From positions 303,730-367,729 of the forward strand of contig NW_017567009.1 of the NCBI RefSeq assembly GCF_001661265.1: a DNA stretch of 64,000 bases. Reading direction: 5' to 3'. Source of the DNA: Saitoella complicata NRRL Y-17804. Lineage: Eukaryota > Ascomycota > Saitoellomycetes > Saitoellales > Saitoellaceae. Below, piece after piece: positions 1-64,000 of this stretch; position 1 is the stretch's first letter; every line of letters begins with the position of its first letter. The notes below the pieces were generated by a model. It was not told the DNA's origin. It searched no databases and saw only the letters and a list, made by a program, of their open reading frames with translations. The position numbers and the translations under genes were made by a program.

Positions 1-3000
1 TCTTCTTCTTCTCCCCCTCCCCACCTTCCACACCCTCCCCCACCTTCCCCTTTCCGGTCTTCCCCTTCTTCTTCCCCTTCTTCCGCGTAACCTCAACAAC
101 ATCCGGCACAACCGCCACAACAGTCGGCTGCGCCGCCGCCGCCGCAGCCATCGCCCTCTCCTTCGCAACCCGTCTCCGTTCCGCACGTTCGCGTTCGAGA
201 CGGAGTCGTTCTGCTTCGATTTCTTCTTCGTCTTCTTTTGCAAAGTCGAGGGATTTTAGACGGGAGGTGTCGAATGCGAACAGGCTTTTCTGGGCTTGTG
301 TGGTGGGGCGCGAAGAACGAGTGGAGGTTGAGGGTGTGGATGCGTGTTCGGGTTCGTATCCCTCTGGCATTTCCTCCTCCACCATCTGCACCTCCTGCCG
401 CTCCGGACTCTGATGCCCCCTCTTCTTCCTCCTCACCTTCTTCTCCTTCTTCCCCTCGTGCTCCACATCCTCCAAACTCAACTCCACAATCGGAATCGAG
501 TCAACATCAAAATACTCCCCCCTCGCCTGATCACTCAACAACCCCGTATTCGCGGCAGCTGCAGTCGGGATATAGAATGGATCATCCTTTAACCTCTCCC
601 TCCTCTCCGCCGCACGCCGCTCCCGTTCCTCTTTAGTGATCCCTTCATCTTCGTGGGGTGAACCCTTGTCGACGACGACGGCTGCGGAACGTGGGTCTTC
701 GTAGTACGACTCCTCGTCATCATCGTCTTGCACCAGTTCAGGGGGTTCGAGGGACCATGCCTCACCAATCCAGCCATCCAAATCCAACTCCTGCGGGACG
801 GGGACGCGACTCTGTGCAGTCTGCGCGACGGGATTGAGTTCATACCCACCAAACAACCCCACCAACACCTCACCCACAAACCTCGGCAGACCCTCTCCCC
901 CACCCTCCTCCTTCTCACCATCACTAACAGCCGCAAACGCATCCGTCCCCTCATCCCTCTCAAGACTGTCGTACCCAGATTTGCGAGCGGGCGCATTATG
1001 CACATGCTCCAACGCAACCCTCAACAACGCACACCCCTCCACACTCCTCCCCTGGACCTCAACATCCCCACTCCTCACATACCCCTCAACCGCCCCCAAC
1101 ACCTTCGCAGTCCACAACTCCACCTCGCTCTTCCATGCTGGGTTCCATTCGCGTGGGGTCGAGACGTAGCGTGTGTAGATTTTGAGAATGGAGGTGATGA
1201 ACACTGCTTGTTGCAGTGCGGGGAGTGCGTGTGGGGCGGGAGAGAGGAGGGTGTCCAAGACATCGAGTGCGCGGTTTTGTTCGAGGAGGTAGGGGGAATA
1301 CTCACCGCACACCCATGCCGCGGCACCCAACACCTCCGGCCCGACTCCGTCTCCGTCCCGATATTGTCCACGATCCGCGACGAGTGCAGACATCCCCTCC
1401 ACCGCAACGCCCCTCACATTCCTAACCCGAACACACACATTCCGCATCTCAGCACCCAACAAACCCCCGACGTCGACTTTTGCAATCTTCGCTAAATCAA
1501 TCAAGACGGCGACATACCACTCGAAATTCCCTACATTCTCATACCCATTCCTCATACACATCTCCAGTACCCTCTCCACAACTTCTACCCAATAATGCAT
1601 TGGTAGGGGAGTGGAGTACGTGGGGAGGAGTTGTAACATGAGGCGTTTGACGATGTCGGGGAGGGTACGGAGGGATGCCATCCCCGAGACTAATTCGAGG
1701 GCGCGGAGACGGATGGAGATGTCGCTGTCATCGACGCAGCCAAGGATTACGTCTGTGTGTTCTGCGACGAGGGCTGGGTATAGAGTCGTCATTTTTGACA
1801 TTGCATATAGCGCGAGGTACTTCACTGTGGGTGTCAACACCATTCGTTAGCTGGCTTTGCGGGGAGACGGAGTGGGGGCGAAGGGGGGTTAATCGTACAG
1901 TTCTGATCACCATCCTCGAAAAATGTCCGGAGTTTACTGGTACACAGTTCCGCCAACTCATCCGCCGCTTCATCCCTCGCATCCAGCATCCCCCCCACAA
2001 TCGCGGTATGTATACACTCATACAACAAACTCATCGCCGGAGTAGTTTTGATCAAAGTCGTTAGTGGTCCGTAGAGTTTCTTGATGAGGCGGGGCTCGAG
2101 GGGCATCAGGCTCGCAAACTATGCACAACCTCCAATTAGTAACTCCACTTAACAAGGAGAGCGGGAGGAGGGGGATACGTACGAGTTTGACAATCTTAAT
2201 CAACATCCAATTATTCTCACTCCCCCTCAAAAGCCCATACATAACCGGCGCACAATCCAACCACTCCCTCCGTCCGCCCTCCCCACTCTTCTGCGCAAGC
2301 TCACAAACGACCTGAACAGCCGCGCCCACCACACTCCCATCCTCATCCTCCAATCGTTCTTTGATGCGTGGCCATGCTGTGCGGAGGTATGAGGAGGTGG
2401 AGGAGGAGAGGATGAGGCGGTAGAGAGCTAGGAGAGCGCGTTTTCGGATTTGAGGGCGGGAGTGGGAGAGGAGGGAGAGGAGGTCGGGGAAGAGGTCGGT
2501 TGACAGGGAGGAGGAGGAGAGGTGGGAGAGTGCGTTTATGGCTAGGGAGACTTCCATTGGGTTGGATGAGCTCAGGTCCTGTGGTGGTCGCAGTCAGTCC
2601 TGTGCACGTGTAAAGGGGAGAAGTTGTGAAGGAGAAGGGTGAGGTAGGAATACTTTTTTGATGAGGTTGGTTGTGAGCATCAACACATCCGTCCCCTCCC
2701 TAAAAACCTCCACGGCACCCAAATACCCAACCCTCTTCTCCTTATACCTCGTACTACTCATCACCTCCACAATCGCAAACGAGCTCCACCCGACATCATA
2801 CCCCAACATCTGCAGATACACCAACTTCAACACTGCTTCGGTTTTGGTGGAAAGGGATGTTGAGCGGGTTTCTGTGCGGGCTTCGGAGAGGGAGCGGAGG
2901 ATGTAGGGGTGGTGGTTTGGGGTGTGGGAGCGGATGCCGCGAATGAGGTCGTAGAGGGATCTGGGAGGGGGGAGGGGTTAGCGATGCTGTTGGGGGGCAG

Positions 3001-3032
3001 AGTTTGGGAGGGACTTGCTTTTCGAAAACCAT
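1..3032 (-). CDS. APL5: AP-3 adaptor complex subunit delta (3' end beyond window)
   Basis: Large delta adaptin of the AP-3 coat, which sorts cargo from Golgi/endosomes to the vacuole. Exons on the minus strand: 3032-3019, 2960-2654, 2578-2183, 2118-1899 and 1824 to beyond position 1. All joins keep frame. The protein opens MVFEKSLYDLIRGIRSH, the usual delta-adaptin start. Armadillo-type adaptin repeats follow, with the family motifs NNWMLIKIVKL and PLEPRLIKKL and the stretch AMSLLYECI. After about residue 560 it becomes acidic, then basic and Lys-rich (ERERRAAERRERLKDD and later KKGKKKGK), typical of the delta hinge. Two oddities: the first coding exon is only 14 nt, and the first intron has a GC-AG border (GCAAGT donor at 3018, acceptor ending 2961). 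The reading frame is still open at the left edge. Family assignment is firm; the C-terminal end is unseen. Confidence 0.93.
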
Positions 3033-3045
3033 TGTGACAGATCGA

Positions 3046-3282
3046 CTACAAGGTGTAGCGATTGCGCAATGGATTGGACTTGGTGTTGAACTTGGCGGTG
3101 AGTTTGGGTCGAGGCAGGTATAGGTATGCAGCCCCTGCATCGGCAACGCGTGCTGTGGTCATTGCGCAGACCGGTTCGCGTTCACCGAAAAGCAGATGTT
3201 CAATAGTGAGCTGCAATGTTCGGGGTAAAGGATGCTCTTCCTGTAATACTTCCAATTTCTTCTTGAGGCCGATAAGTTGCAT
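3046..3282 (-). other. Possible upstream ORF (78 codons) before the AP-3 delta start
   Basis: An ATG-started ORF ends 13 nt before the AP-3 delta start codon on the same strand. The product would be basic, beginning MQLIGLKKKLEVLQEEH, and matches no family I know. It could be a regulatory upstream ORF in the AP-3 delta leader, a separate small gene, or chance. There is no visible splice site linking it in frame to the adaptin. Confidence 0.25.
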
Positions 3283-4599
3283 GTTCGAGGGTGCTCGGAG
3301 CGCCAGCGTTTAGGCGTGGGAATATCGCTGTTGCGGGTTACTTTCTTGCTTCAACGCGCCTCTATTATATATCGTTGAACCCTTGGGAGCAAATGTCCGT
3401 TCTGTACTTGGGCATGCTCATCGCGGAAATGAAGTGCCGTTAAGGCCCTGGTTTCGATACGCATTTACAATTGCAAACATCAGCTGGCGTGACCAATCTC
3501 CCTCAAATCTAATTCCAACCTGGATACGGCCTCTAGTCCGACTTGGTATATGTCTGAGGTATTATCGCCATCATGAGCTCGATAACTCACATCCATGACA
3601 TATCGTGCCGGGTTATTACCAACGACCGGTCAACGTTTCACATGCTCTTCAACACCTAGAACCATTCGCTTAAAAGAAAACTCTCAGAGTTCTACATCGT
3701 CCTATAGCTACACGTAGCTACCCAACCCCAAAACCTTAACTTGCGGGGACTCCCGACACAGGGCCCTACTATACTCCCACGGTACCGCCCCGCACGCGCT
3801 CTCATTCAGACGCGCACACGTCACGTAACCGGTCAAGTTTCAGCCATCGTCGTACCATGAACCTAGGCATCTCGGAATTTCTGAAGATGCCCATGTACAT
3901 ACAGCGGTACCGATGCATGTGACAGGGTCACGTAACCTCGGTTTCGGCACCTCAAGATTAAACGTTATTTCCAAGTACAGGGACGACCGTTACGATTCCG
4001 TCATGCCAACACCCGTTAACGTTGTCGCCAAGAGTGTAGCTATAGAGCAAACAGGACTCGTACCTTGGATCTGGAGGTCAGTCGATCCGGACCCGAAGAG
4101 GGTTGGATCAAGTGACGTGATTTCTTCAACAATCGAGCTCCCTCGCCTTCGGTCACAACCACGATCTCAACATAGAGTCACCTCATTCCCGATCGCGCCG
4201 TCTTCCTCCCCTCTTCCAAACAGCCAAACCTTCCTCTTGTAGCGTTCATAGGCCTATAAATAGCATCATCATGCACGTGTATGCATGCGCGGGTACCGTA
4301 CATTTCCGTTTGCGGCACACGGCGTAGCGCAGGGTGTAGGGCCATGGAACACCTGAGCAGATCCTCGGGGGTGGTCGCTATGGGATATAAGCCGCCGGCC
4401 ATCCCGTCTGGATGGACTTCCCAACTCTTTGCAACTCTTCTTGCTACAGCACCTCAGCCTCAGCTACGAAACCGTTTGCAGCAACAGCACGTTTACGACT
4501 GCTACATATAGCTACTCCCAACCTTTTACCTGTCAAACGCTCGGACCTCTCCATATCGAAGAAACGAACCTCAACCGCTAGCTACCGCCGTATAAGACT
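3283..4599. other. Intergenic region, divergent promoters
   Basis: About 1.3 kb between the AP-3 delta gene (leftward) and the disordered-protein gene (rightward). I see no convincing coding sequence. A 109-codon plus-strand ORF at 3913-4242 has no recognisable features. A TATA-like element (TATAAATA) lies at 4255-4262 and a second, weaker one (GATATAAG) near 4382. Either could serve the rightward gene, whose leader intron starts at 4600. Confidence 0.5.
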
Positions 4600-4704
4600 G
4601 TGAGTCCACCCCATCCTTCTCCCTCCATCACGCACTTTCGTTTTGGAGCCAGGATATACTGTCGTTTACTTGTACCGCGGATGACTAACTCACTCTCCCC
4701 CCAG
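4600..4704 (+). other. Probable 5' leader intron
   Basis: The GTGAGT donor at 4600, a CTAAC branch-like element near 4684-4688 and a pyrimidine-rich CCCCAG acceptor ending at 4704 form a textbook intron. Removing it makes the ATG at 4774 the first start codon of the mRNA. The frame is also open upstream through the intron, but that reading would translate intron sequence, so I prefer the downstream start. Confidence 0.7.
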
Positions 4705-4773
4705 TCCACCAAGTCTTTTACTCCGACAAAACTCAAACGCCAGTCCCACACCTTCGCATCAACCCTCCCGAAA

Positions 4774-7593
4774 ATGCCTTTCCTCAAGCTTAACAACAAG
4801 CTCCGCACCCCGTCCTCTCCCACGGACAGGAGGAAGAGCGCACCGATCATCGTCCTCTCTCCCCCACCGAAGGAGGACGTCAAGGATGGTAGCTACGTGT
4901 ACGCGTTCGAGACCGAGACCGAAGGCGCCGGCAACGAGGAGGACGTGAAGAAAATGAGACGCCACACCTCACCTCCGACTAGCCCGACCCAGGCACCGGC
5001 TTTGGAAGAAGACATGTTCTCCAACAGCGTTAGTGTCGTCAACACCCCCACCGAGGAGGTGGACATGGACATGGACATGGATACGCGTTGGAGCTTCGAG
5101 GCCGGTGATGAGCGGTCTGCGACATGCACCCCCAAACCCGCTCCCGTGTCGCCGGCTATGTCATCCCCTACCAGCCCTGGTCGAGCCCTCCTCGGTAGGG
5201 CACAAGGACAAGAGGAGAAACCGCCGGTCCCACCGAAGAAGGATTGGGATTCTGGGTATGTCCCCACGCGTGTTAACACTCCCAGATCCATCGACTCAAA
5301 TTCCCCCACCCCCAGGGCTACACCGAAGCCTGAAGACCATGGTGCGAGGCCAGGGCAGCATTCGAGGTCTGTGTCGGATGTCTCTGTAGCGTCTGACTCC
5401 TCTATGCTCCCCGGTGAGAGTGAGGAGAGGGGATCTCTTGGTCTCGCCGCCCTAGCCAGCCCGAGGGTGCAGAGAGAGACTGAAGGGCAACCACCGGTGA
5501 TGAGGAGGCCGCTGGGAAAAGTCATGACTGAGGCGGAGTTTAAGAGGTATTCGGCTGCTATCCTCGCTGAACCATGTTCCTCTGATTCCGAGTCCGAGTC
5601 CGAGTCTGAGTCTGAGGTTGGGTCGGATGTGGAAGATGAGAAGGAGAAGGAGAAGGAGAAGGAGAAGGAGAAGGAGAAGGAGAAGGAGAAGGAGAGGGAG
5701 GCGGAGAAGAAGGTTGAGGAGGAGAGGGAGAGGCGGGCGGCGAGGTTGGCGGTGTACAGGGCGAGCATGGTCAAAACCCTTCCCGGCTCCACCTCCGCCT
5801 CCCATGCACCCTCGAGGCGTCCAAGTCCGGCTCCGGTTGCTATCACCGCACCAACACCCGGGGCCATCGCCTCGAAGCCCAGCCTTGTTACTGTCGCTAC
5901 CACCAAGCGCGGTTCTGTGTTCGTGTCCGAGAGTGATTCCTCCGACTCGGAGGAAGACATCCCGCTCAACGTACTTGCCGCGCATGGGTTCCCGAGACGT
6001 GGTGTTCGTGTGCCGGGGACTAAGACCCTCAAGTTCGCTGCCTCTAACGCTGTCGCCGCCAAGGTGAAGGCGCAGAAGGCGCCGGAATGGTTTGGGGCGG
6101 ACGTCACTCGACGCCGGACTCCCGTTCCCGCGGAGGCAAAGGCTGGTCAGGGCAAGGATGGTGATGGGAAGGATACGAGCCCGGCGAGTTCCTACTCTAA
6201 GATTGGGATCAAGACGGGGGGGTGGGTTAACCGACAGAGCATGGATCTCGACTCGAATGTCGGAATTGCTGCCTACGGTGCCTCCTCCAAGCGTGCATCC
6301 GTCGCTAAGACCGTGGAGGTGAGGGAAATGAGGGGGCCCAAGGAGGAGGAGAAGGAGGAAGACGAAATCGACCGCATGGTCCGCCGTGAACGGGAACGCC
6401 GCGACAAAATCGAAGCCATGCACGCTATCCCTCCCGCCAGCCTCGCCGGACTTAGCGTTCCCCCCTTCGCTCCCCCGCTTTCTCTCGCTCCTCGTATAGG
6501 CAGACCGGGGAGTGTCGCCAGTTTCGGGTCTAACCGCGCTGTGTTTGGAGGTGTCGCTGGTCGCCTCGGGCTGCATTGGCAGAGTGGGTTAAGGCAGAGC
6601 TTTGTCCCGGGCGTTGGAGCACCCCAGGGGCAGGTTGAGTATCAGCAGATGATGGTGCCGGTGCCAGTCGGGCAGGCAGCGATGATGGGAATGGGGCTGC
6701 CGCAGATGCCTATGCAAATGCCCATGCAGATGCAGATGGGGATGATGGGTATGCACATGGGGATGCCTATGTCGCCGATGGGGATGATGGCGCCGGGGTA
6801 TGGAGGATATGGAGGCTATGGTGCCCCGCCGCAGATGATGATGAGAAGTCCAGCTGAGGTGCACGGCATCAAAACGCCGAAGGCCGCCGGTGCGGCGACC
6901 CCAACTAGACCGACTATGCAGGCCAATGGATCTTCTACCTCGCTCCCTCACCGCAAAAGCGTTGTACCCGCGCCTAGGCCCGGGTCCAGGGTTGGGAGTG
7001 TTTACGGCGCCAGTGGAATCGGTGCCGGGAGTCAGAGTTCGTTGAACCTCGCAGTCCCTGGCCAGGGACAAGCCCAGCAGAGGAGATCCTACGCACCCAG
7101 CGTCGCCGGATCAGTCTCGAGCGTCCGTACTGGTGCTGGGGCGAGGCGGGTTAGTGCTATCCCGGTGGGTGGGCTGTACACCATCGATGCAAATGGGCGT
7201 GCGTCGCAGACGTTGCTCGTTCCCTCTGCTGCCGCGGCTGGGTCGAGGTCTCCGTCGAGGGTTAGTATGGCTCCGTCTGGTGCTGGTGATGGCATGAACA
7301 AGCCTGCGCCGTTTTATGCGATCGCTGGGGACGTGAAGAAGGATGGTACTTCCACTCCCATCCCTGGTCGCTACAGGCGTGCGAATCGTGCATCACCCAA
7401 CACCACCCCCGCGCCCGAGCCCAAAACTCCAGAGCAGATTGCTGCAGAGGAGGAAGAGGAGAGGAAGGGGTGGGAGGCGTTGATCAAGTTACGCGAGGAC
7501 AGGAAAAAGAAGGTTTTGGAAAAGCAGCGGGAGGAGCAGGAAGTGGAGGCTGCGAAGATTGAGAGCACGAAGGAGCTTAGTGTTGGTGCTTGA
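4774..7593 (+). CDS. Large intrinsically disordered protein, unknown function
   Basis: Single coding exon of 939 codons starting MPFLKLNNKLRTPS. No folded domain is recognisable. The order is: a Ser/Pro-rich region with many SP/TP sites; an acidic Ser-Glu stretch followed by an uninterrupted Lys-Glu dipeptide run near residues 285-310; two further acidic/basic blocks (DSSDSEED and a charged run near 525); a Met-rich segment (PMQMPMQMQMGMMGM) with GYGGYG repeats near residues 650-690; and a C-terminal charged helix (about 890-930) rich in Glu, Lys and Arg. The repeats are encoded by slippage-prone DNA. The composition suggests a phosphoregulated scaffold or cytoskeleton-associated protein, but that is inference. 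Confidence 0.75.
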   Translation: MPFLKLNNKLRTPSSPTDRRKSAPIIVLSPPPKEDVKDGSYVYAFETETEGAGNEEDVKKMRRHTSPPTSPTQAPALEEDMFSNSVSVVNTPTEEVDMDMDMDTRWSFEAGDERSATCTPKPAPVSPAMSSPTSPGRALLGRAQGQEEKPPVPPKKDWDSGYVPTRVNTPRSIDSNSPTPRATPKPEDHGARPGQHSRSVSDVSVASDSSMLPGESEERGSLGLAALASPRVQRETEGQPPVMRRPLGKVMTEAEFKRYSAAILAEPCSSDSESESESESEVGSDVEDEKEKEKEKEKEKEKEKEKEREAEKKVEEERERRAARLAVYRASMVKTLPGSTSASHAPSRRPSPAPVAITAPTPGAIASKPSLVTVATTKRGSVFVSESDSSDSEEDIPLNVLAAHGFPRRGVRVPGTKTLKFAASNAVAAKVKAQKAPEWFGADVTRRRTPVPAEAKAGQGKDGDGKDTSPASSYSKIGIKTGGWVNRQSMDLDSNVGIAAYGASSKRASVAKTVEVREMRGPKEEEKEEDEIDRMVRRERERRDKIEAMHAIPPASLAGLSVPPFAPPLSLAPRIGRPGSVASFGSNRAVFGGVAGRLGLHWQSGLRQSFVPGVGAPQGQVEYQQMMVPVPVGQAAMMGMGLPQMPMQMPMQMQMGMMGMHMGMPMSPMGMMAPGYGGYGGYGAPPQMMMRSPAEVHGIKTPKAAGAATPTRPTMQANGSSTSLPHRKSVVPAPRPGSRVGSVYGASGIGAGSQSSLNLAVPGQGQAQQRRSYAPSVAGSVSSVRTGAGARRVSAIPVGGLYTIDANGRASQTLLVPSAAAAGSRSPSRVSMAPSGAGDGMNKPAPFYAIAGDVKKDGTSTPIPGRYRRANRASPNTTPAPEPKTPEQIAAEEEEERKGWEALIKLREDRKKKVLEKQREEQEVEAAKIESTKELSVGA
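5638..5694 (+). repeat. (GAGAAG)n hexanucleotide microsatellite inside a coding region
   Basis: Nine or so near-perfect GAGAAG units encode a Lys-Glu run in the disordered protein. A second short run of GAGTCC/GAGTCT units (about 5590-5613), encoding Ser-Glu repeats, lies just upstream. Because the unit is a multiple of three, length change keeps the frame. Confidence 0.9.
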
Positions 7594-7780
7594 TTGGTAT
7601 TGGTTTTCTTGTGATGGAGTATTAGCAGAAGCGGGCATAGCGATATGGGCATTTTTGTTTTAGGTTCTTCTTGCTTTTGTTTGGGTTATGTGGTGAATCG
7701 ATAGGAAGGTTTGCCACAGTAATGGATGCCTTTTCCTTCTAATCTTCGTCATTCTGGTATTCTACACAGCCAGACAAACC

Positions 7781-8787
7781 TCAGTTCGCCTGTGCCTGAA
7801 CATCCAACAATACGGCAACAGACCCAAGCGTCCTCAACGCATCAGCCTTCTCCACATCATGCGTATCCTCAACCTCTCCCCAAACCCTCGTCTGTTCCTC
7901 AACTTCCAACGTAGCCACCCTAGCACAATCCTTGACTCCAATAGCCCGCGGACGCCCAACCATGAGAATGCCGAGGAGGAAAGACTTGGTGTGAAGGACT
8001 GTACGCTCAAACGCGGCCAGCTCCCAGGGGAGGAGGGATTCCACATAGTGTTGTCCAATGGATTTGGTGAGGGGGGGTTGGCGGTGGCCAATGATGCCTG
8101 CGTCACCTTCCAGGACTGACATCTTGACCGAGTCAGTGTCTTTGAGGAGGTTGTTGGCTGCGGCGTGCTGGGTGAGGTACTTCTCAGCCTCCCTAATCAA
8201 TGGCGTCCAGTGCTCCTTCTGTAACTCAAGCAACCGCTCCTGACGCGACTCAGCCCAAATAACGAGGGTGTCTGTGTCAATATATCTCATCAAATCCCTG
8301 ATCGCCTCCGAGCGGCCCTTCGTTACGTCTTTTGCGGTAGCGGGGTCGAAGTAATCAATATATCTGCCGACGAGGGAGGTTAGAGGGAGGGAGTGTTGAC
8401 GAATTGAGGCCGTGGGGAGGGAATTCCATTCTGCGGCGATGAGGTAGGCGAGATGGGGTTTATTGTGGGGGACGACGAGGCGCGCACCAGAGGGAGTTTT
8501 GAGGGGGCGCGAATCAAGGTTGACGTTGTAGCCATCTGCAGGGAAGAACGTCAGATGAGGGTTTTCAATGCTGAAGGGGAATGATACGTACCTGCCACAG
8601 AAACCACATTGACAGTCTTCCAGAACCGCTTCATGGTCTTCTCCGCCAACTTGGTCTGGGAAGGCTGATTCGGCAAGGCCTCAGCCATCCTTCTGGGCAC
8701 CGACGCATGGATGCTCCTGAACGCAGCTGTACACGGACGAATGGTCCTCATTGTCGACAGCCTGGCCAACGAACTGATGGAATACAT
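7781..8787 (-). CDS. ATP12: ATP synthase F1 assembly factor 2 (ATP12)
   Basis: Mitochondrial matrix chaperone that binds F1 alpha subunits during ATP synthase assembly. Exons 8787-8592 and 8535-7781, giving 316 residues; the intron (8591-8536) has a GTACGT donor. The N-terminus is rich in Arg/Ser/Ala and lacks acids, as a mitochondrial presequence should be. Family signatures are RFWKTVNVV, the segment DGYNVNLDSRPLKTPSG, an AAEWNSL motif, RYIDTDTL and the conserved GxVGHRQP-like stretch GIIGHRQPPLTKSIGQHYV. Length matches fungal ATP12. The start at 8787 gives the longest presequence; a second Met 12 codons in is possible. Confidence 0.93.
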
Positions 8788-9099
8788 GGTACCGGTGGGT
8801 GTTGTACGGTTTCTCCGGGTCGCCTCCGAAATCTGGAGAACCGTACGTACAGCTGCAGTGTGCCTGGCGTAATCGCGACTCCCCCGCCTCCTCGACGCGA
8901 TATAGAAATATCCTGGTATCAGCCCAATTGTTACGGGAAGTCAAGAGGCCTGTTTTTAGCTACCTCGGCGTTTGCTTTATATTCTGTCTGTTCTTTCCAA
9001 GCGATATCCATACTGTACGAATGCGTGATGATCCCACGGCTCCACAAAAAGAGAAAAAACTTGCAATGTGTATCTCTTGTTTATTAATTTTTGATTATT

Positions 9100-9601
9100 T
9101 TACACAACTCTTGGTGCCAACGACAGGACCTTGGCCCACTTCTTGTGTCTCAGCTCAGCAGCAACAACACCTGTAACATCCCTGTTAGCTTGGCCATCTT
9201 CAGCGGCACAGGCAAAGACTTACCCGTGATACGAGTTCCCAGCGGCTCTCCCTTGTTGTTCAAGATGATACATGCATTGTCGTCAAAGCGAATATATCTT
9301 CCATCCTCACGCCTGGTCTCCTTCTTTGTCCGTACAATGACTGCATGTCTGACCTCACCACGACGGATCTTTGATGCATAGGCAGCGGTTCCATCAACTT
9401 CTGTAGGAATAGGCTTTGCCTTCTTCACGACAACGACACACTCATCTCCGATACCGGCAAAACGTCCTGCCTTCAAGGTATTGACACACTCAACGATCAA
9501 GGCACCCTGCGAGCTTCCAGTCAGTCCAAACTTCAGTTGACAACGACCAGGTGACGTACCGAGTTGTCAATACATGTCATCAAACCCTTGAGAGCAATCA
9601 T
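9100..9601 (-). CDS. MRPL38: Mitochondrial large-subunit ribosomal protein uL14m
   Basis: Ribosomal protein of the L14/L23e family, in its mitochondrial (bacterial-like) form. Three exons, 9601-9560, 9506-9224 and 9170-9100, encode 131 residues. The protein starts MIALKGLMTCIDNSGAL, the usual L14 N-terminus, and contains VKKAKP, a GEVRHAVIVRTKKE segment and DDNACIILNNKGEPLGTRITG, ending AELRHKKWAKVLSLAPRVV. A longer in-frame start exists upstream (9757), but the family normally begins at the chosen Met. It is divergent from the kinesin gene, with 219 nt between start codons. Confidence 0.93.
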
Positions 9602-9820
9602 CTCGCTGCGTTTATCGAGGGGCTTTGCACCTGAACTTTCTACATACACCGCCGTATCGCAACGGCGATACGCCCGTGCTCGTGCCTGCTCAGCCCGCAC
9701 CGCCACGATACAGTATACGTGTGCCTGGTTGCTGAGTGCGACAAAGTACCAAAACAAATACTTGCCAGTCTACGTTACACCCCCACCATTCCTTCGTCCT
9801 CCATTACGTTCATTATATAG

Positions 9821-11734
9821 ATGGTTACGGCATATCAGCCGCGGGCGCTGACAGCGATTGCGACCCCGTCCCGCACGGCTTCGAGGCTTGGCCGCCCACC
9901 GACAGTATTCAGTCCTCCCAGCACGCCGTCCGTGAGGCCAAGGGTTGTAGGTGCGCAGGGCTTGGGGTTGAGTAATTTGGCGATATCAGGCGAGTCGACG
10001 GTGAAGGCTGGAGATAATGTCGTTGTTTCCGTGCGTGCGCGACCAGGACCAGAAGGAGCGGAGTGGGATATCGATGGAGAGGAGAGATGTGTACGACATT
10101 TGGGGAGGTCTGCGGCTGTCGGGGAGTTCTTGTATGGTAAATTCGCCATTCATTTATGATTTACACTGCTGATCGACTGCATAGACAACGTTTATACTCC
10201 AGTATCAACGACACATGAGGTTTATACCACCTCGATTGCGCCATTGGTGTTCCGGGTGATGGAAGGATACCACGGCACAGTCTTCGCATACGGACAAACA
10301 GGCTCCGGAAAGACATACAGTATGCAAGGAAACCCTTCGTCACCCGGTATCATCCCTCTTGCCATCGATGATATCTTCGCATACATCCGCGACACTCCTG
10401 ATCGCGAGTTTCTGCTTCGCATTTCATACCTCGAAATCTACAATGAGCGACTACGAGATTTGCTCGCTGACCCGTCAAGTGCGGCTATCGAACCCAAGCT
10501 GAGAGAGGACCCGAAGAGAGGAATCTACCCCTCCCCATTACGAGAAGAGATCGTCACCGACCCGACACATATCCTGCGCATCCTGAAACAAGGAAATGCA
10601 GCCCGCCGTACTGCTTCGACCGAATTCAACGACCACAGTAGTAGATCACATGCGATCATCACCATCGTCATCGAATCAAGAGATCGACCATCGACACCGG
10701 GTTACAGATCACCAACCCGTGCGGGACCCAAGGGACGCGTGGTAGCTGCTGGTGGAGTCCGTGTATCGACACTCAACCTCATCGATCTCGCGGGTTCAGA
10801 ACGTGCGGCGGCGGATGCGGATCGGAGAAAGGAGGGAGCATATATCAACAAGTCGTTGCTAACGTTGGGGACGGTGATTGCGAGGTTGACGACACCGGCG
10901 ACTACACCGGCTGAGAGGGCTGCGCAGGCGCATATCCCGTATCGTGATTCGAAGTTGACGAGGTTGTTGCAGCCGGCGTTATCTGGGTCTGCGCTTATCT
11001 CTATTCTGGCGACGATTAACCTGTCCAGCGAGGCGAGTTCGGAGACCATATCGACATTGAAGTTTGCACAACGAGCAAAGAATATCGTATCAAAAGCCAA
11101 ACGAAATGAGGAGGAAGACGAAGATTCTGGTGACTCCCGCGCTCTTCTCCGACGGTACAAATCCGAGATTCTCGATTTGCGTCAGAAACTCGAGGAACAA
11201 GCCCTTCGTTTACAATCCGAGGGTGACAACAAGAAGGAGGAGAGGAGGGAGAGTGGGTGGGAGAGAGAGAAGGAGAGACACGAGAGGGAAATGATGGAGA
11301 TGCAGTTGGCACGGACGGCATTGAAGGAGAGGATTGAGCATCTCACGAAACTGATTCTGTCATCGAAATCTTCGGGCGTGTCGTCGGTGGGTCGGATATC
11401 CCTTGGCACCCCAGCAGCAGCTCTCACAGGCGACCCCGACCTCTCCTCCGCTCTTGCCGAAAAAGACAGCCAAATCGCATCCCTGGAAGCCCGACTCCGC
11501 TCCACATCCGCATCACTGGAACGCGCGACCTCCACAATTACCCAGAAAGATTTGGAAATCGCGGAGTTGAGAAGTCAGTTGGAGGATAAGGATCAGATCA
11601 TCATGGCGTTGAGAATGGCGAAGAAGAAGAGGGAGATGGCGGAGTTTGGGAGGGTAGAGAGGTTGATCGAGATGGGGAGTCCGGTGAATAGCCCTGGGAG
11701 GCCGGCGCCGGGGGTCGGGGAGAGGCAGGATTGA
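9821..11734 (+). CDS. Kinesin motor protein, kinesin-7 (CENP-E/Kip2) type
   Basis: Plus-end microtubule motor. Exons 9821-10136 and 10185-11734 encode 621 residues; the 48-nt intron joins LYD/NVYTP in frame. The motor domain spans roughly residues 65-430: a VVSVRARP start, P-loop GQTGSGKTYSMQG, a FLLRISYLEIYNERLRDLL strand/loop, switch I NDHSSRSHAI and switch II LIDLAGSERA. The tail is a short coiled coil with basic ends. The small size, N-terminal motor and the EIYNE/NxxSSRSH pattern fit kinesin-7 (Kip2/Tea2-like) better than kinesin-5 or -14. The subfamily is inferred from motif pattern only. Confidence 0.9.
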
Positions 11735-11926
11735 TACAGGTGTAATGGGATGCGAAGGCGGAAAGCTACAGGTTGCGGGGCAACGGACAATAGTATCATT
11801 ATTGCGGTTGGTAGTCTGTGGCTGGTGAAGTCGAACGATATGGTCGAAATATACTACATTAAAATTTAGCTACACATGCCTAAGCAATACTTGATGCCGG
11901 ATCCGCCCTTGCGTAACGATATTCCT

Positions 11927-13757
11927 CTATAACGATACTGATACCTCGACCGCGTGCCCGGCCACAATGGTTCCATCATTCAAAGGAGTGGTAGAATGAT
12001 TTCGAACTGCCGCTTCTTCCTCCAAATTCTCGTTGGACGGATCCTGCCGCAACGAAAGCCAGTATTCGCTCGGGAAGTGGTCACGGAGAGGAGGAATGAA
12101 GAGCACCAATAGCTTTGCAAGGTTGAACTCCGACAGCGCCTCCACCAACCTTGCCACCCACATCCAGAACCTTCTTGAAACACGGACGACGAAATTGCAA
12201 ATGCTCACATACGGCGCCCAGAAAGGGCATCCAGCAGGCGTGGCTGTCTTCCACTTGGGATTAATCGGACTGTATCCCCATTGCATATCCTTGCCCCAAC
12301 TGAAGACCTTGATACCGTTTCCGATGACAGTGTAATCGAGGAGCGAGTCACGTTTGACCATCTTCGGGTATTGCCCCACGTTCGGCTTGCCCTTCGTGGT
12401 GAACTCCAAAACGTTGAACCAAGAGAACGGGACGCGTGTAACAGGGTCGAGGTCATTGACGACGCGATAGAACTGCCCGAGATTGCGGCCGTCGTCAGCC
12501 GTCATACACTTCCTACACGCTTCGTCGAACTGCCTGGCAAAATCAAGGTCACCCACAGCAGGGCAGCCAAATACATACGCGTCCATCAGGTTGGCTTTAG
12601 ATCCGAGGAGGATTTTATCAGGGTCGTTCGTTTCGAGAGGATTGTGGTTGTAGGCGAGACAAGATTTGAGGGAGGCGTAGAAGAGGGATGCGTATCCAGC
12701 ACCAAGCGAGTGCCCGGTGACCCAGACGGGAATGTCACCGTCTCCTTCCCTTGTCAGCTCCTTGATTTTCTCCTTGACGGCATCGATGATACAGCCGTAG
12801 GGAGAGTTTTTGGGAGTATCACCGTATTTGTGTGGGAAAAGAGCGTCATAAAACCCAGCGTGAACATCGGATCGACCCTTCCTGTCTTTGCCATTCATAT
12901 CGCGTTCAACGTCGATGGGATCAGGAGGGAAGAAATTCGATTCAACTTCTTTCTTCTGATAGGTCGCATCCGTGATCCATTCCGTATAATCCCAGGGGGT
13001 GGTGCCCTTGAACGCCACAACGATGAACTTCTCCTTCTCATTCCACCACAGTGAGGCAAACGGTGCTCCGACGATGTTCAACTCACTGATGTGGTCGAAT
13101 TTCATACCCCACCCACTTGAGAGTCTCTTGATAGCATCAAGTGAAGCGTCCATATAGCCGTGAATCTCCTCACTGACCTCGTCGTCTGTGCCGCCATAAT
13201 TGGGATGACGGCGGTGATCTTTGTACAAGTCATAGGCAAACTTGATATCGTCGTCGTTTCTCTCATAGACAACCGCTGAGATCAACAACAAGAATTCGGC
13301 AATGTCGAGACTGAAACGTTCCTTGCCGTTCACCATAGCCTTCGTGACTCGCTTCGACGGACTATACTCAAACATACCGGGATTCGCCAAATTGACCGCT
13401 GAGAGACCCTGGCCATAGTGCTGCATGATGCCCTGAAGAATGAAAGGGAGCACGCGAGTTACCATGGCAAGCTTCAGGACGACCTCAAAGACCAGAAGAC
13501 CAATGACGGTAACAATGTAGTATACCATCATCCAGAAGAACTCAACCGGATCTGAGCCCTATCAGACTTCTGCACACGAAGAGATTGAGCAACGTACCTT
13601 CGAAGATGTAAACACCACTCAAGAGAACATTCCTGGTGGAGGTGAAGACATAGCGAATCCACAATGCCGCGGTGTCCGTAGGGCTATTCCTATGCTTGTA
13701 AACAGCCTCCAACTTGGCGAAACGACTACGAAATTGCTCTTGGCTGTTGCCGTGCAT
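11927..13757 (-). CDS. Class 3 lipase family protein with N-terminal membrane anchor
   Basis: Alpha/beta hydrolase of the fungal lipase (class 3) family, 594 residues from exons 13757-13598 and 13551-11927. A hydrophobic segment near residues 60-90 (around YYIVTVIGLLVFEVVLKLA) suggests a signal anchor. The nucleophile elbow is GHSLGAGYA near residue 280, preceded by the FKGTTPWDYTEWITD region typical of the oxyanion side. A candidate acid is in VVNDLDPVTRVP and a candidate catalytic His in RDHFPSEYW near the C-terminus. A second hydrophobic stretch follows the core (near FNLAKLLVLFI). Substrate is unknown; membrane-facing acylglycerol or phospholipid hydrolysis is the family expectation. Confidence 0.88.
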
Positions 13758-14269
13758 GTTGTTTGACTTACACGAGGTTCGAGGGTCGGGCTAGATACGT
13801 CCTTATATACACGCAAAACCGTTGCCGAGGTAAGTCATACCTCACAGGCGGACCGAGACAAAGTGGAGCCGAGGCATACAGCGCCATGCCTTGTGAGAAA
13901 AGTGGCGACGGAGGTTCATTTACCCGTAGTAAAAGCATTGACGGATGAACCAATCTCAACATTTTGCGGGACGGGACATCATCACGAGTATATGAGCCTT
14001 GATAGGGGCACATACGCAGGGTCATTCAACCAAACGACAAATACGCATACTTGTCTACTGTACGTTGTTACAGACATCACTTCGCAAGCATTGCGTGCTC
14101 CGGCTCCACAGAAAAACATACCATAACAAGCGTATGCCTGAGTATGGCATTCGCTTGCTCCTCTCGCGTCGCACGACGTTGGTGTGGCGCATGATGGCTC
14201 ATGCACCCGTGGGAATAGAAATGGCGGTGAGTTATTCGAGACTTTGGTTATTGACGCTATATACACCTC
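13758..14269. other. Intergenic region, no gene seen
   Basis: About 0.5 kb upstream of the lipase and downstream of the small TM/coiled-coil gene. Only short overlapping ORFs without recognisable content occur. The lipase promoter should lie next to 13758. Confidence 0.5.
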
Positions 14270-14784
14270 TCAGCTTTCGCTGTATGCACTTCCAGCCGAA
14301 TAGCCTACTACAGGGGATGCCGCCACGTTACGTATTCTACCAACCGTCTTTCTGACCGGCAGCTCTGGCTCCTCGAATTCGAAGTCACGAACGATGACAT
14401 CGAGTGCATCTTCGTCAGTTTCTATCCCCTTCAGCTCCAATTCACTATCGTCGGGATAGTCGTCTCTCATCGCATCAGGCATAGTGACGTCTTCCAACAC
14501 CTCCCTAATCTCCTCGCGCTCCTACTTCAAGGCCGAGACTTCCTGCGTCAAGGCGTGAACTTGCTCGTCCAAAGCACGGACCTCGCCTTGCAAGCTTGAG
14601 TCCCACGGGTTCGTGGTTCTGGTCCAGAAGACTCCATCGACGACCATGAGGAACGTCAAGGATGAAGAGAAAGAAACTACGAAGCCATTCAATGTCAGTT
14701 TGGCTCGGTTGAACAATACGTGTTTAAGTGCTTACTGAGCATGACGAGCAGACTGCAAAGTGAGCCTCTTGACTGAGTTTTCAT
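14270..14784 (-). CDS. Small TM/coiled-coil protein; in-frame TAG either spliced out or a lesion
   Basis: From the ATG at 14784, an intron with GTAAGC donor (14735-14677) joins a hydrophobic segment (SLLVMLISFSSSLTFLMVVDG) to a heptad-like stretch (QGEVRALDEQVHALTQEV). A TAG at 14524-14522 then ends the frame after 67 codons. The same frame continues open and acidic to a stop at 14270. A possible 60-nt intron, 14525-14466, starts with GTAGGA, has a CTGAT branch-like element and ends GATGAG; removing it deletes the stop and keeps frame for a 131-residue protein. The frame is also open upstream of the ATG. I do not recognise the family. It could be a real two-intron gene, a truncated gene or a pseudogene. 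Confidence 0.4.
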
Positions 14785-15818
14785 AGATTCTTGCAACACT
14801 CTAACAGTTTCGCTGAGGGCTGTGCCAGTGGCCTGGGTGTTGGTGACCGTAAGGGCCCATGTAGGTGGCGGGATTGAAGCCGAGGAGTTTCATGCTGGTA
14901 AGGAAACTGACGTGTTCTGAAGGAGAGTTGTTCGACAAGGGAGCTGGGTTTATATCTACGTTTCGATCCGTGCTTTGAAACTACATCAGTCTGCAAGTGA
15001 GAGTTCAATATTTTCTGTTTCGGTCTTAGTGCGGTAACGTTAGGTGACGCTTCCTGCAACAGCCTGAGGGAACATCCTGCGAGAGGGTATGGACCTGGAC
15101 TTGAACAAGATCGAAGGTAGCTATCATATTGGTTCTTTGTAGATAGAACGTCACCTGCCTTCACGCATCTCTGCTTATCGAAAGAACTGCGGCCGTGACC
15201 TCATGAGTCATGACATTTGCTCGGACTTTATAAGGATTCAGGGATGGACACTGATCTCGCCCGCTGTTTCGGCTTATAGAACAAGAAGTTGCAAGGAAGA
15301 AACCGCGGCAATTGTGTCGAGATTTGTTGCACAGTGGTCTAACGTGATCCCGGAACTGATCCGGGTCTGCCTGCTCGCAAATCCTCGAGCGACCGAGGGA
15401 CAAGGAGTTGCATTCAGGTGCCACAAAGTTGCAAAACTCCGAGCCAAGGTTGACGTCACTCGATCTTCCGTAGAATATGACGGATATCAAGTTGGCATGG
15501 TGCTTTGGCTCACGATATCTTCGCGCCGCCCGGTTGCCATGCGTATGGGTCCTCGGGGTTCACTGGACACCTGCTGAGGGGATCTAACGGTTGGGCTGTA
15601 AGATCTAAAAACAAAAGGGTCACGTCCATTATTGGCTTTACTACACTTGAGAGTAATTTCACGATAGTAAGTCACATCCTGAACCACAAGCCTAGTAACG
15701 CAAATGGCACCAAACCGGCAGCACAGGATGAGCGACGGATCATATCACCGTCGTCAGCCCGTTCCTCACCTCCTTTATTCACGCACTACCCTCCATCTTT
15801 TAGGGGGGGTTTGCCATC
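14785..15818. other. Gene-poor stretch, no supported gene
   Basis: About 1 kb with only short, compositionally random ORFs on both strands. A minus-strand ATG at 14893 opens a 30-codon ORF (MKLLGFNPATYMG...) that overlaps, out of frame, the upstream extension of the small TM/coiled-coil gene, hinting at a decayed first exon or frameshift. I see no repeat structure or RNA gene. Confidence 0.4.
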
Positions 15819-16851
15819 TTATCTCCACCGGGGCTTTTCAGCGGTAACCGGAGTGGCCAGCACAGTAACTTTTCTGCGCTTAGGGGTGGCCTTCAAACCG
15901 GTCTCCCTCAATTGCGGTGTCGGTGGCACCGTTCTCTTGGGACCCAACGAGTCCGAATAAATAGGGAGGGAGGGGGGGCTCGTTGGGGGGGTATAGGGTG
16001 GAGAGATGGGGAGTGTAGTGCGAGAAGGGGTGGATCCGAAGGAAGGGGAAGTCATCGATATCCCAGCTTTACCTGTGGAAGTGACATTTTGCTGCCCAGC
16101 TTTACCTGTAGCTTTCCTAGCAAGCACGGTCGTAGTGTGAGTTCTCATAGCGAGATCAACTCTTTTGTTCGCCGCTTCCCGGGCCGCTTTGAGGAGCGCA
16201 CCCTTTTCCTTCCTCGTCTCGTCTTCTGTCTTGACCTTCATTGAGTCCAAGAACTGGCGAGGCGTCAATCGCTTCTTGACTGGTTTCTTAGCTTTCACAG
16301 CACGAAGCCGAAGCAGTTGACCTTCAACGATAGCTTCGAGCTTACCAAGGTAGTCAATAACCTCCAGGACGCTACGCTTGGACTTCCGCAACGCGGAATC
16401 ATTGGTCTTCCTTTTGCTGCACTGGTACCAAAGCTGACCAGTGACGAGCTCATGAGTAACTTGGTAACGGATAGTAAACGCGTTGACCAAATCAATAGTA
16501 TCACAAACTGGGAAAGAAATCCCAGCCTCCTTCAATTTAGGCTGAAGGAGGGCCTCTTTCACGTTTTCAAGGGCAGCAGTAACAGCCTGCTTGGCTTCCA
16601 CGAAGTGCTAAAGAAGAAGCTTAGCATAAGTAAGCAATTATTAGGAGGTAAGCGGAACAAACCGTGAGCTCAGCCGTATCGATCATCTTAGATTGTCCAT
16701 TCTCAAAGGTCTCGCAGACCACAGACTCTGGGAGCTTGAGAAGCTCCATGTAATCAACCACAATAACCTGGATGATACAGTGAATGTGGCCAGCAGTAGA
16801 CTCCAAGATGGAAATAGCGGCCTTAGCAACGTTGTTGATGGTGTTGAACAT
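15819..16851 (-). CDS. Orphan protein of unknown function
   Basis: Two exons, 16851-16663 and 16607-15819, give 325 residues. The intron (GTTTGT donor at 16662, TTTAG acceptor ending 16608) keeps frame across AELT/HFVEAK. The first 100 residues are mildly hydrophobic and helical (MFNTINNVAKAAISILEST), the middle is basic and helical (KKPVKKRLTPRQFLDSMKVK), and the C-terminal 80 residues are Ser/Thr/Pro-rich and basic (TPKRRKVTVLATPV), which could carry a nuclear targeting signal. I recognise no domain. Codons end in A/T more often than in neighbouring genes, which fits a lineage-specific gene. Confidence 0.6.
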
Positions 16852-17200
16852 GGTTGTAGTAGTTGTTTTGATAGTGTTGAGAGCTGGAAAGCTGGGGGTA
16901 CGTATACTCGCTGGTAAGAGAGTAGTAGGTAAGGAAGAAGAAGTGAAAATGCAGCGAGCGAAGTTTTATTTCGCTCGAGCTCGAGTGGCGATAGTCTGCT
17001 TTCGTTGACTTAGCGCGTCCGTGAGAATCCTAATCCGGTACGAGCTAGCGCTCCCAATCCGGTACGAGCACAGCACCGGTGGGCTGCGCGGATCTGTCGC
17101 TCACAGACCTGTCTCAGGCCAAAGGGGCAGTCTAGACCACCTCACACCTACTGGTTCATGATCCTTCCCTTCGTATACGTCTTTTCGTTTTAATACTTCT
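16852..17200. other. Intergenic: promoter of the orphan gene with a short direct repeat
   Basis: Holds the presumed promoter of the leftward orphan gene. The 14-mer AATCCGGTACGAGC occurs at about 17032-17045 and again at 17055-17068. No coding sequence is supported. The right end abuts a telomere-type repeat. Confidence 0.5.
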
Positions 17201-17214
17201 TACCCTAACCCTAA
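17201..17214 (+). repeat. Interstitial telomere-type repeat (CCCTAA orientation)
   Basis: TACCCTAACCCTAA, two full CCCTAA units plus a partial one. The C-rich strand reads rightward, as at the left end of a chromosome, so the tract points outward from the pseudogene that begins at its last base. Confidence 0.75.
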
Positions 17215-17861
17215 TGTTCTCGGTTTTGTTCTTGAATGCGTGGGTTGTGGATTGACCGTCGATGGTGAGCGAGACAAGTTGGAATCCGAGGAGTTTGCAT
17301 GAGTTTTGGAGTACGGGGATTTGGAAACGGAATCTGTGGGCTATGCGAAGGCTTTTCGCAAAGCTTACGTGGCATAGACTGGGTGAAGACGGTGTGGGAA
17401 AGATCGTGGAGTTTGTCATTTGGGGACTCGTCTGGCACTTCGCACTCTAGCCAACCTTCCATCCTCCCTCCTACCGTCTCTTCCTCTTCTTCTCCATCCA
17501 AGGGTTCGGCCTCGTCATCGAAGAATTCTTCGCCGAAGTCTGGCGTATCTTCCTCACGCACCAATCCCAACCTAATCCCCTCAGAAACAATATCTTTTCC
17601 GCCTCCGATTATAGGTGTTTCGAGGAGAGAGCGAGGAAGGTATGGACGGTGGGGTGGTTGTTGTGCACGGGGAGTTTGTGGTGGGCGAATGCTTTGGCTG
17701 AGGCGGGGGTTTGGAATGGGACGGTGAGAATTGGGGGTGTGGATGATTTTGGGCAAGTGGTGGCGTTGTATGGGAGGAACTTCTTTGCTGCGGTGATTGG
17801 ATGGTTGGCGGAGGGACCCAAGGCTCAAGCTGTGCCGGTTCGGCCAATTGCAAGGGTGTGA
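17214..17861 (+). pseudogene. Wax-synthase-like (MBOAT-related) membrane acyltransferase, 5'-truncated pseudogene
   Basis: One reading frame of 216 codons spans the region but is interrupted by TGA at 17253-17255 and TAG at 17448-17450. The translated pieces contain NPRSLHEFW followed by a Trp/Arg-rich segment, matching the SLR(D/E)FW motif of fungal wax-synthase domain proteins. Hydrophobic helices follow (FVIWGLVWHFAL, RLFLFFSIQGFGLVIEEF, TVGWLLCTGSLWWANAL). Full-length relatives have several more N-terminal membrane helices, which are absent here: homology starts exactly where the telomere-type repeat ends. No splice pair convincingly removes both stops. Family call is by motif and hydropathy and is moderately sure; loss of function is likely. 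Confidence 0.6.
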
Positions 17862-18586
17862 GGAGGAGCAGAAGAATTGATCGCGTGCGAGATGTGTATT
17901 ACAAGGATTAATATTGTTATGGTCATGCAACGTACGCGAGAGGAAATTGAAATGTAACATCTTAACCTCGTGATAATGGTGAAGTAAGCTTATCGCCTGA
18001 CTGCATTGCAATGTCCGGCCTCACCCGACGAACGTAACCCCACATGACCAACTGCACGGCGTAAACGATCGACCCACATAAGCGAAGGATAGGCGAAATT
18101 TCGGTAAAGTACGTCCCCTCTCGCCTACGCGAGCTTAATTTGCGTAGACTCCCCCGCGTGTGCACTCCGCACTCTCCGCCTTTGTCTGTGCATGGATCGA
18201 CGAGGCGCGCTAACCGATAACCTTACTCGTACGACAACGGTGAATTTCAGTGGAGCTCCATGGGTTTGCGGTGGAGCACCGTCGTGTACGAGGTGGATTT
18301 GGTGGAGGCTTAGCTGGGGGATCTGCTACATGGTGACCGTTTGAAGAGGGATGGTGGGTGAGAGAAGGTGTGGATAATATCGGGTTTGTCGGCGAGAATA
18401 CCGGTGGGAAAGTGGGGTATGGGGTATGAGGTTACACCGGTGTCCGTCTGGACCTTCGTTGTGGTGTTGAGGGATTGTGGGTTCTCCCTCTCCTTATTCT
18501 CATCGTCTGATCGGATCGCCTATAAGGACCCACCTTGATCCCACATCCTCGTACCTCAACGAATTCTCCCCATCGATATCATCATC
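17862..18586. other. Intergenic region upstream of the Jen1-like transporter
   Basis: About 0.7 kb with no supported coding sequence. It should contain the transporter promoter; a CCTATAAGGA element lies at about 18519-18528, some 60 nt before the start codon. Confidence 0.5.
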
Positions 18587-20400
18587 ATGCCAATCAAAGA
18601 AAAGATCAAATCGCACTTCACAACCTACGAAACCTCCATCGACGAAAATGGCCTCGAACACCGGCGTCCCGCCCCCCGCGAGAAGATCATCAACCCCCTC
18701 ACGCTGGTCCGCAAACTCACACTCATGAACTGGGTTTACTTTTTGATGGGGTGGATGGCGTGGACGATGGATGGGTATGATTTCCATACTGTTTCGTTAT
18801 CGGTCTCGAAGTTGGCTGTGTACTACGACACCCCGCGTGCCCGGATCTCCCAATCCATCACCCTTACTCTACTTTTTCGATCAGTGGGTGCTGCGATCTT
18901 CGGAATCGCGGGTGACCTGTACGGGCGGAAATACCCACTCTTCATCAACATGCTCATCATCGCCGTTCTACAAGTGGGTACGGCCTACGCTCACACATTC
19001 GAGACCTTCCTCGCCGTCCGTGCGCTTTTTGGGATTGCGATGGGTGGTGTTTGGGGGTTGGCTGCGAGTATGAGTTTGGAGAATTTGCCGGTTGAGTGTA
19101 GGGGGTTGTTTTCGGGGGTGTTGCAGCAGGGATATGCACTTGGGTTCGTCTCCCCTCCCCTTTCCTCCTCTCTCCTTGAAGTTGATGAATGGAAACCTTA
19201 GGTATCTTATTGCTTCCATCTTCAACCTAACAATCGTCCCCAACTGCCCCCACCCCTTCCGCGCTCTCTTCTACATCGGTGCAGCACTTACCGCACTCGT
19301 CGGATTCCTCCGTCTCCTCTTTCCCGAATCGAAACAATTCCTCGAAGCAAAAGCACAAGGGCGACAAGGAGGCCATGCGAAGGCGTCTATGAGGGAGGCG
19401 AGGGTGCAGGTTCGGGTACATTGGAGGAGGTGTGTTTATGCTGTTGTGTTGATGGCTGGGTTTAATTTTATGTCGCATTCGAGGTACGTCCTGGACCCCG
19501 AGTATCCCACTGGCGTGAAGAAATACTGATTGAGATCATAGTCAGGATATGTATCCGACGTATATGCAGCAAGGCAAGGGTTTCTCAGCCAAGAACGCAA
19601 CACTCGCAACCCTCCTCGGCAAGGTTGGTGCCATCATCGGCGGAACCATCGGTGGATACTACTCCCAGTTCTTTGGACGTCGGCTCACGAGTACGTCTCT
19701 TCCCTCTCTTCCCTTCCCGATGCTCTTCTTCACTAACACAAGTGGATAGTTATGGTGCTTTGCTCGATCGGCGCATGCTTTATCCCGCTTTGGGTCGTCC
19801 CGGATAGTCTAGTGCCGTTGATCATCGGAAACTTCATGATCGACTTTTGTGTGCAGGGGGCCTGGGGTGTTATTCCCGTTCATCTCGCCGAGTTGTCGCC
19901 GCCGGCGTTCCGTGCTGCGTTTCCAGGTTCGTCCTCTCCCTCCATTCTCCATCTTGAGCGTTGACTCATGTCACCTTCCAGGAATTACGTACCAACTCGG
20001 TAACATGATCTCCTCCCCCGCCGCCCAAATCCTCTCCTCGGTCGCCGAATCCCTCAAACGCCCCACCGCCCTCTCCAACGGCACCATCGTCGAGCGTCCA
20101 GACTACGCAACTACACAAGCGATCATGATGGCCATCATCTTTGTTTGGGTTGGTGTTTGGGCTGCTATTGGGAAGGAGGAGCGCGGATCGCGGTTTGAGG
20201 AGGCGAGAGCGGCGGGGATGGGGGAGGTTGAGAGGGAGGAGAAGGGGAGGGGGGTTGTCGTTTTGGAGGGGGAGGGGAGAGGGGTGGGAGTGGGGAGGAG
20301 GGGAAGAAGGGGGGGGTTGAATATGTTGAGGATGTTGAGGCGCAAAGGAGGTGAACTCGAGAGGAGGATATCGATACCTGTAATAATATTTTGGACATAA
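18587..20400 (+). CDS. Jen1-type monocarboxylate/H+ symporter (major facilitator)
   Basis: Plasma-membrane transporter of lactate/pyruvate-type acids. Five exons, 18587-19143, 19202-19483, 19542-19690, 19750-19926 and 19982-20400, encode 527 residues with about twelve membrane helices. The Jen1 family signature N-x-x-S-H-x-S-Q-D-x-x-P-T is complete (NFMSHSSQDMYPT) but is formed only after the second intron is spliced. MFS loop motifs GDLYGRKYP and FGRRLT are present. The C-terminal 75 residues are highly charged, Gly/Arg/Glu-rich and cytosolic. The exact acid transported cannot be told from sequence. Confident at family level. Confidence 0.92.
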
Positions 20401-20544
20401 GTAGGTCGAACTGCCCTTTCCTGAATCATGCACCTCCCTGCACTCCACCATCCGGCAACCTTTGCGCTCGGACCTCGAGCAACCCACCAAACCCAACCCC
20501 CACACTCCCTCCCAACCAGCGATGATCCAACACGATAAAACAGT

Positions 20545-21783
20545 ATGCTCCGATTCCTCCTCACCCGCGAAGTCGCCCAAGACCCTCCCTCAACCCTTCG
20601 CCGCGCCCAAAACACCCGCGCAACATACTCCCTCTCTCCCTCCCCATCCTTCTCCCTAAAAACACGGCATTATGGGGCTGTTAACGCGTTAGCGGTGGAG
20701 AAGGTCGAGAACCGGTATCTCCTCTCCGCGGGCGCGGACGCGATCATTAATTTATGGGACCTCGAAGCCAGCAGCGGGGGGGTGGTAGATACGCTGTCCA
20801 CGGCGAGTTTACCAACTACGGCGACACCTAGCTCGGTAAAGTGGTGGACAGGCGACACCGGGATGTTTTCGACGACACACCACGACCACTCACTCCTCAT
20901 CTGGGACACAAACACCTTCTCCACCGCTGCACGATTCCCACTCGGTCCCGAGGCGCCTATCCGAACCCATGCTCCCTCCGCACATGGTGGAGTGAATCCG
21001 GTTATTGCAGTAGCGTTGGGGTCACCTGGGGTTCGACTCGTCGACCTACGCACGTCGTCCGCGGCACACACCTTGACCTCCCCATACTCGAGATCAGGAA
21101 CATTGGACGTCGCATGGTCCCCCCGCTCCCCCCACCACATAGCGTCAACTCACGACGACGGCTCCCTCCGCCTCTGGGATATCCGCCGCGCCTCACCCCT
21201 CCTGCATACGACACGCGCACATTCTTCCGGCGCGACGGGAGTGGAGTGGACGAGTGATGGAGGGCAGGTGGTTACTGCGGGGTGGGATGGGAAGATGAGA
21301 GTTTGGGATGTTGAACAGGGAAGGGATTGTGTTGTGAATTTTGGTCCTTGGATTACGAATGTTAGAGAAGACGCTAAGGGGATCCTCACCCGGTCCCCAA
21401 TATGTCTACCATCCTGGGCTGGTGGTAGAGGGGGTGAGGGAGGGATGTTGGTATGGCCAGGCGCGGCAGGCGGCCAGGTTCTCCTGTTCGAGACTATGAC
21501 AGGCCGACTCATACGCCGTCTGAGACCGCGGCGGAGGGGTGGTGGTGGTGGTGGTGGGGGGAGGGGGAGGGTTGTGGGGATTGCGGTGAGGGAGGGGGTT
21601 GGTGGCGTTGAGGTTTATGGAGGGAACGAGACTGGGGGGATTGAGGTTTGGGGGCCCTCACTCGGGATGGAGGACGACGAAGGAGAGGTTCATGAAAATG
21701 TGAGTGGGAGTGGGGGTGGGAGGGCGAATGTGTTGGATGAGGTATATGAGGACGCGACCACCATTCCCATCACCATGCGCTAA
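20545..21783 (+). CDS. CSA/ERCC8-like WD40 protein of transcription-coupled repair
   Basis: Substrate receptor of a CUL4-DDB1 ubiquitin ligase acting when RNA polymerase II stalls at DNA damage. Intronless, 412 residues. The N-terminus MLRFLLTREV...LRRAQNTR matches the DDB1-binding helix region of ERCC8. Seven WD repeats follow, with clear repeat ends such as INLWDLE, LLIWDTN, VRLVDLR, LRLWDIR and MRVWDVE. The region after about residue 320 is Gly/Arg-rich and less conserved. It starts 144 nt after the transporter stop and is convergent with ATG5, the stops being 37 nt apart. Confidence 0.88.
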   Translation: MLRFLLTREVAQDPPSTLRRAQNTRATYSLSPSPSFSLKTRHYGAVNALAVEKVENRYLLSAGADAIINLWDLEASSGGVVDTLSTASLPTTATPSSVKWWTGDTGMFSTTHHDHSLLIWDTNTFSTAARFPLGPEAPIRTHAPSAHGGVNPVIAVALGSPGVRLVDLRTSSAAHTLTSPYSRSGTLDVAWSPRSPHHIASTHDDGSLRLWDIRRASPLLHTTRAHSSGATGVEWTSDGGQVVTAGWDGKMRVWDVEQGRDCVVNFGPWITNVREDAKGILTRSPICLPSWAGGRGGEGGMLVWPGAAGGQVLLFETMTGRLIRRLRPRRRGGGGGGGGRGRVVGIAVREGVGGVEVYGGNETGGIEVWGPSLGMEDDEGEVHENVSGSGGGRANVLDEVYEDATTIPITMR

Positions 21784-21820
21784 ATCACCCGTCACTTGTC
21801 CCGCGGCTGAGAGAAGAGGG

Positions 21821-22852
21821 TTATGTCATGACAACAACAACGACAACGATATCAACCCACCCATCCGCCCCCGCCATCTCCCTCACCACCTCCACAAGCG
21901 GCATCTCACCCGGAATCTTGACACCGTGTATCATCGCCCTGCCCAACACTTTGCCGTTGCTTCTCTCTCTCTCTCTCTGTCTTTGTAAGGTCGATTTTGA
22001 TTTTGCAGGATCAGGGAAGAGGGCGGGAAAGTGGGATGAGAGCAGGTCGTTGAGGGTTTGGCTTTGGGACAGGGGGGTGAGGGGTTGGTGGACTGTATTC
22101 AACGGCGGCCCCACACTGGCAGTTGGTGGTTTTGAGGATGGATGGGGGTTGCTGGGGGTCGGAGTCGTAGGTGACGACGGTGGTGCTGGCGCGGGCGTGG
22201 GGAGGTATATCCGTATCGGCAGATTCCTCGGCGTGGTCGGTAAGAGGGTACTCGTGATCCGTGTAAAGGTGTCTAAATCGTCTATCACCACCCCCCCTTA
22301 CAATTAGCCTCATACACATACACACAAGAAGACATATTACGACGTACGATCAACCACACTTTGCCATAACGCATCACTATCGTGTTTGGAGAGTGACATA
22401 ACTCGTTTCGCACTTCCGCAGCGGAGGAAATCGGCTTCTTTAAGTTTGTTCATGTAGGCGTCGCGCATCGCCCAGTCACACTGTCTTCGGGCTAAGATGT
22501 CTGGGTAGTTTGTGAAATGGAGGACGAGGTGCCAAGGTTGTGGTGTGGTAGAAGAAGAGGCGGGAGGTGGTGGGCGGTGAAGATCGTGTAGGAGTCCGAT
22601 AGGAAGATGCCACCGTACCGGAATTGCATCCTCTGCTGTGCTGAACCAAGCATTCCCCGCGCTTGCCGTACTCTCATCCAGCAAGAATGTCCTGAAAAAT
22701 CCAATCAGAAGATCGAGGTAGACAGGGAGATAGGATATCCGTGGTATCTCGATGTAGTATGGAGTTGTTTGGTCCCAGATCCGGCTCTCGGTTTTTGAGA
22801 GGGTTATTTTAAGGGGGATTGAACCGTGCCAGATCAGGCGTTTGATGTCCAT
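21821..22852 (-). CDS. ATG5: Autophagy protein ATG5
   Basis: Acceptor of ATG12 in the conjugate that drives Atg8 lipidation. Exons 22852-22348 and 22281-21821 (intron 22347-22282) encode 321 residues. The start MDIKRLIWHGSIPLKITL and the segments PRISYLPVYLDLL and FTNYP are diagnostic of the first ubiquitin-like domain; the splice joins WQSVVDHDLDTFTRI. The C-terminal ubiquitin-like domain ends IHGVKIPGEMPLVEVV...DGWVDIVVVV. The conjugation Lys should be in the helical region (KLKEADFLR or SAKRVM; the exact Lys needs alignment). A Pro/Ser-rich insert of about 60 residues separates the last two parts, and a CT-repeat encodes RERERS there. Confidence 0.92.
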
Positions 22853-23066
22853 TGGTGCTGTGATTGATTACTGATGGAGGAGGAGGAGGAGGAGGAGCAC
22901 GTGATGGGGTGTTTGGGTGTATTACGCTTGTGCAGGGGATGCATGGCAGGATCTACGCGGGGAGCTTGAGTTTTTACGGAAGAGACGAGACGAAGAGAAG
23001 AAAGAGAGGCTCACACACGAACTGCTGGACAGTTGATCACGCTCTCACAAACGACACAGCCAGACA

Positions 23067-23611
23067 TGGCAGCCGGAACCCAATCCGGATCACAGAAGGG
23101 CAAAGCACAGATCGGCGCAGCCAAATCCCTCCGAAAACGATCCATCGCAAAACGCATGCCCTCCTCCGCACCCTCAAAGGTAGTTTTCTAATCAGTGTGT
23201 CCAGTCGCCTCTATCAAAAAACGCCCACCACCCCGACAATCCTACCCAGCCCACACAACACCCCTCTACATCTCCCCCACCTCCCCGTTCATCAGCATCC
23301 TAAAACGCGTAACCACACTCCTGCTTCCGAAACCCGGACCGAAGGAGAGGAGGGGGGTGAGGGTTGTTGTGTTGGTGGGGATGGGGAGGGCTATGGAGAG
23401 GTGTTTGGGGGTTGCGTTGAGGTTGCAGGACGAAGGACTGCATGGGAAAGAAGAGAGGCAAGGAGTGAGGTTTGGGGTTGAGGTTAGAACTGGGACGGTG
23501 GGGGTTGTTGATGATGTTGTGCCGGATGATGAAGATGAGATGATTACGTGTCAGGTTAGGAAGCAGAGTATGGTTGAGGTTTTCGTGACGGTGAAGGGAG
23601 CTGCTCTATGA
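23067..23611 (+). CDS. POP7: RNase P/MRP protein subunit POP7 (Rpp20), first exon unresolved
   Basis: Alba-like subunit of RNase P and RNase MRP. The well-supported part, from about 23203 to the stop at 23611, reads IKKRPPPRQ, PLYISPTSPFISILKRV, a short basic loop, then VVLVGMGRAMERCLGVALRL, the Alba core pattern of POP7. Upstream, an ATG at 23067 opens a basic N-terminal extension (MAAGTQSGSQKGK...) ending at a GTAGTT donor at 23179. The only nearby acceptor (ending 23203) would make a 25-nt intron and leave the exons out of frame by one. Either the true first exon lies elsewhere, or there is a one-base error or lesion near 23180. Confidence 0.72.
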
Positions 23612-23799
23612 GAAGTTACTGTGACTACAATTAGGTATAGTATAGTATAGTATCGGGTTCCGGACTGGATTTCGATAGATTTCCCACGCTCGAGCTCATG
23701 CGCGCTATGACCTCACCCTCCCACGCAAGCACAGCGGACCGGACTGAGGCCAGCTGACACTCCACCCGACGATGGATCGCATGATGCGTTCGTCACCTC

Positions 23800-23806
23800 T
23801 ATAAAA
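23800..23806 (+). promoter_or_regulatory. TATA box of the IF1-like gene
   Basis: TATAAAA, about 50 nt upstream of the ATG at 23857, in a suitable position for a short-leader gene. Confidence 0.55.
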
Positions 23807-23856
23807 CCCTCACTACTACCGCACCCCTCGCCAATTGTCACTGACCAATTCCAACA

Positions 23857-24668
23857 ATGAACCGCTTCACAACCTTAACCTCAAACACCATCCCCCTCAT
23901 CCTCTCCCGCACCCCTGGAGTTATGGGTGTGAGTGCCAGGAGGGGGTTCGCCGACATGACATCCGTCGGCCCCACACGTCCGGGCGGAAAGGGTCATTTG
24001 GGGGAGGATTCGTGGGCGAGGAGGGAGAGGGCTGCTGAGGATTATGTAAGTACGAGGAAGGGTGGGGGACACGGGTTGGGTTTCCTCAAATCGTGTGAAA
24101 ACGAGGGGGGTTGTTGGATGAGATGGCTAATTGTCGATTGTTCGGTGCGTAGTTCATTAGGCAGCGTGAACAGGAGAGGATGCAGAAACAGATCATGGAG
24201 GCGAAGGCGCGTATGCGTCAGGTTCGTCACCCCCCCACCCTCCAACCCCCCCTTCCCTCCTTCTTCAAACCATTCACTGACAACTGATGTGTTTGATAGA
24301 TGGAAACCGACCTCGACGAAGCCATGCTCGAACTCCGCCGCCAAGCCCGCCTCGACTCCGAAAGAACCTTCAAACTCTCCTGGTGGTCAACCCACGAACC
24401 CGAACACGACCCCTCTACCCCCCGTCCTTGGCTCCAAAAGATCATGGCGAAGGATCCGATTAAGGGAGGTATCCAAGATCCCGGTGCTGGACGCGAGTGG
24501 GGTGAGAAACAGGATGGGGGTATGGCGCCGAAGGGACAGGGTGGTGTTGGGAGTGTGAGACAGGAGGGGGAGAGTGAGAAGAGGGAGGAGGGGACGGAAG
24601 GGGATATTGGGGGGATTAAGCCGGGGGTTGGGGAGGGGGAGAAGGGGGGGAGTATGAGTGGGCGTTGA
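23857..24668 (+). CDS. Mitochondrial F1F0-ATPase inhibitor (IF1 family) with long C-terminal extension
   Basis: Three exons, 23857-24045, 24153-24221 and 24300-24668, encode 208 residues. A basic, acid-free presequence (MNRFTTLTSNTIPLILSRT) is followed by Gly-rich residues and the IF1 inhibitory signature WARRERAAEDYFIRQREQE, then a coiled coil (MQKQIMEAKARMRQMETDL). IF1 proteins are normally 80-110 residues; here about 105 more follow, first with conserved-looking Trp/Pro residues (LSWWSTHEPEH, PRPWLQKIM) and then a Gly/Glu/Lys-rich tail. Each intron begins GTAAGT or GTTCGT and ends TAG. Function in blocking ATP hydrolysis is inferred from the signature; the extension may mean a modified role. 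Confidence 0.75.
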
Positions 24669-24932
24669 ATGGGATGGTGGGTGATCTGGGTGTAGGGGGA
24701 TATGGAATGAGTGTATGAGTAGGAGTATTGTCTTTGTATTTTAGGGGTTGTTTTAGGGTTTAAGGGAGTGTTACTGTGTATATTTTTGGTGGTGAATATG
24801 AGCTCGGCTACCGCTTTCGTCCACTCTATCGATTATCGACGTTACCCGCCCACCGGCACCTACGCAACCACTCATAGCTATCTCCACCCGACACCCCCCA
24901 CCAGCTCGCATCCTTCACGACCAAACACGACG

Positions 24933-26402
24933 ATGCGAACAGATAGCCATCGATCATATAGAGCCTCGCAAAGTATGGATCATAATGCTTCGTTACCTGA
25001 ACTTTCGGAAACTCGACTCGAGATGCCAGAGATGAGGGAGGAACCACCTGCCTACGTGACTGTTGCGGATGTGAAGGAAAAACGACCAACAAGCGCAAAC
25101 GTCACGGGGTCCCGGGGCTACGGCAGTTTCGTACGCAGGACCTCTTCACGCCAGAATCTATTCCGGTTCTTCACTGTGGCTCTCCTCTACATCCTCCTGA
25201 AGTACATTTACGTTGATTCCGTCCTCCCGTGTCCGCATACGAGAGCAGAGAAAGAACAGTCATGTAATCTCATGGACCGATCATGCGTCGACAGGTTCCT
25301 CAAGCACCACCCTCTCATCGACGGCCACAATGATCTCCCGATTTTCGCGCGGGAGGTGTACCACAACCAAATTTACCCCTCCAATTTCTCCAAAGGCTTC
25401 GAAAACGGGGGTTTACAAGGCCACGTCGACATCCCTCGCCTCCGCACCGGAGGTGTAGGCGGCCAGTTTTGGTCCGTGTTCGTGGAGTGTCCGGAGGGGT
25501 ACGACGACGCCGGCTACGCAAAAGCATTCTACCAAACCATGGAACAAATCGACGTCGCGCGCCGTTTGGTATCACACTGGAACGAGACTTTCGAGCTTGT
25601 TGATTCTGTTGCGGAGTTTGAGGATGCGTTTGGAAGGGGGAAGATTGCGTCTATGCTTGGTGCGGAGGGATTACACGCCATCGGGCCACATATGAGTTTG
25701 TTGAGGCCGTTGAGGGAGATGGGGGTTATGTATATGACGCTCACACACACTTGCACGAATCCTTACGCTGACTCGGCGAATGGGGAGCGGAAGTATGGGG
25801 GATTGTCTGAGCTTGGGAGAGCGGCGGTCAAGGAGATGAATCGGATTGGGATGATGGTTGATTTGAGTCATGTCAGTGCTGAGACGATGAAAGATGCGAT
25901 TGAGGAATCCAAGGCGCCGGTAATGTTTTCGCATTCTAGTGCGTTTGGTGTGTGTCCTCATGAGCGGAACGTGCCGGATGATATTTTGGATATGGTCAAA
26001 GCCAAGGACGGAGTGGTCATGGTCAACTTTTACCCCGCGTTCGTCCGCTGTGGTGATGGTCGTCGTGAGGAAGACGCGACGATTGGGGATGTCGCGGATC
26101 ATGTCATGCACATCGTCTCACGCATCGGATGGTCACACGTCGGTATCGGGTCCGATTTTGATGGTATCCCGACTGTGCCAAGGGGATTGGAGGATGTGAG
26201 TAAGTACCCTGAGCTCGTTAAAGAGTTGGCGAAGAGGGGGATGGAGTGGGATGATGCCAAGGGTTTCGTTGGTGGGAACTTGTTAAGGGTTTGGAAGAAG
26301 GTGGAGGAGGTGCGTGATGACATGAAGGGAGAGTTGCCGGATGAGAGGTGGGATGGGGATGAGAGTTCGTTTCCGCCTAGTGCATTCGGAGCCCTTGAGT
26401 AG
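24933..26402 (+). CDS. Membrane-bound M19 (renal-type) dipeptidase
   Basis: Zinc dipeptidase of peptidase family M19. Intronless, 489 residues from the ATG at 24933; an in-frame ATG at 24798 would add 45 residues, but that segment reads like a leader. A cytosolic tail of about 70 residues and one membrane helix (FFTVALLYILLKYIYV) suggest a type II membrane protein. Metal ligands are visible in order: DGHNDLP (His, Asp), MLGAEG (Glu), VDLSHVS (His), FSHSSAFGV (His), and the GIGSDFDG Asp. The length after the helix fits the family. Neighbours give no pathway hint. Confidence 0.92.
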   Translation: MRTDSHRSYRASQSMDHNASLPELSETRLEMPEMREEPPAYVTVADVKEKRPTSANVTGSRGYGSFVRRTSSRQNLFRFFTVALLYILLKYIYVDSVLPCPHTRAEKEQSCNLMDRSCVDRFLKHHPLIDGHNDLPIFAREVYHNQIYPSNFSKGFENGGLQGHVDIPRLRTGGVGGQFWSVFVECPEGYDDAGYAKAFYQTMEQIDVARRLVSHWNETFELVDSVAEFEDAFGRGKIASMLGAEGLHAIGPHMSLLRPLREMGVMYMTLTHTCTNPYADSANGERKYGGLSELGRAAVKEMNRIGMMVDLSHVSAETMKDAIEESKAPVMFSHSSAFGVCPHERNVPDDILDMVKAKDGVVMVNFYPAFVRCGDGRREEDATIGDVADHVMHIVSRIGWSHVGIGSDFDGIPTVPRGLEDVSKYPELVKELAKRGMEWDDAKGFVGGNLLRVWKKVEEVRDDMKGELPDERWDGDESSFPPSAFGALE

Positions 26403-26466
26403 CCAGTATAAATTCGGTTTTTTCAAATCGATAGACTTAATGATGCTATACGACATAACTTCCCGT

Positions 26467-28125
26467 TCAGACAGCAACACCTCCAGGCCCTGTTCCCACC
26501 ACCCTTTCCACGTGCACTACATCCTGCTTCCCAATATACATCTCGTCCTCCTCGTCCCCCTTCCCAAGCACCCTATGCCTCAACTCCACTCCCGCTCCTT
26601 TCATATCAAATACCGGCGTCTCGGCCTTCCCAGTACTCCTCAACACAACTTCCCTTATATTCTTCGCCCCAACAAACAACAAATCAACGCTCTCCAAACT
26701 CCTCCCCGCCGTCTCCGGGAACCAATACCACACGATCCCGATACTCCCAAAGTTGAGGAGGGAGAAGATGATGTAGGTCCACCATCCGATATTAGAGATC
26801 GCGGGTGGGGTGATCTCGACAACGAGGAATGTGATGAGCCATTGCCAGACGACGGAAAGTGCACCACCACGTTGACGAAGGCGGAGGGGAAGGATCTCAG
26901 AGGGGTAACACCACATGTTTGACATCCATCCCACGGTGAAGAAGCCCTGGAAGAGGTAGAGTGCCACAACGGCGCCGATACCATTGTTTCTGCCTCCGCG
27001 GTAGATACAGAGACCAGAAGCAAGCATGCATGCACCCATCCCCGTCGACCCAAACATGAATAGCTTCCTGCGTCCAGCTTTGTCGATGATGGCCCATGGG
27101 ATGAAAGACATTGCCAGGAAGAAGAGCTGGAGACCACCTGAGAGGAGGAGGGCTTGGTGGTTATCGAGGCCGACGGAGTGGACCATGACGTAGGGTGCGT
27201 AGTATGTGATGATGTTTGTTCCGGTGAATTCTTGCATGGCTTGGACTGCGCAGGCGATGATGGTACGTTGGTATCCCTTGATGCCGTTGTCTGAGAACAC
27301 GTCCTTCCATGAACCAGACTCTTCTTGCTCCAGCGCCAAAGACGCCAGAATTTCATCGTACTCGGCCCTAACGTGCACATCATCCTCCGATCCATCACGC
27401 AAGGCTCCCAGAATTGCGAGCGCCTCGTCATTCCTCCCTCGTGCCGCCAACCACCTCGGCGACTCCGGAAGCATACAACAAAGCCCAATCATCGCAACCG
27501 CGAACACCACCTGAAAGATAATCGGAAACCGCCACTGCAAACTCGTCGTCGCGAACGAACATCCGTAGTCGAGCCAATAAGCGATCACGATACCAACGAT
27601 GAGCATGGAGAGTTGAACGGCAATCATGCGTCCACGGGAGTGTGCGAGTGTGCACTCTGCTTGCCAGATGGGCACGACAGAGGTGATGAAACCCATCCCA
27701 ACGCCGGTAACGACACGTCCGACAATCAACTCTGGACGCCCGAAGCTTGCGGTCTGGATCACGCAGCCGATAATCAAGATGATATTCCCCGCCACCATGA
27801 CCTTGATACGACCGAAGTGGTCGGCATAGACGGCACAGATCAAAGCACCGAGTAAACAACCTAACTCGTACACGGCGATGATGAACCCCAACATCGAAGC
27901 ACCCGGGTTGTCGAATTGGTTGAGGAAGAGAGGGGCAGTCGTCAACCCCGAGAAAACACCATTGTCGTACCCGAAGAGTAGGAAGCCGAGGGAGCAGGTG
28001 AATGTAATCGCATAAACCAGTTTCTTGCCTCGAAGGCCGAGGAATGGTGCATGTGTCATTGTGGTCGACGGATCAACAGTGCGAAGTACTTGTAGGCCAT
28101 GGTAATCGCAGCCGAGGAGGGCCAT
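26467..28125 (-). CDS. Sugar porter family MFS transporter (hexose/polyol type)
   Basis: Twelve-helix transporter, intronless, 552 residues. Sugar porter signatures: FLLFGYDNGVFSGL in helix 1, DHFGRIK in the first loop, GRVVTGVGMGFITSVVPIWQAE in helices 4-5, PESPRWLAARGR before the middle loop, QQ-equivalent AMQEFTGTNIITYY in helix 7, and PETAGRSLE after helix 12. The Glu/Gln pattern suits the fungal hexose/glycerol (STL1-like) subgroup, but substrate is not predictable. The start at 28125 adds about 22 residues before MTHAPFLGLRGKKL, which is an alternative start. Confidence 0.9.
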   Translation of the reverse strand: MALLGCDYHGLQVLRTVDPSTTMTHAPFLGLRGKKLVYAITFTCSLGFLLFGYDNGVFSGLTTAPLFLNQFDNPGASMLGFIIAVYELGCLLGALICAVYADHFGRIKVMVAGNIILIIGCVIQTASFGRPELIVGRVVTGVGMGFITSVVPIWQAECTLAHSRGRMIAVQLSMLIVGIVIAYWLDYGCSFATTSLQWRFPIIFQVVFAVAMIGLCCMLPESPRWLAARGRNDEALAILGALRDGSEDDVHVRAEYDEILASLALEQEESGSWKDVFSDNGIKGYQRTIIACAVQAMQEFTGTNIITYYAPYVMVHSVGLDNHQALLLSGGLQLFFLAMSFIPWAIIDKAGRRKLFMFGSTGMGACMLASGLCIYRGGRNNGIGAVVALYLFQGFFTVGWMSNMWCYPSEILPLRLRQRGGALSVVWQWLITFLVVEITPPAISNIGWWTYIIFSLLNFGSIGIVWYWFPETAGRSLESVDLLFVGAKNIREVVLRSTGKAETPVFDMKGAGVELRHRVLGKGDEEDEMYIGKQDVVHVERVVGTGPGGVAV

Positions 28126-28554
28126 TTATACGATCGCTTCATGTCGCCCAAGTATTGCCAACAATGCGGAGTTCATACGGATCCCCGCATATTTTTTCAT
28201 TTCAAACGGACTGATGTCCTCCGTGGCTCATGATTGGTTGGTCTGGGCTCCGGGGTTCGGGGTCCAACGTTGGCGCTATATACGTTTGGTGAGGGGTCTG
28301 AGTTTTCACGGAGCAAACGCTTCCGAGAGTCGGCCCGAACTGACTCTTAATTAAGTCCTGAACCGGGATGTGTTAATACGAGTATGTTATTCAGCCACGA
28401 TATCAAATAGAGCAAGCAATAACACCAATACGGCCTAAGTCTGACGCCTCAATGATCCCTTTCCAACAATAAAAGACACCACAAAATAAAAATGCTCTCC
28501 CCACCTCGCCTCATCTTCCCCTACACACTCCCCCTCACAGGGACGTTAATAACC
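28126..28554. other. Intergenic region between the sugar transporter and the CHFR-like gene
   Basis: The transporter promoter (leftward) and the 3' end of the CHFR-like gene share this 0.43 kb. A CTATATACG element near 28275 could act as a TATA box for the transporter. No gene seen. Confidence 0.5.
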
Positions 28555-30426
28555 TCATCCCCTCAAATGCTCAAACTCCCTACAATGCACAACATCCCCC
28601 TGCCTCTCACACCTAATGCCCCCCTCACACGCCGTCCTCCTCCTAACCTCCTCCTTCACCCCACTCCCCTCCTTCCTGATTTGATACACCCACCACCGAC
28701 TAACCCACGCACAAAACATTTCCCCGATACAGGCTTTGCAAACCCAATCTTTCTCTCCGACGTTTTGCCCGACGTATCGAACCATCATCCCCTGACGATT
28801 CGTCGTCGCGGCTGCGGGAGCAGCGACGGCTCCATTATAGCCAACACTAAGCTGACTCTCCATCGCAAACCTCAACAGCCCCCTCCACAACTCCCCCACC
28901 GAATCCCACTCCCGCCTCCCCATCACAAACTCCAAACACAACCCCCTCTCAATCGAATTCCCAAACCCACTCGCCATATTCACAAAACTCGATAAACTCT
29001 GCGTAGGCGGGACACTACGCGAAAGTGGGAGGAGACATTCGCGGGAGGGGTGGGTGCCGTAGTATGCGTCGCAGTAGACGTCGCCGCAGGCTTTGCAGCG
29101 TTCGGCGTGGGTGTACCAGGAGGTGAGGGTGGGGTTGGTGGCGGCGGGGTGATGGGTGTCGGCGTTTGGGGAGGCGGGGGTTGAGGTTGATGTTGCGGTG
29201 TGGTATTCCTCGCTGCTGTCTTCCATGATGCTGTCCTCCTGTGCTTGCTGCTCGCGATACTCCATATTCCCTGCAAGCGCCGCGACATGATCTCCACCCA
29301 CCGGGGGAGATCCAGCTGGGGTCGTAGATCCCTCGCCTTGGGTCTTCTCCGTGATGATCTCCATGTCATCATCATCATCATCATCTTCCTCCGCATCAGC
29401 CTCCGCAGCAGCAGCAGCAGTAGCAGCAGCCGTCCTCTCAACCCTCTCCCCCTCCAACACCGGATCCCTCCCATGCAACGGCACAACCCTCTCACACTGC
29501 ACACAAACTCCATGTCCCTCCACCTCCGGATTCGCCTCAATCTCGATCCTCAAATTCCGATCGATGGGGGCCGGACACGTAAATGGCACCGGACGGCGGT
29601 CTTCGTGGTCCGGGTCGGAGGAGGGGTGGTGGGGGTGGGAGGGGCAGGAGGGGCAGGGAAGCCAGATACGGGATTCGTAGTCTTCTTCTTCGGAGTGGTC
29701 GTCGTCGTCGTCGTCAGCGTTTCCTGCTCCACCGTCGTCATCGTCGTCATCGTCGCTTTCTTCCTCTACCTCAGCAGGCGCAGCCGGTGCTGCCCCAGTA
29801 CCCATAGCTGCCCCGGTGTAGGTGTTGGTTCCCGGCTTGTCGACTCCAGGCCAAATCCCGTCCAACTCCTCCAACTCCGTCTCCGGCCTCTTCTTATGCG
29901 GATACGACTCCAAGAAGGACTTGATCACACCCTCCAACATCCACGCTTTCTTCAATGTTTTCGCATTCGTTCGACATGTCGGACACGTCATTTTCTTACT
30001 CGGTCTCCCGTCGCCCCAAAGACCACCACCGTCGGCATCCCCAGGACCGGGGCCGAGATCAGGGTTGAGGTTATCGGGTGTGGGTGTGAGTTTGGTGTGG
30101 GTGTGGAAACAGGCGCCACAGAAGGTGTGGAGGCAGTTGAGGAGGATGATGGGTCTGTGCATGATTTCGTAGCATATACCTGGCGAACAGACGCTCGGGT
30201 TAGCCACGCTCACACAATACACTTCTTGGAAACGGGGGAACGTACTGCATGTCAACAACTTCTCAACCTCACCCATAACCTCATCGTCCCTCTTCTCCCT
30301 CACCCTCTCCGCCCCACTCGGCCTCTCCACCTCCGCGCCCAACTTCGGGTGCTTCGAAGACTCCGCATCCTCGGGTTCTGCATGCTCGTCCATGGGTCGT
30401 TTCTTTGTGTTCGGGGGAGGCTCCAT
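28555..30426 (-). CDS. CHFR-like RING E3 ubiquitin ligase lacking the FHA domain
   Basis: Exons 30426-30246 and 30179-28555 give 601 residues. The intron (30245-30180) splits the first RING motif: LTCSICYEIMHRPIILLNCLHTFCGACF...CPTCR, a C3HC4 RING near residues 60-125. Long acidic and Ala/Pro-rich linkers follow. The C-terminal Cys-rich region is the CHFR part: HAERCKACGDVYC, then KACIGEMFCAWVSRWW, then TACEGGIRC..Q..HCREFEH. Vertebrate CHFR starts with an FHA domain; here the RING is near the N-terminus and only 394 nt lie before the next, divergent gene, so FHA is missing rather than overlooked. Likely a mitotic-stress ubiquitin ligase, by homology only. Confidence 0.82.
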   Translation of the reverse strand: MEPPPNTKKRPMDEHAEPEDAESSKHPKLGAEVERPSGAERVREKRDDEVMGEVEKLLTCSTFPRFQEVYCVSVANPSVCSPGICYEIMHRPIILLNCLHTFCGACFHTHTKLTPTPDNLNPDLGPGPGDADGGGLWGDGRPSKKMTCPTCRTNAKTLKKAWMLEGVIKSFLESYPHKKRPETELEELDGIWPGVDKPGTNTYTGAAMGTGAAPAAPAEVEEESDDDDDDDGGAGNADDDDDDHSEEEDYESRIWLPCPSCPSHPHHPSSDPDHEDRRPVPFTCPAPIDRNLRIEIEANPEVEGHGVCVQCERVVPLHGRDPVLEGERVERTAAATAAAAAEADAEEDDDDDDDMEIITEKTQGEGSTTPAGSPPVGGDHVAALAGNMEYREQQAQEDSIMEDSSEEYHTATSTSTPASPNADTHHPAATNPTLTSWYTHAERCKACGDVYCDAYYGTHPSRECLLPLSRSVPPTQSLSSFVNMASGFGNSIERGLCLEFVMGRREWDSVGELWRGLLRFAMESQLSVGYNGAVAAPAAATTNRQGMMVRYVGQNVGEKDWVCKACIGEMFCAWVSRWWVYQIRKEGSGVKEEVRRRTACEGGIRCERQGDVVHCREFEHLRG

Positions 30427-30820
30427 GGTGACGATGGGATGTTTGATCTTGGGGGTTGCAAGCTGTGCCTGGCCATGCTCAGTGTGTGTGTACGGGGCTC
30501 GGCGCCGCGGCCGGGCTGGGGGGAGTGGCTGATTATGGCCCACGCCGTGAGTGCGCAGGGCTGCAGTAGGCCTGCGATAACCAATTAAGCTATGGCAAGG
30601 AGAGAAATCGTGTAACCTTAACTGGGAAACTCCGCTGAGCAGCAGGATCAAAACATTCAATCTACTTTTACAAATATAAGTTGTATCCTGGTTCCCTTCC
30701 CATGCGCATTGCCCTTGCTTTTCTCCATTTCAGTGGCTCGTCCTGGTTTGTTTACACCTTCGTACACTCATCGCGACTTTTCGACACGAACACCAACAAC
30801 ACACGCAACAAACCTCCAAA
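30427..30820. promoter_or_regulatory. Divergent promoter: CHFR-like ligase / coiled-coil protein
   Basis: 394 nt between two head-to-head start codons. It contains GC-rich stretches and a CCAATTAAG element near 30579-30587. Co-regulation is possible but not shown by the sequence. Confidence 0.45.
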
Positions 30821-32782
30821 ATGGCCCATTCGAATCCAGGATCACCATCTTTAACACCATTGTCGCCAGTCTCAACGAACATCCTCCCAGTCCCGACACT
30901 TACCCCATCCAAAGCCTCCGCTGCCCAAAACCCCTCGACACCGACCGGCAATCAAGACATCACCATTCCTATTCCCGCCTCAGTCCCTGCGTTCCACTCT
31001 GCCGTTACCCCTCCCGTCAGGAATCGTACAGTTCAGTCCACGGTAAAGAGACCAATGTCGACTCAAGGCGATTCAGAGAGCTCCCTCGCCCGATTCTTGG
31101 CCGCGAAACGGAATGCTGCGGCTATGGCCAAGGCAATGAGGGCTGCAGCGTCACGTCAATCGACCCCGCAGAAGCCCACTACGTCTATTTCTACGGGTGG
31201 AAGTGTGCAGGGAACTCCGGCTGTTGATAGAGAGGTTGAGATGAGTGAGCGAGAGGAGAGGGAGGAGGAGAATGAGGCATTCACCCCTGCGAGGTCTATG
31301 AGATCTGTATCGGTGCAGTCTACGCCGATGGTTCTGCACCCCAACATGAACAGCACTAGCACGCATGCGACTCCGGCATCTGTACAAGGATCTGTGTATG
31401 CATTCACCCCAGCTCAGCGGTCATCCCCGGCTCATAATTCGGCGAACGGCACGACTCCGCGTCCAGTCAGCGCGTCATTCAACCCGATCTTCTTGGATCG
31501 CACTTCGCCCGTCCGATCACCCGCTCACTCCACGCATCCAACTCCCAGAGCTGCTTCCCATGCCGGGAACCTCTCTGCGTTCGCTACACCCGCGCGTCAA
31601 GCTCAGTCCGGCGAAGGCGGCAAGACTCCTGCAGCTGCATATGGTGATCTCTTATTGGCGTTTGCGACTCCTGCTCCGCAACAGGCACAGGCTGCGGGTG
31701 TTCCCCTTCCGCCGGCCACCCCGCGTGAGGTGCAGAACCTCCTTGATCTCGATTTGGGCATGGAGTTTGGTGGGGTTCCTGCTACGCCGAAGGTACCGGC
31801 GCGTGAGGTTGATGCATTGAGGGAGGAGTTGAACAAAGCACTGGAAGCACTGGAAGGATGTCGTGCGGACTACGAAGGCACGAGAGAAGGGCTGGCGAGA
31901 GCACAGGAGGAGATTGCCGTGCTCCGCGAAGACTTCCGCCGCGTCGAGGACCAGCGCGAAGAAGCCCTCGCTCAATTTCATCAATCACAAGCCGAACGGA
32001 CCCGTCTCGAATCCTTACTCTCCCAAGAGTGCGAAGACCTACGTCAGACTATCGCTCAGCTACAAGAAGAACGGGATAGTGTCGTGAAGGTTGCGGAGGA
32101 GGCGAATGGGCTTGTGGAGAGCGTGCAAGGACGGCTCGAGGAGGTTGGGAGGCAGTTGGAGCAGGAGCAAGGGTTGAGGGAAGAGGTTGAGGCCCGGTGT
32201 AGGGAGTTGGAGGGCGAGGGTGAGAGAGGACGGGCGCTTGAGGCGGAGGTTAGGGAGTTGAGAGAGTTAAGGGAGAAGGATAGACAGGCACTCGCTGAGG
32301 CTAAAGAGGCCGCTGCTCGCGCGGAGGAGGAGGCGGAGAAGGCGAAGGCCGCGGCCGAGAAGAGTGCGGAGGGTAATGCGGCGAGAGGAGGGATCACTCA
32401 GGTGCAGGTAGAAGAGCAGTTGAGAGCGCTTGCGACGGATCTGCATAAACAGTACTCGGCAAAGCATTTGAAGAAGGTGGAGGCGTTGAAGGGCAGCTAT
32501 GCGACCAAGTACGGAGAGCAGATCAAGGTCGTCGAAGTCAAGTTGCAGCAAGCCGAAGCCGCTCTCGCTGAGGCTCAGGCTCAAGCTCAGGGAGGAGAGG
32601 AAGTGGAGGCGCTCAGAGCCGAAGTCGAAGCATTGAGTCAGGAGGTGCAGAGGCTGCAGGGTCTTGTGAGGGAGTTGGAGGCTGAGGTTGAGAAGGAGAG
32701 GAGGGAAAAGAGTGAGTTGGTTGAGTTGAGTGAAGAGTTGGTTAGGATTGCTGGAGAGAGTGGGTTAAACTTGATGGGTTAG
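30821..32782 (+). CDS. Coiled-coil protein with disordered N-terminus (possibly spindle/microtubule-associated)
   Basis: Intronless, 653 residues. Residues 1-320 are Ser/Thr/Pro-rich with many SP/TP sites and repeated (A/F)TPA motifs. Residues about 330-650 form a nearly continuous coiled coil with strong Glu/Lys/Leu heptads. One segment (LHKQYSAKHLKKVEALKGSY) breaks the simple heptads and looks conserved-like; the end (ELSEELVRIAGESGLNL) resembles the last helix of TACC-type coiled coils. That resemblance is weak and from memory. It is head-to-head with the CHFR-like gene. Function unknown; a mitotic scaffold is a guess. Confidence 0.8.
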   Translation: MAHSNPGSPSLTPLSPVSTNILPVPTLTPSKASAAQNPSTPTGNQDITIPIPASVPAFHSAVTPPVRNRTVQSTVKRPMSTQGDSESSLARFLAAKRNAAAMAKAMRAAASRQSTPQKPTTSISTGGSVQGTPAVDREVEMSEREEREEENEAFTPARSMRSVSVQSTPMVLHPNMNSTSTHATPASVQGSVYAFTPAQRSSPAHNSANGTTPRPVSASFNPIFLDRTSPVRSPAHSTHPTPRAASHAGNLSAFATPARQAQSGEGGKTPAAAYGDLLLAFATPAPQQAQAAGVPLPPATPREVQNLLDLDLGMEFGGVPATPKVPAREVDALREELNKALEALEGCRADYEGTREGLARAQEEIAVLREDFRRVEDQREEALAQFHQSQAERTRLESLLSQECEDLRQTIAQLQEERDSVVKVAEEANGLVESVQGRLEEVGRQLEQEQGLREEVEARCRELEGEGERGRALEAEVRELRELREKDRQALAEAKEAAARAEEEAEKAKAAAEKSAEGNAARGGITQVQVEEQLRALATDLHKQYSAKHLKKVEALKGSYATKYGEQIKVVEVKLQQAEAALAEAQAQAQGGEEVEALRAEVEALSQEVQRLQGLVRELEAEVEKERREKSELVELSEELVRIAGESGLNLMG

Positions 32783-33074
32783 ACGTCAAGCGACACACTA
32801 GCAGGCGAAGGAGCGAGAGATAGGGAGAGGAACATTGTGGATAGATATTGATATCTGGAGTTTGGGTTTGCTTCACTTGGTTTCTTAATGGTTAAATAGA
32901 GAACGGTCGGGGTACCAGATCACGTGCCTGGGACCCTGAGTGGCGCGAAATTAAGGTTCTCAAAATAACGCTCGGTACAAACCTCCGCCTCGAGCTCCTA
33001 CTCTCTCTAAAAGTCGTTGGCCGATCCGTACGACCGTCTCGGTTTTCAGTCTCTCCTCGTACATCATAGCAACC

Positions 33075-34205
33075 ATGGGCAATCTCACCGCCATTGACTA
33101 CACCCGCGGTAACCTCCGCATCCTCGACCAGCTCGCTCTTCCCCACGTCACCACCTACGTCGACGTCAAGACTGTCCAGGACGGCTTCGACGCAATCAAA
33201 TCTATGACTGTTCGCGGTGCGCCAGCAATTGCTATCGTCGCTGCCCTCGCGCTTGCTGTTGACCTTAACACCAGACATACTGCAGAGTCCTTCAAGTCAG
33301 AGGATGAGGCAAAGACGTTCATCGTTGAGAGCTTGAAGCATTTGTACAAGAGTCGGCCTACGGCCGTCAACCTCGGTGACGCGGTCAACAAGTTGACGAA
33401 GGTTGTGGAGGGAGCCAAGGAGAATGTCGTGGCTGCATACCTCGAGGCCGCGGAGGCGATGTTGGTTGCGGATGTCGCTGATAACCGCGCGATTGGTGAG
33501 CACGGAAAGAACTGGTTGTTGGCACAACAGGAGGATTCGGCGACGCCTGTGTCAGTTTTGACTCATTGCAACACCGGTTCGTTGGCGACTGCGTCGTATG
33601 GTACTGCATTAGGTATTATCCGCTCTCTGCACGCTGACGGAAAGCTGAAACATGCCTTCAACACTGAGACGAGACCATACAACCAGGGATCTCGACTTAC
33701 CCAGTACGAACTTATCACCGAAAACATCCCTTCGACCCTCATGACCGACTCTATGGCTGCGGCGTTGATGCGCACGCGTGGAAAGGACGAGAACTTGCGT
33801 GCGGTTATTGTCGGTGCTGACAGAGTCGCCGCAAACGGTGATACCGCGAACAAGATCGGTACATACGGTCTTGCTGTCCTCGCACGTACCCACGGTATCA
33901 AGTTCATCGTCGCCGCCCCCGCAACCTCGATTGACCTCAACTGCCCATCCGGTGACCACATCCCCATCGAGCAGCGTCCCGAGTCTGAGATTTTGACGGT
34001 GAGGGGACCGGTTGTGGAGGGTGGTGAGGTAAAGGCGGAGAGGGTCGAGACCGTCAGTTTGGCGGCGCCGGGAGCGAGAGCATGGAACCCCAGTTTCGAT
34101 GTTACGCCGGCGGAGTGGGTTGATGCTGTTGTTACTGAGCGGGGAGTGTGCGAGAAGGGTCCGGATGGAAAGTTCGATCTGACGAAGTTCTTGGCGGAGA
34201 ACTAG
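33075..34205 (+). CDS. MRI1: Methylthioribose-1-phosphate isomerase
   Basis: Converts 5-methylthioribose-1-phosphate to methylthioribulose-1-phosphate in methionine salvage. Intronless, 376 residues, the usual length. Motifs: TVRGAPAIAIVAALALA (substrate-phosphate loop), LTHCNTGSLATASYGTALG with the catalytic Cys, and GADRVAANGDTANKIGTY with the catalytic Asp. It belongs to the eIF2B-alpha-like fold but is full MtnA type. No other methionine-salvage gene is adjacent. Confidence 0.96.
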   Translation: MGNLTAIDYTRGNLRILDQLALPHVTTYVDVKTVQDGFDAIKSMTVRGAPAIAIVAALALAVDLNTRHTAESFKSEDEAKTFIVESLKHLYKSRPTAVNLGDAVNKLTKVVEGAKENVVAAYLEAAEAMLVADVADNRAIGEHGKNWLLAQQEDSATPVSVLTHCNTGSLATASYGTALGIIRSLHADGKLKHAFNTETRPYNQGSRLTQYELITENIPSTLMTDSMAAALMRTRGKDENLRAVIVGADRVAANGDTANKIGTYGLAVLARTHGIKFIVAAPATSIDLNCPSGDHIPIEQRPESEILTVRGPVVEGGEVKAERVETVSLAAPGARAWNPSFDVTPAEWVDAVVTERGVCEKGPDGKFDLTKFLAEN

Positions 34206-34429
34206 GTCGTGGTGCAGGTTTATCATGCGAAATAACGTGGGATGAGTTGGATGCATCTTGGTTTAGGTAGCACGGATTGCATAATGGAATGAATGATTAA
34301 TTTGGCCTATATTCCTGGTATCTTTATAGCCGGTACTACCTAGCAAATCATGTAAACGCCTGCCTGTATCACCGCCGCGAATAGTGTTTGACGCATATAT
34401 CTCCGTACAATATCTCTTATACCGCGGTA

Positions 34430-34896
34430 TCACTTTCTGCCCTTCTTACTCTTGCTCTGAACTTGCTCCGTACTCTTGGCGAGCATGGCCTTCTCGAACT
34501 TCGTAACTTCCCCCTATTTCGTGAATCCACATCAGTACCCTGCCCCAACATGTCATCTGCCCGCGGCATACATACCTGCAATTTCAGTATCGCTTCCGCC
34601 ATCGTCTCCTCAACTTCCGTCTTCTTCCTCACCAACTCCGCCCTCTCCGCACAACTCTGTTCATAACGCTTACTAACCTTCGCATGATGCGCTTCGATGA
34701 CTCCGTGCAGTTTCGCCTCAATAGTACTCAAGTTTTTGGTGAAGGATGCTTGTATTTCGGACTGCTTCTTCTTTTTGCGGTCGGCGGAGGCTTGGGCCAG
34801 CTGGGCCATGATGGCGTCGAAGTCGATGGAGGGGGCGGAGTTGAGGTCATCGGAGGGTTGGGAGAGGAAAGTGTGGTTGCGTTGAACAGGAGGCAT
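34430..34896 (-). CDS. Small coiled-coil protein, unknown
   Basis: Exons 34896-34576 and 34513-34430 (intron GTATGT...TAG, 34575-34514) encode 134 residues. After a short disordered start, one long basic helix runs from IMAQLAQASADRKKKK to the end (EKAMLAKSTEQVQSKSK), with heptad spacing around KRYEQSCAERAELVRKKT. I recognise no family. The clean intron and codon use support a real gene. Confidence 0.65.
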
Positions 34897-35127
34897 GCTG
34901 AAGTGGATTATGCTTCTGACCTTTGGTCTTTGACACTGGAGAGGTGGTGATTACGTGGGTCATTGTCATGGTCGATCAGGGGGCACCTGGGAATCCGCGA
35001 CGCGGCCGTGGGAATCATCACCCGTTTAACAACTCGACTTTTAACCCTACAAAGGATTAGAAATGGTTCTCATATCGAGATCGAAAATTGACGCAGCTGC
35101 ATACTCTTACACCTTCAAGTCCCACAC

Positions 35128-36158
35128 CTACAACCTCGCCCTCCCCATTCCTCCCTCAAACACAACAACATTCTTACACTTTCCTAACCCCTCAACCCCA
35201 ACTTCAACAACATCCCCATCCCTCAACCACTTCCCCTCAGGCTTAAACCCCATCCCAACCCCCTCCGGCGTCCCCGTAAAAATCAAATCACCCGGCATGA
35301 GCGTAACCCCACGTGACAACAACGCAACCGTCTTCCTGATCCCGAAGATCATGTCTGCGGTTGTGGATTGTTGGCGGGGGTGGGCGTTGACGGAACAGGT
35401 GATGCGGAGGTCGAGGTTGCGGTTGCCTGTGGAGTGCGGGGAGAGGAGGGAGGGGTGGGTGATGCACGGGCCCCAGGGTGCCCAGCCGTCGAAACCTTTC
35501 CCGTGGGACCATTGTCCGCCGCCCAACTCAATCTGCCAGGCGCGCTGGCTCACATCGTTTCCGACTGCGTATCCCAACACCACGTCATCGACATCCTCCT
35601 CCTTCACATCCCGACATTTCTTCCCGATGACGATGACGAGTTCGACTTCGTAGTCGAGTTTGGGGGTTGTGCTACCTGGAGTTGCGGAGGCTGTTGCGGA
35701 GGGGTGGGAAGCGTGCGCGAGGGTGTTTTGTTGGGCCATTGTGGGGACGGGGATTGGGGCCATGGGGCCGGTGAGGGAGGTACGGGGTTTGTAGAAGAGG
35801 ACTGGGTATTTCGGTTGGGGCATGCCGGATTCTTTGGCGTGGCTGAATGCCCGTTGTTAGCAATGCAACCATCGTTGGGATCAGTAGATTGGGATAGAAC
35901 ATACGCGGCGTAGTTGAGACCGAGACATCTGACGGTGCCTACCTTCTCTGTCTCCAATGGTGCGAGTAAACGTCCAACCTCGACTTCCTCGTCCGTAATT
36001 TCGTACTCTCCGAGCGGATCACCCTTAATCACCTTCGCCTTCTGAGCATTCTCGGCACCGGCACCGCGGCAAGGGAGGATTGCGTCGCCGTAGAGAACAC
36101 GCTTGCCGTCCTTGGCGACGAAGCGGATGAGGCGGGTGAAGTGCTGTTGTTTGGACAT
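35128..36158 (-). CDS. Fumarylacetoacetate hydrolase (FAH) family protein
   Basis: Exons 36158-35905 and 35842-35128 give 322 residues; the splice joins LNYAAHAKESG. An N-terminal short domain precedes the FAH C-terminal fold: VLFYKPRTSL, then DYEVELVIVIGKKC with the metal-binding Glu pair, GYAVGNDVSQRAWQ, SHGKGFDGWAPWGP, and MPGDLIFTGTPEGVG. This is the oxaloacetate decarboxylase/acylpyruvase (FAHD1/2) type and lacks the long N-terminal domain of tyrosine-pathway fumarylacetoacetase. The exact substrate is not determined. Confidence 0.92.
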
Positions 36159-36616
36159 TGTTTTGGTAGATGGATCAATTGGTGTTCAGGGTTCGGAATG
36201 GGTGGTGTTTTATTTTTGGTTGAGGTTCGGACGTTCGCGGGGATGTATGGCGGGGAAGCGGAGTTGCGGAGTGACGATGGCCGAATTCGGGGCAGTGTGA
36301 CGTCGGGTGCATTTGCCGACATGTAACGTAGACTTTACCCGACGTACAGATAAAGCTTCGCAGATGGGACCACTGAACGGTCAGCTGTACGATCAGAATG
36401 CGAGATGCGCTTCTGTGGGAGGTTCCAGTGTGTGTGTACTTGCATAGCAACGGTTGTTGTGGGACTGTTTAGGTCTTTCCCAATCCGCGTGTTTGATTGC
36501 AAGTCACGTGCGGTACCTAAATCAACGACCCCCCCTATACGCGTCTCGTCCCCAAAACTCACCTCCACCCCCAACACCCCCAACACCCAATATACCTATT
36601 TTTACTCCGATCGACC
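36159..36616. promoter_or_regulatory. Divergent promoter: FAH hydrolase / CDC6
   Basis: 458 nt between opposite start codons. A CACGTG-containing element sits at about 36505-36511. An ACGCGT box (the MluI cell-cycle box sequence recognised by MBF in yeasts) is not intact here, though CGCGT occurs at 36539-36543. Regulatory meaning is unproven. Confidence 0.4.
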
Positions 36617-38125
36617 ATGTCTTCTTCAACACTCGGCAAGAGGACTCGTCAGTCTACAGTCACTCTTACACCCGGCTCCCGAGCCCGGAGCGTCAGCGTC
36701 TCGCCCAGCAAACGCGTCTGCTCGCCGAAAAAGGAGAACGTCGCACCTGTCACTCCAACCAAGAATGGGAGAATCACGAACGTCTTCAGTGCTGGTAAAG
36801 CAACTGGTATGCAAACATGCTCTCTATGTTTGATCATGGATTACTGACGCGGTTTGCATACAGTCTCCCTAGCCAAGAAACCCGCTACACCAACACTCCG
36901 AACACCAACGACACCTACCGTTGCATCGCCGTATACCCCAATAAAGACCCTTTTCCGCCGTTCAGCAGCACCAACGGCACTCACCGCCCGTGATACTGAG
37001 CGAGATTTCCTGAAGAAGTGGATAAAGGAGCGTGTTGAGGGTGGCAAGAGTGGGAGTATGTACGTCTCTGGCCCACCGGGGACTGGGAAGAGTGCAGTGC
37101 TCTCTTCGATTTGTACGGAGATGAAGAAAGAGGAGGAAGGGGTGAAGGTCGTGGAGTTGAACTGTATGGCGCTGAATCGGGTTGAGGAAGTTTACACCGC
37201 TATCGCTAACGCCATAAACCCCGACGCCGCCTCCACCGAGGATGGCCTACGAAAGGAGTTTGAGAAACAAGCGTGTTTGGTTGTGTTGGACGAGATCGAT
37301 CATCTCGCCGAGAAGGAGGAGGTCTTGTACGCCATTTATTCGCTCCCCCACCATCCCAAATCCCGCCTTCTCCTCGTTGGCATCGCAAATGCACTCGACC
37401 TGACAGACCGGGTGGTACCACGTCTACGCGCCAAAGGTGTCGAGCCGGAGCTGGTGCAGTTTCGACCGTATAAGGCGGAGGAGATCAAGGAGATCATCTT
37501 AGCCAAGTTAGGAAGTTTGAAGGAGGAGAGCGAGGGAGCGGGGTTGGGCGAGGTCATGCAACCCGCCGCGGTGACGTTGTTGGCGAAGAAAGTCGCGGCA
37601 AGCACCGGTGACCTCCGAAAAGCTCTCGATCTCTGTCGTCGCGCAATCGAACTCGTCGAGTCCGAGGCGAAACGGGCTCCGTTATTGCCTACGCAGGACC
37701 AGCAAACGGGGGTAAAGAAAGTCACAGTCGCACATATCGCTAGAATCTCCGCTTCCGCATTCGGTACGTCCACGGCACAACGTCTCAAAACCCTCAACCT
37801 ACAACAAAAAGCTGTGTTGTGCGCACTGTGTGTCTCGAAATCCCAAACCGTGGGTAAACTCTATGAAAGCTACACGAAACTGTGTAAGCGTGATCGGATG
37901 ATCTCGCCGCTTGGGTCGAGTGAGTTTAGGGACGTGGTTGGGAGCTTGGAGGGGTGTGGAGTTGTGAATTTGGGGGGTGCGGGGGTTGGTGGTGGTGGGG
38001 GGAATAGTCCGGTGAAGAAGGGGAAAGGGGGGGATGAGGATTTGAGGGTTGGGTTGGGGGTGCCGGAGGTTGAGGTTGTTGTGGCTGTGGGGGATGTGGG
38101 AGCGTTGAAGAGGTTTTTTGATTGA
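36617..38125 (+). CDS. CDC6: DNA replication licensing factor CDC6 (ORC1/CDC6 family AAA+ ATPase)
   Basis: Loads MCM helicase at origins with ORC and Cdt1. Exons 36617-36806 and 36864-38125 give 483 residues. The N-terminus is Ser/Thr/Pro-rich with SP and TP sites next to basic residues (SPSKR, SPKK, TPTK), typical CDK targets controlling Cdc6 stability. AAA+ core: sensor-like DTERDFLKKWI, Walker A GPPGTGKS, Walker B LVVLDEIDHL, sensor 1 VGIANALDLTDR and sensor 2 in STGDLRKALDLCRRAI. A winged-helix domain follows (KAVLCALCVSKSQTVGKLYESY). It lacks the BAH domain of ORC1, which together with length favours CDC6. A Gly/Lys-rich insert near residue 435 is encoded by G-rich DNA. Confidence 0.9.
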
Positions 38126-38994
38126 GATGGCAATGAAGAGAGTCCGATGAGTGCGGGTGTTGGTGTTGGAATGCGATTTCCCATGGAGAGGCGTATGGAT
38201 GCAGATATGGTCGTTGGAGGCCTACGGGTAGGTTTGAGTAGCATTGGCGTTTTGTTATGTGAAATGGTATACCACAAGAACTGTTTTCGTTACAAGTCAT
38301 CGGACATAATGTGTCTTGAACATCATCGATGTTGTAATCGAGATCGAGCATATAGTCCGCCTCACCCTTGCAATCGGCGACGTTGACGGCTGTCGTTGTT
38401 CATGAGCGGAGAATGGCAAGGACAAGTCATCCAAGACAAAATGAGACGGAGATATCGCGTATATGCTGCATTAAGTCACTGCGTTTGTTGCTGCGTTACG
38501 TACGGTACTCCATCCATCATGACGAATTTCTGGAGTGACACACATTGGGGTTTCCGTTGCGATGGGCCAGATTGCGATGCGAGAAGGTTGAAAGCAAGTA
38601 ATGGGAAGAGATATATTGCACAAAACTATCCAAGGTTTGTCCCGATTTGGCACCTGAAGGCATTGATGCCTCCAGGAATTCCACCTACCAACCGCATTGA
38701 GGTTGGGACAAGTCTGGTAGGTCCCCGTTGGATTGCTCCGCAGCGGGCACATGATGAACGGGCAAGGTCGGAGCTCAACACCCAGCGCCGCATCACACTG
38801 GGTATGTTAAGATAGAGGATGAGGTGGAGGTGGAGGGTGCTCGCCCCACTTACACTGGTGGAAAGGTTGAAATCCTTATGTTTCTCGACTTAAGTTTAAT
38901 AACATATGTTATTGAAGCAGACAACGCACAAAGCAAGAAAGGACCGAACACATTCTAGATCCCTTCCTCTACACCACAAAGTTCAAGCTCCATC
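38126..38994. other. Intergenic region between convergent CDC6 and ARPC1
   Basis: About 0.87 kb, expected to hold two 3' ends. A 139-codon plus-strand ORF at 38396-38815 has no recognisable domain and I leave it uncalled. No repeats or RNA gene seen. Confidence 0.45.
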
Positions 38995-40152
38995 TCAAAA
39001 AGTCCACACGCATAGTCTCCCATCATGTCCGCTTGTGCTGAATCTCCTCACATCCCCGGTCCACTGCCCCGCATGCCAACCACCTTCATACACCCTAATA
39101 CTCGTGATCGTGTTCTGGTGGACAGTAGCAAGCTTCGTATCGTCACCCCTGCTGATCACTTCGCCGTCCTCGCCAGTCGTTGCAGAGGATTTACCCTTGA
39201 GATCCATCTCGCGGAACATGTTGAAAGCGGCATTCATTCTGTTGGCGGTGGGAGCGGCAGATTTCTTCGTAGTGGGGTCGTCAAGAGACTTGGTCAATTC
39301 CCAGCCAGCACCGGATTGAGAGAAGAGGACGGGTTGACAATCGTGACCTGCAGCGACAACAGCCTGCTCTGAGATCCAGATGAGGGACAGGAAGGGAAGC
39401 ATGCGAGTCTTCACGCGGTCCAAGCTCCACTGTCCTTCGCCGACAGAGGAAACGACGCTGATCCCGGAGTCATGAGCAGCAAAAGCAAGACGGTCTCCGG
39501 AAGGAGAGAAAGCGACGCCGTGAACCCATCCACGCTCAGGGTTCTCGAACTCACCGCAAACGGTACCGAACGGCAAACGGGCACCCCATACCGAAGGCTC
39601 AGGCTTGGCGTCAACATCCTTCACGAACGCGGACATGACACGGGCGACACCATCCGCACCACCGACAGCCAACAAGACATTATTCGGGTGCCAGTCAAGG
39701 GTGAGAGCGGTCGAGCGAAGGGGCTTCTTGAGGTGCTTGGAGACCCACCAGTCGTTCTCTGGCTCAAAGTAACAAACAGCGACAAGGCGGGCACCAGAGG
39801 CGACGGCGAACTTGTTACCGGAAGGAGACCAGCGCACGAAAGTTGCGGCACGGTTAATTCGGAGCAAGACGAGGGTTGGCTTCCATGATCCATCGGCGGC
39901 TTGGGTCCAGACGTAGGCGTTACGGTCTTGGGAACAGGTGACGATACGGTTGGTGGTCGCGGACCAGTCGATGGAGGTGACGAGCTTGTCGTGGTCTGTA
40001 AGGGTCGAAAGAAGAGTATAGCCAGTCTCAGACTTTTGGTAGATCTCGACGGTGTTGGAGTTGGCGGAGATGGCGACTTGGGTGCGGTCACCGTTGAAAG
40101 CGTGGGCGGTCAACGACCCAAGGTTAAGCTGAATTGATTCGGGAGCGGACAT
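38995..40152 (-). CDS. ARC40: Arp2/3 complex subunit 1 (ARPC1, WD40)
   Basis: Beta-propeller subunit of the actin-nucleating Arp2/3 complex. Intronless, 385 residues, the usual size. It starts LGSLTAHAFNGDRTQVAIS, with the conserved DHDKLVTSIDWS, RNAYVWT, KPTLVLLRINRAATFVRWSP and CYFEPENDWWVSKHLKKP blocks of ARPC1, the last being highly specific. The extended loop after blade 6 (QSGAGWEL...) is present. It ends SGHDGRLCVWTF. It is divergent from the prenyltransferase gene. Confidence 0.96.
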   Translation of the reverse strand: MSAPESIQLNLGSLTAHAFNGDRTQVAISANSNTVEIYQKSETGYTLLSTLTDHDKLVTSIDWSATTNRIVTCSQDRNAYVWTQAADGSWKPTLVLLRINRAATFVRWSPSGNKFAVASGARLVAVCYFEPENDWWVSKHLKKPLRSTALTLDWHPNNVLLAVGGADGVARVMSAFVKDVDAKPEPSVWGARLPFGTVCGEFENPERGWVHGVAFSPSGDRLAFAAHDSGISVVSSVGEGQWSLDRVKTRMLPFLSLIWISEQAVVAAGHDCQPVLFSQSGAGWELTKSLDDPTTKKSAAPTANRMNAAFNMFREMDLKGKSSATTGEDGEVISRGDDTKLATVHQNTITSIRVYEGGWHAGQWTGDVRRFSTSGHDGRLCVWTF

Positions 40153-40520
40153 GGTAGAGGGATTTATGACAGGACTGGTCAGTCTACTGTTAACCAGGAA
40201 GGATCAAAGTTTGTTTTGGTGGGTTCGACTTTGTTCACTGTGCTCGGCATACGGCGGGTCTGCGGTGTGACGGCAGTGGGGAAGCACATGATAGGTTCCG
40301 GAGTGGTACATGATCATATTCTTCATAACTTCTAAAATGATTTGGTAAAACGGATTGGGGCTCGGATATGGGACCTCTTCCAACGGCTCAATGTATTGTC
40401 CCTTTACGGCAGCTGCCCTATTGTTCATCCCTGTAACGTTGACCAAGGCCTCTTATACACCCCCGCTGCACCCTGATCGACCTCCATACATCTTCTCGTA
40501 CCTCACAGACAACATTCACG
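40153..40520. promoter_or_regulatory. Divergent promoter: ARPC1 / prenyltransferase alpha
   Basis: 368 nt between opposite start codons. No strong TATA element is visible on either strand. Confidence 0.45.
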
Positions 40521-41504
40521 ATGGCCGCGGTAGCCACCTTCCCCTCAGACCCAACCGAATTCTTCAAGACCTCCTTCTCCGATCTCCCACCGACTCCTCA
40601 AAACGACGGTCCTAACCCATTATCCGCAATTGCCTATGCGGATGGGTATGCATTGGCGAGCTCATACTTGCGCAGCTTGATGGCGGCGAAGGAGTTTAGT
40701 GAACGGGCGTTGCGGACGACCGAGATTGTTATTCAGCAGAATCCGGCACATTACACTGTCTGGGCATATCGCACCGACATCATCTTCGAACTCCCCGGAC
40801 CGTCTCGAGTACAGGAAGAGCTTGACTGGACTGCTGCATTGGGGGCTAAGCATTCGAAGAACTACCAGCTCTGGCATCATCGCCAGTTGCTGCTTTCGCA
40901 GCACTCCTCGCCAGACTTGAAGACAGAGATGGGATTCATTGACAAGATGCTCGCTGAGGATGCGAAGAACTATCATGTGTGGACATACCGTCAATGGTTG
41001 GTCCGACATTTCAAGTTGTGGGATGGGGAGTGGAGGACCATTGATGCCCTATTGGAGAGTGACGTGAGGAATAACTCGGCGTGGAACATGAGGTGGTACG
41101 TGTTGTCCCAGGGTGGAAAGCCGGCAATCGAGGGAGAGGCTGCGGAAGGATCATGTACAACCACCAAAGAGGACTTGGAGAAGGAGGTGGATTACACCCT
41201 GGAGAAGATCGCGCTCGCGCCGCAAAACCCGGCACCGTGGCTCTACCTCCGCGCTCTCCACCGCATCTCCACCTCGCCGTCTATCACCTCGCTCAAGGAG
41301 ACATGTCTGCGATACGCGCCAGTGGACAGATGGGATGCGGAGCTGGGCATTGAGTCTTCGCATGCGCTTGAGTTGCTGTGCGAGATCTTTGAGACGGAGG
41401 GAGCGGAGGGGAAGGAGAAAGCGAAGGAGGGCTATCGGCTATTGGGTGAGAGGTGGGATGCGGTGAGGAAGGGCTATTGGCTGTGGAGGGCGAGTGAGCT
41501 TTAG
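40521..41504 (+). CDS. RAM2: Protein farnesyl-/geranylgeranyltransferase type I alpha subunit
   Basis: Shared alpha subunit of the CaaX prenyltransferases that lipidate Ras/Rho proteins. Intronless, 327 residues. PPTA repeats are clear: NPAHYTVWAYRTDII, SKNYQLWHHRQLLL, AKNYHVWTYRQWLV and NNSAWNMRWYVLS, then NPAPWLYLRALHRI. The N-terminal Lys of the active site corresponds to the segment before the first repeat. The type I/farnesyl alpha subunit, rather than the Rab enzyme, is inferred from length and lack of Ig/LRR domains. Confidence 0.94.
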   Translation: MAAVATFPSDPTEFFKTSFSDLPPTPQNDGPNPLSAIAYADGYALASSYLRSLMAAKEFSERALRTTEIVIQQNPAHYTVWAYRTDIIFELPGPSRVQEELDWTAALGAKHSKNYQLWHHRQLLLSQHSSPDLKTEMGFIDKMLAEDAKNYHVWTYRQWLVRHFKLWDGEWRTIDALLESDVRNNSAWNMRWYVLSQGGKPAIEGEAAEGSCTTTKEDLEKEVDYTLEKIALAPQNPAPWLYLRALHRISTSPSITSLKETCLRYAPVDRWDAELGIESSHALELLCEIFETEGAEGKEKAKEGYRLLGERWDAVRKGYWLWRASEL

Positions 41505-42368
41505 TTGGTATCGAATGCGCAGGTAGTATTCTCGATAGACTCATGAAGCGTGGATGCTCAATGAAACGATTTGTATCAGCTTAAATTGTTTCCTTGGACC
41601 ATGGTATTCACCTAGAATTCAGACCAGATACCACAGCATCTGCACATTTCATAGCCCCTCACAAGGACCTAATGATCAAGACGTATACGCACATTATGCT
41701 ACGAGAACCGTATGCACCGAGTCCCATGCGTGCGTTCAATGTACCCTCGACAACGTCCTCCACTCCTCCATCCACTTCCACTCAATTGTCGATTTGAATA
41801 GAGGGGTATACCACCCTTCAAATCCCGCTGTTCAGCCACTCTCACGACCGGGTTTTTGGCCACGGTTGTGCCCGCGAGTCGCCTAGCTCCGATCTCGATC
41901 GTGGGATTTCGTGACGTTGTGCGAAGCTGACGGCCACTTCACCATTCAAGTGTATCGAGAAGCAATCACGAGAGAGTTCAAGTTCAAAGTATAACATAAT
42001 TCAATCTAGGGTAAAAAGTCCACACTCTCAGGGTATAATCAAATGGAAAAAAAAAACTTCAAAAACGCCTCTTTGTCATCACGCTGTCAGACAAAAAACT
42101 CCGGACCTTCGGTCTACGTGGAGACGGAGCATGCTACATGGAAAATGCAGTTGAATGTAAAACGCCAGTTGGTTGTAGATGATCTCGGACCTTCGGTCTA
42201 GGGTTGAGACGAGATCGGGGGGTCGCGTGCGGTGTTGTTTGATGCTTAAAAAAACCAGATATTGGGTTGAGGTGTGTCCTCCGTCCCCCTTTCGTCGTTC
42301 GTCACGCGTATTCACAGTTGTATGTCATACACTCCTCTTATGACCTCCTCCACACAAGTTGGGATGAT
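41505..42368. other. Intergenic region between convergent RAM2 and ornithine aminotransferase
   Basis: About 0.86 kb of 3' flanks with no supported gene. It contains an A9 run at about 42047-42055 and a duplicated hairpin-forming element (see the repeat at 42102-42200). Confidence 0.45.
42102..42200. repeat. Direct repeat of a hairpin-forming 15-mer
   Basis: CGGACCTTCGGTCTA occurs at 42102-42116 and again at 42186-42200, 84 nt apart. Each copy contains GGACC-TTC-GGTCT, a near-perfect 5-bp stem with a three-base loop. They lie 170-270 nt beyond the stop of the leftward ornithine aminotransferase gene, so they could sit in its 3' UTR or 3' flank. Confidence 0.6.
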
Positions 42369-43676
42369 TTAGTTCTCCTCTCCCGGAACGTACTCATCCT
42401 CAATATCTTGAATACTCTTCTTATCCACCAACGGAAACTCCTCCAAACACTGAATGATGACATCAAGACCCCTCTCCATCTCCTCCTCTCCGATGACCAA
42501 CGGCGGCGCCAAGCGGATGATGTTCACATGTGTCGGTTTCGCGAGCACCCCACGACTCTTCAACAACAAACAAAACTGCCACGCCGTTTTGCCGTTCGTC
42601 TTACTCTCATCGATGACGATCGCGTTCAACAATCCCATACCGCGGATTTCTGCGATAAGTGGGGACCGAGCCGCGCGGAGCCGATTACGGAAGTGCGTAC
42701 CCAGACGATCCGCACGCTCACACAACTTCTCGTCTAGCACGACTTGGAGAGCTTCCATCGCCACCGCACACCCGAGTGGGTTGCCCCCATACGTCGATCC
42801 ATGCGATCCGGGTTCGAAACAATCCATGATATTCCGATCAGCGAGCACGCATGACACCGGGTACACGCCTCCCGAGACTGCTTTTCCGAGGAGAACGAGG
42901 TCGGGACGGATGGAGGCGTGGTCGGAAGCTAGCATTCGGCCTGTACGCGCGATTCCGGTTTGGATCTCGTCGCAGATGAGGAGGATGTTGTACCGCGTGC
43001 ACAACTCGCGGACGCGGGGGAGGTAGGTGCTGTGTGGGACCCTAATCCCAGCCTCGCCTTGGATTGGTTCGACCAAGAACGCTGCGATTTCGGGGCCGTG
43101 TTTGGAGAATGCGGATTCGAGGTCGGGGATTGAGTCGTAGTTGATTGAGCAGCATCCCTCGGGACAGGTAGGACCGACGGCGGGGAGGTAGGGGCCGAAG
43201 TTTGTGGTTGAGTCGGGGTCTGTTGACATTGAGATTACGCCGAGGGTGCGGCCGTGGAAGTTATCCCGGGCGGAGAAGACGATAGCCTTATTCTCCGGAA
43301 TCTTCTTGACCAGGTAACCCCAACGTCTCGCGAGTTTGATGGCAGTCTCGACGGCCTCGGCACCGGTGTTCATCGGCAACACGCTCTCGTACCCAAACAA
43401 CTTTGTCACGAACGCGGCGAACGGGCCGAACGTGGACGAATGAAACGCACGACTGCTCAACGTGAGCTTCTGCGCCTGTGTCACCAAGGCATTGATGATT
43501 CGCGGGTGGCAGTGGCCTTGGTTGACGGCGGAGTAGGCGGAGAGGAAGTCGAGGTATTCTTTGCCTTCTGGGTCGGTGACTGTTGCGCCTTTTGCGGAGT
43601 CGAAGACAATGGGGAGGGGGTGGTAGTTGTGGGCGGAGTGTGCGTGTTCGAGAGCGATGATTTCGCGGGAGTGCAT
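42369..43676 (-). CDS. CAR2: Ornithine aminotransferase
   Basis: Pyridoxal-phosphate enzyme converting ornithine to glutamate semialdehyde, in arginine breakdown and proline supply. Intronless, 435 residues. Class III aminotransferase features: [71 protein letters not shown], and the PLP-binding Lys in [14 protein letters not shown]. The N-terminus has no presequence, so the enzyme is probably cytosolic as in yeasts. It is divergent from the cation-chloride cotransporter (206 nt). Confidence 0.96.
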
Positions 43677-43677
43677 T

Positions 43678-43733
43678 GTTGTTATTGGAGGGAGGGGGGT
43701 TGTTATTGGAGGGAGGTTGTTATTGGAGGGAGG
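43678..43733 (+). repeat. Three tandem copies of a TTGTTATTGGAGGGAGG unit
   Basis: Three copies of a 17-20 nt unit lie immediately upstream of the ornithine aminotransferase ATG (43676), on the strand opposite to that gene. Read on the gene's strand the unit is a C/T-rich tract with AACAA, so it may form part of its 5' leader. Confidence 0.8.
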
Positions 43734-43882
43734 AGGGTTTGGTGGTGAGGAGAGGAAGCGTCGGGAAGCGAACCGAATCGACGTGTAGTGTGTGCACCTG
43801 CCTGCGTACCCGACGCGGCCGAAACACTACACCAGCTGTTGGTGATCTCACCAGCTGTTGACCGAGAGTTGATGATCTCAAG

Positions 43883-46800
43883 ATGTCCAAGTTCCTCTCA
43901 GCCTCCCGAGGCCTGGAGACCCTCAAGGACCAACTAACCCGCCGCGGCACAATCGATCCAACAACAGCCCGCCCCTCCTTCCGCTTCTGGCGCCGGATGA
44001 CACGAGCCCAGTCACAACCCCCAGCTGCTGACCCCCAATACGGCGTCCCGTTCTCCCACTCCATCACCCTCACCGAAGAACAACACCACAAAAAATCCAG
44101 CTCCTCCTCCCACAAACTGGGGACATTTAGCGGTGTTTACGTCCCAAACACCCTCAACCTCATCTCCGTCCTCATGTTTCTCCGCTTCGGCTTCCTCCTC
44201 GGCATGGGCGGTCTCTTCCAGATGCTCCTCATGCTCCTCCTCACATTCGGGATCGCACTCCTCTCTGCCCTGAGTTTGAGTGCGATTGCGACGAATGGGA
44301 CGGTCAGGGGTGGAGGGGCGTATTACATGATCTCCCGAAGCTTGGGACCGGAGTTTGGGGGGAGTGTGGGCGTTGTGTTTTTTGGGGGACAGGTCTTGAA
44401 TGCGGGGTTAAATGTCGTGTCGTTCGTGGAGTCCATGTTGAACCTGTTTGGGGAGACGCATGGTTCGATACATCGATTCCTACCGGAGAGCTATTGGTAT
44501 ACATTCGGATACGGCACCCTCCTCCTCCTCCTCTGCACCTCCATCTGTCTCCTCGGATCCGGGCTATTCTCCCGCTGCGGAAACGTCCTTTATTGGATCA
44601 TGCTCGCCTCCATCATCTCCATCCCCCTCTCCGCGCTCTTCAACCCCCGTACCGCATCCAACGGTGGCTACAAATACTTCACCGGTCCCTCCATCTCCAC
44701 CCTCCGCGAAAATCTCTGGCCGTATATCCCGCCGAAGGAGGACCACGTGCCGAAGATCTACAGGACTTTTCAGGGCTTGTTTGGGGTGTTCTTCGTTGTG
44801 GGTGCCGGTGTCTTTGGTGGTGCGTCCATGTCCGGTGATCTCGCGCGTCCATCGATCTCGATCCCGTCTGGGACGCTATGGAGTGCTTTGACGGCGTTCG
44901 TGGCCTATGGGGTGGTTATCGTGAGTTTGGCGTGTACGGTGAGGAGGGAGGGGTTGGTGAGGGATATGGGTGTGTTGGAGGAGATTGCGGGGGTGTGGTG
45001 GAGTGTTGAGGCGGGGGTTTGGGCGAGTAGTTTGTTTTCGAGTTTGTTGGGGGTCATTGGGAGTGCGAAATTACTCCAAGCTATTGCGCGGTATGTGTCA
45101 TTCCTCCTCTTCCTCTTCTCCCCCCTGCCTTTCGGTCGCAGATACTGATTGGGCACACAGCGATGATTTATTACCCCTCATGGGACCCCTCGCCCAAGGC
45201 ACCCCCTCAAACGACGAACCCACAATCGCGGTCCTGGTCACGTACCTCCTCATCCAACTGACCCTCCTCGCAGACATAAACCAAATTGCATCCTTCATCA
45301 CACTCACCTTCCTCCTCACCTTCGCCGTCGTCAATCTAGCGTGTTTCTTGCTCACGCTCTCGTCCGCGCCGAGTTGGAGACCGAGGTTCCGGTGGTATAG
45401 TGCGTGGACGGCGGGGGTTGGGGCGGTGGTTTGCGTTGGGGTCGGGGTTGGGGTCGATAGGGTTTGGGCGGGGGTTAGTGCTGGCGGGACGGGGGTTTTG
45501 TGGGTGCTGATTTTGTATTTGGGGAGTCCGAAGTCTTGGGGTGATGTATGTCTTGCTCTCTCCCTTCTTTTTTCGTCTGATATGGGGCGGGAGGGTTTTG
45601 AGGTGTGGAGTGCTGATTGGACGTGTGGATAGGTCAGTACGAGTTTGATGTACCACCAAGTCCGGAAGTATTTGTTGAGGCTGAATACGAAGAAGGAACA
45701 TGTCAAGTATTGGCGTCCGCAGATTTTGTTGTTGGTTAATAACGCACGGAATTCGTGGAATCTGATTCAGTTTGCGAATCATTTGAAGAAGGGGGCGTTA
45801 TACATTCTAGGTACTCCTTATCGTCTTCCTTTGGGTTTTGGTGCTGATTAGAGGAGTGCGTGTACAGGTCATGTCATCGTGGGTGAATTCGATGATTGCC
45901 TCTCGGAGCTGAAGAAAGAAAAAGCGGCATGGGCAAAGTTTATCGAGATGAGTCGCGTGAAGGCGTTTATGCAGCTCAGCGTTGCGCCCTCCGTTGTCTG
46001 GGGCGTGAGGAACATCGTGCTCTCTGCCGGCCTGGGAAAGTTGGCGCCGAATATCGTGATGATGAGTTTTGTTAATCTCACGGATCTGCGACCACCGACG
46101 CCTGCTCCGTCGATTGCATCACTGAGGAATAGGAATGTGGCCAAGGGGAAGGTGAGGATTGAGGTGAAGGGTCAGTTGCCGACCGATACGTTCAGGAGTG
46201 AGATGGCGATTAAAGTTCAGGAGTGGGTTGAGGTTGTTGAGGATGTGCTTTCTCTCAACATGAACCTTGCGATTTCGAAAGGGTTTGCAGACCTCGATTT
46301 GCCAATGAAGGGACGAAGGGTGGAAGGCAAGAAGTATATCGATCTATGGCCTATCCAGATGAGTGCCGAGATCGCGGATGATACCCAAGTCAGAGCTCAG
46401 AGTTTCGACACATATACCATGATTTTGCAGATGGGAACGATCTTGCATACAGTCCCGGCGTGGAAAAAGTACGTGCTGAGAGTGATTGTGTTTGTGGAGT
46501 ATGCGCAGGATGTCGCTGTCGAACGGGCACGCGTCCAGGAGTTGTTGGATAATTTGAGGATTGTGGCGGAGCTTGTGGTGTTGTATTTGGATTCGGGGCG
46601 GGTACAGGCGTATGAGCATATTGTCAAAGGACGCGTACGGCCGTCGGCGGAAGCGGATCGGTTGGAGGAGATGTTGGCGCATGAGGAGTGGTGGCGGGAG
46701 ATTAAGAGTAAGCGAGACGCGGGACAGGCTGTTGCGGTCCATGATAGCCCGAATGCGAGGAGGAGGAGTAGTGTCAGTGTTGGTGCTGCGGTTACGGCTG

Positions 46801-47642
46801 CGGCGTCGGTTGCTTCTGCGACGGGGAGTATGCCGAGACGACGGAGTTCGATTAGTAATTTGAGGAGTTTGAAGGAGGGGAGGTTGAGTATGCAGATTGG
46901 GTTGCCGCATCCGGATTTGTTTAATCAGCATGGTGGGTTTTCGGATTCTTCGGATGAAGATCTTCTTAGTGATGAGGAAGATGTGGATGATACCTGGGTC
47001 GGTGGGATTGGGCATGAGGCTATGGAGGGGAGTGCGATGTTGTCGTCGTCGTCGGAGGATGACCGGGCGAAGGCGCAAGGGTCCGTTTCGCAGTCGGGAG
47101 AGAGCTTCTACCAGACGCCCGAAGCATCGACGGCGGCCTTGCTACCTTCTTTTACCAACTACAGCCCGACACGCACGAGAGACCGCACGGGCCGGTCGTA
47201 TAACGATCGGAGTCCGTTGGAAGATGAGGATAAAAACGGAGGGTCTCGACCAGGTACATCAAGTACACCCGGCCCTTCCGCTTCGCCTATTCCGCCTCTA
47301 CAGCTGAACGATGTGGAAGAAGGCGATTCTAACAGGCCGACTATCACTTTCGTTGATACCCCGCGACCTCTTCGCGCTTCGCCGACACCTATGGCGTCTG
47401 CATTGGAGTTTAACGACCTCCCCTCTCGAGGCCAGCATCTGATCATCAACGACCTCATCCGGACGTACTCGAGTGATGAAGCTTCGGTCGTGTTTACGAC
47501 TTTGCCGGTCCCAGTACATGGAACGCATGAGGACCCGGAGAGGAGTTGGAGGTATGTGGAGGATCTGGAGGTGTTGTGTGAGGGGATTCCGCCAGTGCTG
47601 TTGATGTACTCGACGAGCTTGACGGTGACTATGGCGTTGTGA
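43883..47642 (+). CDS. Cation-chloride cotransporter (SLC12 family, Vhc1-like)
   Basis: Four exons, 43883-45090, 45161-45545, 45633-45810 and 45868-47642, encode 1181 residues. An N-terminal cytosolic part precedes the SLC12 core, opening [25 protein letters not shown] and continuing [20 protein letters not shown], the APC-fold chloride/cation helices. About eleven to twelve membrane helices end near residue 530. The C-terminal domain starts [12 protein letters not shown] and contains [10 protein letters not shown], the fungal/animal CCC C-terminal pattern, then a Ser-rich acidic insert, and ends with VTMAL. In yeast the relative is a vacuolar K-Cl cotransporter; the same location is inferred here. 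Confidence 0.93.
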
Positions 47643-48018
47643 GGCGTGCCGGGCAAGCATCATGATTTTTTGGAGCCGTGTTGCATGAATTACGCACTAG
47701 CGGAACGGCTAGCATCCCACTGGTCAGGAAAGATCGCTGGTTGTGAATGCGTATACCGTTGGTATATTGCAACTGTGATAGGTACACATCTGGTGAGGAC
47801 GTCGAGTACGTTCGAATTCATCCAGATCCTGTATTGTCCTATCCTAGCCTATCACATCCCTATCGTGTACTATCCTATTATAAACGAATGTATCCGTTGC
47901 CAAATGCTCATACTCAAACGAATGTAACTACAGAATGCTCCCACCATCAATGTGCAAATGCTATAATGACCGTAAATGCAATCCCCAACTCATACACATA
48001 CTCGTACAACAAGCCTTC
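47643..48018. other. Intergenic region between convergent genes
   Basis: About 0.38 kb of 3' flanks. It holds a loosely repetitive CTATCCTA-type stretch near 47836-47880 and no coding sequence. Confidence 0.5.
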
Positions 48019-50487
48019 CTAAATCCACCCCTCCCTCACCGCCGACGACCCCCTGGAACTCACCGATCCCCGATTAACAGTCTCCCCCTCTCCACTCCCC
48101 TCACCAGCCAACCGTGACCTCATTCCCATACTCATATCCACACTCCCACCAAATACCCTCGGACCCTGTGGTTTCCTCCTCGCGATCCCCAGCTCGCTGA
48201 GATTGGGTATGTCGCTCCGACTCCGTGAATGACCCTGCCGACGGAGACGTCCCCATCGGAGTTTTTCGTCGCCTGGACGGAGAGTGGCGTGGTTCTTCTC
48301 CAACATTGCTGCACGGTCCGGGACGGGGTCTTTGGTCGTCAAGCGTGGGAGGAGTTCCTGGACGGGTGTGAATACACTCAACGCGCTTGGGCATCGGGAG
48401 GCGGCGGTTGAATTAGCGGCCATGGAGGCTCTGGGGACGTTGGCGGGAGTGGGGGTGGGGCGTTCGTCGATAGGCGAGGTATGGGCGGTAGCGTACCCGG
48501 AGTCCTGCCTCAACGGCTCCAGTTTCCCTTCCTCCCTTGTCACCTCCTCCCACGTCACCTCCTTGTCCAATTTCAACGTGGAGAATCGTTGGTCGACATC
48601 ATACTGAAACGGATCCGCATCCCAACTTCTCACCCGCTCCTTCTCTTTCTCCGTCACCTCTCCCTCCTGCCGCACATCCTCCTCTTGCTCGACCTCGGCG
48701 AACCTGGTATCATTCTCAATCTCAACGCCTAACGCCTCGAACTCCTCCATTCGACTAACACGCCTCTCCTCCGGCGTCAACGGTCCGATCCCCAATTTCT
48801 CTGCCGCCAGACTCAAAAAACTTTGGATCTCCGCCAAACTGGGCGTTTTGGTCTGCGTGCGGTCGATTTCGGGAGTGGTATTGGTGCCTGCGAGGAAGGA
48901 GCCGGTTGTGAGTGGAAGCGGGGTTAAGAACTTGGGTAGTTCGAGTTCGAGGTCGAGAAGAGAGGGAGTCTTCGCTCGCTCCAGGGACTTGTGTTGGTCT
49001 CGAATTGACTCACGGCCATTACCTGCAGACAGCCTCTTCAGTATCGGCGCATGAACCTCACCATCCGGCGTCCCAGCCTGAATAGTATACTCAGCCACCA
49101 ACTCCGCCCCTGCTCGATCGAACTCGGGATACTCGAACACCGGACTCCTCCCTCCCTCACCCTCTTCCTCTTCGTCACGGAAAGAAGCACCAAACGTCGC
49201 ACTAAAAGGCGTAGGCGGATACACCGAACTCGCCAACGGACTCTCCACCCCATCGCCCTCTCCATCCTCCGGTTCGGTGAACGAAATACGCGGTACGATG
49301 GAACCGCGGAAGCCATGTCCGGTCGATTTAGCGGTGATGGTTGCGTCGCTAACGCTGCGAGCATGGCTTGCCTCTACCAATCTTCCTTCTCCTTCCTCGT
49401 TAGGAGTAGCGCCCAGGGAGCTCGCTCCATCGTCGCAGTCAGACGCAACCCCCGATGATGACTCCACATTAACCAGCCTCAACCGTCCCGTCCGTCTCCG
49501 TCGTGGGCTGGCGTTACCGTCGAACACAACAGCCTCGAATCCCACAGTTGAGACCGCAGGTGTTCCGGTCTCCGTACGCTTCGGGACCGTGATGTTGAGC
49601 GATCGTGGTGCAAGTGCCCGTGCTTGTGGTGGGTAGCTCAGCGAAGTGGAGGAACCTGACGTAGTGCTGAGTCTCTGTAACTCCATCTCTTTCTCCACAC
49701 TCAACCCCGAGACCGTACTCTCCCTCTTTCCCTCCTCCTCCTCATCCAACTCTGACACTTTCGAATCGCGCACACTTTTTGTAGGAGATGTGGATGCCCG
49801 AGTCTGTGTACCGGGTTTCTTGGCTCTAACCATCGACCTCCGTCTCATCTGCCGGATATGCTCCCCTTCATGCGAGTTTGACATGCGTGCGTCGCGTTCC
49901 CATACCCTCAAATCCTGTTCTTCGCGGCGCTTCCTGGGACTTCCTAAAGGGGCGGCGATCGACTCATGTCGTGCCAGCCTTAACGTGCTCATACTCCGTA
50001 CTGGCCCAGGCCCTGCGTCCGCGGTGGCCGAGGAAGGTGATAGGCCTTGGTGCGGGGATGGCGATATGAAGTGGTGAAGAGACCGGGATGGGGAGAGTGT
50101 GATCTCGTTTCTAGAGTCAAAGCTCGGCGCGTAAACCGGTAATGGCGTCGCACGCTCCTCTAACCCCGTCGGGAGGTATGCTGCCATTTCCAAATACTTC
50201 CGCGTATGCAACGTGCTCTTGGGCGGTGGGATGGTTGGATGGGTCGTCGGCGCGAAGATTGTCGCATCGAGTGCCATGGCCGCGTTCGAGCCTCGACTCG
50301 TTGTCGGTACTGTGGTGGATGATTGAGGAAGTTTGGGGATTTTCGATACCCCGTGCGACGAGAAAGACGGGGTGCGGGCCCGGGTGGGGAGGATGGAGAG
50401 GGATGTTGGGCGGTGTTTTGAAGATCGTTTGGATTTTCTCTTGGGGGTGGAGGAGGTGGGGGGTTTTTTTGAGTGAGTAGCGCCCAT
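48019..50487 (-). CDS. Disordered Ser/Pro-rich protein with predicted N-myristoylation site
   Basis: Intronless, 822 residues from the ATG at 50487. The N-terminus MGATHSKKPP fits the N-myristoylation consensus (Gly2, Ser6, then basic residues), suggesting membrane attachment; an upstream in-frame ATG at 50520 would bury it, which is why I choose 50487. No folded domain is recognised. Several basic SxSP/RxxS blocks, an acidic middle (near FRDEEEEGEGG) and a helical segment around TPSLAEIQSFLSLAAEKLG near residue 570 stand out. Function unknown. Confidence 0.75.
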   Translation of the reverse strand: MGATHSKKPPTSSTPKRKSKRSSKHRPTSLSILPTRARTPSFSSHGVSKIPKLPQSSTTVPTTSRGSNAAMALDATIFAPTTHPTIPPPKSTLHTRKYLEMAAYLPTGLEERATPLPVYAPSFDSRNEITLSPSRSLHHFISPSPHQGLSPSSATADAGPGPVRSMSTLRLARHESIAAPLGSPRKRREEQDLRVWERDARMSNSHEGEHIRQMRRRSMVRAKKPGTQTRASTSPTKSVRDSKVSELDEEEEGKRESTVSGLSVEKEMELQRLSTTSGSSTSLSYPPQARALAPRSLNITVPKRTETGTPAVSTVGFEAVVFDGNASPRRRRTGRLRLVNVESSSGVASDCDDGASSLGATPNEEGEGRLVEASHARSVSDATITAKSTGHGFRGSIVPRISFTEPEDGEGDGVESPLASSVYPPTPFSATFGASFRDEEEEGEGGRSPVFEYPEFDRAGAELVAEYTIQAGTPDGEVHAPILKRLSAGNGRESIRDQHKSLERAKTPSLLDLELELPKFLTPLPLTTGSFLAGTNTTPEIDRTQTKTPSLAEIQSFLSLAAEKLGIGPLTPEERRVSRMEEFEALGVEIENDTRFAEVEQEEDVRQEGEVTEKEKERVRSWDADPFQYDVDQRFSTLKLDKEVTWEEVTREEGKLEPLRQDSGYATAHTSPIDERPTPTPANVPRASMAANSTAASRCPSALSVFTPVQELLPRLTTKDPVPDRAAMLEKNHATLRPGDEKLRWGRLRRQGHSRSRSDIPNLSELGIARRKPQGPRVFGGSVDMSMGMRSRLAGEGSGEGETVNRGSVSSRGSSAVREGWI

Positions 50488-51479
50488 GTCGAGTTGAAAT
50501 AATCCTCGATAGGCGTCCAAGTATCGTGGTATGCGTCTATGTGGAGATCAGGTGGGTGCTGCTCGTGGTGGCTTTGTCTGTTCGATCTCGGTTGTTAATG
50601 TCGCTGACAGCAGCGGTGACAGCCGTAATCAAAGATCAAGATATTGGTACCCAATAACAATCGACCTGTGCGATGGGGATGTCGCGTTCTCTGTCGATAT
50701 CGTCCAGCTGATCAGCTGGTGACCGTGCAATTTTGATAAATATTCGTCGTGGTAAAATCCAAATTTCGCAACCCCGACTTCGACCTCGCGTCCAATAACG
50801 CCAATCCAAACGCGTATGCCGTCACAAAATGATACTGAACGTCGTCCAATGCGACTCTACCTTCCCTATTGCAATCCTTCCTCGGAACTTGGATTGTTTA
50901 TATATCGCACGGCACGCGCTCAGACCTTGCTTCCCCCACCAGCCACGATGTACGGGGGCGAGTGCGTCACGAGCCACTCAATAGCCACGATCTATTTATA
51001 GCATATCGTCGAAATCCTGGTCGCGACCAGAGAAAGTACATCACCGAACAACCCCTGCAATAACCCATAATGAGACAGAAGGAATGTTATATTTTAGGGA
51101 CATCATGAGGACGCTCTGCTAATGGGGATAGTCAAACTTCTGTAAAATTTACAGCGAACTAGATTATAATCCAGGGCATAATACACCCAGGTCTGACCAA
51201 CCCTTGCAGAACATGGACAGATTATTTTTTCAGCAGGCGGTTAGCGCCCGTTCACGTGAAGCATGCACGGTCCACCGCGCATAGAGCCGCAACTCCACAA
51301 CGCAACGCGTATCGAGGCCAACAACACAATGAATCCAGGCTGGTTTTCGACCGGATTACCGGTCCCTACGACCAATTATCGTGGTCCATACACCGGCACC
51401 CTCACTTTACGTGCAGCGGCTGGGAACCCCTGTTTCCCTACCTCAACCTACGCTCCCGCGCTTGATCAACATACCAAGC
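50488..51479. other. Gene-poor stretch
   Basis: About 1 kb with the promoter of the myristoylated-protein gene at its left. Only short random ORFs. A short Pro/Thr-rich ORF (51302-51535, MNPGWFSTGLPVP...) precedes and overlaps, out of frame, the broken Myb/SANT-like relic and may be its shifted N-terminus. Confidence 0.45.
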
Positions 51480-51927
51480 CCAGGCAGACCAGCCAACCCA
51501 GCCTCGGGACGCACCAAATGGAAGGGCCATTTTGAAAACAAGCTCGTTGAATGCTACATCCGTGACCACGAGGCATACGTCTTTTCGCAACCCAAACATC
51601 AAAAAATGGTTGGGAACCGACTTGGTGGGTATGGGACTTGATGCCCCAAGGTCAAGAACCGTATCCAGCACTTCGCTACACAGTACAAAAAGGCTTATGC
51701 GCATGAAAACATGACCGGTTCAGGTGACACCGAACATCAAACGCTTATTGAACAATGCATCAAGATCTGCCCTTGGTATGATGAATTCAGGGCAATCCTT
51801 GGGAGCCCGACCCAAGGTCATACCTATCAGTGGCATCACTTCGACAGTGTTTACAGTGTTTTCCAACTTCCAGGGTAGTACCATTTTGGCGCAGAAAATG
51901 ACGAAGACGGTGACTCGGGTGAGGGCT
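51480..51927 (+). pseudogene. Relic of a Myb/SANT-like, transposon-associated protein family
   Basis: One frame gives KWKGHFENKLVECYIRDH, YVFSQPKHQKMVGNRLG, then TGA at 51639-51641, then KVKNRIQHFATQYKKAY, ENMTGSGDTE and KICPWYDEFRAILGS, then TAG at 51876-51878. The spaced pattern (helical Trp-containing start, K-x-x-x-R-I-x-x-x-x-x-Y-K, then I-C-P-x-Y-x-x-x-x-x-I-L/M-G) is that of fungal Myb/SANT-like proteins often encoded by or near DNA transposons. The interior stops show decay. The last part runs into the telomere-type repeat. No transposase or terminal inverted repeat is visible. Confidence 0.5.
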
Positions 51928-51947
51928 CTAACCCTAACCCTAACCCT
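51928..51947 (+). repeat. Interstitial telomere-type repeat (CCCTAA orientation)
   Basis: Three perfect TAACCC units (51929-51946) with flanking C and T. The C-rich strand reads rightward, as at a left chromosome end, pointing outward from the UTP23 fragment to its right. Confidence 0.85.
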
Positions 51948-52229
51948 TGGACTAAGCGTTCAGAGTCCGCTTCCATTCGCCATGGATAAGACCCCCATGC
52001 CCGATAAATTGTTCCCGTCTGAAGGGTTTTCCCACGGTCTTCGAAGAGTACGGAGTTGGTTGGTTTGTCAATGTTTGGTCGGTGGATGCTTGGACTGCTG
52101 TAAATAGTTAAGTTGACGATAGAGGGTTGAAAAATAAGCGTAAATACTGCATTTAGTTGGTTCATTTCCCACGTGCTCAGTGGTCTGCTCAATTAAGATA
52201 TTAGTTTTACAGAGGTTTGACTACCCCCA

Positions 52230-52890
52230 ATCAGTCCTCCAATGCGCCAAGGCATTTTTGGCGAGAAGACAAAGGAGCCTCGGTAATGTATACAGAGTTT
52301 GGTGGATGTGGAGAGGAGGAATAAACATCGGTACTGTGTCGCCACGCAATGTTATGAGTTGAGAGGGGAGTTGAGGGGAATACCAAGGGTGCCGTTATTG
52401 TACATCAAATGTTCCCTGTTGATTTTGGAACCTGAGTCAGATGCGACAGCACAGCTTAGGGAGGATTGTAAGAAGTTGGGGCTGTCTGTGCATGAGAAAG
52501 AACCTCTTTCTGGGAAGAAGCGGAAGAGAGAGGGTGAGGAGGATAACGTTGTTGGCGGTGAAGCCTTGGATGAAATTGAACACGAACGGGTAGAAAAGGA
52601 GAAGTGGCGGTTGATGAGGTTGGGACCAAAGGCACCAAACCCTTTAATCTGTGTCAAGAAGATGAAGAAAGGAGACCGGCGCTGGTCCCGGATCACATGA
52701 TGCGAGTGTGAGTGGAACCCAGAAGAAGAGACGAGAGGGAGGTGAGCCCGAGGTGGGGGAGAGTGCGGAGGCACAAGCGGGGGAGAGATCAAATCTGGCA
52801 AGCGTAGGCGAAGAAGAACGGGGAAACAAGAATGGCGAGGATCAGGCGAATGGGAGTGGGGATAACGGGGCAGACGAGTCAGACTTCTAA
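52230..52890 (+). pseudogene. UTP23 pseudogene fragment (rRNA-processing PIN-like protein)
   Basis: The C-terminal half of UTP23, a small-subunit processome factor, is recognisable in pieces: a possible CAKAFLARRQRS segment (about 52240-52280, one frame), then in another frame NKHRYCVATQCYELRGELRG, IPRVPLLYIKCSLLILEP and LGPKAPNPL (52309-52650). The Asp that follows ATQ/ASQ in working proteins is Cys here. After VKKMKK the frame stops, but a one-base shift near 52670 restores a basic/acidic tail (TQKKRREGGEPEVGES...) ending at 52890. The N-terminal PIN half is missing. This must be a non-functional partial copy; a full UTP23 should exist elsewhere. Confidence 0.8.
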
Positions 52891-53502
52891 TTTCGGCGCT
52901 GGCGCTGAAGGAAATACCATTATAACAGCAAAATATTTGCACTCTGCCATTGCCGAGGAGCGTTCTCCCGGTCTTACAGATTAGCTCTCGCAATTGAGTT
53001 TAGGAGGCGATTGGAGCCGGCCGTGTATTACCCACGTGTCTCGGTACTTTTAGCCATAATGCAGTTCTATCGCAGATACTAAATTTGGTAACGGGTAGAG
53101 CTGCGTGCTATAAGCTCACGCTCAAAGCCATAGCCATTTCAGCGATGCTTGACCAGCGGCCGAATTTCATATACGTAGATTTGCATGTGGCGAGGCTCGC
53201 GGCCTCGCTGTTGATATGGGGAACAACTAGCATCTTGGCAGCTATCATGCGAGAAACATCGAGAAATAACGTCTGAATCTACGTCGGGAGGATTGGAACA
53301 AGGCATGGTATCTATACGGTAGGTCGGCTCGAGCTCGATACGCACGTCGGAAGCTGGCGCCCGCGAGCGGCCCCGCCTTTTGACCCGGCAAAGCGGTGAC
53401 GTGTAAACACCTCGCCCTACAGCTATCGCGGCAGCAAACCAGTATTCCTCACCAAAGTCTACAAAACACACCAATTGCAGACCGACACTCAAACCTCCAC
53501 AA
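52891..53502. other. Intergenic region upstream of the methyltransferase
   Basis: About 0.6 kb without a supported gene. The methyltransferase promoter should lie at its right; no clear TATA element is seen. Confidence 0.45.
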
Positions 53503-54446
53503 TGTCTACCTGGTCCTCTCCAGCCTTCACCAACAACCTAGCCAAAGCCTACGCCGCTCACCGCCCGATCTACACCAAAGCCCTCTACCGCACCATCCTG
53601 GACTACTACTCACAATTCCCAACGCCCGATCGTAAGAGCAGGGTTTACGATGTCGGGTGCGGGACTGGACAGGTTGCGAGGGGATTATCGAGGTCATTTG
53701 GGAGTATTGTAGGTATGGATCCGAGTCCGAAGATGGTCGAGGAGGCACGTAACCTGCAGCTGACCGGTGGATATGGCGGCAATGTAACTTACGCTCGGGC
53801 TTCGGCGGAGGAGATTGAAAAAGTCGTGGTGCCGGCTGGGAGCGCAGATCTTATTACCGCCGCTCAATCCGCACACTGGTTCGATCATGCGACTTTTTTC
53901 GCGCAAGCACGGGGTGCGTTGAGGGTTGGTGGGACGCTCGCCATTTGGGGGTATGGAGATGTGGTCTTTCCGGGGTATGTGAGCGCGACGCGGGTGTTAA
54001 GAGGGTATGCGTACGGAGAGGAGTGGTTAGGTCCCTGTTGGGAACAACCCGGGCGTAAGATTTTGACGGAGTTGTATCGGAGCGTAAATATTCCAGATGG
54101 GTGGGAGGATGTTCGGAGACTTTACGGTCGTGCGGGTGGTGGAGCGAGGGCGGGGGAGAAGGTTGTTGAGGAGCCGCTTGTGGAGCCTGTGAAGTTCGGA
54201 ATGGAGGATTTGAGGAACTACCTGAATACGTGGTCCTCGATCCAAACATGGCGATCGAACCAAGAGGAGATATTACACCAAGGGGGTGTAGATGTGGTCG
54301 ATACGATTTTGCAGGGTGTTGGAGAGGAGATGCGGAGGGACGGGTGGGATGGAGAGGAGAAGTTTGAGGTGGAGTGGCCTACGGTGTTGATTTTGGCGAG
54401 GAAAGCAGAGGGGAATCTAGGAGCTGGCAGTGACGGTGAAACGTGA
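53503..54446 (+). CDS. SAM-dependent class I methyltransferase (type 11, trans-aconitate-methyltransferase-like)
   Basis: Intronless, 314 residues. Rossmann methyltransferase motifs: YDVGCGTGQVARGL (motif I, SAM binding), VGMDPSPKMVEEAR (post I, acidic end), DLITAAQSAHWFD (motif IV region) and LRVGGTLAIWGYG (motif VI). The AQSAHWFD stretch and overall layout match fungal proteins annotated as trans-aconitate 3-methyltransferase-like (TMT1/Crg1 relatives). Small-molecule substrate unknown. Start MSTWSSPAFTNNLAKAYAAHRP fits the family. Confidence 0.88.
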
Positions 54447-54754
54447 GAGACAATTTATTTTCTTAGCACTGCGTCCTGTAACCGTATCAGAAATGAGACT
54501 GTTTGGATTTCGTGGAGCGGAGGGTGCGGATCGTGCGGTCGGCCAAATTAGACGCAGCTCAGCTAGTCCCATAGGACAGCTTTGCGACGATTACGATGTC
54601 ATTTTTGATGGACTTGAAGGTTGCTTTTTATCCACGGCGATTTTCAAAATCAGAAATCAACACCTTTTCTGTTTCTCATCGTCTCTCGTCCAATCCAACT
54701 GAAGCCAATCACCACCACCGTCTCACCCATTTCAGCTGCTGCACAGTGCCACAC
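54447..54754. other. Intergenic, upstream of ERG11
   Basis: About 0.3 kb. A CCAAT box (about 54705-54709) precedes the TATA element of ERG11. I do not see a convincing sterol-response element. Confidence 0.4.
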
Positions 54755-54761
54755 TATATAA
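54755..54761 (+). promoter_or_regulatory. TATA box of ERG11
   Basis: TATATAA about 85 nt upstream of the ERG11 start codon, with a CCAAT motif some 50 nt further up. Confidence 0.6.
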
Positions 54762-54843
54762 CAAAACCACCGAGAGCCGCCCAAACCCAAGGGGCAGCAC
54801 CGACCGACGCGTCGACCCCCACATCCACCAACCCTCGCACAAA

Positions 54844-56461
54844 ATGGGTCTTGTAAGTTCGCTGGGACAATATTCCCTCTTCGGAGACTCCTTCGCTGGA
54901 ATCCTCGCCTCCCTTCTCGTCGCGTTCGTCATCGGAAATGTCCTCCAGCAATTCCGTCCGCGGGATAAGAGTACCCCGCCGGTGGTTTTCCATCTGTTTC
55001 CGTGGTTTGGGAGTATGATCACCTATGGTATCGATCCCTACAAGTTCTTCTTTGGAATGCGCGAGAAGGTTAGTCTGCTCACCCTCGTTCCCGGCGCGTT
55101 GCGTCGTGGAGGTTGGTCATACGATAAAGGGGGTGAATGCTAATGGGCGTGGGTAGTATGGCAATGTTTACACCTTCATCATGGGCGGACGTAGAATTAC
55201 CGTTGCCCTCGGCGTCGACGGCAACGAACTCGTCCTCAACGGCAAACTCTCCCAAGTCTCCGCCGAGGACGCATACACCCCCCTCACCACCCCCGTCTTC
55301 GGCGAGGACGTCGTCTACGACGTCCCCAACCACGTCCTCATGGAGCAGAAGAAGTTTGTCAAGTTCGGTTTGGGTATCGAGAACTTCAAAGCGTATGTCC
55401 CGCTCATCGTAGGTGAAACGAAGAAGTATTTCGAATCTTCTCCGTACTTTCAGGCTGGGTCGGGTAAGACATCTGGTTCTGTCCCCTTGTTGAAGGCTAT
55501 GTCCGAGATCACCATCTACACCGCTTCGCGTACCCTGCAAGGAAAGGAAGTCCGTGACGCACTCGATGGCTCTTTCGCCGATTTGTACCACGACCTCGAC
55601 CGCGGATTCACCCCTCTCAACTTCATGTTCCCTAACTTGCCTCTCCCGTCTTACCGCCGTCGTGACGTCGCTCAGAAGAAGATGGCGCAGACGTACATGA
55701 ACATCATCAAGAAGCGTCGCGAGACTGGCGAGACCCCCGATACCGACATGATCTGGTCCCTCATGAACGCCAAGTACAAGGACGGCCGCGCCCTCACTGA
55801 CAAAGAAATCGCACACATGATGATCGCCCTCCTCATGGCCGGCCAACACACCTCCTCCGCAACCGGAACCTGGGCTCTCCTCCACCTCGGCGCCGACAAG
55901 AAACTCCAACAAGACCTCCTCGAAGAACAAAAACGCGTCTGTGGCGAGGATTTGCCGGAGCTGCAGTATGAGCATCTGAAGGATTTGACACTTTTGAACT
56001 ATGTCATTCGCGAGACGCTCCGCATGCATCCTCCTCTTCATTCCATTATGCGTCTCGTTAAGGCCCCCATCCAGGTCCCCGGCTCGGACATCATCATCCC
56101 CGAAGGCCACTTCCTCATGGCCGCACCCGGCGTCACCGCCGTCGACCCCGCTCACTTCCCCAACCCCAACACCTTCACCGCCGACCGCTGGTCCAAAAAA
56201 TCAGCCGACGTCGATATCGAGGAAAAAATCGACTACGGCTATGGTCTTGTTTCGAAAGGCGCAGCATCCCCCTACCTCCCATTCGGCGCGGGCAGACATA
56301 GGTGTATTGGAGAGCAGTTTGCGTATGTGCAGTTGGGGACGCTCATTAGTGCGTTTGTGAGGGAGCTGGAGTGGGAGAGTGTTGTTCCGCCGCCGGATTA
56401 TTCTAGTATGGTTGTTTTGCCTGCTGGGGGGAGTGAGATGAGGTGGAAGTTGAGGAAGTGA
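54844..56461 (+). CDS. ERG11: Lanosterol 14-alpha-demethylase (CYP51)
   Basis: ER membrane cytochrome P450 of ergosterol synthesis. Exons 54844-55068 and 55157-56461 give 509 residues; the splice joins MREK/YGNVYTF. An N-terminal membrane helix ([16 protein letters not shown]) precedes [17 protein letters not shown]51 features: [12 protein letters not shown] and the substrate-recognition loop after it, I-helix [12 protein letters not shown] (with His-Thr in place of the usual acid-Thr pair, as normal for CYP51), ETLRMHPP in the K helix, and the heme-binding [15 protein letters not shown] with its Cys. Residues at classic azole-contact positions need an alignment to name. Confidence 0.97.
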
Positions 56462-56967
56462 GCGTGGGAATCGGAGGAAAGGAGGAAAGGAGGAAAGGAG
56501 TGTGTTTGTGCATATGAGGTGGATGGGGGGTGTGAGAGGTACAGTAGACAGGGACATGGACATTGATAGGGATATTTCTTGCCTCGATAATTGTATGTTT
56601 TGGAAGTGATGGGGTGTATCTTACGTAGGAATTGCTCACGGTCGATTGTCGACGAGGATGATGAGCACAGTCATGTTCCCAGGCGGAAAGTCAGCCTCGC
56701 TGTGGTCCGGAAGGGGTGCGGTAACGTTGACAGCCCAGATTACCGTTTCGGGTTAGCTTGCTTTTCCCGTCACACGTCAACAGTGACCAAGTTGTCCGAG
56801 GAGACTGTCAACAGACGACCTCGGTGCAATTGGCGATATTTGCTGTTCACGACCTAGCGGACTTTACGTACGGTATCAATTGAGTTATCACAGCTCCAGC
56901 GACTCTCGACGAATCTCAAACATACCGCGACCGCACACAAACTCGTTCGAATTCACAACAGCACATA
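56462..56967. other. Intergenic with short GGAGGAAA tandem repeat
   Basis: ERG11 3' flank and YIP1 promoter, 0.5 kb. Three AGGAGGAA units start just after the ERG11 stop (about 56473-56500). No gene seen. Confidence 0.5.
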
Positions 56968-57842
56968 ATGTCCAACCTCCACTTCTATCAGTCACAATAC
57001 GATACATCAACTGGCTACAGCAGGGGTATGCCAGGCGTGAGTGGCACCACAACACCGCGAGGAGGATATGGCAACGGCAGCGGCAACACAGGGCAGCAGT
57101 TGGAGAGTACGGGTTTGCTGGCGGCGCTTGGGACGGGGGGGTATCCTGATGAGGCGCCGTTATTGGAAGGTATGGGTGAAGACGTGTGTGTGGGAGGATA
57201 TGTGGTGTGCTAATGGTGTGAGTAGAACTTGGTGTTAATTTTGGGCATGTGAAGATGAAGACGCTCATTGTCCTGAATCCGTTTGGGTTTATTGAGCAGG
57301 GTATCATGGATGACAGTGATTTGGCTGGGCCCATTCTGTTTTGTCTTCTGTTTGGCACGTTTCTCTTATTGGTATGGGGTTCTGAATTAGTCCACACATG
57401 TGTGTGTGTTTTCACTGCTGACGGTTTGGGTTCTAGAGTGGTAAGATTCAGTTTGGGTATATTTACGGGTTGGCTTTGTTGGGTTGTGTATCGCTTCACA
57501 CGATCTTCAGTCTCATGGCGACAAACAGCGTGCCGATATCGAGAACAGCGAGTGTTTTGGGGTATTGTCTGCTACCACTGGTATTTATGGCAGGGGTTGG
57601 GGTGATTGTGTCGATGGAGTATGTCAACCTGTATTCCCCCCTCTTGTGCTGGCTAATCTTCTCTGTTGTGTAGTGGGTATCTTGGGTACGCACTTTCGTC
57701 TCTGGCGATTGCTTGGTGCACGTATAGTGCAAGTGCGATGTTTGTTACTGTGCTACAGCTGAGCGAGATGCGGTTGTTGGTTGCGTATCCTTGTTTTCTG
57801 TTTTATGCGACGTTTGCGGTCATGACCATCTTTAAGGCTTGA
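56968..57842 (+). CDS. YIP1: YIP1-family Golgi membrane protein (YIPF5/Yip1-like)
   Basis: Rab-interacting ER/Golgi protein with five membrane helices. Four exons, 56968-57169, 57226-57371, 57437-57618 and 57674-57842, give 232 residues. After a Gly/Tyr-rich N-terminus come [23 protein letters not shown] (split by intron 1), [27 protein letters not shown] after intron 2, [10 protein letters not shown] and [16 protein letters not shown], which all match Yip1/YIPF5. The DLAGP and SGKIQFGY(I/V)YG motifs place it with Yip1 rather than the Yif1/Yip3 groups. Confidence 0.95.
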
Positions 57843-58150
57843 GGAGTGAAGTTGCTCGTTGACTGAGGACGATTGCTTCGGTGCAGGATGGTATCGAGGG
57901 TCGTACGGGGGCGCAAAGTGATGTTGAGCACAGCAACTGGTTCAATTGAGCATACAAACAGGGAGGGTGAATGAAAAAGGATCGCATTGGTTAGCATTAC
58001 ACATCGAACATATCGAACTTTAACACCTGCACACAATTGCAAGGGCAGCTGCAGTTGCTGCTCCCTCCTGCATCCCCCCGCATAATACACCCTCCCCACA
58101 AAACCCATCCCCCTCCTCCTCCTCCTCCCTCATTGCTCTGTACCATCAGC
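57843..58150. other. Intergenic between YIP1 and COX23
   Basis: About 0.3 kb holding the YIP1 3' end and COX23 promoter. Nothing else seen. Confidence 0.5.
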
Positions 58151-58530
58151 ATGTCATCACAAGCATCGCGACAAGAACGCATGTCAGCTCCCATCTCCGA
58201 AGACGAAGTTAAACGCCTCGAAGCGAAGTATATGGTCGGTGATCCGAATAGCGCGGAGAATAAGAAGAAGTTTCGGGAGAAGCAGGTTCGTCTCATACCG
58301 TCTCTTTCCTCTCGTCTTCGGACTCACGACCTAAACTTAACCCCCTCCCATAGCCCTCCCAATTCGTCGACCCCTGCTCCGAAGCCTCAAAAGCCGCAAT
58401 GAAATGCCTGGATCGGAATGATTACGATAAGAGTCTATGTGGATCGTATTTTGCTGCGGTGAGGGAGTGTAAGAAGATCTGGTTGGAGGAGAGGAAGAGG
58501 GAGAAGAGGGAGGCGAGTAAGGTGTGGTGA
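58151..58530 (+). CDS. COX23: Twin CX9C mitochondrial protein COX23 (CHCHD7-like)
   Basis: Intermembrane-space protein needed for cytochrome c oxidase assembly. Exons 58151-58285 and 58354-58530 give 103 residues. The CHCH fold is complete: C-SEASKAAMK-C in the first helix and C-GSYFAAVRE-C in the second, each exactly CX9C, followed by KKIWLEER. The residues before the first Cys (PSQFVDPC) and the motif MKCLDRN match COX23/CHCHD7 rather than other twin-CX9C proteins. No cleavable presequence, as expected for a Mia40 substrate. Confidence 0.9.
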
Positions 58531-58804
58531 TGTGGGAGGGAGGAGGGTGGGGGATGGATGTACGATACCATAGATGAGGCCAGGCAAGGATGGCGGGAAT
58601 GATCTAGCAGCTGCCCACTGGTGGCGCTGGAGATATACGTATCTTCGCTCATTTTTTGCGTCGTTTAGTGCTAGGTTTGCAACTGGAGACGTACCAGACG
58701 GTATGGAACGCACTATTCGAGGAGGTATTTGTGTAGATGCAAATGTATTTCTTCGAACTCAAACTCATACTCCCTTTTGCGTGTCCCACCCGCAATCCGC
58801 CCCT

Positions 58805-59262
58805 CTAATACCACCACACACCCGCCTTCGGATTCCTCTTCCCAACCGTCCCCAAAATCTTCCTCTTCCTCTCCCCACCCCCAAACTTCTGCACCAACCC
58901 CTCCTCCTTCACCTCCTGCCCCATCGCAAACTTATGACGTTGATGCAGGATGTAGCGACGAACTTTGGGTGTTAGTCCCGCGGATTTGAGATCGGAGGCG
59001 GAGAGGGTGAAGAGGGAGTCCCAGGTTGGGAAGGTTGGAGCGGCGAGTTTGTGCGTGTTGCGGCCGATTGCGAAGAGGAATTTGGAGGGGGTTGTGATAT
59101 CACCTTGTGTGGGAGGTTAGTACGGCGTTGTCGCGTGGATGGGGGTGCGATCCACGTACCTCGAGGCTCGGGAATGCAGGCAGCTGGTCTCTTCGACGTC
59201 CATCGGACTTGTGCGCCCACTCGTGTTGCCGCCGTAACTGAATAGCGTATTGAGGAGAACAT
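58805..59262 (-). CDS. FYV4: Mitochondrial small-subunit ribosomal protein mS41 (IGR motif)
   Basis: Exons 59262-59160 and 59103-58805 give 133 residues. An Arg/Ser/Thr-rich presequence without acidic residues (MFSSIRYSVTAATRVGAQ) is followed by the IGR domain: KFLFAIGRNTHKLA, the WDSLFTLSASDLKSAGL helix and PKVRRYILHQRYKF-like end (His instead of Tyr at one position), a SAM-like fold that binds mitochondrial SSU rRNA. A basic tail ends it. Length and domain match fungal mS41. Confidence 0.92.
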
Positions 59263-59590
59263 TCTCGGAGAGTGGTGAGGTTGACCTTTTTGGTGTTTCG
59301 AGGTAACGTTGACTTCTGTGCCGAATTCGTCAGGGGGGTGCAGAGGCCCAGAGGGTGTGGCTGGTGCGTGCGTCGGAATTTGGGGATCTGGGGAAGGGTG
59401 CGAGTTGGGACGAATGGCATGTCAGGTAGATAAACACAAGCAGAAAATGCCATGTCATACTGGGTATACATATCGTACTAGTACTGCTGCAACATAGCAA
59501 AGGTCCATAATGAACGTCCCGTGGTGTCCCGGCTACTCCAGAGCCAATTTGCACAGCCATCCACCCAGCTATCAATGTTCCGAGTTTGAC
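59263..59590. other. Intergenic between mS41 and DGAT2 (tandem, both leftward)
   Basis: About 0.33 kb holding the DGAT2 3' end and the mS41 promoter. No gene seen. Confidence 0.5.
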
Positions 59591-60753
59591 TTATGCAACA
59601 ATCCTCATCTCCCTTTTCCTCTTCGGCGCAAACTTATCCCTATTCTCCTCCCAGAGCCTCTCCAATTCCCTCACGTACGTCGCCTGAATCTTCTTCACCT
59701 CCTCCTCCGTCGGATTCTCATTCTTCTCCACATGAATCGGTCTCCCGACGACGGTGTTGATCGGTCGTCGATACGGCATGAGTCCGAAATCGTAGTTGAA
59801 GACACCACGGGCGTGAAAGAGTGGCATCGTGAATCCCATGAGTTTTTTGAAGGTTTGTTGGAAGCGATAGAGGGCTGTATCGGGGTTGTTCTTGACTTGT
59901 TCGAATAAATCGTTTTCGCCGAAACTGAAGACGGGCACGAGGGATGCGCCGCTCTTAATTGCCAATTTCACAAAACCGAGACGCTTTTTGAGAACGAGAT
60001 CTGCGGTGAAGGGTTGTGCGAGGAGGGATTCTTGGGCGCCGCCGACGACGATACAGATTGATTGGGAGCGATCAAGGAGGTGTTCGCAGCTTCGCTTGGA
60101 GACGGAAGCGAGGGACATGGATTGAAGGTAGTCCCTGTAGAGCGGGGTGCGGAAATTGGAGGAGAGAGTCAAGAGGCTCACGTCGATACCCGGGAACTTC
60201 TCGGACCATCCCGTGGCTTCCGTAGAGAAATTCCCGAAAGCACCAAATGATAGAATCCCATGAGGGTGGTAACCTGTAGGAACTGTTAGTCTCATTGCAC
60301 GCAAAAGTATATGAACTGTACAGCGCCCTACCGAAGATGTACGTCTTCTTGTGTTCCAGGCTCACGGTCTTGTGAAGGTGTAGCGGGAAATACCCAGCAT
60401 ACCACCTCCAGATCTTCAAATTTTTCATCCACTTTCTCGTCCTCAATTTCCCCGTCTCTGGCGCATCATCAAACACAATCCAGACCTGTTACACCTCATG
60501 AGTCCCCATTCACCTCGAAACATTAACGCATAGGGGTACCTACCAAGTATGCGATGATGAGCGGCCACATAGGCGGAACAGCACACAAGAAGAAGAAGAA
60601 ACTGAGGGTCGCCGCGATGGAGCATGAATGCCAAAGCACGGCGAGGGTCTGTAGTCTTCGACGGAAGGGAAGACGGACAGGGGCGAAGTGACGGCCTTCT
60701 GAGAAGCGGCCGCGGTCATGGGATTGTGTTTTTTCGGATTCGTATTTGGACAT
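59591..60753 (-). CDS. DGA1: Diacylglycerol O-acyltransferase 2
   Basis: Makes triacylglycerol from diacylglycerol and acyl-CoA at ER/lipid droplets. Exons 60753-60544, 60485-60332 and 60273-59591 give 348 residues. One or two membrane helices (SIAATLSFFFFLCAVPPMW) precede the catalytic part; the splice at intron 2 forms GYHPHG, the DGAT2 active-site HPHG motif, absent from either exon alone. Further motifs: VVGGAQESL, KRLGFVKLAIKSGASLVPVFSFGENDLF and MPYRRPINTVVGRPI. The family includes MGAT and wax synthases in animals; fungal members are DGATs. Confidence 0.95.
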
Positions 60754-61050
60754 TCTGTCGACTGTACGACGGTCTCTACGAGGTCAATTGCCAGTGGGGT
60801 GGTTGGCGACGGGGGTGCTGGGGCCAGGATTTACGGATTGTTGAGCCGAGATGCGCGGTGCGACCCCGGTGAGCTCATTCCAGGGGCCCGGAAACTTCGG
60901 CGGGGTGCATGGACTGGCAAAAAGAAAGAATGATTCTGTTTGCTATGCTCCTGAAAATAAAAGAAATAACTCCTCCGTGGCCGTATCCGATGCAAGCTTC
61001 TTATTCCATTTGTAACCTTCGCCGTTGGGTGACAGCCTCATGATCACTCC
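60754..61050. other. Intergenic between the acidic RING gene and DGAT2
   Basis: About 0.3 kb. The RING gene 3' end and DGAT2 promoter; nothing else seen. Confidence 0.45.
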
Positions 61051-62616
61051 TTAGTCCTCATCACTGTCGTCAATCACGATCCTTTTCCGACCGCCGGCAT
61101 TCCCGTTTCCGTTCCCATTCTCATTCGCTCTCTCTCGCCTCGGTGGCGTCGGCAACCTCCTCCTCACCAACCTCCGTCTTCTCCCGTTCGCGCCTTCGCT
61201 TCCAGCGCTGTCGCCATCACTACCACTTTCACGCCGCCTCTTCCGACTATCCTGCGTCGACTCCTCATGTTCCTCCTCCTCCTCCTCCTCCTCCTCCTCC
61301 TCGTCTTCCGAGACGGAGTTGATCAAGACAACACTCACATCCTGCGGATCCCGTCTTAACCTCCGAGGTGCCGGTGGTGCGCCAGTTCGACGGCGAGGAC
61401 GAGGGCCTTGTGTCCAAAACTGCTCTGCATCCTCACTCCCGTCATCGAGAATGTCTTCCCCGGTGTACCCTTGTGATCTTTCGATATCGCTCGTCCCTCT
61501 GCCGTCAAGGAAGGAATCGTCGACGTCGTATTCGTTCGGCTCGTCTGGGTCTAACTCGTCGTGGTCCCCAATTGTATCTCCGTGGTCATAGGGACCGTCA
61601 TCACCACCTCCGTTCCCGGGTGGCCCATGAATAGAGTCATCATCGTCATCTTCATCGTCCTCTTCCTCGGCTTCGTTATCCACCCATCGAGATCGTACAC
61701 GATAACCTCCATTTTCCTCCTCCTCCTCACTCGCGTATGCCGAGGCAGGCCCGTTGTGCTCGCCTCTTTCCTCCCTAAACTCCTCGGCTTCGTCTTCGTC
61801 CATGCCCACCTCATCGTACATATCTTGTGCGTACCCGTTCCCAGGGACACCGTCCTCCTCGAGATCTTCTTCCTCGGGGTCACCGCCGTACTCCCCCAAC
61901 CGATCTGGTCGATATGGGGGTCGACGGACACTCCCGTGTTCGTTCAAGTGCTCATCCTCATCGTCCCAGCCCTCGACATCCTCCACCATCTCATCAACGC
62001 CTTCACTTTCGTCATCCTCATCCTCATCTGTGTACGAGTCTTCCAGACTTTCGTAGCTTTCTGCCTCCGAACCCGATGAAAAAACATACCCACAATGCAG
62101 ACACGACGGGCCACCCTCGACCTCCCACCCACAACTCGCACACCTCATAACCTGGTCCCCTAGATCCATCATCCGTGTCCCCCGGAACTTATTCTTGAAC
62201 AATCCCGGGAAAAGACCTTCCCCACTCGCTCTATGTTCTTCCACCATCACCCTCTGCTCTTTCTGATGCTCCCGCAACGTCCGCCCCTCACCTTCCGGAT
62301 CCTCGACCTCCACCTTCGACACAAATAGATCGACCATATCCCGGATAACAAACGTCAACACAGGTTTATCAACAACCTTCGCCCGACATTGCGGACACGT
62401 CTTCTTATGCTGCAGCCAATCCATCAAGCATCCATAGCATTGAACGTGTCCGCAGGCGAGGGTACACGGTTCATATAGAAGTTCTGTGCAGACTTCGCAG
62501 GTGAGGGATTGACGGAGTCTGGTGAGGTGGGAGGCGAGGGCTGCGAGATGGTCCGTTTTCGAGGAGACTTCGCGCCGGAGGAAGGTGGTCGGGGATTGAG
62601 GTGCCGCGGACGTCAT
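61051..62616 (-). CDS. RING-finger protein with a long acidic region
   Basis: Intronless, 521 residues from MTSAAPQ at 62616; a further upstream in-frame ATG exists but adds unrelated sequence. A canonical C3HC4 RING sits near residues 42-80 (CEVCTELLYEPCTLACGHVQC, then CLMDW and CPQCR), preceded by a helix (DHLAALASHLTRLRQSLT). A second Cys cluster follows (CASCGWEVEGG, CLHCGYVF) near residues 160-185, zinc-ribbon-like. Residues about 190-460 are extremely Asp/Glu-rich, and the end is Arg-rich with RKR and DDSDED. Probable ubiquitin ligase, possibly chromatin- or histone-associated given the acidic domain; that link is inference. Confidence 0.85.
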   Translation of the reverse strand: MTSAAPQSPTTFLRREVSSKTDHLAALASHLTRLRQSLTCEVCTELLYEPCTLACGHVQCYGCLMDWLQHKKTCPQCRAKVVDKPVLTFVIRDMVDLFVSKVEVEDPEGEGRTLREHQKEQRVMVEEHRASGEGLFPGLFKNKFRGTRMMDLGDQVMRCASCGWEVEGGPSCLHCGYVFSSGSEAESYESLEDSYTDEDEDDESEGVDEMVEDVEGWDDEDEHLNEHGSVRRPPYRPDRLGEYGGDPEEEDLEEDGVPGNGYAQDMYDEVGMDEDEAEEFREERGEHNGPASAYASEEEEENGGYRVRSRWVDNEAEEEDDEDDDDDSIHGPPGNGGGDDGPYDHGDTIGDHDELDPDEPNEYDVDDSFLDGRGTSDIERSQGYTGEDILDDGSEDAEQFWTQGPRPRRRTGAPPAPRRLRRDPQDVSVVLINSVSEDEEEEEEEEEEEHEESTQDSRKRRRESGSDGDSAGSEGANGRRRRLVRRRLPTPPRRERANENGNGNGNAGGRKRIVIDDSDED

Positions 62617-63028
62617 TTTGACGAAGGAGTATAACTGGTAGGTTCGCAGACTAGGCGTACAGGGCGGAGAAACGTCGACCAGGGAGGATGGATGTAAGTC
62701 AGCGGATAAAGAAGGAAGCAGACGTCGCCGTTTGAGGACAGTGACAAAAAGGGACACCACCGATTTGTTATCGACAATTGAGTCGGCAGTCAGTCTTTGG
62801 GTGGTGAATGCCTGGTACGTACGCGGAACCCACCGCCGGTGTTCTGCAGCTGGGTGCAGCCGCGCCGAAACGGGCGTATCGAAATCCGCGACACGACACG
62901 GCCAGGCCCTCAACTGCAACAAAACAAAAATGTCGTATTTAGATACTGAAAATCGGTACGGCTGTTTGTTTTGTTATCTTCAACTGATTTCGAAATTCCT
63001 GGTACGGCTTCCTGCCCGGTCTTGCCGG
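62617..63028. other. Intergenic region, RING gene promoter
   Basis: About 0.4 kb with the promoter of the leftward RING gene and the region before the orphan ORF. The orphan frame is open upstream of its first ATG to about 62967. Confidence 0.45.
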
Positions 63029-63485
63029 TCATGGGGCCCACCAGGGAACCCCCTATTCGCCCACAAACCTCAGACCTTACGGAACTTCCGTCCAGTCTCT
63101 CTCTTGACTTACCTCGTCCCTCTACGCCTCCACAGTTCATTAGAAGGACCACTATTCCCCTCTCGCTCGTCTTGGACCCTTCCCCTGATGACGTCAACCA
63201 CCCTCCTGCTGCCTCTACCAGTACTCAGGAGGATATGGAGCCGTTTACGGCCTCCCCCCTCGTGAAGTACTCATACGAAGTTTCAATACCTCTCAACGTT
63301 TCTCTCGTTATGATTCGGCGTGCTCTTGATGCCGCTGGGATAGCATTCACCTCCGCACAGATGGAATATCGGCACATCCTGTCTGGTAGACTACGGGTAG
63401 CTCTTAAAAAGAAGCCCGCTTTCTATTATGAGAAGGACGCTGTCTTTCACCCCTTCGTTCTTCGCTCTCGCTCACGTCCTTCTTA
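63029..63485 (+). CDS. Orphan ORF ending in a telomere-type repeat (probably 3'-truncated)
   Basis: From ATG at 63029 the frame runs 151 codons: a Pro/Thr/Ser-rich start (RPSTPPQF, DPSPDDVNHPP), then a more structured part (VKYSYEVSIPLNVSLVMIRRALDAAGIAF, shown here only as an outline) ending KKKPAFYYEKDAVFHPF. The stop codon TAG at 63483-63485 uses bases of the first telomere repeat unit, so the reading frame probably ended elsewhere before the repeat was placed there. I recognise no family. It could be a cut gene or a subtelomeric family member. Confidence 0.35.
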
Positions 63486-63500
63486 GGGTTAGGGTTAGGG
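63483..63500 (+). repeat. Interstitial telomere-type repeat (TTAGGG orientation)
   Basis: Three perfect TTAGGG units. The G-rich strand reads rightward, as at a right chromosome end, pointing outward from the orphan ORF. The base after the last unit belongs to 18S rRNA sequence. Confidence 0.85.
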
Positions 63501-63600
63501 TGAGCCATTCGCAGTTTCACTGTATAAATTGCTTATACTTAGACATGCATGGCTTAATCTTTGAGACAAGCATATGACTACTGGCAGGATCAACCAGGTA
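63501..63600 (-). rRNA. 18S rRNA, first 100 nt only (truncated)
   Basis: The minus strand starts TACCTGGTTGATCCTGCCAG at 63600, the universal eukaryotic 18S 5' end, and runs without mismatch that I can see through AAGCCATGCATGTCTAAG and TGCGAATGGCTCA at 63501. Normal 18S continues ATTAAATCAG; here it switches to CCCTAA repeats. The rest of 18S is absent from the window. Confidence 0.95.
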
Positions 63601-64000
63601 ACTATCATGGTTCCCTCATCCAGAAGGCCTTTCGGCGCTCCCTGACTTGGGAAGTCCACATTCTTACTCTGCCCTGGGGCTTTTCGGAACGGAAGTTTTC
63701 CTATTGGTTGTTTGGACGGACGACCATTGCTGGAAGTCCACCGTTAAGATCCACCGAGGTGCGTGGCAGAGCTCAGGAATCCAACGGTTTCCAATTGCCG
63801 GCATTGAGATTTTCTTAGGTGGCATCAACAGCAAGAACAGCCGGACCGCAGTCCGAAAGCCTTGCGCTTCAGCACCATAGAAGGAGGCTGCCCTTATGAG
63901 AGACTCACATCGACGAATCGACGGATCGTTTCCCGGACTTACCCCCGAGTGTTTAAGCAGAACGATAGCCATAGGCAATCAATCCACCGAGTTAAACAGT
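63601..64000 (-). other. 5' external transcribed spacer of the rDNA unit
   Basis: The 400 nt directly upstream of the 18S 5' end on the minus strand must be 5' ETS by position. It runs off the right edge, so rDNA continues beyond the window. No coding content is expected here. Confidence 0.75.

Follow-up and report, generated by a model that had tools for sequence, protein, structure and literature searches.

In mammalian genomes, short interstitial telomeric tracts that carry marks of end joining are described in passages of PMC7215372 as the scars of joined breaks. In the fungus Pyricularia oryzae, telomere motifs are internalised after deprotection according to the relevant passages of PMC8381367. 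Table 1 of that article lists 73–265 bi-repeats and 2–21 tri-repeats or longer for eight P. oryzae assemblies of 39.7–45.3 Mb, and its section 25 gives the telomeres of this species as ca. 20–30 repeats. Here, we describe a junction in a 64-kb window (the whole stretch of DNA that was analysed, 64,000 nucleotides) at which three TTAGGG units run without spacer into an inverted 18S rRNA gene, with one nucleotide shared between the two.

The window is gene-rich and fungus-like, with P450/CYP51, DGAT, RING, kinesin and lipase proteins. A structure database search gave sterol 14-alpha demethylases as the best solved relatives of its P450, and we take the top ones to be fungal. Elsewhere in the window, a GAGAAG hexamer array of 15.7 copies (5638–5731) lies inside a 997-codon frame and is read as a Lys-Glu repeat. 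The region around the junction holds the following features:

61051–62619, minus strand: gene for a RING-finger protein, ORF from an assumed ATG (Pfam zf-C3HC4_2, E = 6.1e-9, and related RING models), the ordinary gene closest to the junction
62971–63486, plus strand: open frame of 171 codons, doubtful as a gene, with its stop (TAG) inside the first TTAGGG unit
63483–63501, plus strand: telomeric tract, (TTAGGG)3 with one further nucleotide common to the rDNA (motif search and maximal-run count)
63501–63600, minus strand: 18S rRNA gene, nt 1–100 only (Rfam RF01960, E = 6.9e-12, and alignment to two 18S-bearing records)
63601–64000, minus strand: probable 5′ external transcribed spacer (5′ ETS), leaving the window at its edge (adjoins the 18S 5′ end and shares 6 nt with NZ_CP082873.1)

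On the plus strand, positions 63483–63500 read TTAGGGTTAGGGTTAGGG, and the perfect telomeric run TTAGGGTTAGGGTTAGGGT covers 19 nt at 63483–63501. The T at 63501 is common to the next telomere unit and the rDNA, i.e., there is a 1-nt overlap at the joint. Read on the minus strand, the 18S part starts with TACCTGGTTGATCCTGCCAG. A 106-nt blastn match (63501–63606, 98.1%) to the plasmid-collection record NZ_CP082873.1 starts exactly at 63501. In alignment, the two 18S-bearing records carry TTTAATGAGCC where the window carries TTAGGGTGAGCC, which places the 18S break after nt 99 or 100. Rfam scores the fragment as SSU_rRNA_eukarya with 49.3 bits (E = 6.9e-12) against a gathering score of 50; because it falls just below that score, the gathering-score search of the window returned zero rRNA matches, and the E-value search caught it. 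The Rfam match spans 63342–63597, with clean alignment only over 63501–63597 and the remainder gapped. One of ten rRNA probe words is present in the window (the 18S 5′ word, with one occurrence), and the nine words for other parts of the rDNA unit are absent from the 64 kb. Under an order-1 Markov model, 4.5e-6 telomeric tracts of at least 18 nt are expected in 64 kb, and 1e-6 for a 19-nt run. With ca. 4e-6 expected tracts of at least 18 nt and an Rfam E-value of ca. 7e-12, a chance origin of the junction parts is rejected. An earlier note on this DNA had reported three TTAGGG units directly abutting a minus-strand 18S gene that breaks off after its first 100 nt; sequence, Rfam and alignment bear this out, and the presence of the telomere/18S junction in the sequence is confirmed. 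As RNA, the minus strand of 63495–64000 folds with a z-score of −1.75, and 6 of 100 shuffles were equally good, which makes the fold uninformative.

The same note had let the 5′ ETS run from the 18S gene to the window edge. Its position beside the gene favours this, as do the 6 nt directly next to the 18S gene (rRNA strand, GATAGT), which are the same in NZ_CP082873.1. Past those 6 nt, the alignment with this record shows no convincing similarity, and we regard 63601–64000 as probable 5′ ETS. A blastn comparison of 63600–64000 with E. coli gave no matches, and a DNA similarity search with 62600–64000 found two records among plasmids, both rRNA sequence, and none among phages. By Rfam, NZ_CP082873.1 (Campylobacter hominis) and NZ_CP050525.1 (Acinetobacter baumannii), both filed as plasmids, hold eukaryotic rRNA sequence, the former the 18S 5′ part and a 5S gene and the latter an 18S match along its whole length. 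Both look like eukaryotic contamination, and NZ_CP082873.1 is judged to be yeast-like rDNA.

Telomerase adds TTAGGG to 3′ ends. Since the plus strand reads TTAGGG before the rDNA begins, the repeats are part of the DNA on the left and are oriented as they would be at a right-hand chromosome end for it, just as the earlier note had stated. Polarity rules out a simple healed rDNA end, for which the plus strand would carry CCCTAA at this place; in a healed end of the M. oryzae TEL1 type the repeats lead outward from the rDNA, whereas here they lead into it. Nor does the tract have the form of a canonical telomere: after three units, other sequence takes over for 500 nt. It consists of at least two telomeric units beyond chance and, if the assembly is right, has non-telomeric DNA on both flanks (gene space on the left, 18S on the right), i.e., it is an interstitial telomeric sequence (ITS). 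At its right border one nucleotide is common with the rDNA, and the C at 63482 to its left is out of register with the repeat, which counts against a telomerase-primed origin.

The window contains two further tracts, both found by maximal-run count:

17202–17214, minus strand: third interstitial telomeric tract, 13 nt
51928–51947, minus strand: second interstitial telomeric tract, 20 nt

Both lie in gene space and read CCCTAA on the plus strand, opposite to the tract at the junction. Altogether, there are ten telomeric runs of at least 8 nt, seven of them of 8 nt, none of 9–11 nt, and then those of 13, 19 and 20 nt. In 15 Markov sequences, the mean number of runs was 6.0 for at least 8 nt (largest 10), 1.1 for at least 9 nt (largest 3) and 0.2 for at least 10 nt, and none reached 11 nt or more. 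Two-unit matches with at most one mismatch number five, compared to 0.19 on average, and all 100 shuffles stayed below this number. Given the gap in run length compared to the simulations, the long tracts resemble discrete insertions rather than motifs that have grown out. A cis-regulatory telomere box is not favoured, with seven 8-nt runs against ca. 4.9 simulated and no runs of 9–11 nt. With three tracts in 64 kb, the window is denser than the P. oryzae assemblies, but it had been picked for such a tract and this density is no genome rate.

The surroundings of these two tracts hold several frames. Right of the tract at 17202, a plus-strand frame (17256–17861) with an in-frame stop at 17448–17450 presumably resembles a wax-synthase-type fragment, judging by its motifs; Pfam searches with its two parts gave no match. 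Decayed-looking plus-strand frames at 51333–51927 have the 51928 tract at their end. We take these frames to resemble transposon-linked Myb/SANT-like proteins, and four pieces of this stretch gave nothing over the Pfam cut-off. To the right of the 51928 tract, at a distance of ca. 340 bp, a frame at 52287–52697 matches the rRNA-processing protein UTP23 from ca. residue 102 (Pfam Fcf1, E = 4.3e-11; PDB 9g25, E = 7e-14). By eye, the N-terminal half was not seen in the upstream frames, and the UTP23-like frame may be truncated or split by introns.

Given two more tracts in the same 64 kb, short telomeric repeats do not necessarily indicate a chromosome end in this stretch. A tract of three units is too short for a telomere and, with two others inside the same gene-bearing DNA, is no evidence of the capped chromosome that the earlier note had listed among its options. 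A variant in which a true chromosome end comprising the RING gene, the open frame and a telomere lost all but three units by erosion before its end-to-end fusion to broken rDNA would agree with the polarity of the tract, which suits a right-hand end. Section 25 of PMC8381367 also describes the interstitial motifs of P. oryzae as mostly subterminal, with a majority oriented as former telomeres. Several features of the locus weigh against such a fusion, and we consider it improbable: comparing the window with itself by blastn revealed no repeated stretch, the last of nine rows from Tandem Repeats Finder ends at 61302 with none telomeric or near the joint, the other two tracts have the opposite orientation, and an ordinary gene extends to ca. 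0.9 kb from the tract. This is the RING gene, whose start (assumed ATG) near 62619 also lies ca. 350 bp from the 171-codon frame.

The 171-codon frame is doubtful as a gene and appears to have little coding signal. It matched no Pfam or NCBIfam family, it has no second copy in the 64 kb, its sole match in a PDB search (E = 0.56) is not meaningful, and a single-sequence AlphaFold2 model reached a mean pLDDT of 45.3. Its codon score from the first ATG is 0.013 compared to 0.086–0.223 for 18 reference ORFs, a comparison biased in favour of the latter because they also trained the score. The codon table also took in a 19th reference ORF, 61051–62620, one base out of frame; it scored −0.454 and is omitted from the quoted range. 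In 90-nt windows within 63160–63339, the frame is the best of six with codon scores up to +0.17; as it is locally best and the reference ORFs trained the score, it may still be a coding remnant. Among viral_contigs, four stretches matched a pattern for the frame and one of them passed (24% identity); it shares PDDVNHPP, otherwise looks unrelated and was rejected as a relative. Because the open frame stops exactly in the first TTAGGG unit, one could imagine a site-specific retroelement with TTAGGG units at its 3′ end that inserted at 18S nt 100, and telomere-linked fungal retroelements do exist (MoTeR in passages of PMC7367193; FoTeR, PMC12857005). We find this barely credible, since neither Pfam nor NCBIfam shows a reverse transcriptase or any other family in the 171-aa frame, and the RING gene begins only ca. 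350 bp away. Nor was a resumption of the 18S gene on the far side seen: the 13-nt word tried for 18S nt 101 onward and the words for later 18S parts are absent from the window, in which Rfam gave no rRNA match at or above its gathering score.

The orientation of the rDNA would also fit a joining templated by RNA, in which a chromosome 3′ end with TTAGGG served as the primer and pre-rRNA was reverse transcribed, beginning at 18S nt 100 and proceeding into the 5′ ETS. The plus strand has the order that such priming would give, i.e., primer followed by the complement of pre-rRNA, and passages of PMC8537989 describe vertebrate telomeric repeats flanked by retrotranscribed telomerase RNA. However, random end joining yields the same orientation half of the time, and pairing between primer and template, counted by hand from the alignment, comes to one T-A and two G-U pairs only. 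This origin is very unlikely in our view. If true, it would mean that a break was sealed with pre-rRNA cDNA, an rRNA counterpart of the vertebrate tracts flanked by telomerase RNA, and the rDNA part would end at or before the start of the pre-rRNA and never include intergenic spacer.

A more serious concern is that the junction is an artefact, in which an abundant rDNA fragment became linked, within a chimeric library molecule or during assembly, to a chromosome end or an interstitial tract. The arrays of the abundant rDNA are commonly left unassembled, as passages of PMC10085805 state for fission yeasts, and the 18S break coincides with no nameable target site. Conversely, none of our tests gave a sign of an artefact: the 64-kb window contains no N, and all Illumina, Nextera, ONT and 454 adaptor words that we tried (12–13 nt) are absent from it. 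SMRTbell-like words occur at 59698, 61270 (beside a TCC array) and 61712–61714, all more than 1.7 kb from the joint. Under usual settings, 19 nt should also not suffice for reads to be overlapped falsely, so that a chimeric molecule would be required. We regard an artefact as the main rival reading, less likely than not but with a substantial chance.

We favour, at slightly better than an even chance, a real break-repair junction in which end joining linked a broken end with a few TTAGGG units to broken rDNA and so produced an array edge or a captured fragment. A double-strand break would have arisen on the right side of the RING gene; the left end would have borne at its 3′ terminus a few TTAGGG units that were either added by telomerase or remained from a shrunken telomere. 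Its partner in the subsequent joining would have been rDNA that had broken after 18S nt 99–100, the two ends sharing no more than 1 nt of microhomology, and the product would exist in the cell as an ITS bordering the rDNA array or a captured rDNA fragment. The observations behind this repair scar are the sequence itself, the polarity, the position of the break, the 1-nt overlap and the two further discrete interstitial tracts. At 19 nt, the junction tract is similar to these other tracts (13 and 20 nt), and the DNA to its left is ordinary gene space (P450/CYP51, DGAT, RING). One nucleotide overlaps at the joint, and a tract of 18–19 nt, being shorter than usual k-mers or read overlaps, should not by itself mislead an assembler. 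Precedents are found in passages of PMC7215372, PMC8381367 and PMC10085805.

Several points weigh against this reading. A 1-nt overlap arises by chance about a quarter of the time, the out-of-register C at 63482 speaks against the repair scar although a telomerase seed could hide inside the tract, and rDNA, as very abundant nuclear DNA, is a likely partner in chimeric library molecules. Moreover, the rDNA side leaves the window 400 nt past the 18S start, so that an array edge and a captured fragment look alike. The options named by the earlier note (fusion, capture, assembly join) form the right list, and its interpretation as a whole is partly supported. Overall, a repair scar is the most likely reading, known in kind but with a partner that is unusual, and the chance of an artefact is substantial.

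Comparable junctions did not emerge in the collections searched. The junction pattern had no match in viral_contigs, where two 18S patterns also had none, and a single match in genome_contigs, on the contig of an archaeal MAG, shows no rRNA in the surrounding 251 bases and was taken as chance. No related eukaryotic locus was found in the sequence collections searched, and the titles and abstract openings of the literature matches listed do not describe the same junction. If real, the junction would mark a place where rDNA was joined to unique DNA with telomeric repeats taking part in the joining. Considered alongside the two other tracts, it would point to an unusually frequent use of telomeric additions in the repair of breaks in this genome. 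No function of its own is evident; if the rDNA were transcribed, Pol I leaving the truncated 18S would cross the tract in the direction of the RING gene. As interstitial tracts of three or more units are reported to be break-prone in P. oryzae (in passages of PMC7367193), the site might be fragile. If the junction is a chimera, it is a warning on chromosome-end claims taken from assemblies.

Interstitial telomeric repeats as break scars are already known in kind, and the unusual part here is the rDNA partner. With the ITSs at double-strand breaks of primates, rodents and horses, as presented in passages of PMC7215372, the locus shares a short, discrete TTAGGG tract with sharp borders inside a chromosome; it differs in having a broken rRNA gene as one of its flanks and a fungus-like host. 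Break-site nucleotides in register with the repeat are described for the mammalian tracts. With P. oryzae, it shares bi- or tri-repeat tracts in a fungal interior, which are ascribed to the repair of deprotected ends, but the passages of PMC8381367 concerned contain no rDNA partner. The rDNA telomere truncations of M. oryzae (TEL1; passages of PMC7367193) likewise place broken rDNA beside TTAGGG repeats, yet new telomeres form there on the truncated rDNA end, whereas the repeats at our junction are part of the non-rDNA side and are directed into the rDNA. In S. osmophilus, finally, passages of PMC10085805 describe junctions at which non-rDNA meets the rDNA unit at various positions; there, a 15.3-kb sequence separates rDNA from telomeric repeats, while here the two touch.
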